Part shown: positions 1 to 64,000 of the stretch, piece after piece
Layout: every line of letters starts with the position of its first letter
How positions within the stretch are numbered: position 1 is the first letter of the stretch
Notes under the pieces: generated by a model
The model's database searches: none
What the model saw: only the letters and a program-made list of their open reading frames with translations
What the model was told of the DNA's origin: nothing
Made by a program: the position numbers and the translations under genes
Source of the DNA: Hyphomonadaceae bacterium
Lineage (GTDB): Bacteria; Pseudomonadota; Alphaproteobacteria; Caulobacterales; Aquidulcibacteraceae
Direction: 5' to 3'
NCBI GenBank assembly: GCA_009773395.1
Contig: WRPI01000006.1
Location: 1 to 64,000 of the forward strand
DNA: 64,000 bases

Positions 1-157
1 CCTTGCCAGCATAAAGCGCCATCGCCGCAGGCAAAGAAAATATGCCCGCTCCAATTACGCAATTAACAATTGCCGCCGCAAAACCCCAAGTGCCAATCCC
101 ACGCAAAAGCCCAGCGTCACGAGCTTTCTCATGTTGCGATATTTCTGAATTTTGCAA
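1..157 (-). CDS. Amino-acid permease (APC family), N-terminal fragment
   Basis: Only the first 52 codons lie in the window; the gene runs off the left edge. The translation contains RGIGTWGFAAAIVNCVIGAG followed by IFSLPAAMALYAG, the typical first transmembrane helix of an amino-acid/polyamine/organocation transporter with its unwound GAG substrate-binding stretch. The only start that fits is TTG at 157-155, preceded 8 nt upstream by a run of six G that serves as ribosome-binding site. An inner-membrane amino-acid uptake role is inferred from the family; the substrate cannot be told from this fragment. Confidence 0.6.
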   Translation of the reverse strand, partial: MQNSEISQHEKARDAGLLRGIGTWGFAAAIVNCVIGAGIFSLPAAMALYAGK

Positions 158-392
158 AATAATCCCCCCAAAGTGGCAGTTTTTTTATCGCCTTATGTTC
201 CCTTTTAGACCAATGTTCAGTTTGTGCAACTTCAATAGCGTGGTTTAAGCCCAACTTCCCCAAATTGTTGCAAGCAACTCGCCAAATTACCGAACTCTGT
301 TGCGGGCTTTAATTTTTGCCACTATTGATGGAATCATAACATTTGCCATTACCGATGAGTTATGGCCATGAACTACAGCGTAAGGAAAAAAC

Positions 393-875
393 ATGTCACA
401 AGATCTAATTGGTTATGCGAAATTGACCCAAATTGCGCTGCGTGGCGTGGTGCGTGATGCTTTGCGTATGTCTATCAATGGCCTTCCTGGCGATCACCAT
501 TTTTATATTAGCTTCAAAACTGGTGCCAAAGGCGTGCAAATTGCCAATTATTTGGCCGCCAAATACCCCGATGAAATGACCATTGTTTTGCAATTGCAAT
601 ATGAAAATTTGGAAGTTTCTGACGACAAATTCGCGATTACTTTGCATTTTGGCGGTGTGCCGCAGCGTATTGTAATTCCATTTGCCGCGATTACGCGCTT
701 TTATGACCCCCATGCGCGGTTTGCGCTGCCGTTCGATGTGGTCGATGATTTGTCGCCCCACGCCGATGAGCAAATTTACGAAATTGACGAATTGGAAGCC
801 GAAGTTGAAGAAACCAACGCAACCCCAAAAACTGCGGGCGTGGTTAGTCTCGATGCTTTTCGCAAGAAGAAATAG
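393..875 (+). CDS. sspB: ClpXP adaptor SspB, alpha type
   Basis: A 160-residue protein matching the alphaproteobacterial SspB family. SspB binds ssrA-tagged polypeptides released from stalled ribosomes and delivers them to the ClpXP protease in the cytoplasm. The first 115 residues form the substrate-binding body (YISFKTGAKGV and LHFGGVPQRIVIPFAAITRF are recognisable). An acidic linker follows, and the tail VVSLDAFRKKK is the short basic peptide expected to dock on ClpX. The start ATG has AAGGAAA upstream. It is monocistronic or followed after 13 nt by the DUF2332 gene on the same strand. Confidence 0.92.
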   Translation: MSQDLIGYAKLTQIALRGVVRDALRMSINGLPGDHHFYISFKTGAKGVQIANYLAAKYPDEMTIVLQLQYENLEVSDDKFAITLHFGGVPQRIVIPFAAITRFYDPHARFALPFDVVDDLSPHADEQIYEIDELEAEVEETNATPKTAGVVSLDAFRKKK

Positions 876-888
876 CTAATTTGCAAAT

Positions 889-1998
889 ATGCCGAGATCA
901 GAAGAAATAATTGACGCCTTCAAAAAGCAAGCCGATTGGTGTTTTGAATTTGGCTCGCCATTTACTTCACAATTGATTACAAAATTAGCTGAAAATATCG
1001 GCGCGCGCGGTATTGTTTTTGAATTGGTCGGCGATTGGCAAGGCCATATTATTGCCGATGCCTTGGCTTTAAGGCTGTGCGGTGGGCTGCATTTTTTGGC
1101 ACTAAGTGGCATGTCGCAACAATTACAAGCGAATTATCCCGCGTCAAACCCAAAATGGAATATTGAAAATATTTGGTCAATTGCCGAAAGCGAATTGATT
1201 GCGCGGCAAGAATGGTTTGCTGACTTCATTAAATCGCCACCGCAAACCAATGAAGTGCGCCGCGCAATCGGGCTTTATCTTGGCATGTGCCGCGCCGCCG
1301 AAAATTGGGACGGGGCATTGGACGTATTGGAATTGGGTGCAAGCGCCGGCCTTAATCAAAACCTTGACATGTTTGATTATGATTTGCCAGAATTCAAAAA
1401 GTGCTCGGGCTTTGGTGTAGAGCTTACGGTCGATGAATGGCGCGGAAATAGGTTGAATGGCGGCAAATTATTGGCATTCAGAAACCGCGCTGCTTGCGAT
1501 CAAAACCCGCTCAACGCAAATCATGCAAATGATGCATTGCTGCTTGAAGCCTATGTTTGGCCGGATCAAAATGCCCGCCTTAAACGCGTCCATGCGGCAA
1601 TCGGATTGGCAAAAGCGCAAGCAACACAAGTCGATAAAGCCGATGCTGCGGCCTGGTTAGTGCAGAAATTAAAAACCCGTGCCAAAGATGCGCTCACAAT
1701 AGTTTTTCATTCCGTTTTTTTCCAATATCCCCCAGAAGCCGTTAGGCGTGCAATCCATGAAATGATGGTAACAGAAATTGCAAAATCGAGCGAAAATGCG
1801 CCTTTGGCTTGGGTAAGGTTAGAGCCAAGCGCCGTATTATATGATGTTGACGGCAAAATTGGTCGCGAAAGTGACCATTGGCCCAGCATTGGTCATGTCG
1901 TCGATGTGATTGATTTTGATTTTGAGGCGGGTTCATTGCGTCGCCGAATATTGGCGAAAATTGATCCACATGGCCGCTGGATTGAGTGGTCGGATTAA
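889..1998 (+). CDS. DUF2332 family protein
   Basis: A 369-residue protein of the DUF2332 family, common in alphaproteobacteria and actinobacteria and without an established function. The segment LELGASAGLNQNLDMFDYD (about residues 145-163) resembles the glycine-rich motif I of SAM-dependent methyltransferases, and the C-terminal third contains WVRLEPSA. No signal peptide or membrane segment is visible, so a cytoplasmic location is likely. It starts 13 nt after sspB, so the two may be cotranscribed, but the ribosome-binding site is weak. A methyltransferase role is only a guess. Confidence 0.8.
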   Translation: MPRSEEIIDAFKKQADWCFEFGSPFTSQLITKLAENIGARGIVFELVGDWQGHIIADALALRLCGGLHFLALSGMSQQLQANYPASNPKWNIENIWSIAESELIARQEWFADFIKSPPQTNEVRRAIGLYLGMCRAAENWDGALDVLELGASAGLNQNLDMFDYDLPEFKKCSGFGVELTVDEWRGNRLNGGKLLAFRNRAACDQNPLNANHANDALLLEAYVWPDQNARLKRVHAAIGLAKAQATQVDKADAAAWLVQKLKTRAKDALTIVFHSVFFQYPPEAVRRAIHEMMVTEIAKSSENAPLAWVRLEPSAVLYDVDGKIGRESDHWPSIGHVVDVIDFDFEAGSLRRRILAKIDPHGRWIEWSD

Positions 1999-2137
1999 TT
2001 TTCTCAAAGTTTCAAATTGCAACGACTTTTTTTTGCATAAGCATTTAACCTGAATTTTGCTGTTCGGGTAACACAGAATTTACCGCTAATGCGACGCATG
2101 AGCAACAAATCCAATATTGCTTAGAAGAAATTGCTTA

Positions 2138-2323
2138 GGAACGGTCTTAAGGACAGGTTTGCCTTAAGCCCATTCGGTTATTATGCCTTCGCGCCCTAGG
2201 TTTTTGTCAAGTCCTCGCGCCAAAGCGCGACCGCGAAGCGGCTTTGGGACTGGACAAAATCCTAGGGCGCATAACACACTTGATGAATGGTTTTGGAAGA
2301 ACAAAGTCTTCCACAAACCATTC
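2138..2323. repeat. Cluster of three palindromic hairpins in the DUF2332/rusA intergenic region
   Basis: The 410-bp gap between the convergent DUF2332 and rusA genes has no credible gene but contains three inverted repeats in a row. The first (2138-2175) pairs GAACGGTCTTAAGG with CCTTAAGCCCATTC. The second (2191-2270) has 24-nt arms starting GCGCCCTAGG and ending CCTAGGGCGC with 22 of 24 positions paired, and smaller nested hairpins in its loop. The third (2285-2323) pairs GAATGGTTTTGGAAGA with TCTTCCACAAACCATTC around a 6-nt loop. They could act as a two-way terminator or be a remnant of a palindromic mobile unit. Confidence 0.75.
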
Positions 2324-2407
2324 CTAAGCCACTTACATATCTTTCCAGCAACCCTGAAAGATTGATCCTGTAATGCCGAAATTATTCCATCTTGAAAGTA
2401 TGGTGCT

Positions 2408-2776
2408 CTAGGTATTTCGGCGCGCCACGCTTATTTCCAGTTTTTCGCATTCCGCATATAGCTTTTCCACCACCAGCCGCATGATTTGGCTATCGTCCAC
2501 GAAAACATGCCCTTTTAAGCCATCGAGCACAGCTTTAGCGACATTATCGACATCAATTTGTGGGAAATTGGGGTTTAGGAAAATCTTGATTTCAACTTCA
2601 AACTCGCCATTCAAAGGCGTAATTGGCATGAATTCACGAAAGAATTGGTGCAAATATTGCTTATATACTCGCGATTGCGATGAAACTTCAGCTATTTCAA
2701 ATTGCCAATTTGACCCATTAGATTGCCCAATAACTTTGCCACTTCCAAGCCACATATTTTGAGTAAGTTCGAGCAC
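2408..2776 (-). CDS. RusA-family Holliday junction resolvase
   Basis: A 122-residue protein with the RusA core. In FPQIDVDNVAKAVLDGLKG and HVFVDDSQIM the aspartates correspond to the metal-binding acidic residues of RusA endonucleases, which resolve four-way DNA junctions during recombination and repair. The length matches the family (about 120). RusA is often phage-borne, but here it sits at the end of an ordinary operon, 12 nt after a CDP-alcohol phosphatidyltransferase gene, with no phage genes near. The GTG at 2776 has no clear ribosome-binding site; ATG at 2755 is an alternative start. The TAG stop is followed by an imperfect stem (GCCGAAAT with ATTTCGGC). Confidence 0.8.
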   Translation of the reverse strand: MLELTQNMWLGSGKVIGQSNGSNWQFEIAEVSSQSRVYKQYLHQFFREFMPITPLNGEFEVEIKIFLNPNFPQIDVDNVAKAVLDGLKGHVFVDDSQIMRLVVEKLYAECEKLEISVARRNT

Positions 2777-2788
2777 TAGGATAAGGAT

Positions 2789-3439
2789 CTAAACACTAAA
2801 CAAAAAAGCGCGAAGCCGCATTAACCGCCGCAAAATCGTGAAAGCGGTTCCCACTAAAACTACCCAAAGCGAAATTTGCATTGAAAGCATATGGCCGCTC
2901 CAAAAACTCTCAATAATGCCAATCACACAAGCAGCGCCAATCGCCCACATTCTTTGCGGTTTGGCAAAAGGGCCAGAAAAATCGGCTTCCATACCCAATC
3001 TATTGCCAATTTCGCGGATATAGGCTGTTAAAACCGCTAAAATAGCGCAAATCCAACCCAAATAAACTGGGCCAGTTTGCATCGCATCGGCGGCAAAACC
3101 TGCGCCTACGAGAATGAAAACATCGGCAAACCTATCTGGCACTTCATTCCAAATTGGGCCGTCTTTTTCGCCAAGGCCGCCTTCAACCGCGACCATGCCA
3201 TCAAACATATTGCACAAAAGCCGTGCCAAAATGCTTAAGGACCCAAATAACAAACAAATGGCGCGGATAAGGCCGAAATTCTGCCCAGCCAAAAACAAAA
3301 AGAACCCTGATAGTGCGGCAAAACCCACGCCCGCAGCGGAAATCCAGTTCGGCTTTATGCCGCGTTCGGCTAGGTTAGCAGCAATTATTCTTGCCCATTC
3401 GTGATTGCGTTGCGCGATGGGGCGGCGAAGGTCATTCAT
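2789..3439 (-). CDS. CDP-alcohol phosphatidyltransferase family membrane protein
   Basis: About 216 residues with several hydrophobic helices. The family transfers a phosphatidyl group from a CDP-activated lipid to an alcohol at the inner membrane. The usual D-x2-DG-x2-AR motif is altered: here it reads LCNMFDGMVAVEGG, then NEVPDRFAD, so the first Asp is Asn and the AR pair is AV, while the last acidic pair is kept. This is a recognised divergent subgroup, so the substrate may differ from classical phospholipid synthases. The chosen ATG (3439) overlaps the upstream gene's TGA as ATGA, which suggests translational coupling; ATG at 3460 is an alternative. Confidence 0.75.
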   Translation of the reverse strand: MNDLRRPIAQRNHEWARIIAANLAERGIKPNWISAAGVGFAALSGFFLFLAGQNFGLIRAICLLFGSLSILARLLCNMFDGMVAVEGGLGEKDGPIWNEVPDRFADVFILVGAGFAADAMQTGPVYLGWICAILAVLTAYIREIGNRLGMEADFSGPFAKPQRMWAIGAACVIGIIESFWSGHMLSMQISLWVVLVGTAFTILRRLMRLRAFLFSV

Positions 3440-4428
3440 CGGATTTCGTTTCTCGTGCAACTGGCCTGAAAGGCATTAAAATTAAGTGCAATGCGGTTGG
3501 CATTTGGATCGGTCCAGGCATAAATTTGCGCGAAATCATCATTATTTTGCGACAAATACAGGGTCAATGATGGGCGGTTATTGCCGATGGGCCATTCAAC
3601 ATTGCGTAGCCGCAATCGAATGGTTTGATTGCCAAGAACGACGTTCGCACTGCCGCCTTGGTCATGCAGCGAAATCCCATTCACAACAATTGGCGCATCA
3701 TTTTGACTAACCCCGGCCCAGCAAGTGAATGCACTGGCGCGCCGCAATTTTGTGGGGCTGCCATCAATATTGCCAAAAACCCTTTGCCCTTGCGCGTCAA
3801 CCCCAATGTCCGACACTTCCCATAAATTGGCGCTTATGTCGTGACGTTCAGTGACATTTAGGTTGCGGCCATCGCCCGCAGCCAAGTGGCAAGAACCCGC
3901 CGAAGTTTCACCAAGAAATGCGTTGGCGCGGCGCTTGAATGTTAGGTCACAGCCCATAATGCGGACAAAATCCTCGGGCTTTATCGCGTCAATTGCCGTA
4001 TCAGTCGCAATCGCGGTTTTTGGATCAAAGCGCATCATCAATAGGGCTTTTTGGCTTTGTGAAGCACTTATCCCCCACACCCGAGTTTTTACAATTTCGC
4101 CACTTTCACCGCCAGCGCGATATTGAACGTAAAATGCGCGCTCGCCAAAACCCGTTGCCGCGCTCGGGCGCACTGTCACATGCAAACGCGCATGCCTTTG
4201 TGCTTCGGGCACGCCCAATTCTGGCTCAAAAAATGATTGCAGCTCACTATCCCAAGTGCCACTGATTTGCGCTGAAAAATCGGCCAAGTCTTTTGCCAAA
4301 ATATCGGCGATTAATTTGTCATTTGGCGAATTGCCAAACTCAACCCGAACTGGCTGCGGCGCTGCCACAACTGGCGCTTGCGGCGCATCAGCCAAAGCAG
4401 CAAAATAAAATAACGAAACCAGCAACAT
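3436..4428 (-). CDS. CpcT/CpeT-like (DUF1001) secreted protein
   Basis: A 330-residue protein with an N-terminal hydrophobic segment ending in an ALADAPQ-like signal cleavage region, so probably periplasmic. Residues about 35-220 follow the CpcT/CpeT layout: DLADFSAQISGTWDSELQS, then a barrel with GCDLTFKR and ETSAGSCHL, and DIGVDAQGQRVFGNIDG near the end. In cyanobacteria this family attaches bilins to phycobiliproteins; homologues in non-phototrophs such as this one have no known job. A further domain of about 100 residues follows, with one CW pair and one cysteine near the C terminus. It is the first gene of a tight operon with the phosphatidyltransferase and rusA. Confidence 0.65.
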   Translation of the reverse strand: MLLVSLFYFAALADAPQAPVVAAPQPVRVEFGNSPNDKLIADILAKDLADFSAQISGTWDSELQSFFEPELGVPEAQRHARLHVTVRPSAATGFGERAFYVQYRAGGESGEIVKTRVWGISASQSQKALLMMRFDPKTAIATDTAIDAIKPEDFVRIMGCDLTFKRRANAFLGETSAGSCHLAAGDGRNLNVTERHDISANLWEVSDIGVDAQGQRVFGNIDGSPTKLRRASAFTCWAGVSQNDAPIVVNGISLHDQGGSANVVLGNQTIRLRLRNVEWPIGNNRPSLTLYLSQNNDDFAQIYAWTDPNANRIALNFNAFQASCTRNEIR

Positions 4429-4542
4429 TTTATTTCCTCAAATTCCATTGCAGCCTGACATGCTTTGCGTAATTTGTGAAATAGGAAATTTATTGAATTT
4501 CAGTTAGAGCTACGCCCCAATTTATCTTGGCTTCACTTTCAA

Positions 4543-6765
4543 TCACCCACATTTTGAATAACCGCAATCATGGCAATTAACACAGCCTTCATTACAATGT
4601 AGTGCTGCTGCCCCACATTGTGGACATATTTTTGCGCCTAGCAAAGCGCTTCTGTGTGCTGTGGGTTCTACTGGTTTGGGGGCACTAGCAATTGGAGCCA
4701 AAGCACCCAGGTGACGCTCAAAAATGCCACCTATTGCAGCTAATAAAGACGGCACATAATGACCGCCAATCCATGCGCCACCGCGCGGATCGAAAACAGC
4801 TTTGAGTTCTTCAGCGACGAAACTAACATCGCCGCCGCGCCTTAAAACTGCCGATACCATTCTAGTCAGGCCCAAAGTCCAAGCATAATGCTCCATATTT
4901 TTGGAATTGATAAATATTTCAAATGGCCGAACTTTGCCGTCAGTTTCAATGTCATTGATGGTAACATAAACGGCGTGGGCACTGTCTGGCCATTTCACTT
5001 TATAAGTGGTCCCATGCAGATTTTCAGGGCGCGGCGCGAGAATTGGTTCGCTTGGACTTGTTTTGGGCGCGGCGGCGGCAATGCTCAAAATGGATCCCGT
5101 CACAGCATTGGGTCGATAGGTAGTCATACCTTTGCAACCTTGTTCATAACCATCAATATAAATATTTGAAAACGCAGCAAAATCAATGTCTTCGGGGCAA
5201 TTTACGGTTTTGGAAATCGAACTATCTATTTGGGTCTGAGCCGCTGCCTGCATTGCGACATGGGCTTTTGGTGGCAAGGTCTGGGCGCTTACGAATAATT
5301 CCTCGGGCGGTGGTTCGTCGCCTTTGAGTTTTTTCCAAACTTGAAAACCGTAATCTTCAACTTTTTCATCGCATAAACTGCCGTCTTGCCCGCGAACTTT
5401 GCGGTTATAGGCATAAGCGAAAACCGGCTCGATACCCGATGAGACATTGCCCGCGAGTAGAGACGTCGTTCCTGTGGGGGCAATTGAGGTCAAACAGCCA
5501 TTTCTAAGGCCATTTTGCGCAATAAGTTTGCGGGTTTGTTTATCAAGTGATTGCAAGTTTGGGCTATCGAGAATTGCTTTATCATAAAGCGGGAATGCAC
5601 CTTTTTCCGCCGCCAATTCAGCCGAAGTAATATAGGCTTCGCGTTTGATTATTCCGAGCCATTTTTTGGTAAGCTCAATGGCCGATTGCGAGCCATAAAC
5701 TGAGTTGCAAAACAACAAAGCGTCAGCCAAGCCAGTTATGCCGAGGCCGATTCGGCGTTTTGCTTTGGCTTCCAATTCTTGCTCTTTTAGCGGGTAACGC
5801 GATATATCGATTACATTATCGAGGAAACGAACCGCCGTTCTTGTAATTGCGGCAAGCTCGACCTCATCAAGCACACTTTCGGCTGTAAATGGACGTTCAA
5901 CCAATTGCGCAAGATTTATTGATCCGAGCAAACACGCGCCATAAGGCGGCAACATTTGTTCGCCGCACGGGTTGCTGGCTATGATTTTTTCGCTATATGA
6001 GAGATTATTATTCTGATTGACGCGATCGATAAAAATGACACCGGGTTCGGCATTGTCATAATTGGCTTGCATCAATTTGTCCCAAAGCCCGCGAGCAGAA
6101 ACCCTGCGGTAAACGTCACCGCCGAATTTTAGTGGCCATTGTTCGTCATTGGCGCGAGCGGCCATAAAATCATCGCTCACGAGAACGGATAAATTGAAAT
6201 TGCGCAATGAAGTGGCGTTGGCTTTTGCTTCGATAAACGCCTCTATATCCGGGTGACTAATACGCAAACAAGCCATCATCGCGCCCCGCCTTTGTCCGGC
6301 CGCCATTATGGTCCCGCACATTGCATCCCAAGAGTGCATGAAGCTTATTGGGCCTGAAGCTTTAGCTCCAATGCCAACAACCGGCGCGCCATTGGGCCTG
6401 ATTGTCGAAAAGTCCATGCCAACTCCGCCACCTTGTTGCATGGTGATTGCGGCTTCGCGCAAATGTTCAAAAATTCCGTTTAGATTATCTGGAATCACGC
6501 CCATGACAAAACAATTGAACAAAGTTACCGCGCGACTTGTGCCGGCCCCCGCCAAGATTCTACCAGCGGGGATAAAGCGGAAATCTTGCAATGCGTCGAA
6601 ATAAGTTTGCGCCCACTGGCTACGAATTTGCTCGGGTTCGTTTTGCGCAATTGCATTTGCCACTCGGCGCCAAGTTGCGGCAATATTTTCATCGCCTTCG
6701 CCAATTTGTGGGGTGAATTTATATTTGTCGTTCCAGATTTGCGCCGCCAGAGTATTTTCAACCAT
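4543..6765 (-). CDS. nrdJ: Adenosylcobalamin-dependent ribonucleotide reductase (class II)
   Basis: A 740-residue class II ribonucleotide reductase, which makes deoxyribonucleotides using a B12-derived radical and so works with or without oxygen. Visible signatures are the active-site loop NPCGEQMLPPYGACLLGSIN, the second loop NGCLTSIAPTGTTSLL, a TSCPD-type region around residues 590-680 and a C-terminal zinc/thiol tail with CPQCG and CVNCHDCGYSKCG, which recycles the active-site disulfide. I start it at ATG 6765, not the longer frame at 6801, because AAGGGA lies 7 nt before it and the longer form would translate through two NrdR boxes. No class I genes are in the window. Confidence 0.95.
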   Translation of the reverse strand: MVENTLAAQIWNDKYKFTPQIGEGDENIAATWRRVANAIAQNEPEQIRSQWAQTYFDALQDFRFIPAGRILAGAGTSRAVTLFNCFVMGVIPDNLNGIFEHLREAAITMQQGGGVGMDFSTIRPNGAPVVGIGAKASGPISFMHSWDAMCGTIMAAGQRRGAMMACLRISHPDIEAFIEAKANATSLRNFNLSVLVSDDFMAARANDEQWPLKFGGDVYRRVSARGLWDKLMQANYDNAEPGVIFIDRVNQNNNLSYSEKIIASNPCGEQMLPPYGACLLGSINLAQLVERPFTAESVLDEVELAAITRTAVRFLDNVIDISRYPLKEQELEAKAKRRIGLGITGLADALLFCNSVYGSQSAIELTKKWLGIIKREAYITSAELAAEKGAFPLYDKAILDSPNLQSLDKQTRKLIAQNGLRNGCLTSIAPTGTTSLLAGNVSSGIEPVFAYAYNRKVRGQDGSLCDEKVEDYGFQVWKKLKGDEPPPEELFVSAQTLPPKAHVAMQAAAQTQIDSSISKTVNCPEDIDFAAFSNIYIDGYEQGCKGMTTYRPNAVTGSILSIAAAAPKTSPSEPILAPRPENLHGTTYKVKWPDSAHAVYVTINDIETDGKVRPFEIFINSKNMEHYAWTLGLTRMVSAVLRRGGDVSFVAEELKAVFDPRGGAWIGGHYVPSLLAAIGGIFERHLGALAPIASAPKPVEPTAHRSALLGAKICPQCGAAALHCNEGCVNCHDCGYSKCG

Positions 6766-6766
6766 A

Positions 6767-6813
6767 ACACTATCCCTTGTGTGATTATTTCCACGAACCA
6801 CAACATATAGTGT
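6767..6813 (-). promoter_or_regulatory. Tandem NrdR boxes upstream of nrdJ
   Basis: Two 16-bp sites match the NrdR consensus (acaCwAtATaTwGtGt). On the minus strand the distal one is ACACTATATGTTGTGG (6813-6798, 14 of 16) and the proximal one ACACAAGGGATAGTGT (6782-6767, 13 of 16). They are 15 bp apart, so their centres are 31 bp or about three helical turns apart, the spacing known for cooperative NrdR binding. The proximal box overlaps the ribosome-binding site and ends 1 bp before the start codon. NrdR is the ATP/dATP-sensing repressor of ribonucleotide reductase genes. Confidence 0.85.
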
Positions 6814-7002
6814 TATTTCTTTAATAAATGCTTGATAAAATTGCTGTGGTATAATGCCGCAGTCAGTGGCTGGGAAAACCCTCTGCTTTCAAGACAAAAC
6901 TCTAAATGCGAAAATAATCCCATTTATTTTGCCATTGAAATCATTATCATATAGGCTGCCCAAAAAGCAGGAATCAAAAAATATATCAAAAGGGAAATCA
7001 TC

Positions 7003-8181
7003 ATGCGTGAAGCCGTAATCGTATCCACCGCCCGTAGTGCTATTGGCAGAGCCTATCGTGGCGCTTTGAACAACACCCCTTCGCCAACTTTAGCTGCACA
7101 CGCAATCAGCAATGCTGTTTCGCGCGCTGGAATTGATAAAGCACTTATTGATGATTGCATTATGGGTGCCGCTTTGCAGCAAGGCTATCAAAGCCCAAAT
7201 ATCGGGCGTTTATCGGCATTGCGCGCAGGTTTGCCGCATGAAGTTTCGGGCATGTCAATTGATCGCCAATGCGCTTCGGGCCTTATGGCAATTGCCACGG
7301 CTTCGAAACAAATAGTGATTGACCGTATGGATATTATTGTCGCGGGCGGCGTTGAATCAGTTTCGATGGTGCAAACCCCGCAAATGCGCGTAAATGCCGA
7401 TGCTTCGCTGATTGCAATGGTTCCCAATGTTTATATGGCAATGCTCGATACTGCCGAAGTGGTGGCCAAGCGCTATAATATTAGCCGCGATGCACAGGAC
7501 GAATATGCACTACGCTCACAGCAGCGCACTGCCAAAGCCCAAGCTGATGGTCTTTTTGATGCCGAAATCGTCCCAATTACCACCAAAATGAATGTGACTG
7601 ATAAAGCGACAGGCGCGACTACGGAACATGAAGTGACGCTTTCCAAAGACGAAGGCAATCGCCCTGATACTTCGGCCGAGGGTCTTGCTTCTTTGCAGCC
7701 AGTGCGTGGGCCTAACGCTTGTGTAACTGCGGGCAATGCGAGCCAGCTTTCAGACGGCGCTTCGGCGTGCGTAATTATGGAGCGCACCTTGGCCGAAAAA
7801 GCTGGTCTTGCACCGATGGGCAAATTATTGGGCATGGCGGTTGCCGGCACTAACCCCGATGAAATGGGAATTGGGCCAGTATTTGCAATTCCAAAATTAT
7901 TATCGCGCTTTGGCCTTGAAATGAAAGACATTGGCATATGGGAATTAAATGAGGCTTTTGCCGTGCAGGTTTTATATTGCCGCGATAAATTGGGCATTCC
8001 AGACGAGCTTTTGAATGTAAACGGCGGCGGGATTTCAATTGGCCACCCCTATGGCATGACTGGTGCACGCCTTGCTGGGCATGTACTTATCGAAGGCAAG
8101 CGTCGCGGCGCAAAATACGGCATTGTAACAATGTGCGTCGGCGGCGGCATGGGTGCTGCGGGCCTATTTGAAATCTTCTAG
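7003..8181 (+). CDS. Acetyl-CoA C-acyltransferase (thiolase)
   Basis: A 392-residue thiolase that condenses or cleaves acyl-CoAs with acetyl-CoA, in beta-oxidation or acetoacetyl-CoA formation. The nucleophilic cysteine is at about residue 90 in [10 protein letters not shown]; the catalytic histidine is in [11 protein letters not shown] and the second cysteine in [11 protein letters not shown] near the end, all in the usual order. Length is normal. The start has AAAGGGAAATC upstream. It stands alone, divergent from nrdJ. Beta-oxidation (FadA-like) versus PhaA-like use cannot be decided. The TAG stop begins the 12-mer TAGGTCATGTTG, also found at another stop codon at 22292. Confidence 0.93.
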
Positions 8182-8259
8182 GTCATGTTGAATTAATTTG
8201 CAGTAATTACTTGCTTCACTATTTGATTTACCTTGCGTAAAGCAAATTGTGTGATACGT

Positions 8260-8305
8260 TATAACAAAGTTCGAATTGGACTTTGTTATATTGGCACAAT
8301 TGTGC
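8260..8305. repeat. Perfect inverted repeat plus 12-bp palindrome before the TonB-like gene
   Basis: TATAACAAAGT (8260-8270) pairs perfectly with ACTTTGTTATA (8280-8290) across a 9-nt loop, and the fully symmetric GCACAATTGTGC (8294-8305) follows 3 bp later. They lie between the thiolase stop and the TonB-like start at 8357, so they may be operator sites or an mRNA hairpin in the leader. No T-run follows, so a simple terminator is unlikely. Confidence 0.6.
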
Positions 8306-8356
8306 ATGTGGTTTGCGGATTTGTGTCGCTATTTCGGTCTCGAAAAGGAGAATGAA

Positions 8357-9022
8357 ATGCATAAAAATCGTGGACTTTACTTAGTTTCATCCGCTGTTAT
8401 TTGGTCATTTTTGCTTTGGGGCGTGGTGCAAATTAAGCCGAGTTTTGTGCCTCCTGAAATTGACCCGGGCCCAATTGTGAAATGGCATCCAGTTCTTCCC
8501 CCACCTGAGCCACCACCGCCGATAATCGAAGAAATAAAAACGCCAAAACCAATAGTTAGGTCTCCAAGAATTCCAACTGTCACGGGGCTTCCACCAGTTC
8601 AGCCAACTAATCCCAACCCTGACCAATTTACTGATACTGGCTCCGCCCCGAGCATTGGAATTGGCCTGGGCAATGGCGAAAGCGACATTGTCCCTGTTGC
8701 ATCTGAAGTGGTAGTGGTTGTCGCAAATATTTGTAATGAGCGTGCAGTCGCGGCCAATCCGTTGCAACCATTTAGTGTTGAACGCGCCTATCCTGTTCGT
8801 ATGGAAGAACGCGGCATTACGGGATTGGTGCAAGCAACATTGGATATTGACGAAACTGGCAAGCCGATTGATGTCAAAATCCTAAATTCAACAAATTCTG
8901 GTTTTGATTCTGCGGTAATTCGTGAAGGCATGAAAATGAAGTTTCGGCCCGCACGCAAAAATTGCGAATCCACCGCTGGAACTTGGGCTTTGAATGTTAA
9001 GTTTGAAATTATGGATCAGTGA
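8357..9022 (+). CDS. TonB-family energy-transducing protein
   Basis: A 221-residue protein with one N-terminal membrane helix, a proline-rich periplasmic spacer (PVLPPPEPPPPIIEEIKTPK) and a C-terminal TonB domain (YPVRMEERGITGLVQATLDI and later MKMKFRPA). TonB proteins carry proton-motive energy from ExbBD in the inner membrane to outer-membrane receptors. I start it at ATG 8357 because AAGGAG lies 6 nt upstream; the frame is open further back to 8276 but without a ribosome-binding site and with an implausible N terminus. No exbB, exbD or receptor gene is nearby, so its receptor is unknown. A cysteine pair (NICNERA and RKNCEST) could form a disulfide. Confidence 0.85.
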   Translation: MHKNRGLYLVSSAVIWSFLLWGVVQIKPSFVPPEIDPGPIVKWHPVLPPPEPPPPIIEEIKTPKPIVRSPRIPTVTGLPPVQPTNPNPDQFTDTGSAPSIGIGLGNGESDIVPVASEVVVVVANICNERAVAANPLQPFSVERAYPVRMEERGITGLVQATLDIDETGKPIDVKILNSTNSGFDSAVIREGMKMKFRPARKNCESTAGTWALNVKFEIMDQ

Positions 9023-9030
9023 CGTCTAAC

Positions 9031-9255
9031 AGTTTGCTGAAAGACTATCTCCTTCCCCAATTTTGAGACCTCTGCGAAAGTCATCGAGTTTATTGTCATC
9101 CCCGAAAAATCGCAGATTTTGTCGGGGATCTGGTCTTTATTTCGCCGAGATCCCCGACATTTTCTACGAAAATTCGGGGATGACACTGTTTGTTGCTACT
9201 TTCGCAGAGGTCTCAGCTTGGGGAAGCAGATGAAATGACTTTTTCAGCAAACTTC
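9031..9255. repeat. Nested palindromic element of about 225 bp (MITE-like)
   Basis: The ends are inverted copies: AGTTTGCTGAAA at 9031 faces TTTCAGCAAACT at 9244-9255. Inside them TGAGACCTCTGCGAAAGT (left) faces ACTTTCGCAGAGGTCTCA (right), and inside that GTCATCCCCGAA faces TTCGGGGATGAC. It lies between the TonB-like gene and the next plus-strand gene. Layered terminal repeats without a transposase suggest a non-autonomous insertion, perhaps one element inserted in another; GAGACC-type ends resemble those of some IS5-group elements, but I cannot assign a family. The rest of the gap to 9459 holds only a small hairpin (AGACTTGC with GCAAGTCT, 9361-9388). Confidence 0.85.
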
Positions 9256-9459
9256 TAAACCAGTCGTCAAAAGACTTCGCAGTGGCTTTTCAAACGAGAT
9301 AAGCTCGCCGTGTTACGAAGATTTTTCGGTTTTTGCCGTTTTTTTACAAGGCGGTCGTCTAGACTTGCGCTAATTTTCCTGCAAGTCTCTGAGTTTGAAA
9401 TGGCTTGATTGATATCCGCCGATAATGTTCTCAAAACCAGAGCGTCTTGGGAGAGGAAC

Positions 9460-10521
9460 ATGATTCAAATAAAACCCGTCACACATAAACCAAAGGCACA
9501 TCGAACTGGCCTGTTTAGTCTTTTTTTTATTTCAATTTTTGCTTTAGTTTTTGTCGGCTTATCGGCTTATGCGCAGACTTTTCAAGCAGGGCAGCAAGTT
9601 GAATATAAGGCGCAAAGATGGCCTGAAAAATGGGATAAAGGCGTCATAATTCGTGTATATCCTGAAGGCACACAAGTCTTAGTGCGTGAAGCGCCAACGC
9701 AATTTTTCCCTGAGGGTTTTGAACGTGCTTATGCGCTTGAAGACGTAAGGCCAGCAGCACCGCCTGCTCCAGCAGCTCAAAACCCACCAAATCCTGTGGT
9801 TCAAGACGCGCCAGCGCCGCAAAATGCACCGATGCCGCCGCCAGCCCAGCAAAACCAGCCAATGCCAATGCCGCAACCAATGCCTGCACCTACCGCGAAT
9901 AATACTCCAGCAGGCGGCGGTGCTGGGCTTATGAGCCAGCAAGATGTGTTATCTTTTTTGACCAACCGACTTGGCAATGGTGACCCCTTTGCCAACCCTG
10001 GTCGCGAGGCGGCGTTACAGGCACTGAGGCAGGAAATATTGAGGCGCGGCGTCAATTTTCGTCATCACGCGATTGGCGATTTTTCTAACCAGCTAGGAAG
10101 GTTTGGCGCGCTAAGTAATGTTACTTACGCGCTTTCGAGTAATTTTGGCGCACCGGCGAGACAAAATGAACTAAATGGCAATTGGCGACTGATGAAAGTT
10201 GGTGCCACCACAACTTTTACACAAGGCAATGATCTATACCGACGTATGGAATATGCTGGGGACGCAGGATCTTTAGCCATTAACGCCGATCATACATATG
10301 TTTGGAATTCGCCTTCGGGCGTTCTTCGTGGTTCGTGGCGCAGCGCAACACAGGCCGAAATGGCCGCTTCTGATAAAGGTGGTGAAGGCGTAGTTCTTAA
10401 CAGGGCAAAAAGCGGTGCCGATTGGTTAGTTTACAAACGCGCCGAAGAAGGCCCTGAAGGCACTGGAATAATGGTAACCGACCTTGCAACCCGCAATATG
10501 CGCGAACGCGGCACACGCTGA
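9460..10521 (+). CDS. Secreted or membrane-anchored protein with proline-rich linker, function unknown
   Basis: A 353-residue protein I do not recognise as a named family. A hydrophobic segment at about residues 15-38 ending in SAYAQ looks like a signal peptide or anchor. Residues about 40-95 (QAGQQVEYKAQRWPEKWDKG and VLVREAPTQFFPEGFERAYA) have the look of a small SH3/Tudor-like barrel. A proline/alanine/methionine-rich linker of about 60 residues follows, then a globular C-terminal half (DVLSFLTNRLGNGDPFANPG, then GVLRGSWRSATQAEMA). The start ATG 9460 follows GAGAGGAA; the frame extends to 9409 without ribosome-binding site. Probably periplasmic. Confidence 0.7.
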   Translation: MIQIKPVTHKPKAHRTGLFSLFFISIFALVFVGLSAYAQTFQAGQQVEYKAQRWPEKWDKGVIIRVYPEGTQVLVREAPTQFFPEGFERAYALEDVRPAAPPAPAAQNPPNPVVQDAPAPQNAPMPPPAQQNQPMPMPQPMPAPTANNTPAGGGAGLMSQQDVLSFLTNRLGNGDPFANPGREAALQALRQEILRRGVNFRHHAIGDFSNQLGRFGALSNVTYALSSNFGAPARQNELNGNWRLMKVGATTTFTQGNDLYRRMEYAGDAGSLAINADHTYVWNSPSGVLRGSWRSATQAEMAASDKGGEGVVLNRAKSGADWLVYKRAEEGPEGTGIMVTDLATRNMRERGTR

Positions 10522-10633
10522 TTCGCCTTTTGGAATTGCCCAATGCCAATTCGCAAAAGAAGAACCCCCAATACACAGAGTGGGTAATTTCAAAAAACCA
10601 AATTTTTCAAATATTATTTTCCGCCCAGAACTT

Positions 10634-10681
10634 AATTGATCTAGCGCGTGGCCTGCCACGCGTAGCTCAAAGAGCGAAGCG
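10634..10681. repeat. 48-bp direct repeat, copy 1
   Basis: An exact copy of 10977-11024, starting AATTGATCTAGCGCG and ending AAAGAGCGAAGCG, with an internal hairpin CGCGTGG/CCACGCG. It is followed by ACACGCG, so the junction AGCGACACGCG also occurs inside tRNA-Phe at 11050-11060. The surrounding 500-bp gap (10521-11024) has no credible gene; it contains several short inverted repeats, for example AAATATATTTGCG with CGCAAATATATTT near 10778-10807. Confidence 0.85.
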
Positions 10682-10976
10682 ACACGCGCCTAAGCAAAGA
10701 AAGTGCGAATCAAAACGCGAACGAAGTGAGCCAAAATCAAATATGTAAAGAATTTTTGAAAACGACGCTTTTGATAAATATATTTGCGCAATCGCAAATA
10801 TATTTCCACTTGCGTGCGCTCGCCTTGCTGCGCGTCCAAAACGCGGTGCGTTTTGTCAAAAATTGTTTTCCGCACGAATCTAAATTGCTAAGTGAGCGAA
10901 GCGAAGGCGGCAATTTAAGCGGCGGAGTGTCCAGCCCATGCTTCGCCAAGAGGCTTCGCAGGGCACGTTCGCTCTA

Positions 10977-11024
10977 AATTGATCTAGCGCGTGGCCTGCC
11001 ACGCGTAGCTCAAAGAGCGAAGCG
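10977..11024. repeat. 48-bp direct repeat, copy 2, abutting tRNA-Phe
   Basis: Identical to 10634-10681 and ending exactly one base before the 3' CCA end of tRNA-Phe. The two copies are 343 bp apart. Direct repeats next to a tRNA can mark an integration site, but the interval carries no integrase or other gene, so duplication of the tRNA flank is the simpler reading. The internal hairpin CGCGTGGCCTGCCACGCG lies just downstream of the tRNA and could help terminate its transcript. Confidence 0.85.
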
Positions 11025-11100
<76 letters not shown>

Positions 11101-11214
11101 ACGTTTTGGCGTAAACCAATGTCGGAGAGCGAGCTTCCTAAACGAAGTAGCACCGAGTGTAAAGGCGAGCGGTTGCGCGATTTTCACAAAATAAGGTTTA
11201 TTAGGCAGCTTGGG

Positions 11215-11391
11215 TCAATCACCAAAATCAAAATCCTCGCGCGGTTTTGCGCTTTCTTCATCATCTTGGTCAATTGCTTCCAGCGAATAGCCCTCCGTGA
11301 GCCATTTGTGCAAATCAATATCGGCACATCTTTTAGAGCAAAATGGCCGAAACTTACGCATGGTTTCAGTGTCGCAGATCGGACAAGGCAT
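11215..11391 (-). CDS. yacG: DNA gyrase inhibitor YacG
   Basis: A 58-residue zinc-finger protein, too short for many gene finders. Its four cysteines are in MPCPICDTET and FCSKRCADIDLHKW, the YacG signature C-x2-C-x15-C-x3-C, and the C terminus is acidic (DQDDEES). YacG binds one zinc and inhibits DNA gyrase. The start overlaps the last 26 nt of the upstream RNase G gene in another frame, so it is the last gene of infA-maf-rng-yacG, a common alphaproteobacterial order. Confidence 0.9.
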   Translation of the reverse strand: MPCPICDTETMRKFRPFCSKRCADIDLHKWLTEGYSLEAIDQDDEESAKPREDFDFGD

Positions 11392-12430
11392 TTTTTCTAC
11401 TCACACGATAATCAAAAGCATAATTTGGCCTTATATCATATCTTACACCTATGTTTTCATGCAAGAACTCTCTCCAATTGAAATCCCAATGTTCAAGCTC
11501 ATCAAACGCTGATGCGCAAATATCGAGAACCACAATATCCCCTTTGGCAATGCGCATTTCCTCGGCCAAAGCGTTTAAGGCTTCGATTGCAGTTCGCCTC
11601 CAATAATTGCAGCCCTCTAATCCAAGGACTTTGTGGTGTGGCAAGCCCGAACTTTGGCGTGCCATTTCGCATAATCCAAATTTGGAAATTGGCAATATTT
11701 CGCATTTGCGGGTATCAGTTTTGCTTGCTTTTAGCACCGTCATAAGCTCGGCAGCTTCAATTTTTGATGGCGCACCTACAAAATCCACGACAATTAGCCC
11801 CGAAAGATTGCGCAATCTTATTTGCCGCATAATTTCTTTTGCGGCTTCAAGATTTAGTTTGTGATTAAAATTGCCTTGATTGGTTCCACCAGCAATTCGG
11901 GCACTTGCGTCAATATCAATGGCGGTCAAGGCAGTTGTCGGTTCAATCGTAATATTTCCGCCTTTTTCAATTTCCGCAGATCGGCCAGCCAATTGGCCCA
12001 TCACTTCCAAGATGTCGATTTTTTCTTGGCTGCTAGCAATTCTTGGCGTCGGCCATTCGCCCCATTCAGGGCCTTCTTCAAGCAATTGAATTTGCGCCTG
12101 ATTTTTAGAAACTTCACCAATATATTTGAGGGTAGCAGATTTGTTGCCGTGCGCCGAGTGAACCACTTTTACTTTTATTAGCTTGCCAGTCACCAAATAA
12201 TCTGGGCGTTTTGCGCTAAATGAAAGAAATCCTATTTCCCCGCCTATATCAACAAATGCAGCGCTCAAACGAGTTTCCACTTCTTTCACGCGCCCCACAT
12301 ATATTTGGCCAGTTTTGGCATTTTGCTTTTGGGTAAAATCTTCAATGCGGATTTCAACAATTTCGCCATCTTCAATAAGCGCATAAATATTTTCGCCAAT
12401 GCGAGAAACCTTAATTGTTTCGCTTTTCAC
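11366..12430 (-). CDS. rng: Ribonuclease E/G family endoribonuclease (RNase G type)
   Basis: A 354-residue RNase E/G catalytic domain without the long C-terminal scaffold of RNase E. An S1 RNA-binding segment is at residues about 38-100 (GQIYVGRVKEVETRLSAAFV, then IGGEIGFLSFSA). The metal-binding aspartates of the DNase I-like domain are in ALTAIDIDAS and VVDFVGAPSK. The zinc-link CPxC of RNase E is not seen. The product trims 5S or 16S rRNA and starts mRNA decay. It overlaps maf upstream by 4 nt (ATGA-type coupling) and yacG downstream. Confidence 0.88.
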   Translation of the reverse strand: MKSETIKVSRIGENIYALIEDGEIVEIRIEDFTQKQNAKTGQIYVGRVKEVETRLSAAFVDIGGEIGFLSFSAKRPDYLVTGKLIKVKVVHSAHGNKSATLKYIGEVSKNQAQIQLLEEGPEWGEWPTPRIASSQEKIDILEVMGQLAGRSAEIEKGGNITIEPTTALTAIDIDASARIAGGTNQGNFNHKLNLEAAKEIMRQIRLRNLSGLIVVDFVGAPSKIEAAELMTVLKASKTDTRKCEILPISKFGLCEMARQSSGLPHHKVLGLEGCNYWRRTAIEALNALAEEMRIAKGDIVVLDICASAFDELEHWDFNWREFLHENIGVRYDIRPNYAFDYRVSRKNALSDLRH

Positions 12431-13005
12431 TTTGAAAAACCCGCGCCATCAAGTAGGCATTTGGTTTCATAAAGTGGCAGGCCCATAACGCTTTCCCATG
12501 ATCCAATTAAGTGCATCACAAATGCCCCCGCGAGGCCCTGAATACCATAACCACCCGCTTTGCCTTGCCACTCTTGGCTTTGGATATAGGCATCAATTTC
12601 GTGGGGCGAAAGTTTCTTGAATGCCAGCTTAGTCGCCACAGCGCGTTTGGCGATTTTGCCTTTATGCGCGAGCGCAATGGCAGTGGTGACAATATGATTG
12701 CGGCCCGAAAGTAATTTCAAGCAATACAGCGCTTGTGCTTCAGTTTCGGCTTTTGGCAAAATTCGCAAACCAACACTAACCACAGTATCGGCGGAAAGAA
12801 CAAAATCATTGGGGTAATTTTTGGCGATTATCGCCGCTTTTTCTAATGCCACCCTTAGCGCATAATTTCGTGGCGATTCTTGGGGCTTTTCGCTTTCGTC
12901 AATATCGGCGGGAACAACCAAATCAGGCGCAATGCCAATGCGGTTCAAAAGTTCCAAACGTCTTGGTGATGCGCTGGCCAAAATTAACATCGGGCAACTA
13001 TACAC
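12427..13005 (-). CDS. maf: Maf-family nucleotide pyrophosphatase
   Basis: A protein of 187-192 residues that hydrolyses non-canonical or dTTP/UTP-type nucleoside triphosphates. The family opening MLILASASPRRLELL is present, with the catalytic Asp in SADTVV and the conserved KAGGYGIQGLA and LIGSWESVMGLPL later. The listed GTG at 13005 has AGG 8 nt upstream; ATG 12990 gives the more usual N terminus but has no visible ribosome-binding site. It lies 5 nt after infA and overlaps RNase G by 4 nt, so it is within the infA-maf-rng-yacG operon. Confidence 0.9.
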   Translation of the reverse strand: MYSCPMLILASASPRRLELLNRIGIAPDLVVPADIDESEKPQESPRNYALRVALEKAAIIAKNYPNDFVLSADTVVSVGLRILPKAETEAQALYCLKLLSGRNHIVTTAIALAHKGKIAKRAVATKLAFKKLSPHEIDAYIQSQEWQGKAGGYGIQGLAGAFVMHLIGSWESVMGLPLYETKCLLDGAGFSK

Positions 13006-13010
13006 ATATA

Positions 13011-13229
13011 TTACCTGAAGCGGTAAGTAACTCGGCCTTTGGTCAAGTCATATGGGGTCATTTCAACCAATACTTTGTCGCCGGCCAAAACCCTAATGCG
13101 GTTTTTGCGCAATTTGCCCGCAGTATGACCAATGATTTCATGGTCATTTTCCAATTTGATACGAAAGGTCGCGTTTGGAAGAAGCTCCATAACTGTGCCT
13201 TGAAATTCTAATAGTTCTTCTTTTGACAT
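13011..13229 (-). CDS. infA: Translation initiation factor IF-1
   Basis: A 72-residue S1/OB-fold protein ([20 protein letters not shown], ending in [14 protein letters not shown]). IF-1 occupies the ribosomal A site during initiation. The ATG at 13229 is the usual IF-1 N terminus and has GGGGA upstream; a longer frame to 13250 would add seven residues not found in the family. It heads the operon with maf, rng and yacG. Confidence 0.97.
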
Positions 13230-13342
13230 ACGTCCCCATTGGAAGCGCATGATTTAATCATGCAATTGTTCGAATGAGGCTCACTTATCGCAATTTGGTT
13301 TTATTTGCTAGTCTGAAACCCATATAAGCGACAGGCGGTAAT

Positions 13343-14233
13343 TTATGCGTTTTCCAACAAACCTTTTTTAACTGCCAAAGCGCGCATTTTTTCTTGCAGT
13401 TTTTCAAACGCCCGCACTTCAATTTGCCGAATCCGTTCGCGCGAAACCTTAAATTCGTCGGCCAAATCTTCCAATGTTGTCGGACTATCTTTCAAACGGC
13501 GTTCACGAATGATTTGTTGCTCACGCGGATTAAGGTCTGCCATGGCAGCAGTCAAAAGCTCCATACGCGCGTCATATTCTTCATTTTGGCCTAAAACGAC
13601 TTCTTGCGAATCTTCATCAGATGCCAACCAGTCTTGCCATTCATTGCCGCCATCTTCGCCGCCCACTTGCACATTAAGCGATGCATCGGGGCCCGACATG
13701 CGGCGGTTCATGGACGTCACTTCGGATTTTGAAACGCCAAGTTGGGTGGAAATATATTCCAAATGTTCGGGGCGCAATTCGCCCTCTTCAACAGCCTGAA
13801 TTTTTTGTTTAATCCGCCGCAAATTGAAGAATAGTTTTTTTTGCGCCGCAGTTGTGCCCATTTTCACCAATGACCATGTGCGCAAAACATATTCTTGAAT
13901 TGAGGCGCGTATCCACCACATCGCATAAGTTGCAAGCCGAAAACCGCGTTCTGGCTCAAACTTTTTCACAGCCTGCATAAGGCCAATATTGCCTTCGGAA
14001 ATAACCTCGGCAATTGGCAGGCCGTAACCACGATAACCCATTGCCATTTTGGCAACCAAGCGCAAATGCGAAGTTACAAGGCGTTCGGCAGCTTGCGGAT
14101 CTTCATGCTCGCGCCAACGCTTGGCCAGCATATATTCTTCGTCTTTCGCAAGCATGGGAAACTTGCGGATTTCGGCCAAATAGCGCTGTAGCCCTAATTC
14201 AGGACCGAGAGTAAGCGTTAATGCATTTGCCAT
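13343..14233 (-). CDS. rpoH: RNA polymerase heat-shock sigma factor RpoH
   Basis: A 296-residue sigma-32. Region 2 is clear (LVTSHLRLVAKMAMGYRGYG and RLATYAMWWIRASIQEYVL), the RpoH box QKKLFFNLRR follows, and region 4 ends with SRERIRQIEVRAFEKLQEKM. It directs RNA polymerase to heat-shock promoters. The gene is monocistronic, with GGGGA 6 nt before the start and a leader of about 60 nt containing a GC-rich hairpin (GCCCGCGAAACGGGA) that could contribute to thermal control of translation. Confidence 0.96.
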   Translation of the reverse strand: MANALTLTLGPELGLQRYLAEIRKFPMLAKDEEYMLAKRWREHEDPQAAERLVTSHLRLVAKMAMGYRGYGLPIAEVISEGNIGLMQAVKKFEPERGFRLATYAMWWIRASIQEYVLRTWSLVKMGTTAAQKKLFFNLRRIKQKIQAVEEGELRPEHLEYISTQLGVSKSEVTSMNRRMSGPDASLNVQVGGEDGGNEWQDWLASDEDSQEVVLGQNEEYDARMELLTAAMADLNPREQQIIRERRLKDSPTTLEDLADEFKVSRERIRQIEVRAFEKLQEKMRALAVKKGLLENA

Positions 14234-14296
14234 TTAATTCCCCAACCTAATGTCCCGTTTCGCGGGCGCTCTTTCGTTGATGATTATCTAGGAAGC

Positions 14297-14302
14297 ATTA
14301 TA
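14297..14302 (-). promoter_or_regulatory. Probable -10 element of rpoH
   Basis: On the minus strand this reads TATAAT, a perfect -10 hexamer about 65 nt before the rpoH start codon. A convincing -35 at 17 nt is not seen, so the call rests on the hexamer and its position. Confidence 0.4.
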
Positions 14303-14360
14303 GCCTATGTTAAGGGGAGTAGTGTGAAATTATTGCAATGAAATATATTTTCGGCAAATG

Positions 14361-14879
14361 TTAAGCGCCGCAGCGATTGAAAATTCGACCCGCAGTGCCG
14401 TCACTTGCAACGCCATTTTCTACAACAATATTTGGCGCTTCATTGGGTAGAAGCCCTTCAAAACGCCATTCTTGCATTTGGTTTTGCGAAATTATTTTAT
14501 ATTGTTCAAAAGTCTGGTTGCAGCCGATTGGCGCACAAACTCGTGTGCGAACTTCGACAATATTGGCATTTCTCGCGGTGCTTAGGATTTCCAATTTTTC
14601 GCCATCGCCAATGCGACCCGAACCAACTTCGACTTTGGCAGGTGACACAAAGTTAAATGCTTGAAAATTTTCGATTTTTGAACATTCAGAAGGGCGCCAC
14701 ACGCTGTTAGCCAAATACACATGCGCTGGATTTATCGCAATTTTGGTTTTTGCCTTGCTGCGCGCCGGTGTCGCCAATGCGTTAAAGCTGGTTGCCGCAA
14801 CAAATGCGCAAATGCCAAAAGCTACAAAAACATAACGTATGTTCTTCGTTTGGTTATTGATTTTGATTGACCCGAACAT
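14361..14879 (-). CDS. Hypothetical protein with N-terminal membrane or signal segment
   Basis: A 172-residue protein I do not recognise. A hydrophobic helix at residues about 15-36 (YVFVAFGICAFVAATSFNAL) is a signal peptide or anchor. The remainder is hydrophilic with four cysteines (RPSECSKIE, TRVCAPIGCNQTF and the C-terminal NRCGA), consistent with two disulfides in the periplasm. GGAGG lies 6 nt before the ATG. It is transcribed towards rpoH but separated from it by 127 nt. Confidence 0.75.
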   Translation of the reverse strand: MFGSIKINNQTKNIRYVFVAFGICAFVAATSFNALATPARSKAKTKIAINPAHVYLANSVWRPSECSKIENFQAFNFVSPAKVEVGSGRIGDGEKLEILSTARNANIVEVRTRVCAPIGCNQTFEQYKIISQNQMQEWRFEGLLPNEAPNIVVENGVASDGTAGRIFNRCGA

Positions 14880-14934
14880 GCTGCCTCCGCCTTCATTGAT
14901 GCATTATCCAAGCGGGCAGTTTATTTTTCGTGAA

Positions 14935-15423
14935 CTAATTTCTTGTGAGGCGGCGGGTGAAGCCATAAATCGCATATTCTGCGTCTTGCCATACCCAAGA
15001 ATGTTGCGCGTTCCATATATCCATCGTGGTATATTGATAATTGGTTTCGCGTAGTAAATTGCCAGACGCATCATATGATTTGCCGCTCAAAACCGCACCA
15101 CCTCTTGAAAAACTTTCGTAGGAAAGCCCGGGCCTTGCGCCCAATTGTTCAAACGTCGGGCGATTTGGGGTGACATCAATCACATTTACTTCAACCCGTG
15201 CGATTGTGCCGTCTGCTTGCTGCGCAATTTCACTGCGAATGGCTTCTTCAATTGTCGCGCGCTCACGTATGCCATAATTTTCGCGAAACTCGGTTTCAAG
15301 TTTGTCGGAATAAGTAATTGTGACTTGTGGGGAAATTTGGGCAGGTTTCGCAACAGCGGCTGTAGCAAAATTGCTCGCAATTAACGAAGCAGTCAATAAA
15401 CCAAGGGAAGTAGAAAATTTCAT
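14935..15423 (-). CDS. Hypothetical exported protein
   Basis: A 162-residue protein with a clear signal peptide (MKFSTSLGLLTASLIASNFA, cleaved around ATAAVAKP) and no recognised domain. The mature part contains YSDKLETEFRENYGIRERA and a segment RVEVNVIDVTPNRPTFEQLG that resembles small DUF3016- or DUF4410-type exported proteins, but this is not a firm match. The ATG at 15423 is supported by GGAG 8 nt upstream; the open frame to 15516 lacks a ribosome-binding site. It is divergent from sucC. Confidence 0.7.
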   Translation of the reverse strand: MKFSTSLGLLTASLIASNFATAAVAKPAQISPQVTITYSDKLETEFRENYGIRERATIEEAIRSEIAQQADGTIARVEVNVIDVTPNRPTFEQLGARPGLSYESFSRGGAVLSGKSYDASGNLLRETNYQYTTMDIWNAQHSWVWQDAEYAIYGFTRRLTRN

Positions 15424-15598
15424 GGCACATCTCCATAATTTGCGACAAATATGCACGAAATCACTTGCATTACAAGTTAAACAATATTCATCTAAAAGTG
15501 GAATTAAGACTAGCACTTGTTAACGAAATGCCGCTAGAAGGGGAAATAATCTCCTAATAAGCATGTTCAAACATGCCAATTTCAATGAAGAAATAAAT

Positions 15599-16798
15599 AT
15601 GAACATTCACGAATATCAAGCTAAAGAAGTTCTTGCCCAATATGGTGTGCCAGTCCCCAAAGGTTTTCCCGCTTTTTCTGTTGATGAAGCCGTAGAAGCC
15701 GCGAAAAAACTTGGCGGCAATTTTTGGGTTGTAAAATCGCAAATTCATGCCGGTGGGCGCGGTAAAGGCAAGTTCAAAGAACTTCCCGCCGACGCCAAAG
15801 GCGGTGTGCGCCTATGTCCAAGCCTTGATGCAGTTCAAAGCAACTCAGCCGAAATGCTGGGCAATACTTTGGTGACAATTCAAACCGGCGAAACCGGTAA
15901 AATGGTCCGCAGGCTTTATGTGTCTGAGGGTGCAAATATCACCAAAGAGTTTTATTTATCGGCATTGGTAGATCGTGAAACTGGCCGCGTTGCATTTGTG
16001 GTGTCGCAAGCTGGCGGCATGGACATTGAAACTGTGGCGCATGATACGCCCGAACAAATTACCACTGTAATTATCGATCCGTTGACAGGTGTAAGCGATG
16101 CAAATATCGCCGATGTGGTTGAATGCCTCGGCCTCGAAGGCGATTTAGCGGCGCAAGTCACGCCATTATGCCGCAATTTATACGAGGCTTTCACCAAATC
16201 CGATATGAGCATGTTGGAAGTAAATCCGCTGATAATTGATGGCGATACCAATAAATTGGTATGTTTGGACGCAAAAATCAGCTTTGATTCAAACGCTGAA
16301 TATCGCCACCCCGAATGGGAAGCAATGCGCGATTTAACCGAAGAAGACGAAAAAGAAATCGAGGCATCGAAGTTTGACCTCGCTTATATTGCCTTGGACG
16401 GCACAATTGGCTGCATGGTCAATGGCGCGGGTCTTGCGATGGCGACCATGGACATTATCAAACTTTATGGCGAAGCACCTGCCAATTTCCTTGATGTCGG
16501 CGGTGGCGCGAGCCGTGAAAAGGTTACCGCAGCCTTCAAAATCATCACATCAGATCCAAAAGTCAAAGGGATTTTGGTCAATATTTTTGGCGGCATCATG
16601 CGTTGCGATATTATCGCCGAAGGCGTCTTGGCCGCCGTGCGCGATGTTGGACTTAAAGTTCCCTTAGTTGTTAGATTGGAAGGAACCAATGTCGAATTGG
16701 GCAAGAAAATAATCTCGGAATCCGGCTTAGCAGTTATTCCTGCCGATGATTTGGCCGATGCCGCACAAAAAATTGTTAAAGCTGTAAGGGGTTCTTAA
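15599..16798 (+). CDS. sucC: Succinyl-CoA synthetase beta subunit
   Basis: A 399-residue ADP-forming beta subunit that with SucD converts succinyl-CoA to succinate with ATP formation in the TCA cycle. The ATP-grasp domain begins [20 protein letters not shown] and continues [13 protein letters not shown]; the C-terminal half has [13 protein letters not shown] and [18 protein letters not shown]. The start at 15599 is the family N terminus. It is the first gene of sucC-sucD-sucA-sucB; unlike many alphaproteobacteria, mdh is not immediately upstream. Confidence 0.97.
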
Positions 16799-16800
16799 AG

Positions 16801-17685
16801 ATGTCAATTCTAATCAACAAAGACACCAAAGTGATCTGCCAAGGCTTTACCGGTAAAAACGGCACTTTCCATTCCGAACAAGCTATTGCTTATGGCACTA
16901 AAATGACGGGCGGCGTGAGCCCAGGCAAAGGTGGGCAGACGCATATTGGCTTGCCAGTGTTTAATTCGGTGCTTGAAGCCAAAGAAAGTGTCGGCGCGGA
17001 CGCCACCGTGATTTATGTGCCGCCGCCATTTGCTGCCGCAGCAATTCTTGAAGCCATTGACGCTGAAATCGAACTTATTGTTTGCATTACCGAAGGCATA
17101 CCGGTTTTGGACATGGTGAATGTTAAGGCGCAATTATTGAAATCAAAATCACGCCTTATTGGGCCAAACTGCCCTGGGGTTTTGACGCCGAATGAATGCA
17201 AAATCGGGATTATGCCCGGCTCAATTTTCAAAAAAGGCTCGGTCGGGGTTTTATCGCGTTCTGGCACTTTGACTTATGAAGCAGTTTTCCAAACTTCCAA
17301 CGAAGGCCTTGGGCAAACTACTGCTGTCGGTATTGGCGGTGACCCAGTTAAAGGCACAGAATTCATCGATATGTTAGAAATGTTCTTGGCCGATGAAGCA
17401 ACCAAATCAATCATTATGATTGGCGAAATTGGTGGCTCAGCCGAAGAAGATGCGGCGCAATTTTTGGCTGATGAAGCAAAACGCGGACGCTGGAAACCAA
17501 CAGTCGGCTTTATCGCAGGCCGCACTGCACCACCAGGACGGCGCATGGGCCATGCTGGCGCAATTATTTCGGGCGGCAAAGGCGGCGCGGAAGACAAAAT
17601 CGCCGCAATGGAAGCTGCTGGCATTAAAGTTGCCCAATCGCCCGCCGCTTTGGGCTCAACTTTAATGGAAGTTCTGAAAAAATAG
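16801..17685 (+). CDS. sucD: Succinyl-CoA synthetase alpha subunit
   Basis: A 294-residue alpha subunit. The CoA-binding Rossmann domain starts [20 protein letters not shown]; the phosphorylated active-site histidine is in [32 protein letters not shown] and [15 protein letters not shown] are also typical. It begins 2 nt after the sucC stop, so it is translationally linked, and is followed 10 nt later by sucA. Confidence 0.97.
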
Positions 17686-17695
17686 AGGGAATCGC

Positions 17696-20647
17696 ATGAG
17701 CGAGAACGGGCGAAGCGCCGAGAACCAAGCAAGTTTAGCCACATCATTTTTATATGGCGGCAATGGTATTTATATTGAAAGCCAATATGAAAAATGGCTT
17801 TCTAACCCAAATAGTGTCGATAAATCATGGGCGGATTTTTTTGCAAATATTGGCCAGAATGATGGCAGCGCAAACAGCAATTCACCGTCATGGGCGCGCA
17901 AAGATTGGCCGCCACGCGAAAATTCTGAGCTTATCGCGCTAATCGATGGCGATTGGTCAGGGCTCGAAGTTAAAGCGGCAAAAAAACCCGCAGCGAAAGC
18001 CGATGCGCCAGCAGATTCTTCGACGGTTTTGCAGGCAACTCGCGATTCTATCAAAGCAATCATGATGATTAGAGCTTTTCGAATTCGCGGGCATTTGGCG
18101 GCGAAACTGGATCCTTTGGGTTTGGATGATTTTCGTGAAACCCAACCCGAACTTGACCCCGCGACTTATGGCTTCACCGACAAAGATATGGATCGGCCGA
18201 TTTTTATCGATTTTGTCTTGGGTCTTGAATATGCTACGCCGCGCCAAATGCTTGAAATTTTGCAAAGAACTTATTGCTCCACTTTGGGTCTAGAGTTTAT
18301 GCATGTATCAAATCCTGAGGAAAAAAACTGGCTTCAAGCGCGTATGGAAGGGCCAGACAAAGGCATTTCCTTCACTCCCGAGGGCAAAAAAGCGATTTTG
18401 AACAAAATTATCGAAACCCAAGGGTTTGAGCAATTTGTCCATAAGCGCTATCCAGGGACAAAGCGCTTTGGCCTTGATGGCGGCGAATCGCTTATTCCCG
18501 CTATGGAGCAAATAATAAAGCGTGGCGGCAATTTGGGCGTTGCCGACATTGTTTTAGGTATGCCGCATCGCGGTCGCTTAAACGTGCTTTCGACAGTTAT
18601 GGGCAAGCCATATCATGTCATTTTTCATGAATTTAGTGGTGGTTCAGCGACGCCGGATGATGTTGCAGGTTCGGGCGACGTTAAATACCATATGGGCGCA
18701 TCGTCGGATCGTAGTTTCGATGGCAATGACGTTCATTTGTCATTGACGCCAAATCCTTCGCACCTTGAAATTGTGAACCCAGTGGTGTTGGGTAAAGTTC
18801 GCGCAAAAATGACGCAACATGGCGGCACTAAGCCTGAACAATTCCGTAAAGTTATGCCATTATTGTTGCACGGCGATGCGGCTTTTGCGGGCCAAGGTGT
18901 CGTAGCCGAATGTTTTGCGCTTACTGGTGTTAAAGGTCACCGCACGGGGGGCACGGTTCATTTCATCGTCAATAACCAAATTGGTTTTACGACAGCGCCA
19001 AAATTTTCACGTTCCTCGCCCTATCCTTCCGACGTGGCTTTAATGGTGCAAGCACCAATTTTCCACGTTAATGGTGATGACCCAGAAGCAGTGGTATTTG
19101 CGGCAAAAGTTGCCACTGAATATCGCCAAGAGTTTAATAAAGACGTGGTTATTGACATGTTTTGTTATCGCCGTTTTGGCCATAATGAAGGCGATGACCC
19201 GACCATGACCAACCCAATCATGTATTCGCGCATCAAAGACCAACCATCGACGCTTGATATTTATGCGGCGCGGCTAATCGCGGAAGGCATTGTCACGCGC
19301 GATGAAGTTGATAAATCAATAGCTGATTTTAGCACTTTTCTTGAGGACGAATTCCAAAAAGGCAAAATTTATGAGCCGCAAAAAGCCGATTGGCTTGATG
19401 GCGTTTGGACCGGCCTTGGTTTGCCAGATAGCGAAGATCGGCGCGGTGACACCGGGGTTTCGGACAATAAATTGATGGAGCTGGGCACCAAAATCACGCA
19501 AATACCCACGGGCTTCAATATGCACAAAACGGTTGAACGTGTAGTCGGGGTTCGCCGCACCATGATTGAAACTGGTGAAAATATAGATTGGGCGATGGGC
19601 GAACATTTGGCTTTCGCGTCTTTGCTCGATGAAGGATTTCCCATAAGATTATCAGGCCAAGATTCATGCCGTGGCACTTTTTCGCATCGTCACAGCCATT
19701 TCATCGACCAAATTACAGAAGACAGATATACTCCACTGGCCAATCTTGGCGCAAATCAAGCCGAGTTTGAAGTTATTGATAGTGCATTGTCCGAAGAAGC
19801 GATTTTGGGTTATGAATATGGGCATTCACTCGGTGCGCCCAATACTTTGACTATGTGGGAAGGCCAATTTGGTGATTTTGCCAATGGCGCCCAAGTTGTG
19901 ATTGACCAATTTATTTGCTCGGGTGAGCGTAAATGGTTGCGGATGTCGGGTCTGGTGATGTTATTGCCGCATGGCTATGAAGGCCAAGGGCCAGAGCATT
20001 CTTCGGCGCGGCTGGAGCGCTATTTACAACTTTGCGCAGAAGATAATCTGCAAATCGTGAATTGCACCACGCCAGCAAACTTCTTCCACGTGTTGCGCCG
20101 CCAAATCCACCGCAAATTCCGCAAGCCATTGATTGTGATGACGCCAAAATCACTATTGCGTCACAAAAAATGTGTTTCCAATATTTCTGAATTTGGCCCT
20201 AATTCATCTTTCCACCGCGTTTTGTGGGACGATGCTGAACATAAAAAGGGCAGCTCAGTTGCGCTAAAAGCTGATAAAGACATTAAACGCGTTATTTTAT
20301 GCTCGGGCAAAGTATATTTTGATCTTTTCGATGCAAGGGAAAAAAAGAACTTAACCGATATTCAAATTATTCGTGTCGAACAACTTTATCCCTTCCCAGC
20401 CAAATCCATGATTACCGAATTATCGCGCTTCAAAAATGCTGAAATTGTTTGGTGCCAAGAGGAGCCGAAAAACATGGGTGCTTGGTCATTCATGGAGCCA
20501 AATATCGAATGGGTGCTCGACAAAATTGGTGCCAAACATAAACGCGCGCGTTACGCAGGACGTAGCGCTTCGGCTTCTACTGCTGCGGGCTTGATGAGTA
20601 AGCACTTAAGAGAACTTGAAACTTTCCTAAATGAAGCATTGGACTAA
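17696..20647 (+). CDS. sucA: 2-oxoglutarate dehydrogenase E1 component
   Basis: A 983-residue thiamine-diphosphate enzyme that decarboxylates 2-oxoglutarate and passes the succinyl group to the E2 lipoyl arm. The N-terminal part has the E1o signature (SFLYGGNGIYIESQYEKW), then the HRGRLNVL region and the cofactor-binding MFCYRRFGHNEGDDPT; the transketolase-like C-terminal half has LSGQDSCRGTFSHRH and LLPHGYEGQGPEHSSARLER. Length is normal. It is cotranscribed with sucCD upstream and sucB 3 nt downstream. Confidence 0.97.
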   Translation: MSENGRSAENQASLATSFLYGGNGIYIESQYEKWLSNPNSVDKSWADFFANIGQNDGSANSNSPSWARKDWPPRENSELIALIDGDWSGLEVKAAKKPAAKADAPADSSTVLQATRDSIKAIMMIRAFRIRGHLAAKLDPLGLDDFRETQPELDPATYGFTDKDMDRPIFIDFVLGLEYATPRQMLEILQRTYCSTLGLEFMHVSNPEEKNWLQARMEGPDKGISFTPEGKKAILNKIIETQGFEQFVHKRYPGTKRFGLDGGESLIPAMEQIIKRGGNLGVADIVLGMPHRGRLNVLSTVMGKPYHVIFHEFSGGSATPDDVAGSGDVKYHMGASSDRSFDGNDVHLSLTPNPSHLEIVNPVVLGKVRAKMTQHGGTKPEQFRKVMPLLLHGDAAFAGQGVVAECFALTGVKGHRTGGTVHFIVNNQIGFTTAPKFSRSSPYPSDVALMVQAPIFHVNGDDPEAVVFAAKVATEYRQEFNKDVVIDMFCYRRFGHNEGDDPTMTNPIMYSRIKDQPSTLDIYAARLIAEGIVTRDEVDKSIADFSTFLEDEFQKGKIYEPQKADWLDGVWTGLGLPDSEDRRGDTGVSDNKLMELGTKITQIPTGFNMHKTVERVVGVRRTMIETGENIDWAMGEHLAFASLLDEGFPIRLSGQDSCRGTFSHRHSHFIDQITEDRYTPLANLGANQAEFEVIDSALSEEAILGYEYGHSLGAPNTLTMWEGQFGDFANGAQVVIDQFICSGERKWLRMSGLVMLLPHGYEGQGPEHSSARLERYLQLCAEDNLQIVNCTTPANFFHVLRRQIHRKFRKPLIVMTPKSLLRHKKCVSNISEFGPNSSFHRVLWDDAEHKKGSSVALKADKDIKRVILCSGKVYFDLFDAREKKNLTDIQIIRVEQLYPFPAKSMITELSRFKNAEIVWCQEEPKNMGAWSFMEPNIEWVLDKIGAKHKRARYAGRSASASTAAGLMSKHLRELETFLNEALD

Positions 20648-20650
20648 AAC

Positions 20651-21823
20651 ATGAGTGATATTCTAACCCCCGCACTTGGCGAAAGTGTATCAGAAGCAAC
20701 AATAGCAAAATGGACCAAGAAACCTGGTGATGCGGTCAAAAAAAATGAGCTTTTGGTTGAGCTTGAAACCGACAAAGTGACTTTGGAGGTCTTTTCAGAA
20801 ACCGATGGCACTTTGAGCGAAATTCTCAAAGCCGAAGGCGAAACCGTAAACAAAGGCGATGTGCTGGGCCGCATTGGCGGCGCGAGTGCCGCAGTTGCAG
20901 CGCCCGCGAGCGTCGAAGCGCCAAAAGTCGAAGCTACCAAGCCCGCATCTCATGCCCCAATGCCATCTGCGGCAAGCGCTTTGGACAATGCGGGAATAAG
21001 TGCAGCAGCAATAGTCGGCACTGGGCGCGATGCACGGGTAACCAAGTCGGACGCTCTCGCCGCAATTGCGGCAACCCAAGCTGCTCCATTACCTGCCCCG
21101 TCTTCGGCGCCACGCGCAACAGAAGCACGTGAAGAACGCGTGCGCATGAATCGCTTACGGCAAACCATTGCTAGACGGCTCAAAGACGCACAAAACACTG
21201 CGGCGATGCTAACAACTTTCAATGAAGTTGATATGAGCGGCGTTATGGCGGCACGCAGCAAATATAAGGACATTTTTGAGAAAAAACACGGCACAAAACT
21301 TGGCTTCATGTCCTTTTTTGTCAAAGCCTGTGTAACGGCTCTCAAGGACATTCCCGCAGTTAATGCCGAAATTGATGGCACGGATATTATTTACAAAAAC
21401 TATTATGACATCGCGGTGGCAGTTGGCACCGATAAGGGCCTGGTTGTCCCAGTTTTGCGCGATTGTGACGTGCTTTCTTTGGCAGGAATTGAAAAAGGCA
21501 TTGCGGCATTGGGTGCAAAGGCCCGCGACGGCGCATTGGCGATTGAGGATATGCAAGGCGGCACCTTTACGATTTCTAATGGCGGCGTTTATGGCAGTTT
21601 AATGTCCACGCCAATTTTGAACTCGCCACAATCGGGCATTTTAGGCATGCACAAAATCCAAGATCGGGTAATGGTCGAAAATGGCCAAATGGTCGTGCGG
21701 CCAATGATGTATTTGGCGCTGTCCTATGATCACCGAATTGTTGACGGCAAAGAAGCCGTAACATTTTTGGTGCGCGTAAAGGAATGTTTGGAAAACCCAG
21801 AGCGGATGCTCCTTGATATTTAG
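20651..21823 (+). CDS. sucB: Dihydrolipoyl succinyltransferase (E2 of 2-oxoglutarate dehydrogenase)
   Basis: A 390-residue E2 core protein. The lipoylated lysine is in [11 protein letters not shown] (about residue 42), followed by an alanine/proline linker, a peripheral-subunit-binding domain ([20 protein letters not shown]) and the catalytic domain ending with the active-site motif [18 protein letters not shown] single lipoyl domain is as expected. No dihydrolipoyl dehydrogenase (lpd) follows, as it does in many relatives, so E3 must be encoded elsewhere. Confidence 0.97.
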
Positions 21824-21847
21824 GCCAAACTTCCAATATATGGCTAT

Positions 21848-22294
21848 ATGGAAATATTAGTCGGCATAAGTGGACTTCTGATTGCACTTTACGCGCTTTA
21901 TAGCGGTTTGGGGCTGTGGATGTCGGCGCAAGTTCAGTATATTGAACAGGGCAACGAGCCAATGCGTGACGAAGATGGCCTAACAATTCTTGACCATATG
22001 CCCAAAGCCCATATTGAAATTATGAAGCATTATTATTTGGGTGTGCGCGGTTTCCTCTCGCGGCTTAGCTTTATCAGCTTATTGGCCGCGCTCGCCGCTT
22101 TGCTGGTTAGTTCGAAATTTGTGGTATTTTTGTTTGGTATCGGGCTTGGCATAGATTGCCTGCTTTTCTTGACTTATGAAAACCGCGCCAAATTTTTGAG
22201 CGAAACCTCACCCGCAGAGCGGCATTTCGATGCAATGCAATATGCCCTTTTATTGGCGGCATTTTTAGTGCTGGCTTTTGATAATTTCAATTAG
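21848..22294 (+). CDS. Small multi-pass membrane protein, function unknown
   Basis: A 148-residue protein with four hydrophobic stretches (about residues 3-25, 72-90, 92-110 and 128-145). The central hydrophilic loop (QGNEPMRDEDGLTILDHMPK) is acidic. I do not recognise a family. It starts 24 nt after sucB and may be the last gene of the suc operon. Its TAG stop is the first three bases of a long palindromic element. Confidence 0.75.
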   Translation: MEILVGISGLLIALYALYSGLGLWMSAQVQYIEQGNEPMRDEDGLTILDHMPKAHIEIMKHYYLGVRGFLSRLSFISLLAALAALLVSSKFVVFLFGIGLGIDCLLFLTYENRAKFLSETSPAERHFDAMQYALLLAAFLVLAFDNFN

Positions 22295-22436
22295 GTCATG
22301 TTGGCAAACCGTTTTTACAGGCTGCAAATTGCGTGTTTCTGCGCTTCCGATGCTCACGTATCTCAAATACGCTCCGCTTCGGTTCTCAAAACACACAATT
22401 TTCGCCGCATAAAAAACGGTTTGTCAACACAACCTA
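22292..22436. repeat. Palindromic intergenic element whose arms carry both flanking TAG stops
   Basis: The left arm TAGGTCATGTTGGCAAACCG and the following TTTTT face AAAAACGGTTTGTCAACACA and ACCTA on the right; inner segments (AATTGCGTGTTT with AAACACACAATT) also pair. The left TAG is the stop of the small membrane protein gene, and the right end (CTA, 22434-22436) is the stop of the convergent hybrid kinase gene. It should form a very stable hairpin in either transcript and could serve as a two-way terminator. Confidence 0.85.
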
Positions 22437-24347
22437 GGCGGCTGCGGCGCTTGAAACGTCACCGACTTTTTCATCTTCGTCACCACCAACAAATTTATCA
22501 ATCGCCGCAAATAGCAAATCTGGACGGATAGGTTTTGCGACATGCGCGTCCATGCCCGAAGCCAAGCATTCTTGGACATGGTGGGTCATTGCATTAGCGG
22601 TTAGTGCAATAATAGGGGTGCGTTTGCGCTTATTTGCCAATTCGAGCTTTCTGATTTCAACAGTCGCTTCAGGCCCTGACATAATCGGCATTTGAACGTC
22701 CATCAAAATAATGTCGAATTCTTGGTTTTGCCAAGCTTCCACCGCCAATTTTCCGTTTTCAACAAAGGTTGGATCAATACCCACTTGCTCTAAGAACATT
22801 TTCAACACAAGGCGGTTATTGGCATTGTCTTCTGCCGCCAATATCCGCAAATCTGGCGCGTTCTCATCATGTTCTATTGATTGAACAAATTCTGCGGCAT
22901 TGGTTTGTTCAGGCATTTTGCCGATTGCCGAAGTCATCACCAATGTGAAAGTCGAACCTACGCCCAGCTCACTTTGAACTTCAATTGTCCCATTCATCAA
23001 AGCTGCCAATTCCTTGCAAATTGAGAGCCCCAGACCAGAACCACCAAATTTTCTGGTTGTCGAAGCATCTGCTTGGGCGAATTTTTCGAACAAGCGTGAA
23101 ACTGTGTCGCCGTCCATGCCGATACCAGTATCGCTTATGATGAATTTTAATAGCGCTTCATTATTGTTTTTGGCTTCACCCAAAACTTGCACTTTAACTT
23201 CGCCCTCATTGGTGAATTTAATAGCATTAGACATTAGATTATAGAGAATTTGCCGCAGCCTTGTCGGGTCACCCACACACCAAATATTCGCGTCTGCTTC
23301 AACATTGACTGAGAAACTTAAGCCTTTTTGGTGTGCCCTTGTCGAGAAAATGGCCTCGGAAGACCTTACAATATCGACAACATTGAAATCGACCATTTCC
23401 AAGTCCATGCGACCAGCTTCAATTTTAGCCAAGTCAAGCACATCATTTAGAAGCGCAAGCAAAGTATCGCCAGATTCTTGAATGACCGAAACTAGACGCT
23501 GTTGGCGCTCGTTAAGCTTGGTTCGCGCCAAAGCCTCGGCCATACCCAAAACACCATTCATGGGCGTCCTGATTTCATGGCTCATTTGCGCCAAGAAAGC
23601 AGATTTGGCAAAATCGGCAGTTTCGGCGGCTTTTTTGGCTATTTCCAAATCATGGGTTCTGGCCTCAATGCGCTCTTCCAAAAGTTCGGCATGGGCAGCA
23701 ACTGCGTCCCTTGCTTGCCCCAATTCCAAAGCTTGCAGGCGGAAAATACGGCCCACTTGCCACCACGCAGTAGCGGCTATCAGAAGGCTTGCAAATAAAC
23801 CGCCCAACCCCATTTTTAGCAAGTTTCGAGCCGCATCAATTTCGCTTTGCAAGCTCAAGACTAATTGGCCTTTGGCTTTTTGTGAAAATGAATTCTTTGA
23901 ACTACCCAAAAATGCGTAGCGAGAACTATTAATCATCTCAGACGCGCTGGCAATATTACCGCCGGCCGCAATTGCAACTGCGGCCCTTTCAACATCACCC
24001 ATCGCCACGAAAGCTTCGTAGGTTTTGGTTAAGATTGCTTCGTCACTTAGAACTGGCGCAATTTCTATGGCTTCCAACAGTGCATCGGATCGTTGGTCTT
24101 TGAAATCTTCAAAACGGGTCTTTGCACGTTCATCAAGCGCGAGAATATAGCTTCGGGCAGCGTCAGTAGCGCGCATATCAATTAAATTGGCAAAACTCCA
24201 AGCACGTTCAAAACGCCCCATTTTGGTGGCCGATTCCGCTAATTGGTTTACCGCCTTAACCGCCATAAATGCCGAAATAGTCGAGCCAAGTAGCGCGAAT
24301 ACTAATGCCACCCATAAAAGCGGCTGAACTTTCCAATTTTGCTTCAT
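22434..24347 (-). CDS. Hybrid sensor histidine kinase with receiver domain
   Basis: A 637-residue inner-membrane kinase. Two membrane helices (about residues 9-30 and 178-197) flank a sensor segment of about 150 residues, followed by a coiled-coil linker (ELLEERIEARTHDLEIAKKA) instead of a clear HAMP domain. The phospho-accepting His257 is in LAQMSHEIRTPMNGVLGMAE, the ATPase domain has NLMSNAIKFTNEGE and GSGLGLSICKEL, and the receiver domain has its Asp in FDIILMDVQMPIMSGPEA. No output domain or partner regulator is adjacent, so the signal and target are unknown; a phosphorelay through a separate Hpt protein is likely. Confidence 0.92.
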   Translation of the reverse strand: MKQNWKVQPLLWVALVFALLGSTISAFMAVKAVNQLAESATKMGRFERAWSFANLIDMRATDAARSYILALDERAKTRFEDFKDQRSDALLEAIEIAPVLSDEAILTKTYEAFVAMGDVERAAVAIAAGGNIASASEMINSSRYAFLGSSKNSFSQKAKGQLVLSLQSEIDAARNLLKMGLGGLFASLLIAATAWWQVGRIFRLQALELGQARDAVAAHAELLEERIEARTHDLEIAKKAAETADFAKSAFLAQMSHEIRTPMNGVLGMAEALARTKLNERQQRLVSVIQESGDTLLALLNDVLDLAKIEAGRMDLEMVDFNVVDIVRSSEAIFSTRAHQKGLSFSVNVEADANIWCVGDPTRLRQILYNLMSNAIKFTNEGEVKVQVLGEAKNNNEALLKFIISDTGIGMDGDTVSRLFEKFAQADASTTRKFGGSGLGLSICKELAALMNGTIEVQSELGVGSTFTLVMTSAIGKMPEQTNAAEFVQSIEHDENAPDLRILAAEDNANNRLVLKMFLEQVGIDPTFVENGKLAVEAWQNQEFDIILMDVQMPIMSGPEATVEIRKLELANKRKRTPIIALTANAMTHHVQECLASGMDAHVAKPIRPDLLFAAIDKFVGGDEDEKVGDVSSAAAA

Positions 24348-24496
24348 GAAGTAACCATATAGTAATAGCGTGACTAAATTCTTAAATCTTGATGATAAGT
24401 GTATGAACTTGCCAAAATTGTATTGAATTTGCCGCCATTAAGGTTCAGTTCAGTAGAGCTGGTTTAGGAAAATTGTTCGAGAAGAAAGGAATTTTC

Positions 24497-25324
24497 ATGC
24501 CAAACATCGATTGGAACCGCAGGATGGTTTTTGGTTCTGTTTTAGGAATTGCAGGCTTGCCTTTCATTTCCCAAATCGCTTCGGCGCAAGATTTGGGCAA
24601 AATATTGGGAACGCTTGGTGGCGGTCAGCCCTCGAATAATAATGGTCTTGGCCTGCCCAATGGTGTAACCAATGTCCAAGCTGATAGCGGTATTCGTGAA
24701 GCCCTAAGCAATGGCGCGATTAGTGCGGTTTTACGCCTCGGTCGGCTTGATGGCTATTGGGCAGATGGTGCAGTTCGTATTCCACTCCCCAATCCTTTGG
24801 GCAGTCTGCAACGCAATTTGCGCCCATTGGGGCTTTCACGATCTCTCGATGATTTGCAACTAAAAGTGAACCGCGCCGCAGAAATCGCCGCACCACAGGC
24901 GCGAAATATTTTCGTAAATGCCATACGCGCTTTCACAATCAGCGATGTTGTAAGTGTGTTACGCGGCGGCAATACTTCGGGCACAGATTTGCTGAAACAA
25001 AAAACCAAGCCTGAATTGATTTCAAGTTTCAGGCCGCCAATGTTGAACGCAGTTAACACATCGGGCGCGGGCCCAGTGTTTGACCGCGTCGCCACGAGAT
25101 ATGGCCGCGAATTGCAAAGGCTTGGCGGGCTTGGGCGGATTTCCAGTGCCGATGGCACGCAAACTTCGCAAAGCGCGAGCCCCAAAGACCAATTTGTCGA
25201 TTATGCTGTAAGCAAAGCTTTAGACGGTTTATTTTATTATATTGGGCGTGAAGAAACCCAAATCAGGCAAATCCCCGCCGCGCGGACTTCGGATTTGCTC
25301 CGCCGAGTTTTTGGTTCAAATTAA
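24497..25324 (+). CDS. DUF4197 domain protein, exported
   Basis: A 275-residue protein with a signal peptide (RRMVFGSVLGIAGLPFISQI, ending IASAQDLG) and a DUF4197 domain filling most of the mature part (IREALSNGAISAVLRLGRLD, RIPLPNPLGSLQRNLRPLGL and ELISSFRPPMLNAVNTSGAG). The domain is widespread in proteobacterial exported proteins and has no known activity. The ATG at 24497 has AAGGA upstream; the frame open to 24473 adds residues without a ribosome-binding site. It converges on the thioesterase gene with a 4-nt overlap of stop codons. Confidence 0.85.
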   Translation: MPNIDWNRRMVFGSVLGIAGLPFISQIASAQDLGKILGTLGGGQPSNNNGLGLPNGVTNVQADSGIREALSNGAISAVLRLGRLDGYWADGAVRIPLPNPLGSLQRNLRPLGLSRSLDDLQLKVNRAAEIAAPQARNIFVNAIRAFTISDVVSVLRGGNTSGTDLLKQKTKPELISSFRPPMLNAVNTSGAGPVFDRVATRYGRELQRLGGLGRISSADGTQTSQSASPKDQFVDYAVSKALDGLFYYIGREETQIRQIPAARTSDLLRRVFGSN

Positions 25325-26265
25325 AGTTCAACCTGAATTACCATTGATTCCAAATATTGCCGCGCTTTGGGCGGGATAGTAATTGCTTTACGGGTGTCCA
25401 AATCAAAAGTAATAACCACAACATTTGAAACACTAAAAGGGCGGCCGTTTTGCCCATTTATTAGCCAATGTTGAAAAGAATAAGTTTTATCGGCCACTTC
25501 GCGAAGCGCCGAATATATTTCGATTATGTCGCCAATTTGCGGATATTCAAAAACTTCAGTGCGGTTTTCGAGAGCCGCGCCGCCAAGCCGTTGTTTCACA
25601 CCGCTTTCGCTGGTTTCTTCAATTGCTTCGAGGCGCCATTTTGCGATCAAATTGGGTATTGCTTCTCCGACCCTTGCGATAAACAATTGCGGCAAAAATC
25701 GGCCGTGACAATCGACGTCATTTTTTGTAACTGGCGCCAGACCAATCCGAACATAGCCTTGATTTTTGACCCAATTTTTATCGCGTCTTTCGATAGGGCT
25801 TAGTGCGTCTATCGATCTTGGTTGGCCATGTTTGGGGATTTCTATTTTCGGGCAATCGAGATTTTCCAGCGATTTTTTGGGCCAAGGCAGAGTTTTTGAA
25901 GTTTTATTATCAATCAAAATAATCTGCGCACAAAAATTGGCCGCGACTTCTTCGCTTATGGTTTTTACAAATTCGCCATAAAATTGAAGCCCAGTTTCGG
26001 ACAGCGATAAAATACCGCCACGCATAAAAATCGGGGTTCCAGCATTGGCTTCGCGTAGCCAATGCATATGGCAGGATTTCAATTGTAACGTAACTTCGGC
26101 GTTCGCAGAAAAAGCCGTTGGCATTCCAAGTTCCACGGCCAAAACCGCTACACCGTCCCAATAACGGCGCAACCAATTACCAACACTCATATGTCCCATG
26201 GCGTCACAATCCGACGCTTCAACCCCGCCGCGCCAATATTCCTTTAGTTCAGTCAATTGGCTCAC
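25321..26265 (-). CDS. Acyl-CoA thioesterase-like protein, two hotdog domains
   Basis: A 314-residue protein built from two hotdog-type halves. The first has WRGGVEASDCDAMGHMSVGN, with the Asp of 4HBT-type thioesterases, and the second ENRTEVFEYPQIGDIIEIYS. Such proteins hydrolyse acyl-CoA thioesters in the cytoplasm; the substrate is not evident. The GTG start (26265) lies inside the last 17 nt of the cupin gene in another frame, so translation is coupled to it. It is the last gene of zur-cupin-thioesterase. Confidence 0.75.
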   Translation of the reverse strand: MSQLTELKEYWRGGVEASDCDAMGHMSVGNWLRRYWDGVAVLAVELGMPTAFSANAEVTLQLKSCHMHWLREANAGTPIFMRGGILSLSETGLQFYGEFVKTISEEVAANFCAQIILIDNKTSKTLPWPKKSLENLDCPKIEIPKHGQPRSIDALSPIERRDKNWVKNQGYVRIGLAPVTKNDVDCHGRFLPQLFIARVGEAIPNLIAKWRLEAIEETSESGVKQRLGGAALENRTEVFEYPQIGDIIEIYSALREVADKTYSFQHWLINGQNGRPFSVSNVVVITFDLDTRKAITIPPKARQYLESMVIQVEL

Positions 26266-26749
26266 CGTCCCAATAATCTAAATTGTCGGACATGCGCGTG
26301 ATATATTGAAGTCTGCGATTTGACTTATCGCCGCCCGGTGCTGTTCCAACCATAATATTGATTTTCCCTGAATCGGGATATTCGCAGATATCGGGACTCT
26401 CCATTGTTGAAACGCTCAAATATTTCAAATCAGTCGCGCCAGTATTGATAATTTGATGGGCAGTCTCTTGGCCCCCCGCAGGCGCAGCCAGCAAATCCCC
26501 ACGTTTAATTTTGTATTGCGCATCACCAAAACGATAAGTGCCCTCGCCTTCAATGATGAAAAACATTTCTTCATTGACGTGGTGGTTATGAAATGGGCAA
26601 GCGCGTTTGCCCGGCGGCACAATCGACACGCCATAACCAAGTTTCTTTGCGCCAATCAATCTGCCAATGCTTTGAAAGCTCTCTTGATAGAACGTGCCTT
26701 TTTCGGATTGTTCGAGTTCGGCTTCATTTATATTTAGGATTGGTTTCAA
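26249..26749 (-). CDS. Cupin-domain protein
   Basis: A 166-residue single-domain cupin. The metal-binding motif 1 is in PFHNHHVNEEMFFIIEGEG (H, H and E ligands) and motif 2 in AHQIINTGATDLKYLSVS. Members bind a divalent metal and may be enzymes or sugar-binding proteins; nothing here decides. It starts with TTG (26749) whose TTGA overlaps the Zur TGA stop by 4 nt, so it depends on Zur translation. Confidence 0.85.
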   Translation of the reverse strand: MKPILNINEAELEQSEKGTFYQESFQSIGRLIGAKKLGYGVSIVPPGKRACPFHNHHVNEEMFFIIEGEGTYRFGDAQYKIKRGDLLAAPAGGQETAHQIINTGATDLKYLSVSTMESPDICEYPDSGKINIMVGTAPGGDKSNRRLQYITRMSDNLDYWDGEPID

Positions 26750-27216
26750 TTTATTTTCTCACAATCTTCACAAATGCCATGTGCTTCAATCATCATTTTT
26801 TGGATATTAAAGCCGCGCGCAGTCGCATTCTTACTCATGATGTTTTCCAAGGCCACGACATGATCTTCAAAAACTTTTCCGCATTTTATGCATATCATTA
26901 CCAATGGAACATGGCTTTGCGCGTCGCAATGGCGGTGGTGTGAGCAAACAAAATAGGACGAATCGCTTTCGATTTTATGGACCAATCCAAGGCGACACAA
27001 GAACTCCAGCGCACGATATATTGTTGGTGGTTTTGCGGGACGGTTATCTTCATCCACAATTCCGATAATGTCATAGGCTTTTAATGGCCGACCCGCTTCC
27101 AATAATTTTCGATAAGTTTTGCGCCTTGGCAGTGTGAATCTCTCGCCAAGTGAAACCGATTGGGCTTCCGCTTCGGCTAGTTCTTTTTCAATATCTAGTA
27201 TTTGTGCTTGTGCCAT
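26746..27216 (-). CDS. zur: Fur-family regulator, probably Zur
   Basis: A 156-residue Fur-family protein. The winged-helix part includes KAYDIIGIVDEDNRPAKPPT and IYRALEFLCRLGLVHKIES; the dimerisation part binds zinc through CSHHRHCDAQSH, ICIKCGKVFE and EAHGICEDCEK. The short VPLVMICIKCGKVFE form, the HRHC segment and the last CEDC pair are closer to zinc-uptake regulators than to iron-sensing Fur. It heads a three-gene operon with the cupin and thioesterase genes. No zinc transporter is adjacent, so the Zur assignment rests on sequence only. Confidence 0.8.
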   Translation of the reverse strand: MAQAQILDIEKELAEAEAQSVSLGERFTLPRRKTYRKLLEAGRPLKAYDIIGIVDEDNRPAKPPTIYRALEFLCRLGLVHKIESDSSYFVCSHHRHCDAQSHVPLVMICIKCGKVFEDHVVALENIMSKNATARGFNIQKMMIEAHGICEDCEKIN

Positions 27217-27356
27217 ATGCTTCGAGTTTCGCCATTTTTGCCCCCGTGGTCAATCGGCTTATCGGGTTTATGCAGCGCAATGAGCATTTAAGTGCTTTGA
27301 AAACTTATTCGCCCCTTGATATTTTTCGCCACAAAAGGTAGCAAGCCAAACTCTGC

Positions 27357-27433
27357 GCACCCTTAGCTCAGCTGGATAGAGCACCAGACTACGAATCTGG
27401 GGGTCGGGCGTTCGAATCGCTCAGGGTGCGCCA
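27357..27433 (+). tRNA. tRNA-Arg (ACG)
   Basis: A 77-nt cloverleaf with encoded CCA. The acceptor strand GCACCCT pairs with AGGGTGC; the D arm is GCTCAGCTGGATAGAGC; the anticodon stem CCAGA/TCTGG holds the loop CTACGAA with anticodon ACG (A34 is normally edited to inosine); the T arm has GTTCGAATC. Confidence 0.97.
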
Positions 27434-27444
27434 TTTCACAAAAC

Positions 27445-27465
27445 AGCCCCACTTGGGGCTTTTTT
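27445..27465 (+). terminator. Rho-independent terminator of tRNA-Arg
   Basis: AGCCCC and GGGGCT form a 6-bp GC-rich stem around ACTT, followed directly by six T, 11 nt after the tRNA 3' end. From here to 27608 there is no gene; two more hairpins are visible (CGACAAAACC with GGTTTTGGTCG, and AAAAATTATTCGC with GCGAAGAATTTTT). Confidence 0.85.
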
Positions 27466-27607
27466 GATAAATGGCGTATTTCTGACGAGGCGACCGCCCC
27501 GCGTTCGACAAAACCTGTAGGTTTTGGTCGCGAAACGAAGTGAAGCGCCCGTTGGGGAAAAATTATTCGCCTTTGCGAAGAATTTTTAACAATCGCTCCT
27601 CCACCCC

Positions 27608-28213
27608 TCACCCACCAAACTCGCGCTTTGCAATCATCGTCCTCTGAATAACTGTCACGATGCAAACGACAGCATAAACATATGCAATCAGCGCAAATCT
27701 ATCTGGCACAAGGCACATCACCACAAACACCAAAATCGTCTCAGCACCCTCGGCGATGCCAGTGTTGTAAAAGAAGCTCTTGGTGCCATGCGCTTCAGTT
27801 TCTATGCCGTTTTTGGCGGCAAGGGTGGCAAAGGCGAGGAAGCTAATTCCTGTCAAAGTGAAGCTGGCAATAAGTAGCAAAGCAGGAAGAATATTTGCAG
27901 AGTTCGCAAACGCAAATCCAATTGGCACTGCCAAATAAAATACAAAGTCGCACAAAATATCGAGATAGCCGCCGAAATCGGTGTTTTTGGTTGCCCGTGC
28001 AATTGCCCCGTCTAGGCCATCAAAAATGCGGCTTAATAAAATCAATCCCAAGCCGAGGACATAGTTTTCATTGGCAATCGCAAACCCCGATGCCACACCA
28101 AAAACTGCGCCTGCGATGGTGATTTGATTGGCACTTATTCCAGTATTGGCCATTATGCGCCCGCAATAATTTAGCGGTGGGTCGATAATAGGTCGTAATT
28201 TCGCGTCAAACAT
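27608..28213 (-). CDS. CDP-alcohol phosphatidyltransferase family protein
   Basis: An integral membrane protein of about 201 residues with the intact signature D-x2-DG-x2-AR-x8-G-x3-D-x3-D in IFDGLDGAIARATKNTDFGG followed by YLDILCDF. The family joins a CDP-lipid to an alcohol acceptor; which phospholipid it makes cannot be told. Five or six helices are predicted by eye. I prefer ATG 28213 (MFDAKLRPIID) because GAG lies 7 nt upstream; ATG 28225 is an alternative. It is distinct from the divergent homologue at 2789-3439. Confidence 0.88.
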   Translation of the reverse strand: MFDAKLRPIIDPPLNYCGRIMANTGISANQITIAGAVFGVASGFAIANENYVLGLGLILLSRIFDGLDGAIARATKNTDFGGYLDILCDFVFYLAVPIGFAFANSANILPALLLIASFTLTGISFLAFATLAAKNGIETEAHGTKSFFYNTGIAEGAETILVFVVMCLVPDRFALIAYVYAVVCIVTVIQRTMIAKREFGG

Positions 28214-28321
28214 AATAATTCTCATTCAAGCACATATTGACTGTAACTATATCACGCCAATTACGAATATAAAGCTATCGTAAAATTCTAATTGCGATTA
28301 AATATTATTAAGAACAGACTA

Positions 28322-28480
28322 GGTCATGGACTCATTAAAAAGGGTGAGAAAGCCGTAAAAATGGCAAAATAGAGGGTGTGAAGATTGCGAGAAGAGGGTT
28401 TTTCCCCTCTTTGAGTAAGATTTGCGCCCAATATGAAGCCATTTTAGCGGATTTTCGCACTTTTTAATGAGTTCATGGCC
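28322..28480. repeat. Palindromic element, copy 1 (shares core with 31453-31613)
   Basis: The outer arms GGTCATGGACTCATTAAAAA and TTTTTAATGAGTTCATGGCC are inverted copies (19 of 21 positions with the next base pair included). Inside lies a core of about 120 bp with GCCGTAAAAATGGCAAAATA on the left and GAAGCCATTTTAGCGGATTT on the right, and a central hairpin AGAGGGTTTTTCCCCTCT. The core recurs at 31.5 kb but the outer arms do not. It ends 12 bp before the start codon of the TVP38/oxidoreductase gene, so it forms that gene's leader or overlaps its promoter. Confidence 0.88.
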
Positions 28481-28492
28481 GATTGAGGCAAA

Positions 28493-30649
28493 ATGAAAAA
28501 ACTAATCACCATTGCCATAATTGCCATTGCAATTTTTGCCTTTTTTGCTTCCGGGCTGCAACACCAACTTAGTTTTGAAAACCTCAAATCAAGCCTTGGC
28601 AGTTTGATTGCTGCCAAAGATGCATCGCCATTTCTATTCATCGGTGGATTTATGATAATCTACATCATAAGCGCGGCGTTTTCTCTGCCAATTGTTGTGC
28701 CACTTAGTCTTGGCGCGGGCGCGATTTTTGGCGTTATTGAAGGCACAATTATTGTTTCATTTGCTTCAACAATCGGCGCGACTTGCTCATTCTTGGTGTC
28801 GAGGTTTTTGCTGCGCGATAGTTTGGAGGCAAAATTCGGCGCAAGGCTTGCCGCTATCAATGAGGGCATGAAACGCGATGGCGCATTTTATTTGTTTTCA
28901 TTGCGCCTAATCCCATTATTTCCGTTTTGGCTGATTAATTTATTGATGGGTTTAACAAAATTAAAGACCTGGACTTTTTATTGGGTTTCGCAAGTTGGAA
29001 TGTTATTGGGCACAATTGTTTATGTGAATGCCGGCACGCAATTGGCGCAACTGGATAGTATGGCGGGTATTTTATCGCCCAATTTGATAATTTCATTTGC
29101 GATTTTGGGAATGTTCCCGTGGTTCGCCAAAGTCCTTATGGCGCAATTGCGCAAAGCCAGAACATATCGCGGTTTTCATAAACCAAAACAATTTGATCGT
29201 GACATTGTGGTGATTGGCGCTGGTGCTGCGGGCTTGGTTTCGTCATTGATTGGTGCTGCGGTCAAGGCCAAAGTTACTTTGGTTGAGGGACATAAAATGG
29301 GTGGTGATTGCCTTAATTATGGCTGCGTTCCTTCAAAAGCCCTCATCAAAAGCGCCAAAGTCGCGCATTTAATTGCCAATGCTAATGATTATGGCTTGGG
29401 GAAGCCCGAAGCTAAAGTCGATTTCAAAGCGGTAATGGCGCGAGTTCATAATATTATTAGCCAAATAGAACCGCATGATAGTGTCGAACGCTATCAAGGG
29501 CTTGGGGTTGATGTCCAAACTGGCCATGCACGAATTGTTGATCCTTGGCACGTCGAAATTACACTTGAAAACGGCGCAAAAAAAGCCCTGACGACGCGGA
29601 ATATTATTGTGGCGACAGGTGCAAAGCCATTTGTGCCGCCACTTCAAAATATCGAAAAAGTCGGATATTTAACCTCGGATAGCATGTGGGCCGAACTTGC
29701 CAAATTGGATAAAATCCCGCCGCGAATGGTTGTTCTTGGCGGCGGGCCAATTGGCTGTGAATTGGCGCAAGCATTGGCGCGATTGGGGTCCGAAGTCACA
29801 TTGATTGAAATGGCGGCGCGCCTAATAATCCGCGAGGATGAAGAAGTTTCCGCTTTTGCAAAAACCGCGCTGGAAAATAGCGGCGTCAATGTTTTGCTTG
29901 CCCATAAAGCGCTTGGCTTTGAAAAGACTGGTAAAAAGAAATCCATTATTCTTGACCATCAAGGCGCACAAAGCAAAATTGAGTTTGACCAATTGATTTG
30001 CGCGGTCGGGCGGGTTGCCCGTCTTGAAGGCTTCGGGCTCGAAGAACTTGGCATCGCCGGCACAAAATCAATCGAAGTGAACGAGTTTTTGGAAACCAAA
30101 TACCCCAATATCCTCGCGGCGGGCGATGTGGTTGGCCCCTTTCAGTTCACCCATGTTGCGTCGCATCAAGCCTGGTATGCCAGCGTCAATGCCTTGTTCG
30201 GCATGTTCAAAAAATTCAAAACCGATTACCGTGTCATTCCTTGGACCACATTCATCGACCCCGAAATTGCGAGGCTTGGCTTGAATGAACAAGACGCCAT
30301 AGCGCAAAACATTGCCTATGAAGTCACGCGTTATGACATCGACGATTTGGACCGCGCGATATGTGATGGCAGTGCCCATGGTTTTGTCAAAGTTCTGACC
30401 GTGCCCCAAAAAGACAAAATTCTTGGCGTGACAATTATTGGCGAACATGCCGCCGAAATAATGGCCGAGTTTGTTTTGGCAATGAAATGGGGCTTGGGAT
30501 TAAACAAAATTCTTGGCACAATTCACACTTACCCGACTTTTGCCGAAGCCAATAAATATGCCGCAGGCGCATGGAAACGCAAAAATGTTGCGCCCTGGAC
30601 GCTTGCACTTTTGGAAAAATTTCACGCTTTCAGAAGGGGGCAAAAATGA
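28493..30649 (+). CDS. TVP38/TMEM64 membrane domain fused to a dihydrolipoamide dehydrogenase-like flavoprotein
   Basis: A 718-residue fusion. Residues 1-225 are a TVP38/TMEM64 (VTT) membrane domain with about six helices, including SLPIVVPLSLGAGAIFG and SLRLIPLFPFWLINLLMG. Residues about 235-715 are a class I pyridine-nucleotide disulfide oxidoreductase: FAD site VVIGAGAAGLVSS, redox-active pair in GGDCLNYGCVPSKAL, NAD site VVLGGGPIGCELAQALARLG, second FAD motif AAGDVVGPFQFTH and a dimerisation domain ending TIHTYPTFAEANKYAAGAW. It resembles mercuric reductase or Lpd in this half but lacks their substrate-specific ends. Likely a membrane-tethered redox enzyme; its substrate is unknown. GAGG precedes the start, and the stop overlaps the DUF547 gene. 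Confidence 0.92.
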   Translation: MKKLITIAIIAIAIFAFFASGLQHQLSFENLKSSLGSLIAAKDASPFLFIGGFMIIYIISAAFSLPIVVPLSLGAGAIFGVIEGTIIVSFASTIGATCSFLVSRFLLRDSLEAKFGARLAAINEGMKRDGAFYLFSLRLIPLFPFWLINLLMGLTKLKTWTFYWVSQVGMLLGTIVYVNAGTQLAQLDSMAGILSPNLIISFAILGMFPWFAKVLMAQLRKARTYRGFHKPKQFDRDIVVIGAGAAGLVSSLIGAAVKAKVTLVEGHKMGGDCLNYGCVPSKALIKSAKVAHLIANANDYGLGKPEAKVDFKAVMARVHNIISQIEPHDSVERYQGLGVDVQTGHARIVDPWHVEITLENGAKKALTTRNIIVATGAKPFVPPLQNIEKVGYLTSDSMWAELAKLDKIPPRMVVLGGGPIGCELAQALARLGSEVTLIEMAARLIIREDEEVSAFAKTALENSGVNVLLAHKALGFEKTGKKKSIILDHQGAQSKIEFDQLICAVGRVARLEGFGLEELGIAGTKSIEVNEFLETKYPNILAAGDVVGPFQFTHVASHQAWYASVNALFGMFKKFKTDYRVIPWTTFIDPEIARLGLNEQDAIAQNIAYEVTRYDIDDLDRAICDGSAHGFVKVLTVPQKDKILGVTIIGEHAAEIMAEFVLAMKWGLGLNKILGTIHTYPTFAEANKYAAGAWKRKNVAPWTLALLEKFHAFRRGQK

Positions 30650-31470
30650 GAAAATTGTTCCTTGCAATCGCGTTTTTATTTTTTGCGACCAACGCTGTCG
30701 CCGCGGATTTCAATCATAGTGGGTGGGATATTTTATTACGCCAAAATGTAACTTTGGTGAGAGGCGGCAAAGCAAGCCAGGTGAATTATTCTGGTTTTGC
30801 GCAAAACCGAAATAGCTTGCGGGCATATTTGGCAAGCACTGGCGCTGTCACTCAAACCGAGTTCAATAGCTGGTCCAATCCCGCACAATTGGCATTTTTG
30901 ATAAATGTCTATAACGCAAATACGATTGAATTGGTGCTTGACGGATACCCCAATATTCGCTCCATTCGTGAGTTAGGTCGGTTTGGGCAAACGCCTTGGC
31001 AAAGGCAAGTCGTTAAGATTTTTGGCGCCATGCGTACACTTGATCATGTCGAACATTGGCTTATTCGTGGTTCGAGCCGCTATAATGACCCAAGAATTCA
31101 TTTTGCGTTAAATTGTGCTGCGGTAAGTTGTCCAGCGTTACGGCCCGAAGCCTATGTCGGTTCGCGGCTTGAAGCGCAATTGGAAGATCAAACCCACAAA
31201 TTCCTTAGTGACCCAACAAGAAACCAACTTTACGGAAATGAGCTGAAAGTTTCTTCGATTTTTCGCTGGTATCGTGGTGACTTCCAAAATGGAAATCGCG
31301 GCTTCCGAAGCTTGAATGATTTTTTTATACATTATGCGGCCGACTTAAATTTGGACCCACAGAGCGTTGCAAGGTTACGAAATGGGCAAATTCGAATTGT
31401 TTATCTTCCTTACAATTGGGATTTGAATTCGTTTTCAACCAGCATTAGAGATAGGCTCAGTCCCCATTAA
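30646..31470 (+). CDS. DUF547 domain protein, exported
   Basis: A 274-residue protein with a signal peptide (MRKLFLAIAFLFFATNAVAA) and a DUF547 domain (FLINVYNANTIELVLDGYPN, and the conserved HFALNCAAVSCPALRPEAY). DUF547 proteins are found in bacteria and plants and have no established function; the conserved Cys in NCAAVSCP suggests a catalytic or redox role. The ATG at 30646 overlaps the previous stop as ATGA. The last six codons (including TAA) form the left arm of a palindromic element. Confidence 0.88.
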   Translation: MRKLFLAIAFLFFATNAVAADFNHSGWDILLRQNVTLVRGGKASQVNYSGFAQNRNSLRAYLASTGAVTQTEFNSWSNPAQLAFLINVYNANTIELVLDGYPNIRSIRELGRFGQTPWQRQVVKIFGAMRTLDHVEHWLIRGSSRYNDPRIHFALNCAAVSCPALRPEAYVGSRLEAQLEDQTHKFLSDPTRNQLYGNELKVSSIFRWYRGDFQNGNRGFRSLNDFFIHYAADLNLDPQSVARLRNGQIRIVYLPYNWDLNSFSTSIRDRLSPH

Positions 31471-31613
31471 TATTGGCGAAAAAGCCGTTAAAATGGCAAA
31501 ATAGTGGGCGTAAAGATTGCGAAAAGAGAGTTTACCCCCTCTTTGAGTAAGATTTGCGGCCAATATGAAGCCATTTTAGCGGATTTTCGTCTATATTAAT
31601 AGGGACTGAGCCT
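31453..31613. repeat. Palindromic element, copy 2, with an arm made from coding sequence
   Basis: The arms AGGCTCAGTCCCCATTAATA and TATTAATAGGGACTGAGCCT are inverted copies (20 of 21 with the next base pair). The left arm is the last five codons and the TAA of the DUF547 gene. The core of about 120 bp (GCCGTTAAAATGGCAAAATA to GAAGCCATTTTAGCGGATTT) matches the copy at 28.4 kb with few changes, while the arms are unrelated to that copy. The right arm ends in the TAG stop of the convergent K+ channel gene (31614-31612). Confidence 0.9.
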
Positions 31614-32481
31614 AGATAGGTCTGTCACTTTCAAACGGTTCCACATCGCTTAATTTCGAAATATCAATTGTGCGAACTTGCCTTGTAAAACTAATCATAT
31701 CAACAAATTTATGGTTGAATAAAACGTCTTCCGGCGAATAGCCTTGGGTGGCGTGGGTTTGATTGCCCAACAAAGTATCAAGGCCGTTTACACTGGCACC
31801 GACCCTATATTCTCTATCTCCGGCCAAGACTTTGGCAAATTCGCTTTCTTCATCAATCACATGCACCAAAGTCCATGATAAATCCATACGCGAGAACGTG
31901 GCCCGAACTAAGGGCAATTGTGTAACTTTGCCAAATTCACGGCCATCATGCATTTTAACGCGTTCAATCCATGACATTTGCGCAGTCATATCGGCAATTG
32001 GGTGCATACGGGTTGAGGCTAGTCTTGTCACGAAAGAGCGCTTGCCATCATAAATATCGACAACCGCTTTTTGTGAAAATATTATGCTTGAACGCGGCCT
32101 AGCGAATCTTGCGAAAATAAGGCCAGTGACAGTTGCAGTAAAAAACAATCCCAATAATATTTCCAAAGTCGCGATAGTATGGGCCGCGGCACTTATTGGC
32201 GCCATATTGCCATAGCCAACCGTGGCCAAAGTTTCGACAGAAAAATAAAAGCCATCAATTATTGAGTTGGGCGCGGCATTATTAATGCCGCCAATCCATG
32301 CGTAAACCAAACCAAAAAACAAATTAATCGCGAAAAATGCCACGGTGACAATCGACACAAAATAGGGCCAACTTATTTCCATCATACGGTAATAAAAATC
32401 GAGAAAATTGGAAGTCCCGCCAATTTTGACGATTTGAACCCCGTTTTGCTTTAATGTTTTGCTTCGATTATTCGCGGCCAT
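31612..32481 (-). CDS. Inward-rectifier potassium channel (KirBac type)
   Basis: A 289-residue channel subunit, expected to work as a tetramer in the inner membrane. Two helices (WPYFVSIVTVAFFAINLFFG and TIATLEILLGLFFTATVTGL) flank the pore loop with the K+ selectivity filter ETLATVGYGNMAP. The C-terminal half is the cytoplasmic immunoglobulin-like Kir domain (RMHPIADMTAQMSWIERVKM and LDTLLGNQTHATQGYSPEDV). ATG 32481 has AGGA 8 nt upstream; the frame extends to 32505. It probably sits in an operon with the GH27 gene, 25 nt upstream. Confidence 0.93.
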   Translation of the reverse strand: MAANNRSKTLKQNGVQIVKIGGTSNFLDFYYRMMEISWPYFVSIVTVAFFAINLFFGLVYAWIGGINNAAPNSIIDGFYFSVETLATVGYGNMAPISAAAHTIATLEILLGLFFTATVTGLIFARFARPRSSIIFSQKAVVDIYDGKRSFVTRLASTRMHPIADMTAQMSWIERVKMHDGREFGKVTQLPLVRATFSRMDLSWTLVHVIDEESEFAKVLAGDREYRVGASVNGLDTLLGNQTHATQGYSPEDVLFNHKFVDMISFTRQVRTIDISKLSDVEPFESDRPI

Positions 32482-32506
32482 AATATAGTCCTGTATTGGG
32501 CGCAAC

Positions 32507-33721
32507 TTATTGATAAATTTTGAGCATTACTGCGCCGTGAGCTGGAACTACCGCGCTATAGGTTCCCGCAAATTTGCCTTCAATTTGATGGCTCCAAAGG
32601 TTTCTCACATTGAGCCGTGCAGAACTAACATAGCCAACGTCTTGCCAATTAAGCACTATTGTCTGCGCAGTCTCCGCCTTGTTGAGCAAGACAAATGCTC
32701 GGCTGCCGTCAGAGAGCGGTTTTGCCCAAATTTCGCTATTGCCAGTTTTTACCAATCGCCGACCTTGGATTCCTAGCGTATCTTGATCCACAGCAATAAT
32801 TTCTTGGTTAGTAAAAATAGTGCGGGTTGCGTCATTCATCGTCATGAGATTATTACTGGCAATCAAAGGAGCTGCCAAAATCGCCCACATGCTAAATTGT
32901 GTGCGGTATTCAGTATCATTCATGCCGCCATTGCCAGCTTGCAACATATCGGGATCATTCCAACCCCCGGGGCCAGAATAGGCCGATAAATCTGCTTGGC
33001 TGTCAATAACGGCTTTCAAGCCTTGCTGCCAATGCACTGGCCCACTTTCCCAATGATCCCATATGTCGCCAGTGGTGCGCCATAAATTGCCGCCCGACGC
33101 CCGACCCCATTCCCAAGGCCGCCCCGATCCCCATTCGCAAATTGAAAAAACAATCGGTCGTCCAGATTTTTGCAGAGCATCGGACATCAATAAATAGGAT
33201 TCGCGGCGGTCTTGTGTCGAAGTGTTGCACCAATCATATTTAAGGTAATCAACGCCCCAAGACGCATAAGTTCGGGCGTCTTGATACTCATAACCATGTG
33301 AACCTGGGCGGCCTTCGCAAGTGGCAATTCCAGCATCCGAATATATGCCAAATTTTAGCCCTTTGGAATGAACATAATCCGCCAAGGCCTTAATCCCCGA
33401 AGCAAAACGAACTGGATCTGCCAAAATGGTGCCATTCGCGTCGCGGCCAACTTGCCAGCAATCGTCGATTATCACGTATTCGTAACCTGCGGCTTTCATG
33501 CCTGAAGTGACCATAGCATCCGCAATGGCACGTATTCTTGTTTCATCAATATCGCATTTATACGCATACCAACTATTCCAGCCCATAGGCGGGGTGCGTG
33601 CCAAACCATTATTATTCAACAACGGCCTGACAGGTTCACCCGCAAATGCCGCAGTAACCAATACTAGAGCGATAATTTTCGCCACAAAAATCGCGGAAAA
33701 CAAATTAAGGGCTTTTCTCAT
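32507..33721 (-). CDS. Alpha-galactosidase, glycoside hydrolase family 27
   Basis: A 404-residue exported enzyme that removes terminal alpha-galactosyl residues. After a signal peptide (ending VTAAFAGEPV) the GH27 barrel opens with ARTPPMGWNSWYAYKCDIDE. The nucleophile Asp is in VDYLKYDWCNTS and the acid/base Asp in LWRTTGDIWDHWES; DDCWQ and CEWGSGRPWEWG shape the sugar site. A C-terminal beta domain ends at VPAHGAVMLKIYQ. The length matches single-domain family members. No sugar transporter or other glycosidase is adjacent. Confidence 0.95.
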   Translation of the reverse strand: MRKALNLFSAIFVAKIIALVLVTAAFAGEPVRPLLNNNGLARTPPMGWNSWYAYKCDIDETRIRAIADAMVTSGMKAAGYEYVIIDDCWQVGRDANGTILADPVRFASGIKALADYVHSKGLKFGIYSDAGIATCEGRPGSHGYEYQDARTYASWGVDYLKYDWCNTSTQDRRESYLLMSDALQKSGRPIVFSICEWGSGRPWEWGRASGGNLWRTTGDIWDHWESGPVHWQQGLKAVIDSQADLSAYSGPGGWNDPDMLQAGNGGMNDTEYRTQFSMWAILAAPLIASNNLMTMNDATRTIFTNQEIIAVDQDTLGIQGRRLVKTGNSEIWAKPLSDGSRAFVLLNKAETAQTIVLNWQDVGYVSSARLNVRNLWSHQIEGKFAGTYSAVVPAHGAVMLKIYQ

Positions 33722-33754
33722 TTTGGTTTGCTCCCCCGTTCAAATAGTTGTGGC

Positions 33755-34783
33755 CTAAACTGCATTAGCCTCAATTAAACTACTAGCAGTGTCAATAATG
33801 GTTTGGCGAGTATCAATTGGTTTCCAGCCGAGTTCAGAAGTTGCTTTAGTATTACTTAAAAGCCTTTCGCGCCCCAATTCGGGTATGACGTTTCTTACAA
33901 CTGGGTCAAAAATTGCCGCTATATGGAGCGCGAAATTAGGCAAATCAGCGGTTGGCACTTTTTTTGCGGCTTCGCCAAGTTCGTCTTTCAAGATTTTCGC
34001 TATTTCACCAAACCACATAAATTCATTTAATGCCGCAAATCGTTGCCCCTTGGCATTTGGCGCCAGCATAGCCAAAATGTGTAAATCTGCAACGTCCCGG
34101 ACATCGACAATATTAAAACCAACTTTGGGGATTGCCGGCAATTCGCCACGCAGCATTTTGCTGACAATTTCAATCGAAGTTGAGTAGTCATCGGAAATTA
34201 CTGGGCCCAAAACTGCACAAGGATTTACTACTGCCAATTCAAGCCCAACCGAATTTGCATATTCCCAAGCCGCTTTTTCTGCGATGGTTTTAGAAAGCAC
34301 ATAAGGGCTTATTGTCGCGTCGGGGTGATTCATGTCGGTCCAATCGGCTTCGGTTCTCACACGCTTGTCATTGACATCAACGCCATAAGAAATTGCGGCC
34401 ATTGAGGAGGTTAGGACAACCCGATTAACGCTCTGTGCTTTCGCTGCTTTCAAAAATCGCAAAGCGCCATCTCTGGCCGGGTTAATCAATTCATCTGCGG
34501 ATTTTGGGTTTACAGCAGGAAATGGTGACGCCACATGGACACCAAATTTGCTATTTTCCAATGCTTCGTTCCAGCCTTCGTCGGCGTTCAAATCGGCCTG
34601 AAAAAAGCTCAGGCTTGAAGTTTTTGCGCTTAACTTTGAAATATTAGCGCGAACAATTTCCGACTTAGCAACATTGCGAATTGTGGTATGAACCTTATAT
34701 CCCTGATCCAATAATTTTGCGATTATAAAACTAGCGATATAGCCCGAACCACCGCTTACTGTAACTTGTTCAGCTTGACTCAT
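33755..34783 (-). CDS. NAD(P)-dependent epimerase/dihydroflavonol reductase-like protein
   Basis: A 342-residue extended short-chain dehydrogenase. The nucleotide-binding motif is VTVSGGSGYIASFIIAKLLD; VVLTSSMAAISYG carries the catalytic Ser and SPYVLSKTIAEKAAWEY the Tyr-x3-Lys pair (YVLSK). Closest in style to dihydroflavonol-4-reductase-like oxidoreductases, which reduce aldehydes or ketones with NADPH; the substrate is unknown. ATG 34783 has AAGG 7 nt upstream and gives the usual N terminus. Confidence 0.9.
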   Translation of the reverse strand: MSQAEQVTVSGGSGYIASFIIAKLLDQGYKVHTTIRNVAKSEIVRANISKLSAKTSSLSFFQADLNADEGWNEALENSKFGVHVASPFPAVNPKSADELINPARDGALRFLKAAKAQSVNRVVLTSSMAAISYGVDVNDKRVRTEADWTDMNHPDATISPYVLSKTIAEKAAWEYANSVGLELAVVNPCAVLGPVISDDYSTSIEIVSKMLRGELPAIPKVGFNIVDVRDVADLHILAMLAPNAKGQRFAALNEFMWFGEIAKILKDELGEAAKKVPTADLPNFALHIAAIFDPVVRNVIPELGRERLLSNTKATSELGWKPIDTRQTIIDTASSLIEANAV

Positions 34784-34957
34784 GATTTGACCTTTCAACA
34801 TTAAAATCTATGAAATTTTTGAATCTAGATTTCGCGTAAAAATAGTGCGGCTAAATGCCCAGCCCACTTGACATTGGGCACTAATAAATGAACCATTGCC
34901 CTATTAATTTCACTAATGCAAGTAGTTCTCAAAACGCGAGAGCCGACAGGAGTTGAT

Positions 34958-35722
34958 TTGGCACATATTGCATCAAATACGATAAAAGTGAACCAGCTAA
35001 AAGGCGATGCGCACTGGCAATGGCTCTCGCTCGGTTGGGCCGATATGAAGCATTCTATGCCCGCAAGTATTAAAATTGGCGGTGCGGTTGTGGTAATTTC
35101 TTTGGCGATTATCGCGGGGCTTTATTTTTCGAAATTGGGGAGTTTAATCCCAGCGGCAATTGGCAGTTTTGCATTGGCGGGCCCAATTTTGGCGACCCTT
35201 GTTTATGGCATAAGCCGCAAACTTGAGGACAGCCGCGAAGTGAAAAAATTGCGCAGCGTTGATATGCGGCCAAAATCACCAGCTCAAGTGGCGATGATTG
35301 GTTTTGCCTTATTATTCTTGGTGTTGGTTTGGGCGCGAATTGCACTTTTGCTTTATGCGGTTTCGACTGGCCTAAACAACCAAATGAATGAAGTTGATTT
35401 CATCAGATTTGTGCTTTCAACGCCGCAAGGTCTCGCGATGATGGCGGTTGGAACCATTATGGGCGGCGTGCTGGCATTGGCGGGGTTTGCAATATCCGCG
35501 ATTTCAATTCCTTTGGCATTTGACCGCGATGTGGACGCACTAAGCGCAATGGCGGCTTCATTTGCTGCTGTCGCCAAAAACCCGATGGCAACTTTGTCTT
35601 GGGGCTTTGTGATTTCGATGATGGTTGGATTTTCGGCAATTTTTGCGTTTTTGCCATTGGTAGTGGTGTTCCCGTGGTTGGGCCATGCAACTTGGCACGC
35701 TTATCGCGATTTGGTGGAATAA
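34958..35722 (+). CDS. DUF2189 membrane protein, first of a tandem pair
   Basis: A 254-residue inner-membrane protein of the DUF2189 family, with about six helices. IKVNQLKGDAHWQWLSLGWA is the typical opening, then GSFALAGPILATLVYGISRK, and the repeat-like AFDRDVDALSAMAASFAAVA near the end. I start it at TTG 34958 because AGGAG lies 5 nt upstream and the resulting N terminus matches the downstream paralogue in length; an ATG at 34916 in the same frame has no ribosome-binding site. Function unknown. Confidence 0.85.
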   Translation: MAHIASNTIKVNQLKGDAHWQWLSLGWADMKHSMPASIKIGGAVVVISLAIIAGLYFSKLGSLIPAAIGSFALAGPILATLVYGISRKLEDSREVKKLRSVDMRPKSPAQVAMIGFALLFLVLVWARIALLLYAVSTGLNNQMNEVDFIRFVLSTPQGLAMMAVGTIMGGVLALAGFAISAISIPLAFDRDVDALSAMAASFAAVAKNPMATLSWGFVISMMVGFSAIFAFLPLVVVFPWLGHATWHAYRDLVE

Positions 35723-35723
35723 T

Positions 35724-36494
35724 TTGACAACAGAGCCGAAAACGCCGCGCAAAATTACGGTTCGCAAAATTGCCAATAATGCGCATTGGTCGTGGCTCGG
35801 CTGCGCTTGGTCAAATTTATTGAAAAGCAGGCGCCCAAGCCTTTTTATCGGGCTGTGGGTGGTTCTAATTTCGCTTGGCTTGGTCGTCGGGCTTTATCTA
35901 ATTGGCCTTAAAACCACAATTCCCATTGCCTACGGATCATTCATTATGATTGGGCCTTTGGTTGCGACTTTTGTTTATGGTGTTGCCCGTGAAGTGGAAA
36001 AAGAGGGCGGCGCAAGCAAATTGCGAAAAATCGACATGCAGCCCAATTCAAAATCGCAATTGGGGTTTATCGGCTTTACGCTTTTATTTTTGGCAATTGT
36101 TTGGGCGATTTTCGCGCATTTATTATGGTCGCTAACTGTGGGTATGGGGCGCACAATTGATGAGAGCCAATTTATCGCTTTTATATTATCAAGTCGCGGC
36201 ATCATAATGACGGTGATTGGCACAATAATTGGCGGCATATTGGCGACTATTTGTTTTTCAATTGCCGCGATTTCGCTTCCCCTCGCATTTGATCGCAATA
36301 TTGATGCATTAAGCGCCATGGCACTTTCGGTTCAATGCGTAATAAAAAACCCGATTGCGATGTTGTCATGGGGCTTTATGGTTGGTTTTATTGTGGTTTT
36401 ATCCGCGCTACTGGCGTTCTTGCCGATTATTGTAATATTTCCATGGCTAGGGCATTCGGCATGGTGCGCGTATCGGGCTTTGATTGTTGACTAA
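35724..36494 (+). CDS. DUF2189 membrane protein, second of a tandem pair
   Basis: A 256-residue paralogue of the preceding gene, aligning along its length (ITVRKIANNAHWSWLGCAWS, SFIMIGPLVATFVYGVAREV, LAFDRNIDALSAMALSVQCV). It begins at TTG 35724, 1 nt after the preceding stop, with GGTGG upstream; ATG 35685 is possible but would overlap the first gene by 38 nt. The pair are probably a tandem duplication now kept as a two-subunit unit. Its TAA overlaps the convergent ccoS stop by 3 nt. Confidence 0.85.
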   Translation: MTTEPKTPRKITVRKIANNAHWSWLGCAWSNLLKSRRPSLFIGLWVVLISLGLVVGLYLIGLKTTIPIAYGSFIMIGPLVATFVYGVAREVEKEGGASKLRKIDMQPNSKSQLGFIGFTLLFLAIVWAIFAHLLWSLTVGMGRTIDESQFIAFILSSRGIIMTVIGTIIGGILATICFSIAAISLPLAFDRNIDALSAMALSVQCVIKNPIAMLSWGFMVGFIVVLSALLAFLPIIVIFPWLGHSAWCAYRALIVD

Positions 36495-36643
36495 AGCGGC
36501 CTATCATCATTTTCCATCAATATACGTTCTGCATCGCCTTTTGGGTCTTCATATTGCCGTGATTTTATTGTCCAATAAAATGCGATTAAAGCAACAATGG
36601 CAACCCCAAATGCAATCGGCACAAGGTAAATTATCGATTCCAT
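36491..36643 (-). CDS. ccoS: cbb3-type cytochrome oxidase assembly protein CcoS
   Basis: A 50-residue protein with one N-terminal membrane helix (YLVPIAFGVAIVALIAFYWT) and a short polar tail QYEDPKGDAERILMENDDRP ending in leucine. The D-P-x-GDAERIL-x-DD pattern is the CcoS signature. CcoS is needed for cofactor insertion into cbb3 oxidase. Its ATG shares one base with the TAA of ccoI (TAATG), which shows tight coupling. Confidence 0.93.
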   Translation of the reverse strand: MESIIYLVPIAFGVAIVALIAFYWTIKSRQYEDPKGDAERILMENDDRPL

Positions 36644-38856
36644 TATTTATACCGATGAAGGCGAAGTGCGTTCAAACTAACAATAATTGATGAGCTCGAC
36701 ATAGCAATTGCTGCAATCGGCGGGGTGACCATGCCAAGAACTGCAAGCGGCACAGTGACAAGATTGTAAATGGCCGAAAACCAAAAATTCTCCAAAACTC
36801 TTTGTTTTGAAAGCCTGCCAACCACAATTGCTTCGCGCACGGCATCGAGTTTTTCGCCTTGAAACACCAAATCCGCCGCAGATTGTGATGCGTCCGCTGC
36901 TGCCCCCGGTGCCATGGACACAAAAGCGCGTGCCAATGCCGGGGCATCGTTCAGCCCATCACCAACCATCATGACTTTGGCGCCATTATTTGCAAGCTCA
37001 TCAAGCCGCGCCGCTTTTTCAAACGGCGATTGCGCGCCCCTAAATTCTGCAATCCCGGCTTCCTTCGCGGTTTTTTCGACCACTTCCAATTTATCGCCTG
37101 AAAGGACTTCAACCTTTATTCCCATCGCTTTAATCGCAGTGATTGTGGCGATGGTATCTGCGCGAAGGCTATCTTCAAAACTAAACCTAATTGCCGTGGC
37201 GCCGCCGTTTTTGAACCAAAGTTCGCTTTCATTGCTTGTAGTTTGCGATGCGCCAACCCATTCAGCGCGGCCCATTCTAACTAAATTACCGCCAATTGTC
37301 GCTTCAATGCCATAACCCGGCACTTCATTCGCGCCAGTAATTGCAGGGCCCGGGCCAATTGCACGGGCGAGCGCACGCGCAAGTGGGTGGCGTGATGCTC
37401 GCGCAAGGCCAACCGCAATTTCAATGACTTCATTAGCGATTTCTGCTCGGTTTGTCCATTTGGGTTGGCCGCTTGTTAAAACCCCAGTTTTATCAAAAAC
37501 AATATGGGTCACTGCTGCCAAGCGTTCCAGCGCATCACCCGATTTAACCAAAATACCCGCCTTAAAAAGCCGCCCCGAAGCCACAACTTGCACCGCAGGA
37601 ACTGCCAAACCCAATGCGCACGGGCAGGTAATAATCAAAACCGCACAGGCGTTCCAAATTGCTTGCTCGAAACCCCCACCGACAACAAGCCAACCCAGAA
37701 ATGTCAATAATGCCGTGCCATGCACCAGCGGCACATAGGCTGCGGCGGCTTTGTCGGCCAAGCGAACATATTGGCTTTTGGACTGCTCACCGGCCTCAAT
37801 AAGGCGCGCAATTTCTGCTAGGAAACTATCATCACTTTTCGCACTTGCGCGCAAAGTGATTGAACCTGATAGATTTAAGACCCCCGCCAGCAGTTTTTGC
37901 CCGACGCCGATTAAAACTGGCGCAGTTTCGCCATTAATCATCGAAAAATCGGCCTGGCTGTTGCCGGTTTCGACAATACCATCAACGGGAATACGATCGC
38001 CAGGTAAAATTATGAGCAAGTCATTGGGCGCAATATTGCTAACCGCAACCGAAGTTGCTTCGCCATTTGCGCCAATTCGTTGCGCGGTAACTGCTTGCAG
38101 CGCCATCAATTCTTGCGCGGCAATTCGCGATTTTTGGCGCAAGCGGTGATCCAAATATCTACCGATAAGCAAAAAGAACTCCAGCATTACTATGGCATCA
38201 AAAAACGCATGTTCGCCATGTTTTGCAGTTGAATAAACGCTTAAAGCCGCAGTCAAAATAAGCGCCAAGGAAATCGGCACATCCATATTGGTGTGGCCTT
38301 TTTTCAGCGAATTATATGCGCTTGAAAAAAACGGCATTCCTGCATATAGGCCGGCTGGCAGTGCTACCAATGCCGATAGCCAATGGAATAAAGTCCTTGT
38401 GCCTTCCCCCATTTCGCCATAAATTGCCGCCATCCATATTGGTTGCGAAAACATCATCACAAACATCATCGCAACCCCAGCCACAGTCATGGCCAGCAGC
38501 AAGTTTTGCGCTTCTTTATCTTGCAATGAATTGCCAATTTGCGATTGAAACGGAATGGCACCATAGCCCAAATCGACAATGGTTTGCACAATTTGCCGTG
38601 GGTCAAATTTGGTATCGGCCCAATCGGCAGTAAAACGGCCAGTTGAGAGATTTAGCCTTGCGTTTTCAATGCCAGATATAGCTTTCACGCCGTTTTCGAT
38701 TTTCGACAAACAACCCGCGCATTTCGCCCCGCGCACCAATAACTCAAGCGAAAAATGGCCAGCCTTATTTTGCCGCACAAAAACTCTGGGGTCGGCGGCA
38801 TTGCTCTGTGGCTGCGCAAGCTCAAGGCCAGTTGGGCAACCTCTGTCGATGTCCAA
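36643..38856 (-). CDS. ccoI: Copper-exporting P-type ATPase CcoI/FixI
   Basis: A 737-residue P1B-type ATPase that delivers copper for cbb3 oxidase assembly. The N-terminal metal-binding domain has GAKCAGCLSKIENGV (Cys46 and Cys49). The membrane metal site is IITCPCALGLAVP, the phosphorylated Asp is in IVFDKTGVLTSG, and the hinge is MMVGDGLNDAPALARAF. The extra cysteine near the N terminus (DRGCPTGL) is typical of CcoI. It is third in ccoG-ccoH-ccoI-ccoS. Confidence 0.95.
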   Translation of the reverse strand: MDIDRGCPTGLELAQPQSNAADPRVFVRQNKAGHFSLELLVRGAKCAGCLSKIENGVKAISGIENARLNLSTGRFTADWADTKFDPRQIVQTIVDLGYGAIPFQSQIGNSLQDKEAQNLLLAMTVAGVAMMFVMMFSQPIWMAAIYGEMGEGTRTLFHWLSALVALPAGLYAGMPFFSSAYNSLKKGHTNMDVPISLALILTAALSVYSTAKHGEHAFFDAIVMLEFFLLIGRYLDHRLRQKSRIAAQELMALQAVTAQRIGANGEATSVAVSNIAPNDLLIILPGDRIPVDGIVETGNSQADFSMINGETAPVLIGVGQKLLAGVLNLSGSITLRASAKSDDSFLAEIARLIEAGEQSKSQYVRLADKAAAAYVPLVHGTALLTFLGWLVVGGGFEQAIWNACAVLIITCPCALGLAVPAVQVVASGRLFKAGILVKSGDALERLAAVTHIVFDKTGVLTSGQPKWTNRAEIANEVIEIAVGLARASRHPLARALARAIGPGPAITGANEVPGYGIEATIGGNLVRMGRAEWVGASQTTSNESELWFKNGGATAIRFSFEDSLRADTIATITAIKAMGIKVEVLSGDKLEVVEKTAKEAGIAEFRGAQSPFEKAARLDELANNGAKVMMVGDGLNDAPALARAFVSMAPGAAADASQSAADLVFQGEKLDAVREAIVVGRLSKQRVLENFWFSAIYNLVTVPLAVLGMVTPPIAAIAMSSSSIIVSLNALRLHRYK

Positions 38857-38867
38857 CCCATCAGTTG

Positions 38868-39383
38868 TTAGCGTATTGATAATGAAGTCTCCGTGACAAA
38901 TTGCGGTGCACCCACCAAATTGGCCGAAGCCCTAAAATCCCACTTACCAGGTCCAAGTTCGGGAAGACGCGCAACATAGGTTCCCGCCTCGCTTTCCGCA
39001 AAATTGAGCGCCATATCGTGCTTATCATCAGCAGGGCGACCAACTTGACCTTGCATATTTGCACCATGAACTGCCTTGCCAGCCTTATCTTTGAGGTTTG
39101 CAATAAACTGCACATCGCCGCCAGCACCTCGGCGCATATCAAGTTTCATGGTCCAGCCCGCTTGCGATTGTGCGGCGCGCGCCGAAAGGGTCTCATTGAA
39201 CTTTAGCCCCTCCATATAAGCATGGGGTTCTTCGCCTGAAAGCGTAGTGATGGCTTTGTAAATCATATAGCCATTTACCGCAAATACCACGCCAAACATG
39301 CCAAGTATGATTAGCAAAACGTGCCAGCCTTTTAGCTCGCCTTTGGTTGCGCTTTTTTGCGTCACTGCTTCAATTTGGGTCAT
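38868..39383 (-). CDS. ccoH: FixH family protein (CcoH)
   Basis: A 171-residue membrane-anchored protein with one N-terminal helix (WHVLLIILGMFGVVFAVNGY) and a periplasmic beta domain (RPADDKHDMALNFAESEAGT, ending GKWDFRASANLVG). The layout MIYKAITTLSGEEPHAYMEG is typical of FixH. It takes part in cbb3 oxidase assembly. It lies 14 nt after ccoG and 11 nt before ccoI. Confidence 0.92.
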   Translation of the reverse strand: MTQIEAVTQKSATKGELKGWHVLLIILGMFGVVFAVNGYMIYKAITTLSGEEPHAYMEGLKFNETLSARAAQSQAGWTMKLDMRRGAGGDVQFIANLKDKAGKAVHGANMQGQVGRPADDKHDMALNFAESEAGTYVARLPELGPGKWDFRASANLVGAPQFVTETSLSIR

Positions 39384-39397
39384 GCTTGCATCATATC

Positions 39398-40912
39398 CTA
39401 TTCGCGGCCACGAATAAATACTGATTTTGAAGTAGCGCGATTGCCAGTTTTTGTATCGGTTGCAACCACCCGCACTTTGATTGATTTGCCATTTTGTTTT
39501 TGCGGTTCGGCAATTACAAAAATCCGTTGTGATGATACTTTATTGGGTTCGGCATCGACCAATAAACGGCCCTCAACAATGCGCCCAGTTTCGGCACTCA
39601 TTTGCCCACCAACAATGCCTTCAATGCCAATTGCGATTTCGCGTTTTTCGCCAGATTTATTGAGGACTTTGACAGTGTAAGCATTACGAACATTGCCGTC
39701 TGATAATTTGACAAACAATGGCGCTCGGTCGCGAATTACGTTTACGTCCATTGTAGTTCGGTTGAGTAGCCCAAAAACCATTACCCCCGAAACCAGTGTG
39801 AAAATGCCTGCATAAAATAATGTCCGTGGACGGAGGAAATTTATTTTGGAACTTTCACCGCGCGCGCGCCTTTCAACATTATCATGCGTATCATAGGCAA
39901 TAAGGCCTTTTGGCCTATCGATTTTGACCATGATTTCGTCGCAGGCATCAATGCAAAGACCACAATTTATGCATTCAATTTGCAAGCCATCGCGAATATC
40001 AATGCCAGTTGGACATACTGCGATACATTGACGGCAATCAATACAATCGCCGCGCCCTTCCCAGCTTTGCCCCTGTTTATGCGGCCCTCGTGGATCCCCC
40101 CTATCGGAGCGATACGTAACCGAAAGTGCATCATGATCCATCATCGCGGCCTGAATCCGCGGCCATGGGCACATATAGGTGCAGACCTGTTCGCGCAATG
40201 CGCCAGCGAGACTATAAGTCGTAAAAGTCATGGCGGCGGCAAAAATATAGGACGATATTGGCGCGGTGCCGTTAAAAAACCCGAGCAAAACTTCCCAAGC
40301 ATCATTGAAATACATGACGAACCAACCGCCCGTCGCCAATGAAATAATCAGCCAAACAATGTGCTTGCCAATTTTACGCCAGGCTTTATTGAAAGACCAC
40401 GGCGCTTTATCGAGCCTTATTCTTTGGTTTCTATCGCCTTCAAACAAGCCTTCGACCCAAATGAACAAATCGGTCCAAACAGTTTGTGGGCAAGCGTAAC
40501 CACACCAAATTCGGCCAAACAGCGAAGTCGCCCAAAACAGGCCAATCCCCGCGAGAATTAGCAGACCCGTGATATAATAAACTTCTTGCGGCCAAATCTC
40601 GATTGGCCCAAAATAAAACCGCCGCGCTTCAAAATCCGCCAATACAAACTGATCCGACGTCGAGCCCGCGCGCGGCCAGCGTGCCAATGGCGCAATATAA
40701 TAAATCGCCAAAAGCACAATCATGGCGAACCATTTAAGGGTTCGGAAAACACCATTCACTTGTTTGGGGTAAATTTGCTGGCGCTTATTGTATAATTCGC
40801 GATCCTTGGCGGAATTTACAGCAGACACATCCAAGCGAACAACGCCCGACGCGGCATGGGAAACTTCATCTGCTTGGGGCGAGGAGTTGTTTGGTTCTTT
40901 ATTATTAGTCAT
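39398..40912 (-). CDS. ccoG: Cytochrome c oxidase accessory protein CcoG
   Basis: A 504-residue membrane iron-sulfur protein that reduces copper during cbb3 oxidase assembly. The N-terminal half has five or so helices with WCGYACPQTVWTDLF; the ferredoxin-like part has CIDCRQCIAVCPTGID and CINCGLCIDACDEIMVK, two 4Fe-4S sites; the C-terminal periplasmic domain is immunoglobulin-like. It is the first gene of ccoGHIS. The structural genes ccoNOPQ, usually just upstream, are not there; the DpnI cassette lies on that side instead. Confidence 0.95.
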   Translation of the reverse strand: MTNNKEPNNSSPQADEVSHAASGVVRLDVSAVNSAKDRELYNKRQQIYPKQVNGVFRTLKWFAMIVLLAIYYIAPLARWPRAGSTSDQFVLADFEARRFYFGPIEIWPQEVYYITGLLILAGIGLFWATSLFGRIWCGYACPQTVWTDLFIWVEGLFEGDRNQRIRLDKAPWSFNKAWRKIGKHIVWLIISLATGGWFVMYFNDAWEVLLGFFNGTAPISSYIFAAAMTFTTYSLAGALREQVCTYMCPWPRIQAAMMDHDALSVTYRSDRGDPRGPHKQGQSWEGRGDCIDCRQCIAVCPTGIDIRDGLQIECINCGLCIDACDEIMVKIDRPKGLIAYDTHDNVERRARGESSKINFLRPRTLFYAGIFTLVSGVMVFGLLNRTTMDVNVIRDRAPLFVKLSDGNVRNAYTVKVLNKSGEKREIAIGIEGIVGGQMSAETGRIVEGRLLVDAEPNKVSSQRIFVIAEPQKQNGKSIKVRVVATDTKTGNRATSKSVFIRGRE

Positions 40913-40984
40913 ATTTTCTAGCTATTAGATGAAATCTGCTTTTATTCCATACGACACAATGCCGCAAGGGAAATGGGGAGTGAT

Positions 40985-40993
40985 GGGGGGGGG
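40985..40993 (+). repeat. Run of nine G between ccoG and the dpnI cassette
   Basis: An uninterrupted G9 in the 163-bp divergent gap. Runs this long are prone to slippage and would shift promoter spacing for either side. No other promoter hexamers are clear here. Confidence 0.7.
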
Positions 40994-41023
40994 ATTAAAT
41001 TTGTTCCACTTAAGCAAAAAAAT

Positions 41024-41062
41024 GATCAGTTTGATCGATTGACGCGCTTTCGTGATCCGATC
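41024..41062. promoter_or_regulatory. Cluster of four GATC sites before the dpnI operon
   Basis: GATC starts at 41024, 41033, 41054 and 41059, four copies in 39 bp, ending 13 bp before the first start codon of the cassette. GATC is the sequence whose adenine-methylated form DpnI cuts. The sites are seen directly; a regulatory role, such as sensing the methylation state, is inference. Confidence 0.55.
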
Positions 41063-41075
41063 TAAGGTTGTATTT

Positions 41076-41279
41076 ATGAAGCAATCGATAAATCAAATCC
41101 CACGAAAGGCAATCCAACGTATCATAGACTATATGTGGGATGATGAATTGAAACATTATTTGGAATGCTTCGATGAGGCGGCGACTGACATTCACGGTCA
41201 CATTTTCTTTGACTTGGAAACGGTCAATAATTGGCTTAATGATAAACAACCAACAATCGACAGAAAATCGGGAGAATGA
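41076..41279 (+). CDS. Small protein upstream of the DpnI gene, function unknown
   Basis: A 67-residue protein (begins MKQSINQIPRKAIQRIIDYM; the middle has WDDELKHYLECFDEAATDIH and then GHIFFDLETVNNWLND). It looks soluble and helical, and I recognise no named domain. AAGG is 8 nt before the ATG. The stop is 1 nt before the TTG start of the DpnI-like gene and its 3' end contains that gene's ribosome-binding site, so the two are translationally coupled. A regulator or inhibitor of the nuclease is a plausible but unproven role. Confidence 0.65.
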   Translation: MKQSINQIPRKAIQRIIDYMWDDELKHYLECFDEAATDIHGHIFFDLETVNNWLNDKQPTIDRKSGE

Positions 41280-41280
41280 C

Positions 41281-42054
41281 TTGGTATCAATTACAAGCAA
41301 TTCGAGCACATTTGGCCTTACTAGCGGTTCGCAAAAAGCGCGCGTAATTACCGAGGGTTTCGTTGCAGGATATGGCTTTTGTCCAGCCTGTGGCGCCAGC
41401 CTAAAACAAGCACCAGCAAATTCCAAAGCCTTGGATTTTCTTTGTCGAGCGTGTGATGAAGGTTTTGAGTTGAAATCCAAATCATCAAAAATTGGCTCGA
41501 AAATAGTCAATGGAGCGCATGATTCACTAATGAATCGCGTAATGGGATTACACAATCCCAATCTGTATTTGATGCAATATAATATGCGTGAAATGACAGT
41601 TCAAAATCTGTTGGTTATTCCACGCTATTTTTTTACGCCAAATCTAATCGAAAAACGAAAAGCACTTAGCGCAACAGCAAGGCGCGCAGGCTGGGTTGGT
41701 TGCAATATTTTGGTTGGGCAAGTGCCGCAATTGGGGCGCATTCATTACATCAAAGACGAAATCGAAATTAAGCCCGAAGTCGTTTTGAAAGAATGGCAAG
41801 CGACTACTTTTCTGCAAAACAGTGCAAACATTGAAGGTCGTGGTTGGTTGCTTGAAACATTAAATTGCATTGAGAAAATCCAAAAAGATAATTTCACGCT
41901 CGATGAAATCTATGCATTCAAACCATACCTTCAGCAAGCTCACCCCAATAATAACAACATCGAAGCAAAACTGCGGCAACAATTGCAATTTCTTAGAGAC
42001 AAAGATGTAATCGAGTTCCTGCGGCCTGGACACTATCGAAAGAAGGCAAAATAA
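41281..42054 (+). CDS. dpnI: DpnI-type methyl-directed restriction endonuclease
   Basis: A 257-residue close homologue of pneumococcal DpnI (254 residues), which cuts GATC only when the adenine is methylated. Zinc cysteines C34, C37, C55 and C58 are in FCPACGAS and LCRACDE; the nuclease residues D52, E63 and K65 are in ALDFLCRACDEGFELKSK. TARRAGWVGCNI is conserved, and the C-terminal winged helix, which also reads the methylated site, has RQQLQFLRDKDVIEF. I chose TTG 41281: GGGAGAA is just upstream, and it places 17 residues before QKAR exactly as in DpnI. It needs a host without Dam methylation. Confidence 0.93.
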   Translation: MVSITSNSSTFGLTSGSQKARVITEGFVAGYGFCPACGASLKQAPANSKALDFLCRACDEGFELKSKSSKIGSKIVNGAHDSLMNRVMGLHNPNLYLMQYNMREMTVQNLLVIPRYFFTPNLIEKRKALSATARRAGWVGCNILVGQVPQLGRIHYIKDEIEIKPEVVLKEWQATTFLQNSANIEGRGWLLETLNCIEKIQKDNFTLDEIYAFKPYLQQAHPNNNNIEAKLRQQLQFLRDKDVIEFLRPGHYRKKAK

Positions 42055-42495
42055 ATGGCACATCATCTCGTAATCGAACTTCTGGAAAATATCGAATTAG
42101 CTAGAGAAATGGTGCAAGCAAATTACGATGAACTTGAAGACCCCGAATTTGAACTTGGCTACCTTGCAGGTTTGGAAGCAATAAGTGACGAATTGGATAG
42201 CAACAATCCTTTCTTCAAATTTCGTCAATTTGCCAAGTCACATTGTGAATTCGTATTTTCTCTTGAAAAAGGAATCATTGATGGCAAAAACGATAATGCT
42301 AAAGATATGCGCAAATGGGCATTTCCTACTGCCAATCGAATTGTTGATGAACTGCCTTCAGTTGAAAATGGCTCGGAAGAACAAACTCAATTACTGGCGG
42401 CAATCCAAAAACTCCTATTCCACAACCCCTCTTTCGCCAATGCCTTCATTGGCACTGGAGTTATTGAGGCCAGCTATTTTGATGAGTTGAGTTAA
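42055..42495 (+). CDS. Hypothetical protein downstream of the DpnI gene
   Basis: A 146-residue acidic, probably helical and soluble protein (MAHHLVIELLENIELAREMV, then YDELEDPEFELGYLAGLEAI) with no family I can name. Its ATG follows the DpnI-gene TAA with no spacer, so it is cotranslated, and it is the last gene of the three-gene cassette. In Streptococcus dpnI is also followed by a second gene (dpnD), but this protein shows no resemblance I can see to it. Confidence 0.7.
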   Translation: MAHHLVIELLENIELAREMVQANYDELEDPEFELGYLAGLEAISDELDSNNPFFKFRQFAKSHCEFVFSLEKGIIDGKNDNAKDMRKWAFPTANRIVDELPSVENGSEEQTQLLAAIQKLLFHNPSFANAFIGTGVIEASYFDELS

Positions 42496-42537
42496 GCACA
42501 ATAAATCAAAGTTGCGTGGAATGCAGCATTTTCACAC

Positions 42538-42658
42538 TTCAGTCGCGCATTCGCGCGCCAGCTTCCGTCAAGGGAAGTATCCGCGATAATAAAATTGCCA
42601 ATTGCCCGACCGTTTTCACCCTTCACCGCTTCGCGGAGCTTCCCTCAAGGGAAGCACA
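42538..42658. repeat. Degenerate fragments of the 141-bp repeat unit
   Basis: Two pieces matching only the right-hand end of the 141-bp unit: TCAGTCGCGCATTCGCGCGC plus CAGCTTCCGTCAAGGGAAG (42540-42577), and ACCGTTTTCACCCTTCACCG up to CTTCCCTCAAGGGAAGCAC (42609-42657). They lie between the dpnI cassette and the first complete unit and look like decayed or truncated copies. Confidence 0.7.
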
Positions 42659-42680
42659 TATGGGACAGCGATATTAAGTC

Positions 42681-42821
42681 CTTCCCTCGAGGGAAGGTGG
42701 CGCGGCGAAGCCGTGACGGAAGGGTGACTGGTGCCGCGATAGCTAAGATTGCTGTTTGCCTTACCGTTTTCACCTTGTCGTCGCGCATTCGCGCGCCAGC
42801 TTCCCTCAAGGGAAGCACTTA
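42681..42821. repeat. 141-bp palindrome-ended repeat, unit A
   Basis: Starts CTTCCCTCGAGGGAAGGTGG, contains CGGCGAAGCCGTGACGGAAG and ACCGTTTTCACCTTGTCGTC, and ends CTTCCCTCAAGGGAAG-CACTTA. Each end is a 16-bp palindrome. It ends 2 bp before the stop codon of the DUF559 gene. Confidence 0.92.
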
Positions 42822-42823
42822 TT

Positions 42824-43198
42824 TTATTTAGGGAAATAGTTTGCTCTGCTTGCGGGCTTAAGTTTCGATTTTAATTGTTCATCGACGGAGAATTGAATGC
42901 TGGTGAGAACATCATCCAACGACCATTGGATTTGATGGTTGGTAAATCGCAAAATCTGCCAACCTTGGGAGTTAAGCCATTTATCTCGAAAATAATCACG
43001 ATTATCATAGGTGTGGTGTTCACCATCGGCTTCAATTATTAGCCACGCCTTGCGACAAGCAAAATCGGCAATATAATTCCCAATTGGTTCTTGGCGATGA
43101 AATCTAACCCCAAATCCACTGCGGCGTAACTTTCCCCATAGCCGCAATTCCCACTGCGTCATATTTCTGCGAAGCTGCTTTGCAAGACTTAAAGACAT
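42824..43198 (-). CDS. DUF559 (Vsr-like fold) endonuclease-domain protein
   Basis: A 124-residue protein of the DUF559 family, related to very-short-patch and restriction-type nucleases. MTQWELRLWGKLRRSGFGVR holds the conserved E of the fold, FHRQEPIGNYIADFACRKAW the central D, and LIIEADGEHHTYDNRDYFRD the E-x-DG-x-H core. All expected acidic residues are present, so it may be active; its substrate is unknown. It is the only gene among three copies of a 141-bp repeat, one ending 2 bp past its stop and two lying upstream of its start. DUF559 genes are often found in such repeats in alphaproteobacteria. Confidence 0.88.
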   Translation of the reverse strand: MSLSLAKQLRRNMTQWELRLWGKLRRSGFGVRFHRQEPIGNYIADFACRKAWLIIEADGEHHTYDNRDYFRDKWLNSQGWQILRFTNHQIQWSLDDVLTSIQFSVDEQLKSKLKPASRANYFPK

Positions 43199-43246
43199 AA
43201 TTGTTCACTATTCGTTCCTGTCTCGTAAGTCAAGTGAAATTAAGTC

Positions 43247-43387
43247 CCTCCCTCGAGGGAAGGAGGCGCGGCGAAGCCGTGACGGAAGGGTGGTCGGTGC
43301 CGCGATAACCGAGATTGCTTTTCGCGCCACCGTTTTCACCCTTCAGTCGCGCATTCGTGCGCCAGCTTCCCTCGAGGGAAGCACTTA
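43247..43387. repeat. 141-bp palindrome-ended repeat, unit B
   Basis: Same length and structure as unit A: CCTCCCTCGAGGGAAGG at the left, CGGCGAAGCCGTGACGGAAG inside, CTTCCCTCGAGGGAAGCACT at the right. It begins 48 bp upstream of the DUF559 start codon and is preceded by ATTAAGTC, as is unit A. Confidence 0.92.
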
Positions 43388-43407
43388 GGTGTAGTTAAGG
43401 TTATGTC

Positions 43408-43548
43408 CTTCCCTCGAGGGAAGGTGGCGCGGCGAAGCCGTGACGGAAGGGTGACTGGTGCCGCGATTGCAGAGATTGCCGTTTGCCCAACCGTTTTCAC
43501 CTTGTCGTCGCGCATTCGCGCGCCAGCTTCCCTCGAGGGAAGCACTTA
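43408..43548. repeat. 141-bp palindrome-ended repeat, unit C
   Basis: Third full unit, in the same orientation as A and B and 20 bp after B. Left end CTTCCCTCGAGGGAAGG, right end CTTCCCTCGAGGGAAG-CACTTA. From here to the amidohydrolase stop (43710) there is no gene; only a weak stem (GGCAAAA with TTTTGCC, 43676-43707) is visible. Confidence 0.92.
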
Positions 43549-43709
43549 GCGTTAGTGAAAACGCTATCCCACCCTTCATGTGGTGGCATATAATCGCGGC
43601 TCACTGAACAATTAACAAAGAAAGACCGCACAAAAACTACTAACTTCTCATAACATTTTGGCCAGTTTACCCACAGGCAAAATGATATGGTTTGATATTG
43701 TTTTGCCCC

Positions 43710-45032
43710 TCACCGTCTCGCCACGACGCCTCTCGCCATAACGAATTTTACGTGGCGCATCATTGAAATATCGCTGGTTGGATCGCCTTCAACTGCGATA
43801 ATATCCGCCACCTTGCCAACTTCGATTGTGCCAATTTGCGCAGAAAGGCCCAGATGTTCGGCGGCGTCAATTGTGGCGGCATGAAGTGCTTCGGTTGGGG
43901 TAAAGCCTGCCTGCACCATAAGTTCTAATTCGCGAGCATTTTCGCCGTGCAGCGACACGCCTGTATCCGTGCCGAACGCCACTTTAACACCGCCAGCATG
44001 GGCGCGTTCTAACATATCGAGCATCAATGGCCCTGCAATCAGGGCTTTGTCGCGTTGCGGCGGGGTTAAAGGCGAATTGGCGTTGCGCGCCATTTCATAA
44101 ACCGTAACGCCCGCCAAAACTGTTGGCACAAGGTATGCGCCCCGTTCACGAAACAGCCTTATTGATGCTGCGTCAAGATAAGTGCCATGTTCGACGCTAT
44201 CAAACCCCGCGCGCAATGCTGCTTCCACGCCTTCTTTGGAATGGGCATGGGCAGTGACCCTGCGCCCCATTGAATGGGCAGTATCGGCGATTGCTTTTAG
44301 TTCGTCATCGAATAATTGTTGGCCCAATCCTGCGGCGGTATTGGACAAAACTCCACCGGTGGCGGTTACTTTGATTATATCGGCGCCGGCGCGGATTTGT
44401 TGGCGGGTGGCACGGCGGCAATCATCTGCGCCATTGCAAATTGCGGGGCTTGCTAATGTGTGCATAACATCATCGCGGTAGCCATGAATATCGCCATGGC
44501 CGCCACTTGCGGAAATTGAGTCCCCAGCCGCAATTATCCGGGGGCCAATAATGCGGCCCGCAGCAATATTATCGCGCAAAGCGAAAATCGCGTGGCCACC
44601 TTCTGCACCCAAATCGACGACAGTCGTAAAGCCCGCATCAAGGTTTTTGCGGGCATTTACCATGGCATCAAATGCCCAATCGCTTTCTTCCTTGGTCACG
44701 GTGTAAAGGCGGCTATTGGCGCCGCGTTCATGGCTTAAATGGACGTGGCTATCTATCATGCCGGGCATGACGGTTTTATCGCGAAGGTCGATAATTGTGA
44801 CGTTGCTGGCGGTATTTGGGACGAAGCCATCTTTGATTTCGGTGATAAGACCGTTTTGCACGACAATGGTTTTGCGTGGCATCGGCGGCGATCCCGCTTT
44901 GGCAATCAAATTACCTGCATAAATATAAGTTGCAGGAATTGGTGCGCCATTTTGCGTTTGCGCAAAAGCGGTTGCAGCTATGCCAAGCGACACTGCCAAA
45001 GTTACACCAAATTTCAAAAAAACTGATTTCAT
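43710..45032 (-). CDS. Exported amidohydrolase-family protein
   Basis: A 440-residue metal-dependent hydrolase with a signal peptide (VTLAVSLGIAATAFAQ). The binuclear metal site is complete: HxH in MIDSHVHLSHE, the carboxylated Lys in ADIIKVTATGG, His in RRVTAHAHSKEG and DSVEHGTYLD, and Asp in KVAFGTDTGVS. It resembles the Xaa-Pro dipeptidase/prolidase-like branch of the superfamily, which hydrolyses dipeptides or cyclic amides in the periplasm; the substrate is not known. GGAG is 7 nt before the ATG. Confidence 0.92.
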   Translation of the reverse strand: MKSVFLKFGVTLAVSLGIAATAFAQTQNGAPIPATYIYAGNLIAKAGSPPMPRKTIVVQNGLITEIKDGFVPNTASNVTIIDLRDKTVMPGMIDSHVHLSHERGANSRLYTVTKEESDWAFDAMVNARKNLDAGFTTVVDLGAEGGHAIFALRDNIAAGRIIGPRIIAAGDSISASGGHGDIHGYRDDVMHTLASPAICNGADDCRRATRQQIRAGADIIKVTATGGVLSNTAAGLGQQLFDDELKAIADTAHSMGRRVTAHAHSKEGVEAALRAGFDSVEHGTYLDAASIRLFRERGAYLVPTVLAGVTVYEMARNANSPLTPPQRDKALIAGPLMLDMLERAHAGGVKVAFGTDTGVSLHGENARELELMVQAGFTPTEALHAATIDAAEHLGLSAQIGTIEVGKVADIIAVEGDPTSDISMMRHVKFVMARGVVARR

Positions 45033-45163
45033 ATTGGGCTCCGTTCCAAGATTCTTATTTGCGCAGCTAAAACCAAAATGCGCAAGAGCATTTCGTCATG
45101 TCAGCTATTTGACACACAAATTAGGCACAGGTAAGTTCATTAAATCAAAAGGCCTGAACCAAA

Positions 45164-46177
45164 TTGACTCTGCCCATCACAAGAAAATTATTTCTGACAC
45201 TTGTCATTTTTCTTGGCCTTGCTTCACCCGCATTTGCAGCACCAAATACTTTGCCAAATTCGAAACAAAAACCCACCACCGCGATTATCACTGGCCCCAC
45301 CATATCAACGCATCGGCTGTCTTCCGAAGAATTGGCCAAAGTGGTTTCGTCCGAAATAGTCAATCCAATGACAATTGATGATGATGATTTCGAGCGAACC
45401 CGCGATGCTTCGATTTGGCGCGGCCTTGAAGTTAGGCGGATTTCATTCACTGAAAATGGCGCACATTGGGCATTGTGGCGCGTGGTGAATACGAAGCGTC
45501 CTGCTGGCCCATTATGGTTGCAATTGCATGATAATGAAAACGCGCCATTTTTGGGTGCTATTGATGGCATCAAGAAATATGGTGGGATTGCGGTAATTGT
45601 CGATACTGGCCCGCGCGACGATGGCTCGGCCTCGCGCTTTAATCGTGATGTTGCCTACGGGCCAAGAATTGACCCAAACCGCAATTTTTGGGGGCCAAGT
45701 ATTTATACCAGCGCAATTCTGGCGGATTTGAACAATTCACGCGGCGAAAATCGCGTGATTATTTCAATCCACAGCAATTCGCCGAGTTTTGATAGCCGCA
45801 ATTCAACTTGTGGAATTGGCAATGGACGCGGTGAAATTTCGATTTTGGTCTGTAATGACACAATGTTCCCAATGCCTTCACGCAGCAAACGCTATCCGTT
45901 TGATGATGACGATAGTCTTGCGATAATTCCATTTTTGGGACGCTGGCAGGATAAAATGGCGTTCTGCGCCAGAAGTTTGATGAAAGCCGATTTTAACATC
46001 GGCTTTGAGAAAATAGTGACAAGCGATGGTTCCTTGTCAAATTACGCGATTTTTTCGGATTTGGATTACATTAATCTTGAAACCCAAGATCGCGGGGGCG
46101 GCGAATACGAATTGGCCGACGCACGGGCGCGAATCCACACTATGGTTGACGGGGTAATGCGGCTTTGTGCGGATTAG
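45164..46177 (+). CDS. Exported M14-like metallohydrolase
   Basis: A 337-residue protein with a signal peptide (LFLTLVIFLGLASPAFAAPN). The motifs match M14 zinc carboxypeptidases: LQLHDNENAPF gives the H-x2-E zinc pair, GPRIDPNRNFWGP the substrate-binding N-R, VIISIHSNSPSFDS the third zinc His, and DLDYINLETQ a candidate catalytic Glu. It is divergent enough that the substrate, peptide or peptidoglycan, is uncertain. The start is TTG at 45164, needed to keep the signal peptide; the ribosome-binding site is weak. Confidence 0.7.
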   Translation: MTLPITRKLFLTLVIFLGLASPAFAAPNTLPNSKQKPTTAIITGPTISTHRLSSEELAKVVSSEIVNPMTIDDDDFERTRDASIWRGLEVRRISFTENGAHWALWRVVNTKRPAGPLWLQLHDNENAPFLGAIDGIKKYGGIAVIVDTGPRDDGSASRFNRDVAYGPRIDPNRNFWGPSIYTSAILADLNNSRGENRVIISIHSNSPSFDSRNSTCGIGNGRGEISILVCNDTMFPMPSRSKRYPFDDDDSLAIIPFLGRWQDKMAFCARSLMKADFNIGFEKIVTSDGSLSNYAIFSDLDYINLETQDRGGGEYELADARARIHTMVDGVMRLCAD

Positions 46178-46710
46178 GAAATCACCCGCAAAGCTGGCTT
46201 AATTGGGGTTGAAGGGTCTGGCGGTAGAAGTGCGGTCAAAGAAAACCGTAAAATTGGCCTTGAAACCATAATATTGGCTGACAAGGGCTGAAAAAGCCCC
46301 AAAATCCTGTCGGTGTGTCCTTTGTCCAACAATGGCAGGAACACCATCTCGATATCGGTGCGTTGTCCTGTGCCTGCACCAAATGCGGCAATCCGCGCTA
46401 AAGCTGGGCCCGGCGTAGCTACGGCTGATTCCAAGAGAGCGCGAACCAATATTTTATCGGGCCCATGAAAGATAGAGCTGATTTCATGCTCGCGCAAATC
46501 ACGCCCAGTCCAGACTTTAAGTTCCTTACCGACAGTGCGGAAAGTGAAAACGCCTTCGCCCACTCTTTGCGCCATAAAGAGACGGTCCACCAAGGTTGAT
46601 GCATCCCTCCCGCGAATAGCTTCGGTGAGTTTTTCCCCTTCGAGCCCATTTAAGGCGCGCCAAGAGCCTAATAATATTCGGCTTTCGGGGTGTAGCGCGG
46701 CATTATGCAT
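46174..46710 (-). CDS. PAS_5-family PAS-domain protein
   Basis: A 178-residue single-domain protein of the alphaproteobacterial PAS_5 family (ESRILLGSWRALNGLEGEKL, VGKELKVWTGRDLREHEISS and MVFLPLLDKGHTDRILGLFQ). Members are cytoplasmic sensors or scaffolds; the Caulobacter protein MopJ belongs here and links stationary-phase signals to cell-cycle phosphorelay. No output domain is attached. It converges on the M14-like gene with a 4-nt overlap. Confidence 0.82.
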   Translation of the reverse strand: MHNAALHPESRILLGSWRALNGLEGEKLTEAIRGRDASTLVDRLFMAQRVGEGVFTFRTVGKELKVWTGRDLREHEISSIFHGPDKILVRALLESAVATPGPALARIAAFGAGTGQRTDIEMVFLPLLDKGHTDRILGLFQPLSANIMVSRPILRFSLTALLPPDPSTPIKPALRVIS

Positions 46711-46867
46711 ATTTATCGTCCTTGATAAGAAGTTCTTCGTATTTGTCTGATATATGCATTATGTGTGCCACCCCGAAGAGGTGGTGTCAGTATGGCAAGT
46801 TACACCAAAAAAAAGAAATTGGCATCAATATTGCAAGATGCGAGTGTAACTTTGTGGGAGTCTTATT

Positions 46868-47764
46868 ATGATTGTATCAATTCGGAACATCGCAGCCGTT
46901 GCGGCTTTGAGTTTATTAAGCAGCACTGCTGCATATGCTGGTGGTATGGGCGGCAGCGGTTGTTGCGGCACTGGCAATTTCAACGGCGGCATTACTAATA
47001 TACCAACTATGCCAGCCCCTGCGGGCGGCGGTTGTTGTGGAACGGTAACCAGCCAAATTGTTGCTGTACCTGGCGTTTATGTTCCTTCATCCAATGTGAA
47101 TGTCACTGTTGGTGGCGCTAATATTGGCGGATCTAACATTATAGTTGGCGGAACCAATTACAATGTCTCAACCAGCACATTTGGCGGGGTTAGTGGCAGT
47201 GCTGGTGGATATTATATCGGCGGTGGCGGCGGAAGCTATAATTCAGTTGCCCCAGTTTCACCTGGCCTTATTGATGGCATGGCTGTTGGCGGTGAAGCTG
47301 CGATGGAATCTTATATGGAAACCCGCACCACAACCGAAGTTGTTGCACTTCGTGCAGTTTGCATGGACGACAGAATGATGCCGCATCCAGCTTCGCGCCC
47401 AAGTTCAGATGAGCAAGTCGCAGCAACATTCGACGGCGAAATTTTCCGTTGCATGGCGGGAACCCATATGGCTGTAACCATTGGTCGCATGGTCGATGGC
47501 CGCGCAGTTTGGGACAATGGTTCATCAATGGCGTGCCAAAAAGGCCAAGCGCTAAGCTATAAGGGCGGTCAACTTACTTGCACCGCGCAGACTGCACAGC
47601 GCAATTGCAATGAACGCTCGCTTTTGCGTCGTTTTGGCCCAGGCGTTAAATATTTGACGATTACCCGCACTCAACAGGTGCAATCACAGCGCCAATCGAG
47701 CCAATATACTAGCTTTCGCTCATCAATGTTTATTGACGGCGGGGTCGGTCAAGGTGTATATTAG
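46868..47764 (+). CDS. Glycine-rich exported protein with paired cysteines
   Basis: A 298-residue protein with a signal peptide (MIVSIRNIAAVAALSLLSST, ending AAYAGG). The first 60 mature residues carry two GCCGT motifs (GGSGCCGTGNF and GGGCCGTVTS). A Gly/Asn/Val-rich segment of about 90 residues (VNVTVGGANIGGSNIIVGGT) looks like a beta-repeat or adhesive stretch. The C-terminal half has five spaced cysteines (VCMDDRMM, FRCMAGTH, MACQKGQ, LTCTAQ and RNCNERS). GGGAG precedes the ATG. No family is recognised; an outer-surface or extracellular role is inferred. The leader has a hairpin (GCCACCCCGAAGAGGTGG). Confidence 0.75.
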   Translation: MIVSIRNIAAVAALSLLSSTAAYAGGMGGSGCCGTGNFNGGITNIPTMPAPAGGGCCGTVTSQIVAVPGVYVPSSNVNVTVGGANIGGSNIIVGGTNYNVSTSTFGGVSGSAGGYYIGGGGGSYNSVAPVSPGLIDGMAVGGEAAMESYMETRTTTEVVALRAVCMDDRMMPHPASRPSSDEQVAATFDGEIFRCMAGTHMAVTIGRMVDGRAVWDNGSSMACQKGQALSYKGGQLTCTAQTAQRNCNERSLLRRFGPGVKYLTITRTQQVQSQRQSSQYTSFRSSMFIDGGVGQGVY

Positions 47765-47855
47765 CAGTGTGTGAAGTTAATAAAGGGATTTGCGCATCAT
47801 TTTTGATGGGAAAATTGCTATGTTAACCTAAACACAGGGCTTTCCAAAAAGTTCG

Positions 47856-47885
47856 AGGCCACGGTTACCGCCGTGGCCTTTTCTT
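47856..47885 (+). terminator. Rho-independent terminator after the glycine-rich gene
   Basis: AGGCCACGG and CCGTGGCCT form a 9-bp GC-rich stem, followed by TTTTCTTT. It lies 92 nt after the glycine-rich gene on the plus strand. Confidence 0.85.
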
Positions 47886-47907
47886 TGGGGCTTAACTTTT
47901 GAATTCT

Positions 47908-48285
47908 TTACAAATCATTGATCGGCACAATCACCGAAATATCGTCATAACCAATCAGTTGATTGGCAAAATCATCGGCATAATCGCCTGTCGAAGGGAC
48001 TGCGGTTAGATCGTTTTCAATCGAATCATTTGTTGCAACAATTGGGCTTAGTTTGGTTCCAAAACTGAATGAATCAGGTAAATTGGCCATAATACCAAAT
48101 GCCACCAGCAATGCCGCCGCCATTGATCCCCACGCCATAAATCGTCTGTTTCGTGCCAAATCGGTTGAATCGCTAGCCATTTGAGCATCCATATGGGCGA
48201 ACATATTCGCAACCAATTTGTCACTTGGACATGGAGGCGGAGGTGAGGCTTGGTCTAAAATTAAGTTCAAAGATTTGTCTGTCAT
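47908..48285 (-). CDS. Probable membrane anti-sigma factor
   Basis: A 125-residue protein with an N-terminal cytoplasmic part (MTDKSLNLILDQASPPPPCP, then KLVANMFAHMDAQMASDSTD), one membrane helix (FMAWGSMAAALLVAFGIMAN) and a short acidic periplasmic tail. It follows an ECF sigma gene by 16 nt, the usual arrangement for an anti-sigma factor. No zinc-binding HxxxCxxC motif is seen, so it is not a classical ZAS protein; the assignment rests mainly on context. The start ATG 48285 is chosen over the open frame to 48324. Confidence 0.65.
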   Translation of the reverse strand: MTDKSLNLILDQASPPPPCPSDKLVANMFAHMDAQMASDSTDLARNRRFMAWGSMAAALLVAFGIMANLPDSFSFGTKLSPIVATNDSIENDLTAVPSTGDYADDFANQLIGYDDISVIVPINDL

Positions 48286-48301
48286 AATATGTCTCAGTGT
48301 T

Positions 48302-48904
48302 TCAAATTGCGGCAAATGCCACAAAGTCGGTCAATATTTCTGGCTCTTCGTCCAAAAATTTTTGTTTCAATGTTTTTTTGGCGCGGGCGAGAAGTGATTC
48401 TATTGCTTCAACGCTCACTTCCAATGCCTCGCCTGCCAATTTGGCACTCATTCCTTCAAAATAAGTAAGCACTATGGCCGCGCGCTGGCGGTGGGGTAAA
48501 GTCGCCAACGCGCGGTCAATTTCATTAGCCATTTCACGATGGACCAATTCTGCTTCTGCATTTGGTGCATTGTCCATGAAATCATCTAATTCGTCACTTC
48601 CTTGCTCAAATCGGCTTTTGGCCCTTAATCTATCAAAACATAAATTAGTCGCCACCCGATATGCCCAAGTTTCAATTCGTGCTTGCCCAGCTTTCCAAGT
48701 TTTCGCTATTGCCCAAATGCGGATTAAGGTTTCTTGCGTAATTTCCTCGGCGTCATGGGTATTTTGCATAATGCGATAAGCAATTCGGAACAACTTCGGT
48801 GAAATTGCGCGAACCAATGCCTCTGCCGCAGGTTTCTCACCATTTGCGATACCGCGCAAATGGCCCAAAAGCGGATCAAACAACAAAGGCTCTGAATTCA
48901 TCAA
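48302..48904 (-). CDS. ECF-type RNA polymerase sigma factor
   Basis: A 200-residue sigma-70-family protein with only regions 2 and 4. Region 2 has NTHDAEEITQETLIRIWAIA and TWAYRVATNLCFDRLRAKSR; region 4 has LPHRQRAAIVLTYFEGMSAK and VEAIESLLARAKKTLKQK. It directs transcription of an unknown stress regulon, probably restrained by the adjacent membrane protein. GAGG is 7 nt before the ATG. It begins 23 nt after the EF-hand gene and is probably cotranscribed with it. Confidence 0.93.
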   Translation of the reverse strand: MMNSEPLLFDPLLGHLRGIANGEKPAAEALVRAISPKLFRIAYRIMQNTHDAEEITQETLIRIWAIAKTWKAGQARIETWAYRVATNLCFDRLRAKSRFEQGSDELDDFMDNAPNAEAELVHREMANEIDRALATLPHRQRAAIVLTYFEGMSAKLAGEALEVSVEAIESLLARAKKTLKQKFLDEEPEILTDFVAFAAI

Positions 48905-48927
48905 ACTACCTCACGCATGGTTCTCTT

Positions 48928-49713
48928 TTAATTACCACCACCCGGAGGCGAGTGGAACATCTGTCCGCGATTTGGGCGATGACCTGGTCCGTGTTGCCGA
49001 TTACGCATTGATTGCGCGGCTTCTTCACGCGTCACCCGCCCGTCATGATTCAGATCACCGCGATCAAACATCGGCAATGCCATGGCATCCCATTCTGCAC
49101 GCGAAATTTTGGTGTCGTTATTGGTGTCGGGGTTCGGTGGCCTTTGCGGCGGCGGCATTTGCCGTTCGCCTGGGGTATTGTTTGCGCCACCAGTTGCGTT
49201 TTGTTGGCCGCGTTGACCGCCATGGCCAGCTTGCATTTCCGCGGCGCTCAATTGGCCGTCATGGTTAGTGTCTAAAGCCCCAAAGCGTTCTTCACGCATT
49301 TTTTGGCGTTGTTCTTCCATAGCCCGCGGCGCATTATTCCATTCTGCGCGCGAAATATTTCCGTCTCTATTGGCGTCCAAAAGCGCCGTATGGCGAGATT
49401 GCATTTGGCTGTGAACACGAGCGCGCACTTCACGCATTTGGGTTTGACGGTGGTTGCGCATTTCTTCGCGCGTTAAAAACCCGTCATGATCCGCATCGAT
49501 AGTTGCAAACCGCGCTGAATGTGCGGCACGGGCTTCTTCACGGGTCAGGACACCATCATTATTGGTGTCAACCCGAGCAAAATGCGCATCGCCCATTTGA
49601 CCGTGTTGACCGTGACCTGGGCCAGGAGGTGGGGCGTCAACTTCATATGCCATTGCTGCACCTGAAAAAGCGCAAAGCATGCTAGTTGCAAATAATATAT
49701 TCCTGATTTTCAT
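48928..49713 (-). CDS. Exported protein with six EF-hand calcium loops
   Basis: A 261-residue protein with a signal peptide (FATSMLCAFSGAAMAYEVDA) and six 12-residue EF-hand loops: DTNNDGVLTREE, DADHDGFLTREE, DANRDGNISRAE, DTNHDGQLSAAE, DTNNDTKISRAE and DLNHDGRVTREE. All keep Asp at positions 1, 3 and 5 or near equivalents and Glu at 12, so calcium binding is expected. It is rich in Gln, Met and His between loops. AAGGA precedes ATG 49713. It lies just before the ECF sigma and anti-sigma genes, so it may be part of a calcium- or envelope-stress circuit. Confidence 0.9.
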   Translation of the reverse strand: MKIRNILFATSMLCAFSGAAMAYEVDAPPPGPGHGQHGQMGDAHFARVDTNNDGVLTREEARAAHSARFATIDADHDGFLTREEMRNHRQTQMREVRARVHSQMQSRHTALLDANRDGNISRAEWNNAPRAMEEQRQKMREERFGALDTNHDGQLSAAEMQAGHGGQRGQQNATGGANNTPGERQMPPPQRPPNPDTNNDTKISRAEWDAMALPMFDRGDLNHDGRVTREEAAQSMRNRQHGPGHRPNRGQMFHSPPGGGN

Positions 49714-49779
49714 TTCATTTTTCCTTTGAAAAATCTTGAACTGACAGTTGGAACTCAAACAATATTGGTTCTTAAACTT

Positions 49780-52632
49780 TCAATCTAAACATTCAACGCC
49801 ATGGGTTGGAAATTCCGTCGCACTAGCGAGTTTTTTCCATTCATGCGCGATAATCGCCCGTGCATTATCGATTATTGCAAGGGCATTTGCAAAATCTGGG
49901 GCATCCAAAGCATCGGCAATTATTTGCAAACTGGCATGGGTCGCGGTTTTTGGATCAAAATCAACACCGCCAATAATTGCCAATAATTGCCGAATTTTTA
50001 GCAATATTCGACCAGAATCAATCAAACGATGGGCGGTTTCGCTATTCAATATGCCGTTTGCCGCAAGGTTATGAAGTGCTTCAATTGTATTGGCGGAAAC
50101 TAATTGCGGCTTTGAATTGGCATTCAATAATAAATGAGCTTGAGTGAAAAACTCCAAATCTATTATCCCGCCGTCCAGCCGTTTGAGGTCAAGTGGGCCG
50201 CGCGGTTTCATGGCACCACTTATTTTTCCGCGCATTTCGACAATATCGCTCAGGGTCTTATTGGCGTCTCGAACTTGCGATAATTGGTGGGTATAGGCGT
50301 GTTCAATTTTTTTACAGAGATTTTCATCGCCTGCCACCGGCCTTAATCTAGTGAGAGCTTGCAGCTCCCACGTCCAAGCGTCTTGCAAATAATAATTTTC
50401 AAACGAAGCAAAGCGCACTGCCACCGGGCCTTTTTTACCCGAAGGCCTTAATTGCATATCGACTTCATATAATTGCCCTTCGGCAGTCGGCGCACTTAAT
50501 GCCAGAACCAATTTTTGAGTAAGTTTGGCAAAATAGCTTTCAGCACTTAAAGACCGCGCGCCATTAGAAGCTTCACCCCCATCAATTGGGTCGTAAATTA
50601 ACATTATGTCGAGATCCGAATCAGCACTCAATTCATGGCCACCCAATTTGCCCCAGCCACAAACCGCAATTTCGCCAGCAAATTCACCATGTGCGGCCAC
50701 AAGCTCGCGGCGCGCAAGTGTCAAAGCGGCATCGATACAGGCAATTGCCAAATCACTATAAGCATCACCGGCGACTTCACCACTAGCTTGTCCACGAATT
50801 GTTTGGCAGCCAATCCGAAAGTCCTCCTCGCGATGAAACCTACGCATTACATCCAGTGCGGCTTCAAAACCATCACAATTGGCTAGCATCTCTTGCAATA
50901 TGGTCTTGCGTTCATTTTTTTCATCGGCTTCTAAAGGCGCCCCGAAGCGTTGGGTTAGCATGGCATCGAGAATCGCCGGCTTTTTCGAAAGTGCATTCGC
51001 AAGGCGAGAGCTGAGCGCCAATGTCTTACAAGTTTCGGCCAAAATTTCGGGTTCGGCAATAAAAAGTGACAATGTCTGCACACCAGCACTAAGGCCCGAG
51101 AAAAAATCATCAAATCTTGCAAACACCACATCTGCCTCACCGCAATTGGCAATGGTTTTCAGGAGCGTTGGGGTTAAAGCGGTCAATAGTTCGCGCGCGC
51201 GCGGAGTTCTGGTGGCTCTAATCCGGCCATGATGCCAGCCGCGAATTGTTTCACTTACCCTTTGAGGATTTTCAAATCCCAATTGCGAAATAGTCTCCAA
51301 AGTTTCGGCATCATTTTCGACGCCAGTGAAAACCAGCGAGCCAATATCCGAAGACAACGAACCAGATTGCGGGAAAAGCTCGCTTATATGGGTGCGCACC
51401 ATTTCGCGGCAATTGCGAATTTTGGTGTCAAGTTCGGCTAGGTTTGCATAGCCGCATAAAGCCGCAACTCTTGCCCGCTTTTCTTGGTTTTCTGAAAGCG
51501 AATGAGTTTGCTCATCGTCAAGCATTTGCACCCGATGTTCGACATTACGAAGAAATTCATAGGCCGATGCCAAATCTTGGCCGACATTGTTTGAAATTCG
51601 GTTTGCCACGACCAATGCTTGCAGCGCCTTAACCGTAGATGGTTCGCGCAGGCTGTTATCACGGCCACCCAAAATCAATTGTTGAGTTTGCGTAAAAAAC
51701 TCAATTTCACGAATACCGCCCCGACCAAGCTTCAAATCAAACGCTGGGTTTTCAAAATCGCCCGAGCGGTTGACGCGGTGGATTTGCTGCAAAATCGAGC
51801 TAACGTCGGCAATCGCTGCAAAATCTAAATATTTGCGCCAAATAAACGGCACAAGGCCATTCAAGAAAAGCGCTGCATCTGTCATGGACCCGGCAATTGC
51901 GCGTGATTTAATGTATGCGCCACGCTCCCAATTCTGACCAACGCTTTCATAATAAGCTTCGGCGGCTTGGGTTGAAACTGCCACAGGCGTTGAAGATGGG
52001 TCCGGCCTTAGCCGCCAGTCAACGCGAAATACATAATTATCAGGCGTTACTTCTTCTAAAATGCGCGATGTTGCACCGATTATTCGAACACAAATCGCGG
52101 TGGCATTTGCTTGATAATCTTCCGCAAAAGCTTCACGGTCAAAACAGGCAACCAAATCTATGTCAGACGAATAATTTAACTCACCCGCACCATGTTTGCC
52201 CATCGCAATAATGAATAACCCAGGGACGTTGCCGTCTGGCGTGAACGCTTTTGCATCACGCGGGGAAGCATCTATTTGCGCCAAATTAAGGGCCGTTTGC
52301 ACGCAGATGTCTGCAAAAGTGGAAAGTCCTTTAGTTATTTCCTCGAGCTTTAGAGTTTGCGACAAATCGCCCGCAGCTAAAAGGAAATGGGTATTGGCTT
52401 TTGCAATGCGTAGATCGCGCATTGCCGTCGGCATATCAAAATCCGCCGCTTGAACCGCCAAATTCGCCGCTAGACCAAGCAGATGACTTAGTTTTTCGGT
52501 TTGCAGTTTTTCCAGCAATTCGGGCGATTTTTTTGCCAACCGATCAAGATAGGGTGCTTGTTCCCTGGCTATATTTATTGCTTCAACTGGATTACCCAAT
52601 GATTTCATTTTGAACATGGCGCAATCTATCAC
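49780..52632 (-). CDS. glnE: Glutamine synthetase adenylyltransferase/deadenylylase
   Basis: A 950-residue two-headed enzyme that adenylylates and de-adenylylates glutamine synthetase according to nitrogen status. The N-terminal head has GKHGAGELNYSSDIDLVACF and the C-terminal head GKLGGHELSADSDLDIMLIY, each a nucleotidyltransferase motif GG/GA-x-ELx-SD-x-D. KLGRGGIREIEFFTQ and RLDGGIIDLEFFTQ follow the two heads. The GTG start (52632) overlaps the histidine-kinase TGA as GTGA; ATG 52617 or 52608 are alternatives. It is last in degP / regulator / kinase / glnE. Confidence 0.95.
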   Translation of the reverse strand: MIDCAMFKMKSLGNPVEAINIAREQAPYLDRLAKKSPELLEKLQTEKLSHLLGLAANLAVQAADFDMPTAMRDLRIAKANTHFLLAAGDLSQTLKLEEITKGLSTFADICVQTALNLAQIDASPRDAKAFTPDGNVPGLFIIAMGKHGAGELNYSSDIDLVACFDREAFAEDYQANATAICVRIIGATSRILEEVTPDNYVFRVDWRLRPDPSSTPVAVSTQAAEAYYESVGQNWERGAYIKSRAIAGSMTDAALFLNGLVPFIWRKYLDFAAIADVSSILQQIHRVNRSGDFENPAFDLKLGRGGIREIEFFTQTQQLILGGRDNSLREPSTVKALQALVVANRISNNVGQDLASAYEFLRNVEHRVQMLDDEQTHSLSENQEKRARVAALCGYANLAELDTKIRNCREMVRTHISELFPQSGSLSSDIGSLVFTGVENDAETLETISQLGFENPQRVSETIRGWHHGRIRATRTPRARELLTALTPTLLKTIANCGEADVVFARFDDFFSGLSAGVQTLSLFIAEPEILAETCKTLALSSRLANALSKKPAILDAMLTQRFGAPLEADEKNERKTILQEMLANCDGFEAALDVMRRFHREEDFRIGCQTIRGQASGEVAGDAYSDLAIACIDAALTLARRELVAAHGEFAGEIAVCGWGKLGGHELSADSDLDIMLIYDPIDGGEASNGARSLSAESYFAKLTQKLVLALSAPTAEGQLYEVDMQLRPSGKKGPVAVRFASFENYYLQDAWTWELQALTRLRPVAGDENLCKKIEHAYTHQLSQVRDANKTLSDIVEMRGKISGAMKPRGPLDLKRLDGGIIDLEFFTQAHLLLNANSKPQLVSANTIEALHNLAANGILNSETAHRLIDSGRILLKIRQLLAIIGGVDFDPKTATHASLQIIADALDAPDFANALAIIDNARAIIAHEWKKLASATEFPTHGVECLD

Positions 52633-54131
52633 AAACCCGAGTTCAAAACCAAGGTGACTTTTAGCCCCACGCCGCCATTATTTGCCATACCATCGCTAAG
52701 TTCGAGTTTTCCCGAATGGGCTTCGGCAATTGCTTGGGCCAAAGAAAGGCCAATGCCATTGCCGGGGGTAGAACGCGCGCCATCTAAACGCACGAAGCGC
52801 TTTTTGGCATTGTCGCGGTCATTTGCCGCAATACCAGGGCCAGAATCTTGGACTGATATTTCGATTTTATTGGCTGCAGCGAGTTTGGCAGAAACCTCAA
52901 TTTTTCCAGTCGGAGTATATTTAATTGCGTTGTCCATAATATTGGCAATCGCTTGAAACAACAAAGATTTATCGGCCTTCATCATCAAATTTGGCGCAAT
53001 ATTGCTGGCAAATTCCAAGCCTTTTTCGGTAACGCTCGGCTCATACAGCTCGGCTAGCTCGAGCAATGTTTCGCTTAGGTCAAAGATTTTGAAATTACCA
53101 CCTTCACCCGCCTCGAGCCGTGCCAAACGCAAAACTGCATTAAAAGTGACGACAATTGCATCAAGTTCCGCAATGGCATTTTCAATCGAAAGCTGCAAAT
53201 CTTCTTCAGTTTTTGCGTGCAAACTTGCATTCTCAAGGTTTGAGCGCAAGCGCGTTAAAGGTGAGCGCAAATCATGGGCAATTGAATCGCCAATTGTCCT
53301 TGATGATTGCACCAGTTTTTCAGTTCTGTCGAGCATGGAGTTGAGGTCTTGGGTTAATCTATCAAACTCATCGCCACCCCCAGATTTATAAGTGCGAGTT
53401 GGGGCGCGAATTGCCAAATTGCCCGCCATTACTGCTTCAGTAGTTCTTGATAATTCGTCCACCCGCCTTGAAGCGCCCCTAGCAACCCAATAGCCACCGA
53501 TTACCGAAAATGCCAATACTGCCAGCGAGCCGAACCAAACCACCGAAACTATTCGTTCGGCCAATACAAACCCCGGGCCCAAGTCTTTGGCGACAAAAAG
53601 CCCGTAACCGTCTGGGCCCGCCAAAAACACGCCGCGCGCGCCACGTTGCCGCCTAACATCATCGCCGCGAAAATAGGTGAATCCGCGACCAATAATCGGG
53701 ACGCTTCTTAAATCATCGCTGGTTTCTGGACGGTCAATTTTTGACAAATCCATCGGGACAGCATCAATATTTCCCGATAATACTGTCCCTTGCGGGGTAA
53801 TTAGGACATAAAGACTATCGGAGTTGGTCGCAGCGCGTTGGATAATGGTGCGATTGAGATTATTAACCCCGCCATTGAACCAAATATCTGTCAATTCGGA
53901 CAATTCACGCCTTGCGCCTCTGTCCGCATCATAGCTTAATATCCATACCGTTGAGGCATAGATAAATAGAAGCAGCAGAAGGGCAAAGCCAGAAAACAGC
54001 CCAGCAAACGTCATTGCCACTTTGAACGAAGTGGTTTGCAGCAATGATGTTAAGCTGGGTCTGAATTTCCATGAATCCATTACCCAGCTTTTCAGTTTTT
54101 CAAATTTCGCCCTAAAATTTACCACCCACAA
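52629..54131 (-). CDS. Membrane sensor histidine kinase (partner of 54132-54803)
   Basis: A 500-residue kinase with two membrane helices (AGLFSGFALLLLLFIYASTV and IVSVVWFGSLAVLAFSVIGG) around a periplasmic sensor of about 120 residues, a HAMP domain, the phospho-accepting His in DSIAHDLRSPLTRLRSNLEN, and an ATPase domain with NIMDNAIKYTPTGKIE and GNGIGLSLAQAIAEAHSG. It is the cognate of the OmpR-type regulator just upstream. The TTG at 54131 follows that gene's TAA directly, with GAGG 5 nt before; ATG 54080 is a possible shorter start. Confidence 0.93.
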   Translation of the reverse strand: MWVVNFRAKFEKLKSWVMDSWKFRPSLTSLLQTTSFKVAMTFAGLFSGFALLLLLFIYASTVWILSYDADRGARRELSELTDIWFNGGVNNLNRTIIQRAATNSDSLYVLITPQGTVLSGNIDAVPMDLSKIDRPETSDDLRSVPIIGRGFTYFRGDDVRRQRGARGVFLAGPDGYGLFVAKDLGPGFVLAERIVSVVWFGSLAVLAFSVIGGYWVARGASRRVDELSRTTEAVMAGNLAIRAPTRTYKSGGGDEFDRLTQDLNSMLDRTEKLVQSSRTIGDSIAHDLRSPLTRLRSNLENASLHAKTEEDLQLSIENAIAELDAIVVTFNAVLRLARLEAGEGGNFKIFDLSETLLELAELYEPSVTEKGLEFASNIAPNLMMKADKSLLFQAIANIMDNAIKYTPTGKIEVSAKLAAANKIEISVQDSGPGIAANDRDNAKKRFVRLDGARSTPGNGIGLSLAQAIAEAHSGKLELSDGMANNGGVGLKVTLVLNSGL

Positions 54132-54803
54132 TTACGCCTCAAGACGATAGCCAGTGCCGCGAACTGTGTGCAGCATCGGGTGATCAAATTCCTTGTCGAT
54201 TTTGGTGCGCAAACGGGAAATATGCACGTCAATCACATTGGTCTGAGGATCAAAATGATAGTCCCACACTTTTTCGAGCAACATCGTGCGAGTTACAATT
54301 TGCCCCGCATTGCGCATTAAATATTCAAGTAAACGAAATTCACGAGGTTGAATATCAATTTTCTTTGAAGCCCGCCGAACTTTGCGAGTGATTAAATCCA
54401 TTTCCAAATCGCCAAGCTTTAACAAAGTCGTGCGATTATCAGGATCAACTCTTTTGCCCAATACTTCAACCCGTGCCACCAATTCTGCTGAGGAATATGG
54501 CTTGGATAAATAGTCATCACCGCCAGCTTTTAAGCCTTCAATCCGATGCTCAACGTCACCTAAAGCCGATAAAAACAACACTGGAGTATTGATGCCATCG
54601 GCGCGCAAATCTTCAACGACTTTCATGCCGTCTTTAAGCGGTAGCATTCTATCGAATACCAATACATCAAAATTGAGCGAGCGAGCGAGGTTTTCGCCTT
54701 CCACGCCATTATGGGCAACTTGGGTTTGATGGCCAGCTTCTTCAAGCGCGCGAGCCATGAATTTCGAAGTATCGACTGCGTCTTCAACAATAAGAACTTG
54801 CAT
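54132..54803 (-). CDS. OmpR-family response regulator
   Basis: A 223-residue regulator. The receiver domain has its phosphorylated Asp in FDVLVFDRMLPLKDGM, with the acidic pair in IVEDAVD and Lys in YLSKPYSSAELVARVE. The C-terminal winged-helix domain has QPREFRLLEYLMRNAGQIVT and ends HTVRGTGYRLEA. It lies between degP and its kinase, 9 nt after degP, so it is likely cotranscribed and may control envelope stress genes including degP. Confidence 0.95.
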   Translation of the reverse strand: MQVLIVEDAVDTSKFMARALEEAGHQTQVAHNGVEGENLARSLNFDVLVFDRMLPLKDGMKVVEDLRADGINTPVLFLSALGDVEHRIEGLKAGGDDYLSKPYSSAELVARVEVLGKRVDPDNRTTLLKLGDLEMDLITRKVRRASKKIDIQPREFRLLEYLMRNAGQIVTRTMLLEKVWDYHFDPQTNVIDVHISRLRTKIDKEFDHPMLHTVRGTGYRLEA

Positions 54804-54812
54804 TTTTGCCCC

Positions 54813-56330
54813 CTATTCTACTGGCAATGGAACATAGCCACCAGCGCCTTGAGCGCGCGTAACATATATTCCGATAGATGTTCTATGGGCTGCCTTGGCT
54901 GCATCCACTGCGGCTCTGAACTGCGCCGTAGAAGTAAGGCTGGTGCCGTTGACTTCCAAAATCGCGTCGCCAACTTTTATGCCACGTTCAGCAGCCGCCG
55001 AATCATCATCAACGGCGGTTACCATTAGTCCACCATCATTGGGGCCAAGGCGCAATCTTGCGCGCGCTTGCGCCGTTAACGGTGCCAGAGTCAAACCAAG
55101 GGTGGTTTCTGCGACTGCGGCAGGGCTATCAGGTTTTGGTTCGTCGCCATTGGCATTATCCGCCAATTGTTTTTCGCTTGGACGTGTCGCAATGACCACA
55201 TTGACCATGCGCTTACGACCTTCAGGATTGGCGACTTCAAGGCGCACAGTTTGACCAGCAATGGTCTGCCCAACTCTACGAGTAAGATCCGACGCGCCTT
55301 CTATTGCTTGTCCATTAAATGACAAAATCACATCACCACGGTGAATACCTGCATTTGCCGCCGGTGCGCCAGGGGTAACCGAACCAACAATCGCGCCTTT
55401 TGTTGCACCAAGGCCAAAACTTTCCGCCATTTCCGGGGTTAAATCTTGAATGCCAACACCAAGCCAGCCATAAGTTACATGGCCTGCTCGGATAATTTGT
55501 TGGGTTACATTTTGCGCAATTGAAGCGGGAATGGCAAAACCAATACCGATATTACCGCCGCTTTGTGAAATAATTGAGGTGTTAACCCCAATGACCCGAC
55601 CCGCCATATCAAAAGTCGGCCCACCTGAATTGCCAGGGTTTATTGGAGCATCTATTTGAATGAAATTGGCAATATTTTGGCTGCCAACATTTTCACGTCC
55701 GAGGCCAGAAACAATGCCCGCAGACGCTGAGCCACCGAGACCAAATGGGTTGCCAATTGCGACCACCCAATCACCAACCCGTAAGTTTGTATTTGGTTCA
55801 AATTGAACATGGGGATAATTATTGCCTTCAACTTTCAATACCGCAAGATCTGTGCGCTCATCTCGGCCAACCACTGTCGCATTTAATTCGCGGCCATCTT
55901 TCATTGTCACTTTAATTGAGGTTGCTTCATCAACCACATGGTAATTGGTGACAATATGGCCGTTGGGAGTGATGAAAAACCCAGAACCACCGCCACGGAC
56001 TTCGCGCGGCCTTGAACCACCTTGGCGACCTTCAAAAAACCGGCGAAACTCGGGCGGGATTTGTTCCAAATCGGCGGCGCTTGGTGCTTCTGTTGACCTT
56101 CGTTGCACAACTTCAATTGCGACCACGGCTGGCGCAACCCGTTCCACCAAATCGGCAAAACTTGGCAAAGCAGCAGCCGCAGCTGGCGGACGAGCACGAA
56201 TTGCTTGCGCCGCAATATCATGCGGTTGCAAAACTTGCCCCGCGCCAAAAGCTGCAAAACCTAGCGCAATTGCTGCTGCCCCCGTCATCACTGGGCGTTT
56301 AAGAAAACCAAGTTTAGTCACTTTATTCAT
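54813..56330 (-). CDS. degP: Periplasmic serine protease, DegP/HtrA family
   Basis: A 505-residue Do-type protease and chaperone. After the signal sequence (TGAAAIALGFAAFGAG) the catalytic triad is His131 in IVTNYHVVDEA, Asp161 in ERTDLAVLKVEG and Ser235 in INPGNSGGPTFDM. Two PDZ domains follow (about residues 285-375 and 410-500: GWLGVGIQDLTPEMAESFGL and GLMVTAVDDDSAAAERGIKV). It degrades misfolded envelope proteins. In many alphaproteobacteria it directly follows the ccm operon; here an ArsR gene and a palindromic element separate them. Confidence 0.96.
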   Translation of the reverse strand: MNKVTKLGFLKRPVMTGAAAIALGFAAFGAGQVLQPHDIAAQAIRARPPAAAAALPSFADLVERVAPAVVAIEVVQRRSTEAPSAADLEQIPPEFRRFFEGRQGGSRPREVRGGGSGFFITPNGHIVTNYHVVDEATSIKVTMKDGRELNATVVGRDERTDLAVLKVEGNNYPHVQFEPNTNLRVGDWVVAIGNPFGLGGSASAGIVSGLGRENVGSQNIANFIQIDAPINPGNSGGPTFDMAGRVIGVNTSIISQSGGNIGIGFAIPASIAQNVTQQIIRAGHVTYGWLGVGIQDLTPEMAESFGLGATKGAIVGSVTPGAPAANAGIHRGDVILSFNGQAIEGASDLTRRVGQTIAGQTVRLEVANPEGRKRMVNVVIATRPSEKQLADNANGDEPKPDSPAAVAETTLGLTLAPLTAQARARLRLGPNDGGLMVTAVDDDSAAAERGIKVGDAILEVNGTSLTSTAQFRAAVDAAKAAHRTSIGIYVTRAQGAGGYVPLPVE

Positions 56331-56513
56331 TCAATTTGCTCCGATAATATGAAGTAATCCCGTCATTTACATTACATATATGCGCCATGAATTGTGTTAA
56401 TGCTATGGCACTTTCCTAACATTTCTGTCAGAATTCATTGTTTTTCCTTATGACACTGTATTTTTTGAATATTAATGTCCGCAAAAAACATGGAAAATAA
56501 ATATTGACTTATT

Positions 56514-56559
56514 ATACCATTTGGTTATTTTCATGTTTAGTTTATTAACCGAATGGTAT
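56514..56559. promoter_or_regulatory. Inverted-repeat operator before the ArsR-family gene
   Basis: ATACCATTTGGTTA (56514-56527) and TAACCGAATGGTAT (56546-56559) are inverted copies with 13 of 14 positions matching and an 18-bp spacer; the right half ends 2 bp before the ATG at 56562. A TTGACT hexamer (56504-56509) lies just upstream as a candidate -35. The arrangement fits autorepression by the ArsR-family protein. Confidence 0.65.
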
Positions 56560-56561
56560 TT

Positions 56562-56852
56562 ATGTCCAATCTTGATATTATATTTCATGCGCTGTCCGAC
56601 CCTACTCGGCGCGCAATTTTGGCAAAACTCGCGAGCGGGGAATTTACAATTGGCGAATTGGCGAAGCCATTTTCAATGACATTGCCGGCAATTTCCAAAC
56701 ACATATCAATATTGGAAAAATCGGGGCTTATTGTCCGTGGTCGCGACAAGCAAATGCGGCCATGCAAATTACAGCACTCGGCGTTTAAGGAAATTGACCA
56801 ATATCTTAGCCAATATCGACGGATTTTGAATCAAAGATTGGATAAGGCGTGA
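56562..56852 (+). CDS. ArsR-family transcriptional regulator
   Basis: A 96-residue winged-helix repressor (IIFHALSDPTRRAILAKLAS, then GELAKPFSMTLPAISKHISI and LEKSGLIVRGRDKQMRPCKL). It lacks the ELCVCDL metal motif, so it belongs to the branch often paired with an SRPBCC/AHSA1 gene; no such partner is here. I chose ATG 56562; ATG 56553 would start inside the operator. There is no clear ribosome-binding site. It is alone, convergent with ccmH and divergent from degP. Confidence 0.9.
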   Translation: MSNLDIIFHALSDPTRRAILAKLASGEFTIGELAKPFSMTLPAISKHISILEKSGLIVRGRDKQMRPCKLQHSAFKEIDQYLSQYRRILNQRLDKA

Positions 56853-56866
56853 CGGATTGTGTCTAT

Positions 56867-57030
56867 TAGAGCGCCTAATGTTCAAGGTGCATCGAATTTG
56901 CCGCAGCATTTTTGTGCCAGTTTAGGTGACAAATATGCGGTGAATACTGGAGTATTCGCCAAATATTTGTTGGCAAAAATGGTGCAAAAGGGCGCGGCAA
57001 AACGGTGCAACTTGGACATTAGGCGCTCTA
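56867..57030. repeat. Palindromic element between the ArsR gene and ccmH
   Basis: A near-complete hairpin of about 164 bp: TAGAGCGCCTAATGTTCAAG on the left faces CTTGGACATTAGGCGCTCTA on the right; inner parts also pair (TTTGCCGC with GCGGCAAA, ACAAATAT with ATATTTGT), with GAATACTGGAGTATTC at the tip. The right arm ends exactly with the TAG stop of ccmH (57030-57028). The left arm starts 14 bp after the ArsR stop. Confidence 0.88.
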
Positions 57031-57459
57031 TTTTAGTGTTATTTCGTCCAAAGCCTTCAATGCCGCTTCGTCATCGCCCGAGATATTTGGCGTTTTTTGC
57101 CTGAAATATCCGCTGACGACAAACCCGCCCAAAAACAATAACAAAAATGGTGCCAACCACAGCGCCCAAGTTGCCGAATTTATTTGCGGGCGCAAAAGCA
57201 CGTATTCACCATAATGATCCGCAAAATATTGCCGAACTTGACTGTCACTATCACCAGCAATAATTCTTGCTTTTATGACATCGCGCATGTCTTGCGCGAT
57301 TTTGGCGGATGAAGTGGCCACTGGTTCGCTTTGGCAAACTACACAACGAATTTCTTGGCCGAGTTGATTATATCTTTGTTCTTGGGCAGGTGTCATTTGG
57401 GTTTGCGCAAATGACGGTGAAAATGCAAAAACGAGCGCGAAAAATGCAATAATTCTCAT
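57028..57459 (-). CDS. ccmH: Cytochrome c maturation protein CcmH
   Basis: A 143-residue thiol protein with a signal sequence (FFALVFAFSPSFAQ), the CxxC at residues 39 and 42 in EIRCVVCQSEPVATSSAKIA, and a C-terminal helix (ALWLAPFLLLFLGGFVVSGY). CcmH keeps apocytochrome c cysteines reduced and hands the protein to the CcmF haem lyase. It lacks the TPR domain, which is in the separate CcmI. The start overlaps the ccmF stop by 4 nt. Confidence 0.95.
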   Translation of the reverse strand: MRIIAFFALVFAFSPSFAQTQMTPAQEQRYNQLGQEIRCVVCQSEPVATSSAKIAQDMRDVIKARIIAGDSDSQVRQYFADHYGEYVLLRPQINSATWALWLAPFLLLFLGGFVVSGYFRQKTPNISGDDEAALKALDEITLK

Positions 57460-59423
57460 GGCTTCACCTTAGCTTTTGGCGCACCAATTCGCAAACCCCT
57501 ATCGAGCAAACTTAGGACGCCGCCCAATGCAATAATCATACAACCGCCAAAAAGCCAGCCAATCATCGGGTTTTCATAGAGCCTTAAAGTCCAAACCGCC
57601 CGCCCATCGACAATGCTTGGCTCGCCGAGTGCAATATATAGCTCGCCAAATGCATTAGTGTGGCGTGCGACTTCCGTTGTTGGCATTTTGGCGGCGGGAT
57701 AATAGCGACGTTCGGGTGACATTGCGAAAGCATCATTGCGTCGCCGCACCGATAATATTGCTTTGTCACCATAATAATTGGGCCCTTCAGATGCTTCAAT
57801 TGCATCGAGCTTAATTTTATAGCCGCCAAAAACAACGCTTTCGCCGCTCGCAAGCCCTTTTGTGGTTTCAGTTTTGAAGCTGGTTTCGATAACTGCGCTG
57901 ATTGTGAAAATGCCAACCCCCAAATGCGCCAGAAACATGCCAATTGCCATTAAGCGTAGTCCTTGAAGGCGCTTTAGGCTTTGCACCAAAGGCATTTTCC
58001 CCAAGCCAATTCGATTTGAAATCTCAAAAATGGCGGCCAAAATTACCCAAATTCCGATTGCAATTCCAACCGCACTCATGGGTTTATTTTTGGCCAGAAA
58101 CGCAACCAATAGCCCGCCAAGAATTGCCACCAAAGCAACCCAAACCAGTTTTTTGGAACTTGTAACAAGAACCGCCCTTTTCCAACTAAGCATTGTCGCA
58201 AGCGGTAAAACCAATAATATCACGCTCATCAAAGGTGTGAAAACCGCATTGAAATATGGTGCGCCCACCGAAATTGCGCGGCCATAAATTGCTTCGCCAA
58301 CCAGAGGATAAAGCGTGCCAACCAATATTGTAAAACAAGCCACGACGAGGAATAAATTGTTCAAAATCAGTGCAGTTTCACGGCTAATCGGCGCAAAAAG
58401 CCCTTTGTCTGAAGCCATTTTCGCGCCTTTTAGCCCATAAAGCAACAATCCACCGCCTGTGAAAAACGCTAAAATCATCAAAATCCAAATGCCGCGCCCT
58501 GGATCCAAAGCAAAGGCATGAACCGAAGTTATTACGCCCGAGCGCACCAAAAATGTTCCCAAAAGTGATAGTGAAAAAGCCAATATTGACAAAAGCACTG
58601 TCCATGCCGCCAAAGCGCCGCGCTTTTCTGTTACAATTGCTGAATGCAGCAGTGCGGTTGCCAAAAGCCACGGCATGAAGCTGGCATTTTCGACGGGATC
58701 CCAAAACCACCAGCCACCCCAACCAAGTTCATAATAAGCCCAATAAGCGCCAAGCAAAATCCCAATCGTCAAAAACACCCAACTTGCCAAAACCCATGGC
58801 CGCAACCAGCGCGCCCAAGCTGCATCAATTTTGCCTTCCATGAGACCCGCGATGGCAAGCGAATAAACCAATGAAAGCCCAACATAGCCCAAATATAAAA
58901 ATGGCGGGTGAATTGCCAAAGCCGGGTCTTGCAATAATGGATTAAGATCATTCCCTTGCAATGGTGGCGTGTCCAAGCGCAAAAATGGATTGGAAGCAAA
59001 AACAACATAACCGACAACGGCGGCAATAATTAACCCCTGAATGCCCATTGCACGCGCCTTTAAGCCGAACGACAAGGATTTACCAAAATGCGCCAAACTG
59101 CTGCCATAGCCAGCGGCAACCACAACCCATAATAACATCGATCCTTCATGATTACCCCATGCGCCCGCGATTTTATAGATAAGCGGTTTCAAAGTGTGGG
59201 AGTTTTCAGCTACATTTTTTACAGAAAAATCAGAAGTTAAATAGGCATAAACCAATACAAAAAACGAAAATATCACCGCGATAAAAGCAACATCACTGGC
59301 GCCATTCGCCATGTTGGAATAAGTCAAATTGCGAGTATGTCCGGCATAAAGCCCGCTTATTGCTTGCAAAAGTGCGGCCGCCAAAGCAATGAATAATGCA
59401 AAATGGCCAAGCTCGATAATCAT
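57456..59423 (-). CDS. ccmF: Cytochrome c haem lyase subunit CcmF
   Basis: A 655-residue inner-membrane protein with about 14 helices. The haem-handling WWD motif is GWGGWWFWDPVENASFMPW; conserved histidines occur in AGAWGNHEGSMLLW and IHPPFLYLGYVG. CcmF takes haem from CcmE and attaches it to cytochrome c. The start overlaps the ccmE stop by 4 nt (ATGA), as expected in ccmIEFH. Confidence 0.97.
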   Translation of the reverse strand: MIIELGHFALFIALAAALLQAISGLYAGHTRNLTYSNMANGASDVAFIAVIFSFFVLVYAYLTSDFSVKNVAENSHTLKPLIYKIAGAWGNHEGSMLLWVVVAAGYGSSLAHFGKSLSFGLKARAMGIQGLIIAAVVGYVVFASNPFLRLDTPPLQGNDLNPLLQDPALAIHPPFLYLGYVGLSLVYSLAIAGLMEGKIDAAWARWLRPWVLASWVFLTIGILLGAYWAYYELGWGGWWFWDPVENASFMPWLLATALLHSAIVTEKRGALAAWTVLLSILAFSLSLLGTFLVRSGVITSVHAFALDPGRGIWILMILAFFTGGGLLLYGLKGAKMASDKGLFAPISRETALILNNLFLVVACFTILVGTLYPLVGEAIYGRAISVGAPYFNAVFTPLMSVILLVLPLATMLSWKRAVLVTSSKKLVWVALVAILGGLLVAFLAKNKPMSAVGIAIGIWVILAAIFEISNRIGLGKMPLVQSLKRLQGLRLMAIGMFLAHLGVGIFTISAVIETSFKTETTKGLASGESVVFGGYKIKLDAIEASEGPNYYGDKAILSVRRRNDAFAMSPERRYYPAAKMPTTEVARHTNAFGELYIALGEPSIVDGRAVWTLRLYENPMIGWLFGGCMIIALGGVLSLLDRGLRIGAPKAKVKP

Positions 59424-59887
59424 TTGCGGCCGCCATCATATTTGGCCGCGCTTGTTGGTTCTTTCCATTGGCCCGATTTTTTGAGCGCGGTTGCGACTTC
59501 TTTGGGGATGTAGTTCTCGTCATGCTTGGCAAGAATTCGGCTGGCTTTGAAATTGTCATTTGAAATAAATTGCCCTTCGGCAATTACGCCTTGGCCTTCA
59601 CGAAATAAATCGGGCGCAATACCGACATATTCAACCTTAATTTCCGCCATACCATCAGTGACAATGAAATCAATTTTACCCTCTGCGCCGCGAATAATGG
59701 AGCCAGATTTTACCAAACCACCCAAACGGACATTGGTGCCAATTTTTGGCGGATTTTGCGCAACATCTTGCGGTGCATAAAAGAAAGACACAGTCTTTTT
59801 CATCGCGATTGCAACAAAAATACTGGCGGCCACCAAAATTAGGCCCGATAAAATTATCAAAATTAAAGTTCTGTCTCGCCGTTTCAT
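59420..59887 (-). CDS. ccmE: Haem chaperone CcmE
   Basis: A 155-residue periplasmic OB-fold protein anchored by an N-terminal helix (LILIILSGLILVAASIFVAI). The haem-binding His122 and nearby Tyr126 are in LAKHDENYIPKEV, and RLGGLVKSGSI is conserved. It carries haem from the CcmC complex to CcmF. It starts 7 nt after ccmI. Confidence 0.96.
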   Translation of the reverse strand: MKRRDRTLILIILSGLILVAASIFVAIAMKKTVSFFYAPQDVAQNPPKIGTNVRLGGLVKSGSIIRGAEGKIDFIVTDGMAEIKVEYVGIAPDLFREGQGVIAEGQFISNDNFKASRILAKHDENYIPKEVATALKKSGQWKEPTSAAKYDGGRK

Positions 59888-59894
59888 TTCATTC

Positions 59895-61022
59895 TCAATT
59901 GTCTGGATTTATAGATTGCTTGGCTTTTTCTAACATTGCACTTTGGAAAAGGCTGGCTTTAGTATGGATTTTGCCAGCTTCGAGCAATTCTGCAGCCTTC
60001 TCAGAATCACCCGACATCATAAATACCCGCGCCAAAGAAAGCCGTAAACCAATGTCACTTGGGTTCTGGCTTAGCCTATCGGTGCGGCGCTGCACCATAG
60101 CCGCTATTCGGTCGCCTGGATTTTCAGTTTGCGAGACATTAGCCGCATCACCCATATTAGGACCAATTTCAAGCGTTGAGATTTCATTCAAAACTCGAAT
60201 TATCAGGCCTTCACGGCGCAAATCATCGCTTGGGAGCGCAGTCCAAGCTGCTTGCCACAAATCCAATGCATTATTTTTTTGGCCAGATTTCCACAATATT
60301 TGCCCGCGATAAAATATGGCGGTTAGGTTTTGTGGCTCTAATTGCAAGGCGGCACTTAATGCACGACCTGATTCACTGCTTGCTTGATTGTCATTTAAGC
60401 GAAACAAAATTCCGCCAAGTTCCGCCAAAGCTTCCGCAGATTGTGGGTCGCGGCGCAAACTTGCTTGTATAGCTCGCAATGCCTCGTCGTCGCGGCCCTC
60501 ACCCGCCAATAATTTGCCGATAAGCAAATGTGCAATTGGATCGCGCGGGTCTGATTTTGCCCGTTGTTGCAATAGCACCAGCACTTCGCTTTGCGACAGA
60601 GTTTGTGGGGGTCGCGACAATAATTCAGCGGCTCGGCCTTTGAATGGCATATCCTTTGCGCCAATTGAACCAATTGCAAAATACCCAAACAAAGCAATCG
60701 TACCAAACACCAAAACCAAAAAAATGCCAAGCTTGGGATTGGTGGCGATGAGTGGATTTGGGTTGTCACTTTGTTTAAGTCGGCTAAGGCGATGGCCAAT
60801 TTCAAGGCGGGCATTTGCCAAATCCGCGGCGTCGATTCTGCCAATTGCATGTTCGGCAGAAAGTTCGTTCAATTGGTCTTTGTAGATTTGCAATTCGGAA
60901 CTTTGCGATTGCAATTCGCCGCGCCTTGATTGCAGCAATATCCAATAAGCTGCCGCGCCTAATCCAATCAGCGCGACGGAAATAGTGGTTATTAACTCGA
61001 AAGGGCTGGCAAAATTTTGCAT
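59895..61022 (-). CDS. ccmI: Cytochrome c biogenesis protein CcmI
   Basis: A 375-residue protein with two membrane helices (about residues 10-28 and 93-115) around a leucine-zipper-like loop (QIYKDQLNELSAEHAIGRID), then a periplasmic TPR domain (DPIAHLLIGKLLAGEGRDDE and PQSAEALAELGGILFRLNDN). CcmI holds apocytochrome c for CcmF/CcmH. It is first of ccmI-ccmE-ccmF-ccmH. Its start is 134 nt from the convergently unrelated upstream gene's stop, so a promoter probably lies in that gap. Confidence 0.93.
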   Translation of the reverse strand: MQNFASPFELITTISVALIGLGAAAYWILLQSRRGELQSQSSELQIYKDQLNELSAEHAIGRIDAADLANARLEIGHRLSRLKQSDNPNPLIATNPKLGIFLVLVFGTIALFGYFAIGSIGAKDMPFKGRAAELLSRPPQTLSQSEVLVLLQQRAKSDPRDPIAHLLIGKLLAGEGRDDEALRAIQASLRRDPQSAEALAELGGILFRLNDNQASSESGRALSAALQLEPQNLTAIFYRGQILWKSGQKNNALDLWQAAWTALPSDDLRREGLIIRVLNEISTLEIGPNMGDAANVSQTENPGDRIAAMVQRRTDRLSQNPSDIGLRLSLARVFMMSGDSEKAAELLEAGKIHTKASLFQSAMLEKAKQSINPDN

Positions 61023-61155
61023 GATGATTTTGGATTATTCCCAGTATAATGCTAGTTTCGACTTGACGCCAATTTGTCAAATCCAAAATCTAGCCTTACT
61101 ACACATTATCCAAAAATATGAAAGGGCGACATTTAGTAACAGTGAGTCTTACAAT

Positions 61156-62520
61156 CTAAGCCGCAATTTGTCGCCTGAACGATTTAGCGGCGTCTTTGTC
61201 ATCAATTTCGGCGGTTAATTGCTCTGCGATATCGACCCATTGTTCGTAAAATTTGCCTCCATCCTCAAGTTGCTTTAGCGTGATTAGACCGTTGCGCACC
61301 AAATCGCTATGGCGCAATATCACTTTATAAGTTTTTTCATGCGCGCCGCTAAATCCCGCCAATGGCGCGAACAACCTAACCGCAGTAATGAAACTCGCAA
61401 AATTAAGTGCGGTTTGCACTTTCGCCATATTTGGCTCACTACTGGTGCGTGGGATGTCCATTGTGCCGGCACCTTTGACTTTGGTTCTATCCAAAACATA
61501 AGCGGCGATAACTGCTGTTTCAGCATTTTCACAACAATCGGCAAATAATTTACCCGCCTTGCCACGAATTATTTTCAATTTGTTACGCCAAGGGCCATCG
61601 CGCGCCATAATTTCTTCGCGTTCAAGGCCGTGATTTAGTTTATTATATTCTTCAATTTGCGCCGCCAGCTCTACGCCGTCAAAATCACCAGTTGACTTTC
61701 GCGCATTTATTTCATCGAGCATTCGGTCAAGTGTTGCCAGCAGCCTTTCGCCGACTGTGTTTAATGCCGTCAAGCTAAGCTTTCTGTCATTAGTGCCTTT
61801 GGCAAGGCTTTTGAAAAAGCGCATCACGTGCCAGGGTTTCGCTGAATTAGCCATTAAAAGCAAAGCAAAGTCAGCCGCCCAATTTACATTTTCGTCCTCA
61901 AGGGCTTTGAAAAAATCTGTATATACGCTTTCGGGCGAAGAAGTTTCAACATCTAAATCGAGGTCAACACAAAGATGATGCTCCCGGGCTTTATTCTCCA
62001 CTTTCAGAAGATTGTAAAACCTCACAGACTGCACCTTAGAAATGGCGCTATCCCACTCACTTAGAATTTCGGGATCATCGGCAACTTCTTGAAGCCCTAA
62101 ACATTCATCACGAACCATTGCACCACACTGCGACCTCGATGTGAGATCATTGCGTAAAATAGCATTGGAATGTTTTGTTTCTATTTCGTCGAGTCTCATA
62201 GGGTCAATTTTGCTCGAAATTGCAACCCAGATATTTGTCAATATTTTGCGGTCAATTGAACCCGGCAAAAGCTTAGTGTCAGCATTTTCAAAAAGCGCTT
62301 CAAATGGCTCGAAAAACGCGCGGCTTAAACTTGGCTGGAATTTAACTTCAGCTTCTTGAACTATGCAGTTTTTTTCCAATAATTCAATTATTTCATCGAA
62401 AGGTAAATGCTTGGCACCGCCGGCGCGCATTGTTTCAAATTCGGGTATTAGAGCCGCAGATATATTGGCCGGCAAGCGCGCCAATAGCCCAAGCAATAGT
62501 ATTTTCTTATCTTGGTTCAT
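61156..62520 (-). CDS. Hypothetical protein, possibly helical-repeat
   Basis: A 454-residue soluble, mostly helical protein with no family I can name with certainty; the N-terminal LLLGLLARLPANISAALIPE and repeated helix pairs (YTDFFKALEDENVNWAADFA, ITAVRLFAPLAGFSGAHEKT) suggest an all-helical repeat fold. No signal peptide or membrane helix is visible. It lies between the ccm operon and a FeuQ-like kinase gene, on the same strand as both, with 68 nt after the kinase and 133 nt before ccmI. Confidence 0.72.
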   Translation of the reverse strand: MNQDKKILLLGLLARLPANISAALIPEFETMRAGGAKHLPFDEIIELLEKNCIVQEAEVKFQPSLSRAFFEPFEALFENADTKLLPGSIDRKILTNIWVAISSKIDPMRLDEIETKHSNAILRNDLTSRSQCGAMVRDECLGLQEVADDPEILSEWDSAISKVQSVRFYNLLKVENKAREHHLCVDLDLDVETSSPESVYTDFFKALEDENVNWAADFALLLMANSAKPWHVMRFFKSLAKGTNDRKLSLTALNTVGERLLATLDRMLDEINARKSTGDFDGVELAAQIEEYNKLNHGLEREEIMARDGPWRNKLKIIRGKAGKLFADCCENAETAVIAAYVLDRTKVKGAGTMDIPRTSSEPNMAKVQTALNFASFITAVRLFAPLAGFSGAHEKTYKVILRHSDLVRNGLITLKQLEDGGKFYEQWVDIAEQLTAEIDDKDAAKSFRRQIAA

Positions 62521-62588
62521 TTATTTGGAGTTGTCCCGACGCCCAATGTTTTTCATGAAAAATATGCATTCTCACAAATGGGTTAAAT

Positions 62589-63971
62589 TCAGGTTTCAAC
62601 AATTGGCAATTGCAAATTCACGCGCAGCCCACCCGTTGGTGAAGTTTCCAAAACCAAAGCCCCGCCATAAGCACGCGCCAATTCATCGGCAATTGAAAGA
62701 CCTAAGCCCGAACCATGCGAAGTTTCGTCAAGTTTCACGCCACGTTTAAGGGCAATTTGGATTTGGGATTGGGTAAGGCCATCGCCGTCATCATCAATGA
62801 TAATGAGGATTTTGCCGCTTTCAGGATAGGCAAAACTTATTTCGACCAAACCACCACCATATTTGCAGGCATTTTCGGCCAAATTGCCTATCAAATCTTC
62901 GAGGTCTTCTTGATCACCGCGAAAAATCGCAGTCGTTATTCCCACAATATTCAGCGTGACGCCATCGTCGCTATAAAGCTTGGTCAAAGTGCGGACAATA
63001 TCTTCGACAACTTGCATTATTGGGGTTCGTGCGCGCAGTGATTCCGCCCTTGCCACTGCTTGGGCACGTTTCAAATAATGGTCAACTTGCCTTTGCATGG
63101 TTTGTGTTTGGCGGAATACTAAGCTACCGAAACTATCTGAGCTTTCTCGGCTTTCATTTAGCAATACCGAAATAGGCGTTTTGAGGGCGTGCGCCAAATT
63201 GCCGACTTGGGTTCGCGCGCGTTCGACCACTTCTTGATTATGGGTCAATAAAGCGTTTAATTCCCGTGCCAATGGCGCCAGTTCGATAGGCAATAAATCG
63301 TCCAAACGCTCCCGCTCGCCATTGCGAATTTCCGCAAGCTCCGCGCCCATTCGGCGAACTGGTTCAAGGCCCAACCTAACTTGCAAGATAATGGCGACAA
63401 TCAAGCCTGTCGCCAATAAAAGCAAACTGCCGATCAAAACCAAATTAAACCGCTTAGACGCTTCATAAATTTCGGTTCTGTCACTGGCGACAATTATTAT
63501 GGACGCAAATTCGCGGTCTGGGAGTTTGATAATCCTATAGCCAATGCGCAGTGGTTCTGTGCCTCTATCCAAATCGCTTGCGCCAGTTGCCCCAAAATTT
63601 GCGAGACCCAGATTTATTTCTTCAATCGGAATATTCAGGGTTTCATCAAAAAGTGAACGCGACCTTACTTGGTTAGTCTTACTGATTACTGCATTAGGCA
63701 ATAAATCCGCGACCCGCCAATAATATCCCGATAAAGGGCGCAAAAAGCGGGGGTCTGTGGGTGGGCGTTCAATTGTCAATTTGTCGTCCACATTGACATT
63801 GACACTGGCAGCAAGTGCGTCAATTGACACCGATATTTCACGATCAAACGCGGCTTCAACCGAGCTTCGGAAAATTGCCGACAACCCCCAACCAGTCAAA
63901 GCCAGTGCTAAACTGCTCCAAAGTGCAGCGACCAAAACCAGTCTAAGAGTTAGTGAAACTGGCTTTTTCAA
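62589..63971 (-). CDS. Sensor histidine kinase, FeuQ/PhoQ-like
   Basis: A 460-residue membrane kinase. Two helices (RLVLVAALWSSLALALTGWG and LVLIGSLLLLATGLIVAIIL) flank a periplasmic sensor of about 140 residues; the phospho-accepting His is in VGNLAHALKTPISVLLNES, and the ATPase domain has DLIGNLAENACKYGGGLVEI and GSGLGLSIADELARAYGG. The NLAHALKTP box is typical of the FeuQ/PhoQ branch, and in rhizobia feuPQ precedes the cycHJKL (ccmIEFH) genes, as here. The start appears to be TTG at 63971, 2 nt after the partial regulator gene. Confidence 0.88.
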   Translation of the reverse strand: MKKPVSLTLRLVLVAALWSSLALALTGWGLSAIFRSSVEAAFDREISVSIDALAASVNVNVDDKLTIERPPTDPRFLRPLSGYYWRVADLLPNAVISKTNQVRSRSLFDETLNIPIEEINLGLANFGATGASDLDRGTEPLRIGYRIIKLPDREFASIIIVASDRTEIYEASKRFNLVLIGSLLLLATGLIVAIILQVRLGLEPVRRMGAELAEIRNGERERLDDLLPIELAPLARELNALLTHNQEVVERARTQVGNLAHALKTPISVLLNESRESSDSFGSLVFRQTQTMQRQVDHYLKRAQAVARAESLRARTPIMQVVEDIVRTLTKLYSDDGVTLNIVGITTAIFRGDQEDLEDLIGNLAENACKYGGGLVEISFAYPESGKILIIIDDDGDGLTQSQIQIALKRGVKLDETSHGSGLGLSIADELARAYGGALVLETSPTGGLRVNLQLPIVET

Positions 63972-63973
63972 TG

Positions 63974-64000
63974 TTATTCGGGTTCAGGTTTTACTAATTG
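63974..64000 (-). CDS. Probable response regulator, last eight codons only
   Basis: The right edge of the window, read on the minus strand, encodes QLVKPEPE and a TAA stop, 2 nt before the kinase start. This fits the end of an OmpR-type regulator (…GYQLVKP…) that would be the partner of the kinase. The call rests mostly on context because so little is visible. Confidence 0.4.
   Translation of the reverse strand, partial: QLVKPEPE

Follow-up and report, generated by a model that had tools for sequence, protein, structure and literature searches.

A DpnI cassette with two small acidic partner proteins and an upstream GATC cluster in a Hyphomonadaceae bacterium

The window analyzed here, a 64,000-nucleotide stretch of DNA from a Hyphomonadaceae bacterium, carries a compact locus in which a gene for a DpnI-family endonuclease is coupled to two small genes, p1 upstream and p3 downstream, and is preceded by a cluster of GATC sites. 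We judge the case evenly balanced that this locus represents a methyl-directed restriction cassette whose two acidic proteins are modulators and whose promoter is sensitive to GATC methylation. The features on which this reading draws are the following (positions in the window; + is the forward strand).

41024 to 41062, no strand: cluster of four GATC sites (41024, 41033, 41054, 41059), ending 13 bp before p1
41076 to 41279, +: p1, 67 aa from ATG, pI 5.0, two helices predicted, member of a dpnI-linked family of small proteins
41281 to 42054, +: dpnI, 257 aa from TTG, pI 9.4, DpnI-family (Gm6ATC-dependent) PD-(D/E)XK endonuclease
41317 to 41820, +: DpnI nuclease domain, with zinc cysteines and D52/E63/K65
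41836 to 42042, +: DpnI_C winged-helix domain (Pfam), the m6A reader in the DpnI family
42055 to 42495, +: p3, 146 aa, pI 4.4, mostly helical in a low-confidence model
42304 to 42492, +: C-terminal part of p3, common to a 70-aa protein of genome G352

In the mechanism that we propose, a mobile cassette would provide a DpnI that cuts double-stranded Gm6ATC DNA, for example DNA of phages or plasmids that come from Dam-positive cells, and in a host presumably devoid of GATC methylation no protecting methylase would be needed. The acidic p1 and p3 proteins may bind the basic DpnI and adjust how active or abundant it is, with p3 more likely acting via the winged-helix reader and p1 via the nuclease or the cassette generally. 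The GATC cluster would make the operon respond to GATC methylation, the unmethylated state being on; once methylated, the cluster could itself be bound or cut by DpnI, which would turn the cassette off. That the cassette senses the very mark it attacks, with DpnI or its winged helix switching off or destroying its own operon and the two acidic proteins tuning the nuclease, is a speculative and on balance unlikely elaboration; the same caution applies to the part of this reading in which one acidic protein would follow GATC restriction nucleases and the other the m6A-reading winged helix.

The identity of the middle gene is firm, and its sequence makes it highly probable that it encodes an intact DpnI-family nuclease, an enzyme family whose namesake DpnI is a standard laboratory reagent. 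Both Pfam domains exceed their cut-offs (DpnI, PF06044, 6.6e-60, 202.3 bits versus 26.7; DpnI_C, PF17726, 3.2e-31, 107.8 bits versus 23), the protein matches PDB DpnI entries 4esj and 4kyw at 6e-64 over nearly full length and the PADLOC type II methyl-directed restriction enzyme at 5.8e-81, and D52, E63, and K65 together with C34, C37, C55, and C58 are invariant across seven aligned DpnI proteins. With 17 residues before QKAR as well, this bears out the description of a convincing DpnI given in the first-pass annotation. That annotation also took the coupling of the three reading frames to suggest a functional unit, and both the coupling and the persistence of a three-gene unit are supported: with the TTG start of dpnI, the frames of 67, 257, and 146 aa are separated by gaps of 1 nt (p1 to dpnI) and 0 nt (dpnI to p3), and the order p1-dpnI-p3 recurs at another chromosomal site in a second genome. 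The dpnI frame extends open upstream of the TTG at 41281, which is preceded by a Shine-Dalgarno-like GGGAGAA, and the p1 frame has an alternative GTG start at 41052 that would give 75 aa.

The genome bearing the window (G000; 2.63 Mb, 99.86% complete) has a single dpnI. The second genome, G002 (Hyphomonadaceae bacterium UBA1933, same genus; locus L012, identical to L020), carries the three genes in identical order at a different site, between rho and a ligT-like gene, whereas the window cassette is flanked by a divergent ccoG and intergenic repeats; in the four other genomes of the genus the upstream neighbor of ccoG is a different gene, ccoP-like in G002 and G004 and gpsA-like in G001 and G003 (all of these names assigned by eye). 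The identical order at this second site indicates that p1, dpnI, and p3 persist as a unit. Between the two cassettes, amino acid identity is 61% for DpnI, 42% for p3, and 22-26% for p1, and third codon positions are the most divergent in all three genes. dpnI itself occurs in 10 of 101 related genomes and in 5 of 385 genomes of the class (one of the five under the cut-off), the window genome being counted in both. In a midpoint-rooted tree of 81 DpnI proteins, the window and G002 sequences form a 100/100 clade nested in a set (96/90) of 24 rows drawn from Bacteroidota, Chloroflexota, and other groups. The 22 remaining alphaproteobacterial rows stand elsewhere, together making up one side of a 99/98 branch. 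This placement, together with the differing sites, suggests that the cassette was probably acquired from outside the lineage and moved as one unit. Pattern scans of viral contigs gave no match for dpnI, p1, p3, or the p3 relative, and p1, p3, and the p3 relative had none in phage or plasmid records, where dpnI yielded one partial phage match and two plasmid records, both 2.17-Mb Neisseria gonorrhoeae records. The wider defence island that had been suggested was not recognized, the neighbors seen by eye being ccoG and the repeats. Downstream of the cassette (42524-43550), the intergenic repeat array comprises a 148-nt repeat present three times and CTTCCCTCRAGGGAAG palindromes.

The region of the GATC cluster is probably the promoter of the cassette; a search for a sigma-70 consensus before p1 found none. 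Its four GATC sites fall within 39 bp; nowhere else in the 64-kb window do three occur within 60 bp. The window is otherwise poor in GATC, with 97 sites against ~248 by base composition (~39% of expectation); GATC is also scarce at sister loci, dpnI-free ones included. GTAC is nearly absent from the window (4 in 64 kb). Searching for GATC-N0-22-GATC-N0-22-GATC, we found the pattern at 6 separate places in G000 and at 2 in G002, and in each genome the triple at the cassette is the only intergenic one, the other six lying inside open reading frames. The sites of the two cassette triples start 17 to 57 bp before the p1 start, and the chance of a triple in a given 100 bp is 2.3e-4 in G000 and 7.4e-5 in G002; since the cluster was noticed first in the window, only G002 tests it independently (chance about 7e-5). 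Site spacings are 9, 21, and 5 in the window and 13 and 13 in G002, and the two upstream regions align poorly, with 69 of 215 columns invariant and one GATC in register; these differences speak for selection over simple inheritance.

The strongest rival view of this region is that the cluster serves as an operator for an unlinked regulator, or arose by chance, and has nothing to do with methylation, and we regard this as a real possibility, on the improbable side of even. It is favored by the dyad TGATCAA-AATAC-TTGATCA that two of the G002 sites form, and by a control pattern built on CTAG, which occurs at 0 places in G000 and at 4 in G002, so that triples of such rarity do occur. It is also favored by the behavior of dpnI loci at large, for which a general GATC enrichment before dpnI was rejected. 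Upstream of 74 dpnI loci, G002 included (87 entries minus 12 failing the ORF filter, the window among them, minus one duplicate), there is no overall excess, one 50-bp bin holding 5.4 GATC per kb versus a background of 3.5; 14 other p1 loci are not enriched (4 sites versus 5.3 expected); and among ten alphaproteobacterial upstream regions, which include one genome twice, a close triple besides those of the window and G002 was found only in G051 (L013), with P 0.06 by count. Against it, GATC is the only core common to the seven sites, the spacings differ, and in each of two genomes the cassette has the sole intergenic triple; nor would an FNR/FixK box serving the divergent ccoG account for G002, where rho is the divergent gene (by eye). 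Within the genes themselves, 75 dpnI genes contain 104 GATC against 139.5 expected from synonymous shuffles; this ratio of 0.75 is not a special avoidance, because control genes give 0.85 and GTAC in dpnI gives 0.58.

For p1, the role of control protein proposed earlier is doubtful, given a short acidic protein modeled as two helices plus a short third and the lack of any helix-turn-helix family in Pfam or NCBIfam or of any significant PHROG. It has no Pfam match at E 10 and none in NCBIfam or PADLOC, its best PHROG (excisionase, E 0.17) is insignificant, and comparison of its fold with the PDB gave two matches, the best at a meaningless E 8.4. Synonymous divergence between the window and G002 copies is saturated, so the coding status of p1 rests mainly on homology. 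An iterated HMM applied to 7,863 ORFs of 93 loci retrieved 7 p1 proteins, two of them seeds, from Pseudomonadota, Omnitrophota, Firestonebacteria, and Campylobacterota, all 7 adjoining dpnI either up- or downstream; as nearly all of the 93 loci had been fetched for dpnI, this shows adjacency and not exclusiveness. Among 385 alphaproteobacterial genomes p1 was represented only by the window's copy, G002 being outside that sample's matches, and among 49 dpnI-bearing genomes by 5, all at loci already in the model, with the divergent L033 copy missed. An independent set of 364 genomes of another phylum gave 22 genomes matching at E 0.01 or better; after removal of two genomes already represented in the model and of four weaker hits (E 0.002-0.006; three lay in frames of at least 404 codons, one in a frame of 110), 17 new matches (E 1e-6 or better) in 16 genomes were retained. 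The co-occurrence with dpnI that the first-pass annotation had proposed to look for is seen here, since dpnI lies within 1.5 kb of p1 in 12 of the 17 (11 genomes; as shorter ORFs in L141 and L144), and p1, judged by its gene neighborhoods, is a dpnI partner beyond the Hyphomonadaceae lineage. The remaining five (L139, L140, L146, L149, L150) are not near dpnI. In L150 (1495-3155), a p1-like gene lies 16 bp behind a MutH-domain nuclease gene that is itself preceded by an N6_N4 methylase, an arrangement that may be an ordinary GATC restriction-modification system, and in L139 p1 lies 141 bp from a weak, under-cut-off PD-(D/E)XK match; no restriction nuclease was recognized by eye near p1 in L140, L146, and L149. 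On the DpnI tree, the 7 rows with p1 require 6 changes, a number as low being reached in 148 of 500 shuffles, and the presence of p1 on different branches suggests repeated gain or loss.

The downstream gene p3 is rarer and is known from three genomes. It has no Pfam match at E 10, none in NCBIfam or PADLOC, and insignificant PHROG matches, and its structural model has a pLDDT of 54; dN of 0.59 and dS of 1.38 between the window and G002 give it the appearance of a selected coding gene. p3 was found in 2 of 299 relatives, both times at dpnI, and in 3 of 385 genomes of the class, namely the window genome, G352 (E 2.8e-9), and G330, which was dropped as a chance match (E 0.008, in a 388-codon frame). 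The G352 relative is a 70-aa protein with its own Shine-Dalgarno-like AGGAG that aligns to the C terminus of p3 (IGT..IE..YF..L); its reading frame begins within a DpnI_C-HNH nuclease gene, overlapping the 3' end by 25 nt, both domains of that nuclease being over cut-off (DpnI_C 4.4e-13, HNH 1.1e-4). The expected co-occurrence of p3 with dpnI was thus found in G002, and its short relative stands beside a nuclease with the same reader domain; since this sole other convincing relative overlaps a winged-helix HNH gene, p3 may follow the m6A-reading winged helix, on a single case. Compared with plasmids, the winged-helix HNH protein matched 26 records, mostly through its HNH part. Direct comparison of p1 with p3 revealed no homology, nor was either found to be homologous to the ~150-aa dpnI neighbors of Patescibacteria and Sulfurimonas.

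Another way of reading the two partners is as immunity proteins that shield a methylated cell from DpnI in the manner of a toxin-antitoxin pair, which we consider unlikely. The charges would be complementary (DpnI pI 9.4 versus 5.0 for p1 and 4.4 for p3), and the relative of p3 follows another nuclease that also carries the winged-helix reader. An antidote would be of use where the host meets its own methylated DNA, and in this 99.86%-complete genome a search covering two families, D12 and N6_N4, found one CcrM-like enzyme and one D12 methylase. The latter (L102, on the 11.1-kb contig C5) lies beside phage portal and terminase genes (by eye), reaches 86.3 bits versus the Dam-subfamily cut-off of 114.85, and matches the phage methyltransferase phrog_56 at 2.5e-77; where DpnM has FNVPYGR and Dam has FNVPFGR, it aligns with FAAPAGR. 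The frame of this segment is thus preserved, and the enzyme might act on GATC. Contig C5 also shows P2-like phage capsid and terminase genes (by eye). If this methylase marked GATC on induction, DpnI would meet methylated DNA in its own host, and modulators or a methylation-sensitive promoter would be useful. The apparently intact DpnM-like methylase directly before dpnI and a small partner in L045 also favors immunity, whereas an unmethylated host needs no antidote and no antitoxin family match was found in Pfam, NCBIfam, PHROGs, or PADLOC.

Across several phyla, short adenine-methylase pieces, DpnA-like N6_N4 or DpnM-like D12, directly precede dpnI (L033, L034, L042, L059, L069, and L099 by BLAST; further L027, L074, and L077, and L032, L060, L061, and L095), as though a GATC restriction-modification cassette had given way to dpnI. 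In L045, from a Flavobacterium MAG, the DpnM-like D12 gene upstream of dpnI is apparently intact and a DpnA-like methylase follows downstream (3958-4959 and 6558-7292), a conflict for which we have no explanation. In two Lachnospiraceae loci (L071, 4036-4959; L096, 4037-4966), dpnI is coupled to a methylase-like gene of ~308 codons.

It could also be that DpnI stands alone and that p1 and p3 are passenger genes, which seems rather improbable to us. Most dpnI loci examined lack both genes, small neighbors vary between lineages, and pre-purified gonococcal Drg cut GmeATC DNA according to the accessible part of the report (PMC4269198). On the other side, the gaps are 1 and 0 nt with identical order at two sites, and p1 recurs beside dpnI in several phyla. 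Small partners are moreover widespread: from 87 dpnI loci, 83 had a usable ORF and 82 were distinct, and in 51 of these 82 a small neighbor on the same strand belongs to one of five recurring groups, as follows.

Neighbor group of 60-163 aa: 15 rows
Acidic protein with paired CxxC motifs: 14 rows
p1/DpnD group: 9 rows, L067 joined weakly
Neighbor group of 67-76 aa: 8 rows
Alphaproteobacterial group, mostly 72 aa: 6 rows, 5 genomes

Net charge is negative in 47 of the 52 rows, the basic exceptions being p1 of L052 and L058, L067, and a separate Elusimicrobia pair. L142 and L143 combine p1 with a second small gene that, by eye, resembles another of these groups, and so share the three-part plan of the window cassette. 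The least probable alternative, that p1 and p3 activate DpnI or load it, for instance onto incoming DNA, and that restriction depends on them, would fit the tight linkage and recurrence of the partners and the presence of p1 beside other nucleases (L150, L139), but purified pneumococcal DpnI is active on its own and acidic partners of DNA-binding proteins are generally expected to inhibit more often than to load.

To our knowledge, no modulators of DpnI-type enzymes have been known, so p1 and p3, if they are modulators, would be the first and could offer on/off tools for m6A-dependent nucleases. A promoter sensitive to GATC methylation would suggest how the cassette spares a host that gains a Dam-like methylase, and if the sensing reading is true, methyl-directed restriction would have its own feedback and modulator proteins. 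Searches of the open-access literature, as far as its text was accessible, found no described role for the small genes beside dpnI.

Several known systems resemble the window cassette in part. Like the C proteins of restriction-modification systems, p1 is small, upstream of, and coupled to a restriction gene; unlike them, it has no significant helix-turn-helix family and an acidic two-helix model. The Neisseria drg (NmeBII) nuclease is likewise of the DpnI family and an inserted cassette, described in the accessible text as replacing dam beside leuS in hosts without Dam activity (PMC4269198), whereas the window cassette lies between ccoG and intergenic repeats and has two partner genes. The winged-helix HNH enzymes, N6mA-dependent and of type IV, share the DpnI_C-type winged helix, and one of them (G352) is accompanied by the p3 relative, but they have HNH in place of PD-(D/E)XK; a survey of the methyltransferase neighbors of >1,000 winged-helix fusion genes reports no small partners in its accessible part (PMC11037411). 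A further parallel is the dpnC-dpnD pair of Streptococcus pneumoniae, in which a DpnI nuclease is co-encoded with a second protein, whereas the window has two partners, one on either side. The cassette character of the pneumococcal locus was reportedly recognized by Lacks in 1986. In the parts of the sources available, that character is described (PMC3573125), the nuclease is co-encoded with DpnD (PMC8515895), and dpnD is called a methyltransferase gene (PMC12211801), in conflict with the Pfam family name DpnD/PcfM. The earlier view that the partner set is unlike the pneumococcal pair proved half right: neither p1 nor p3 matches DpnD/PcfM (PF14207) at E 10, but PF14207 is matched by dpnI neighbors in L032 and L081, and in L032 (Sulfurovum) the p1-like stretch forms the C-terminal part of the DpnD/PcfM-domain protein beside dpnI.
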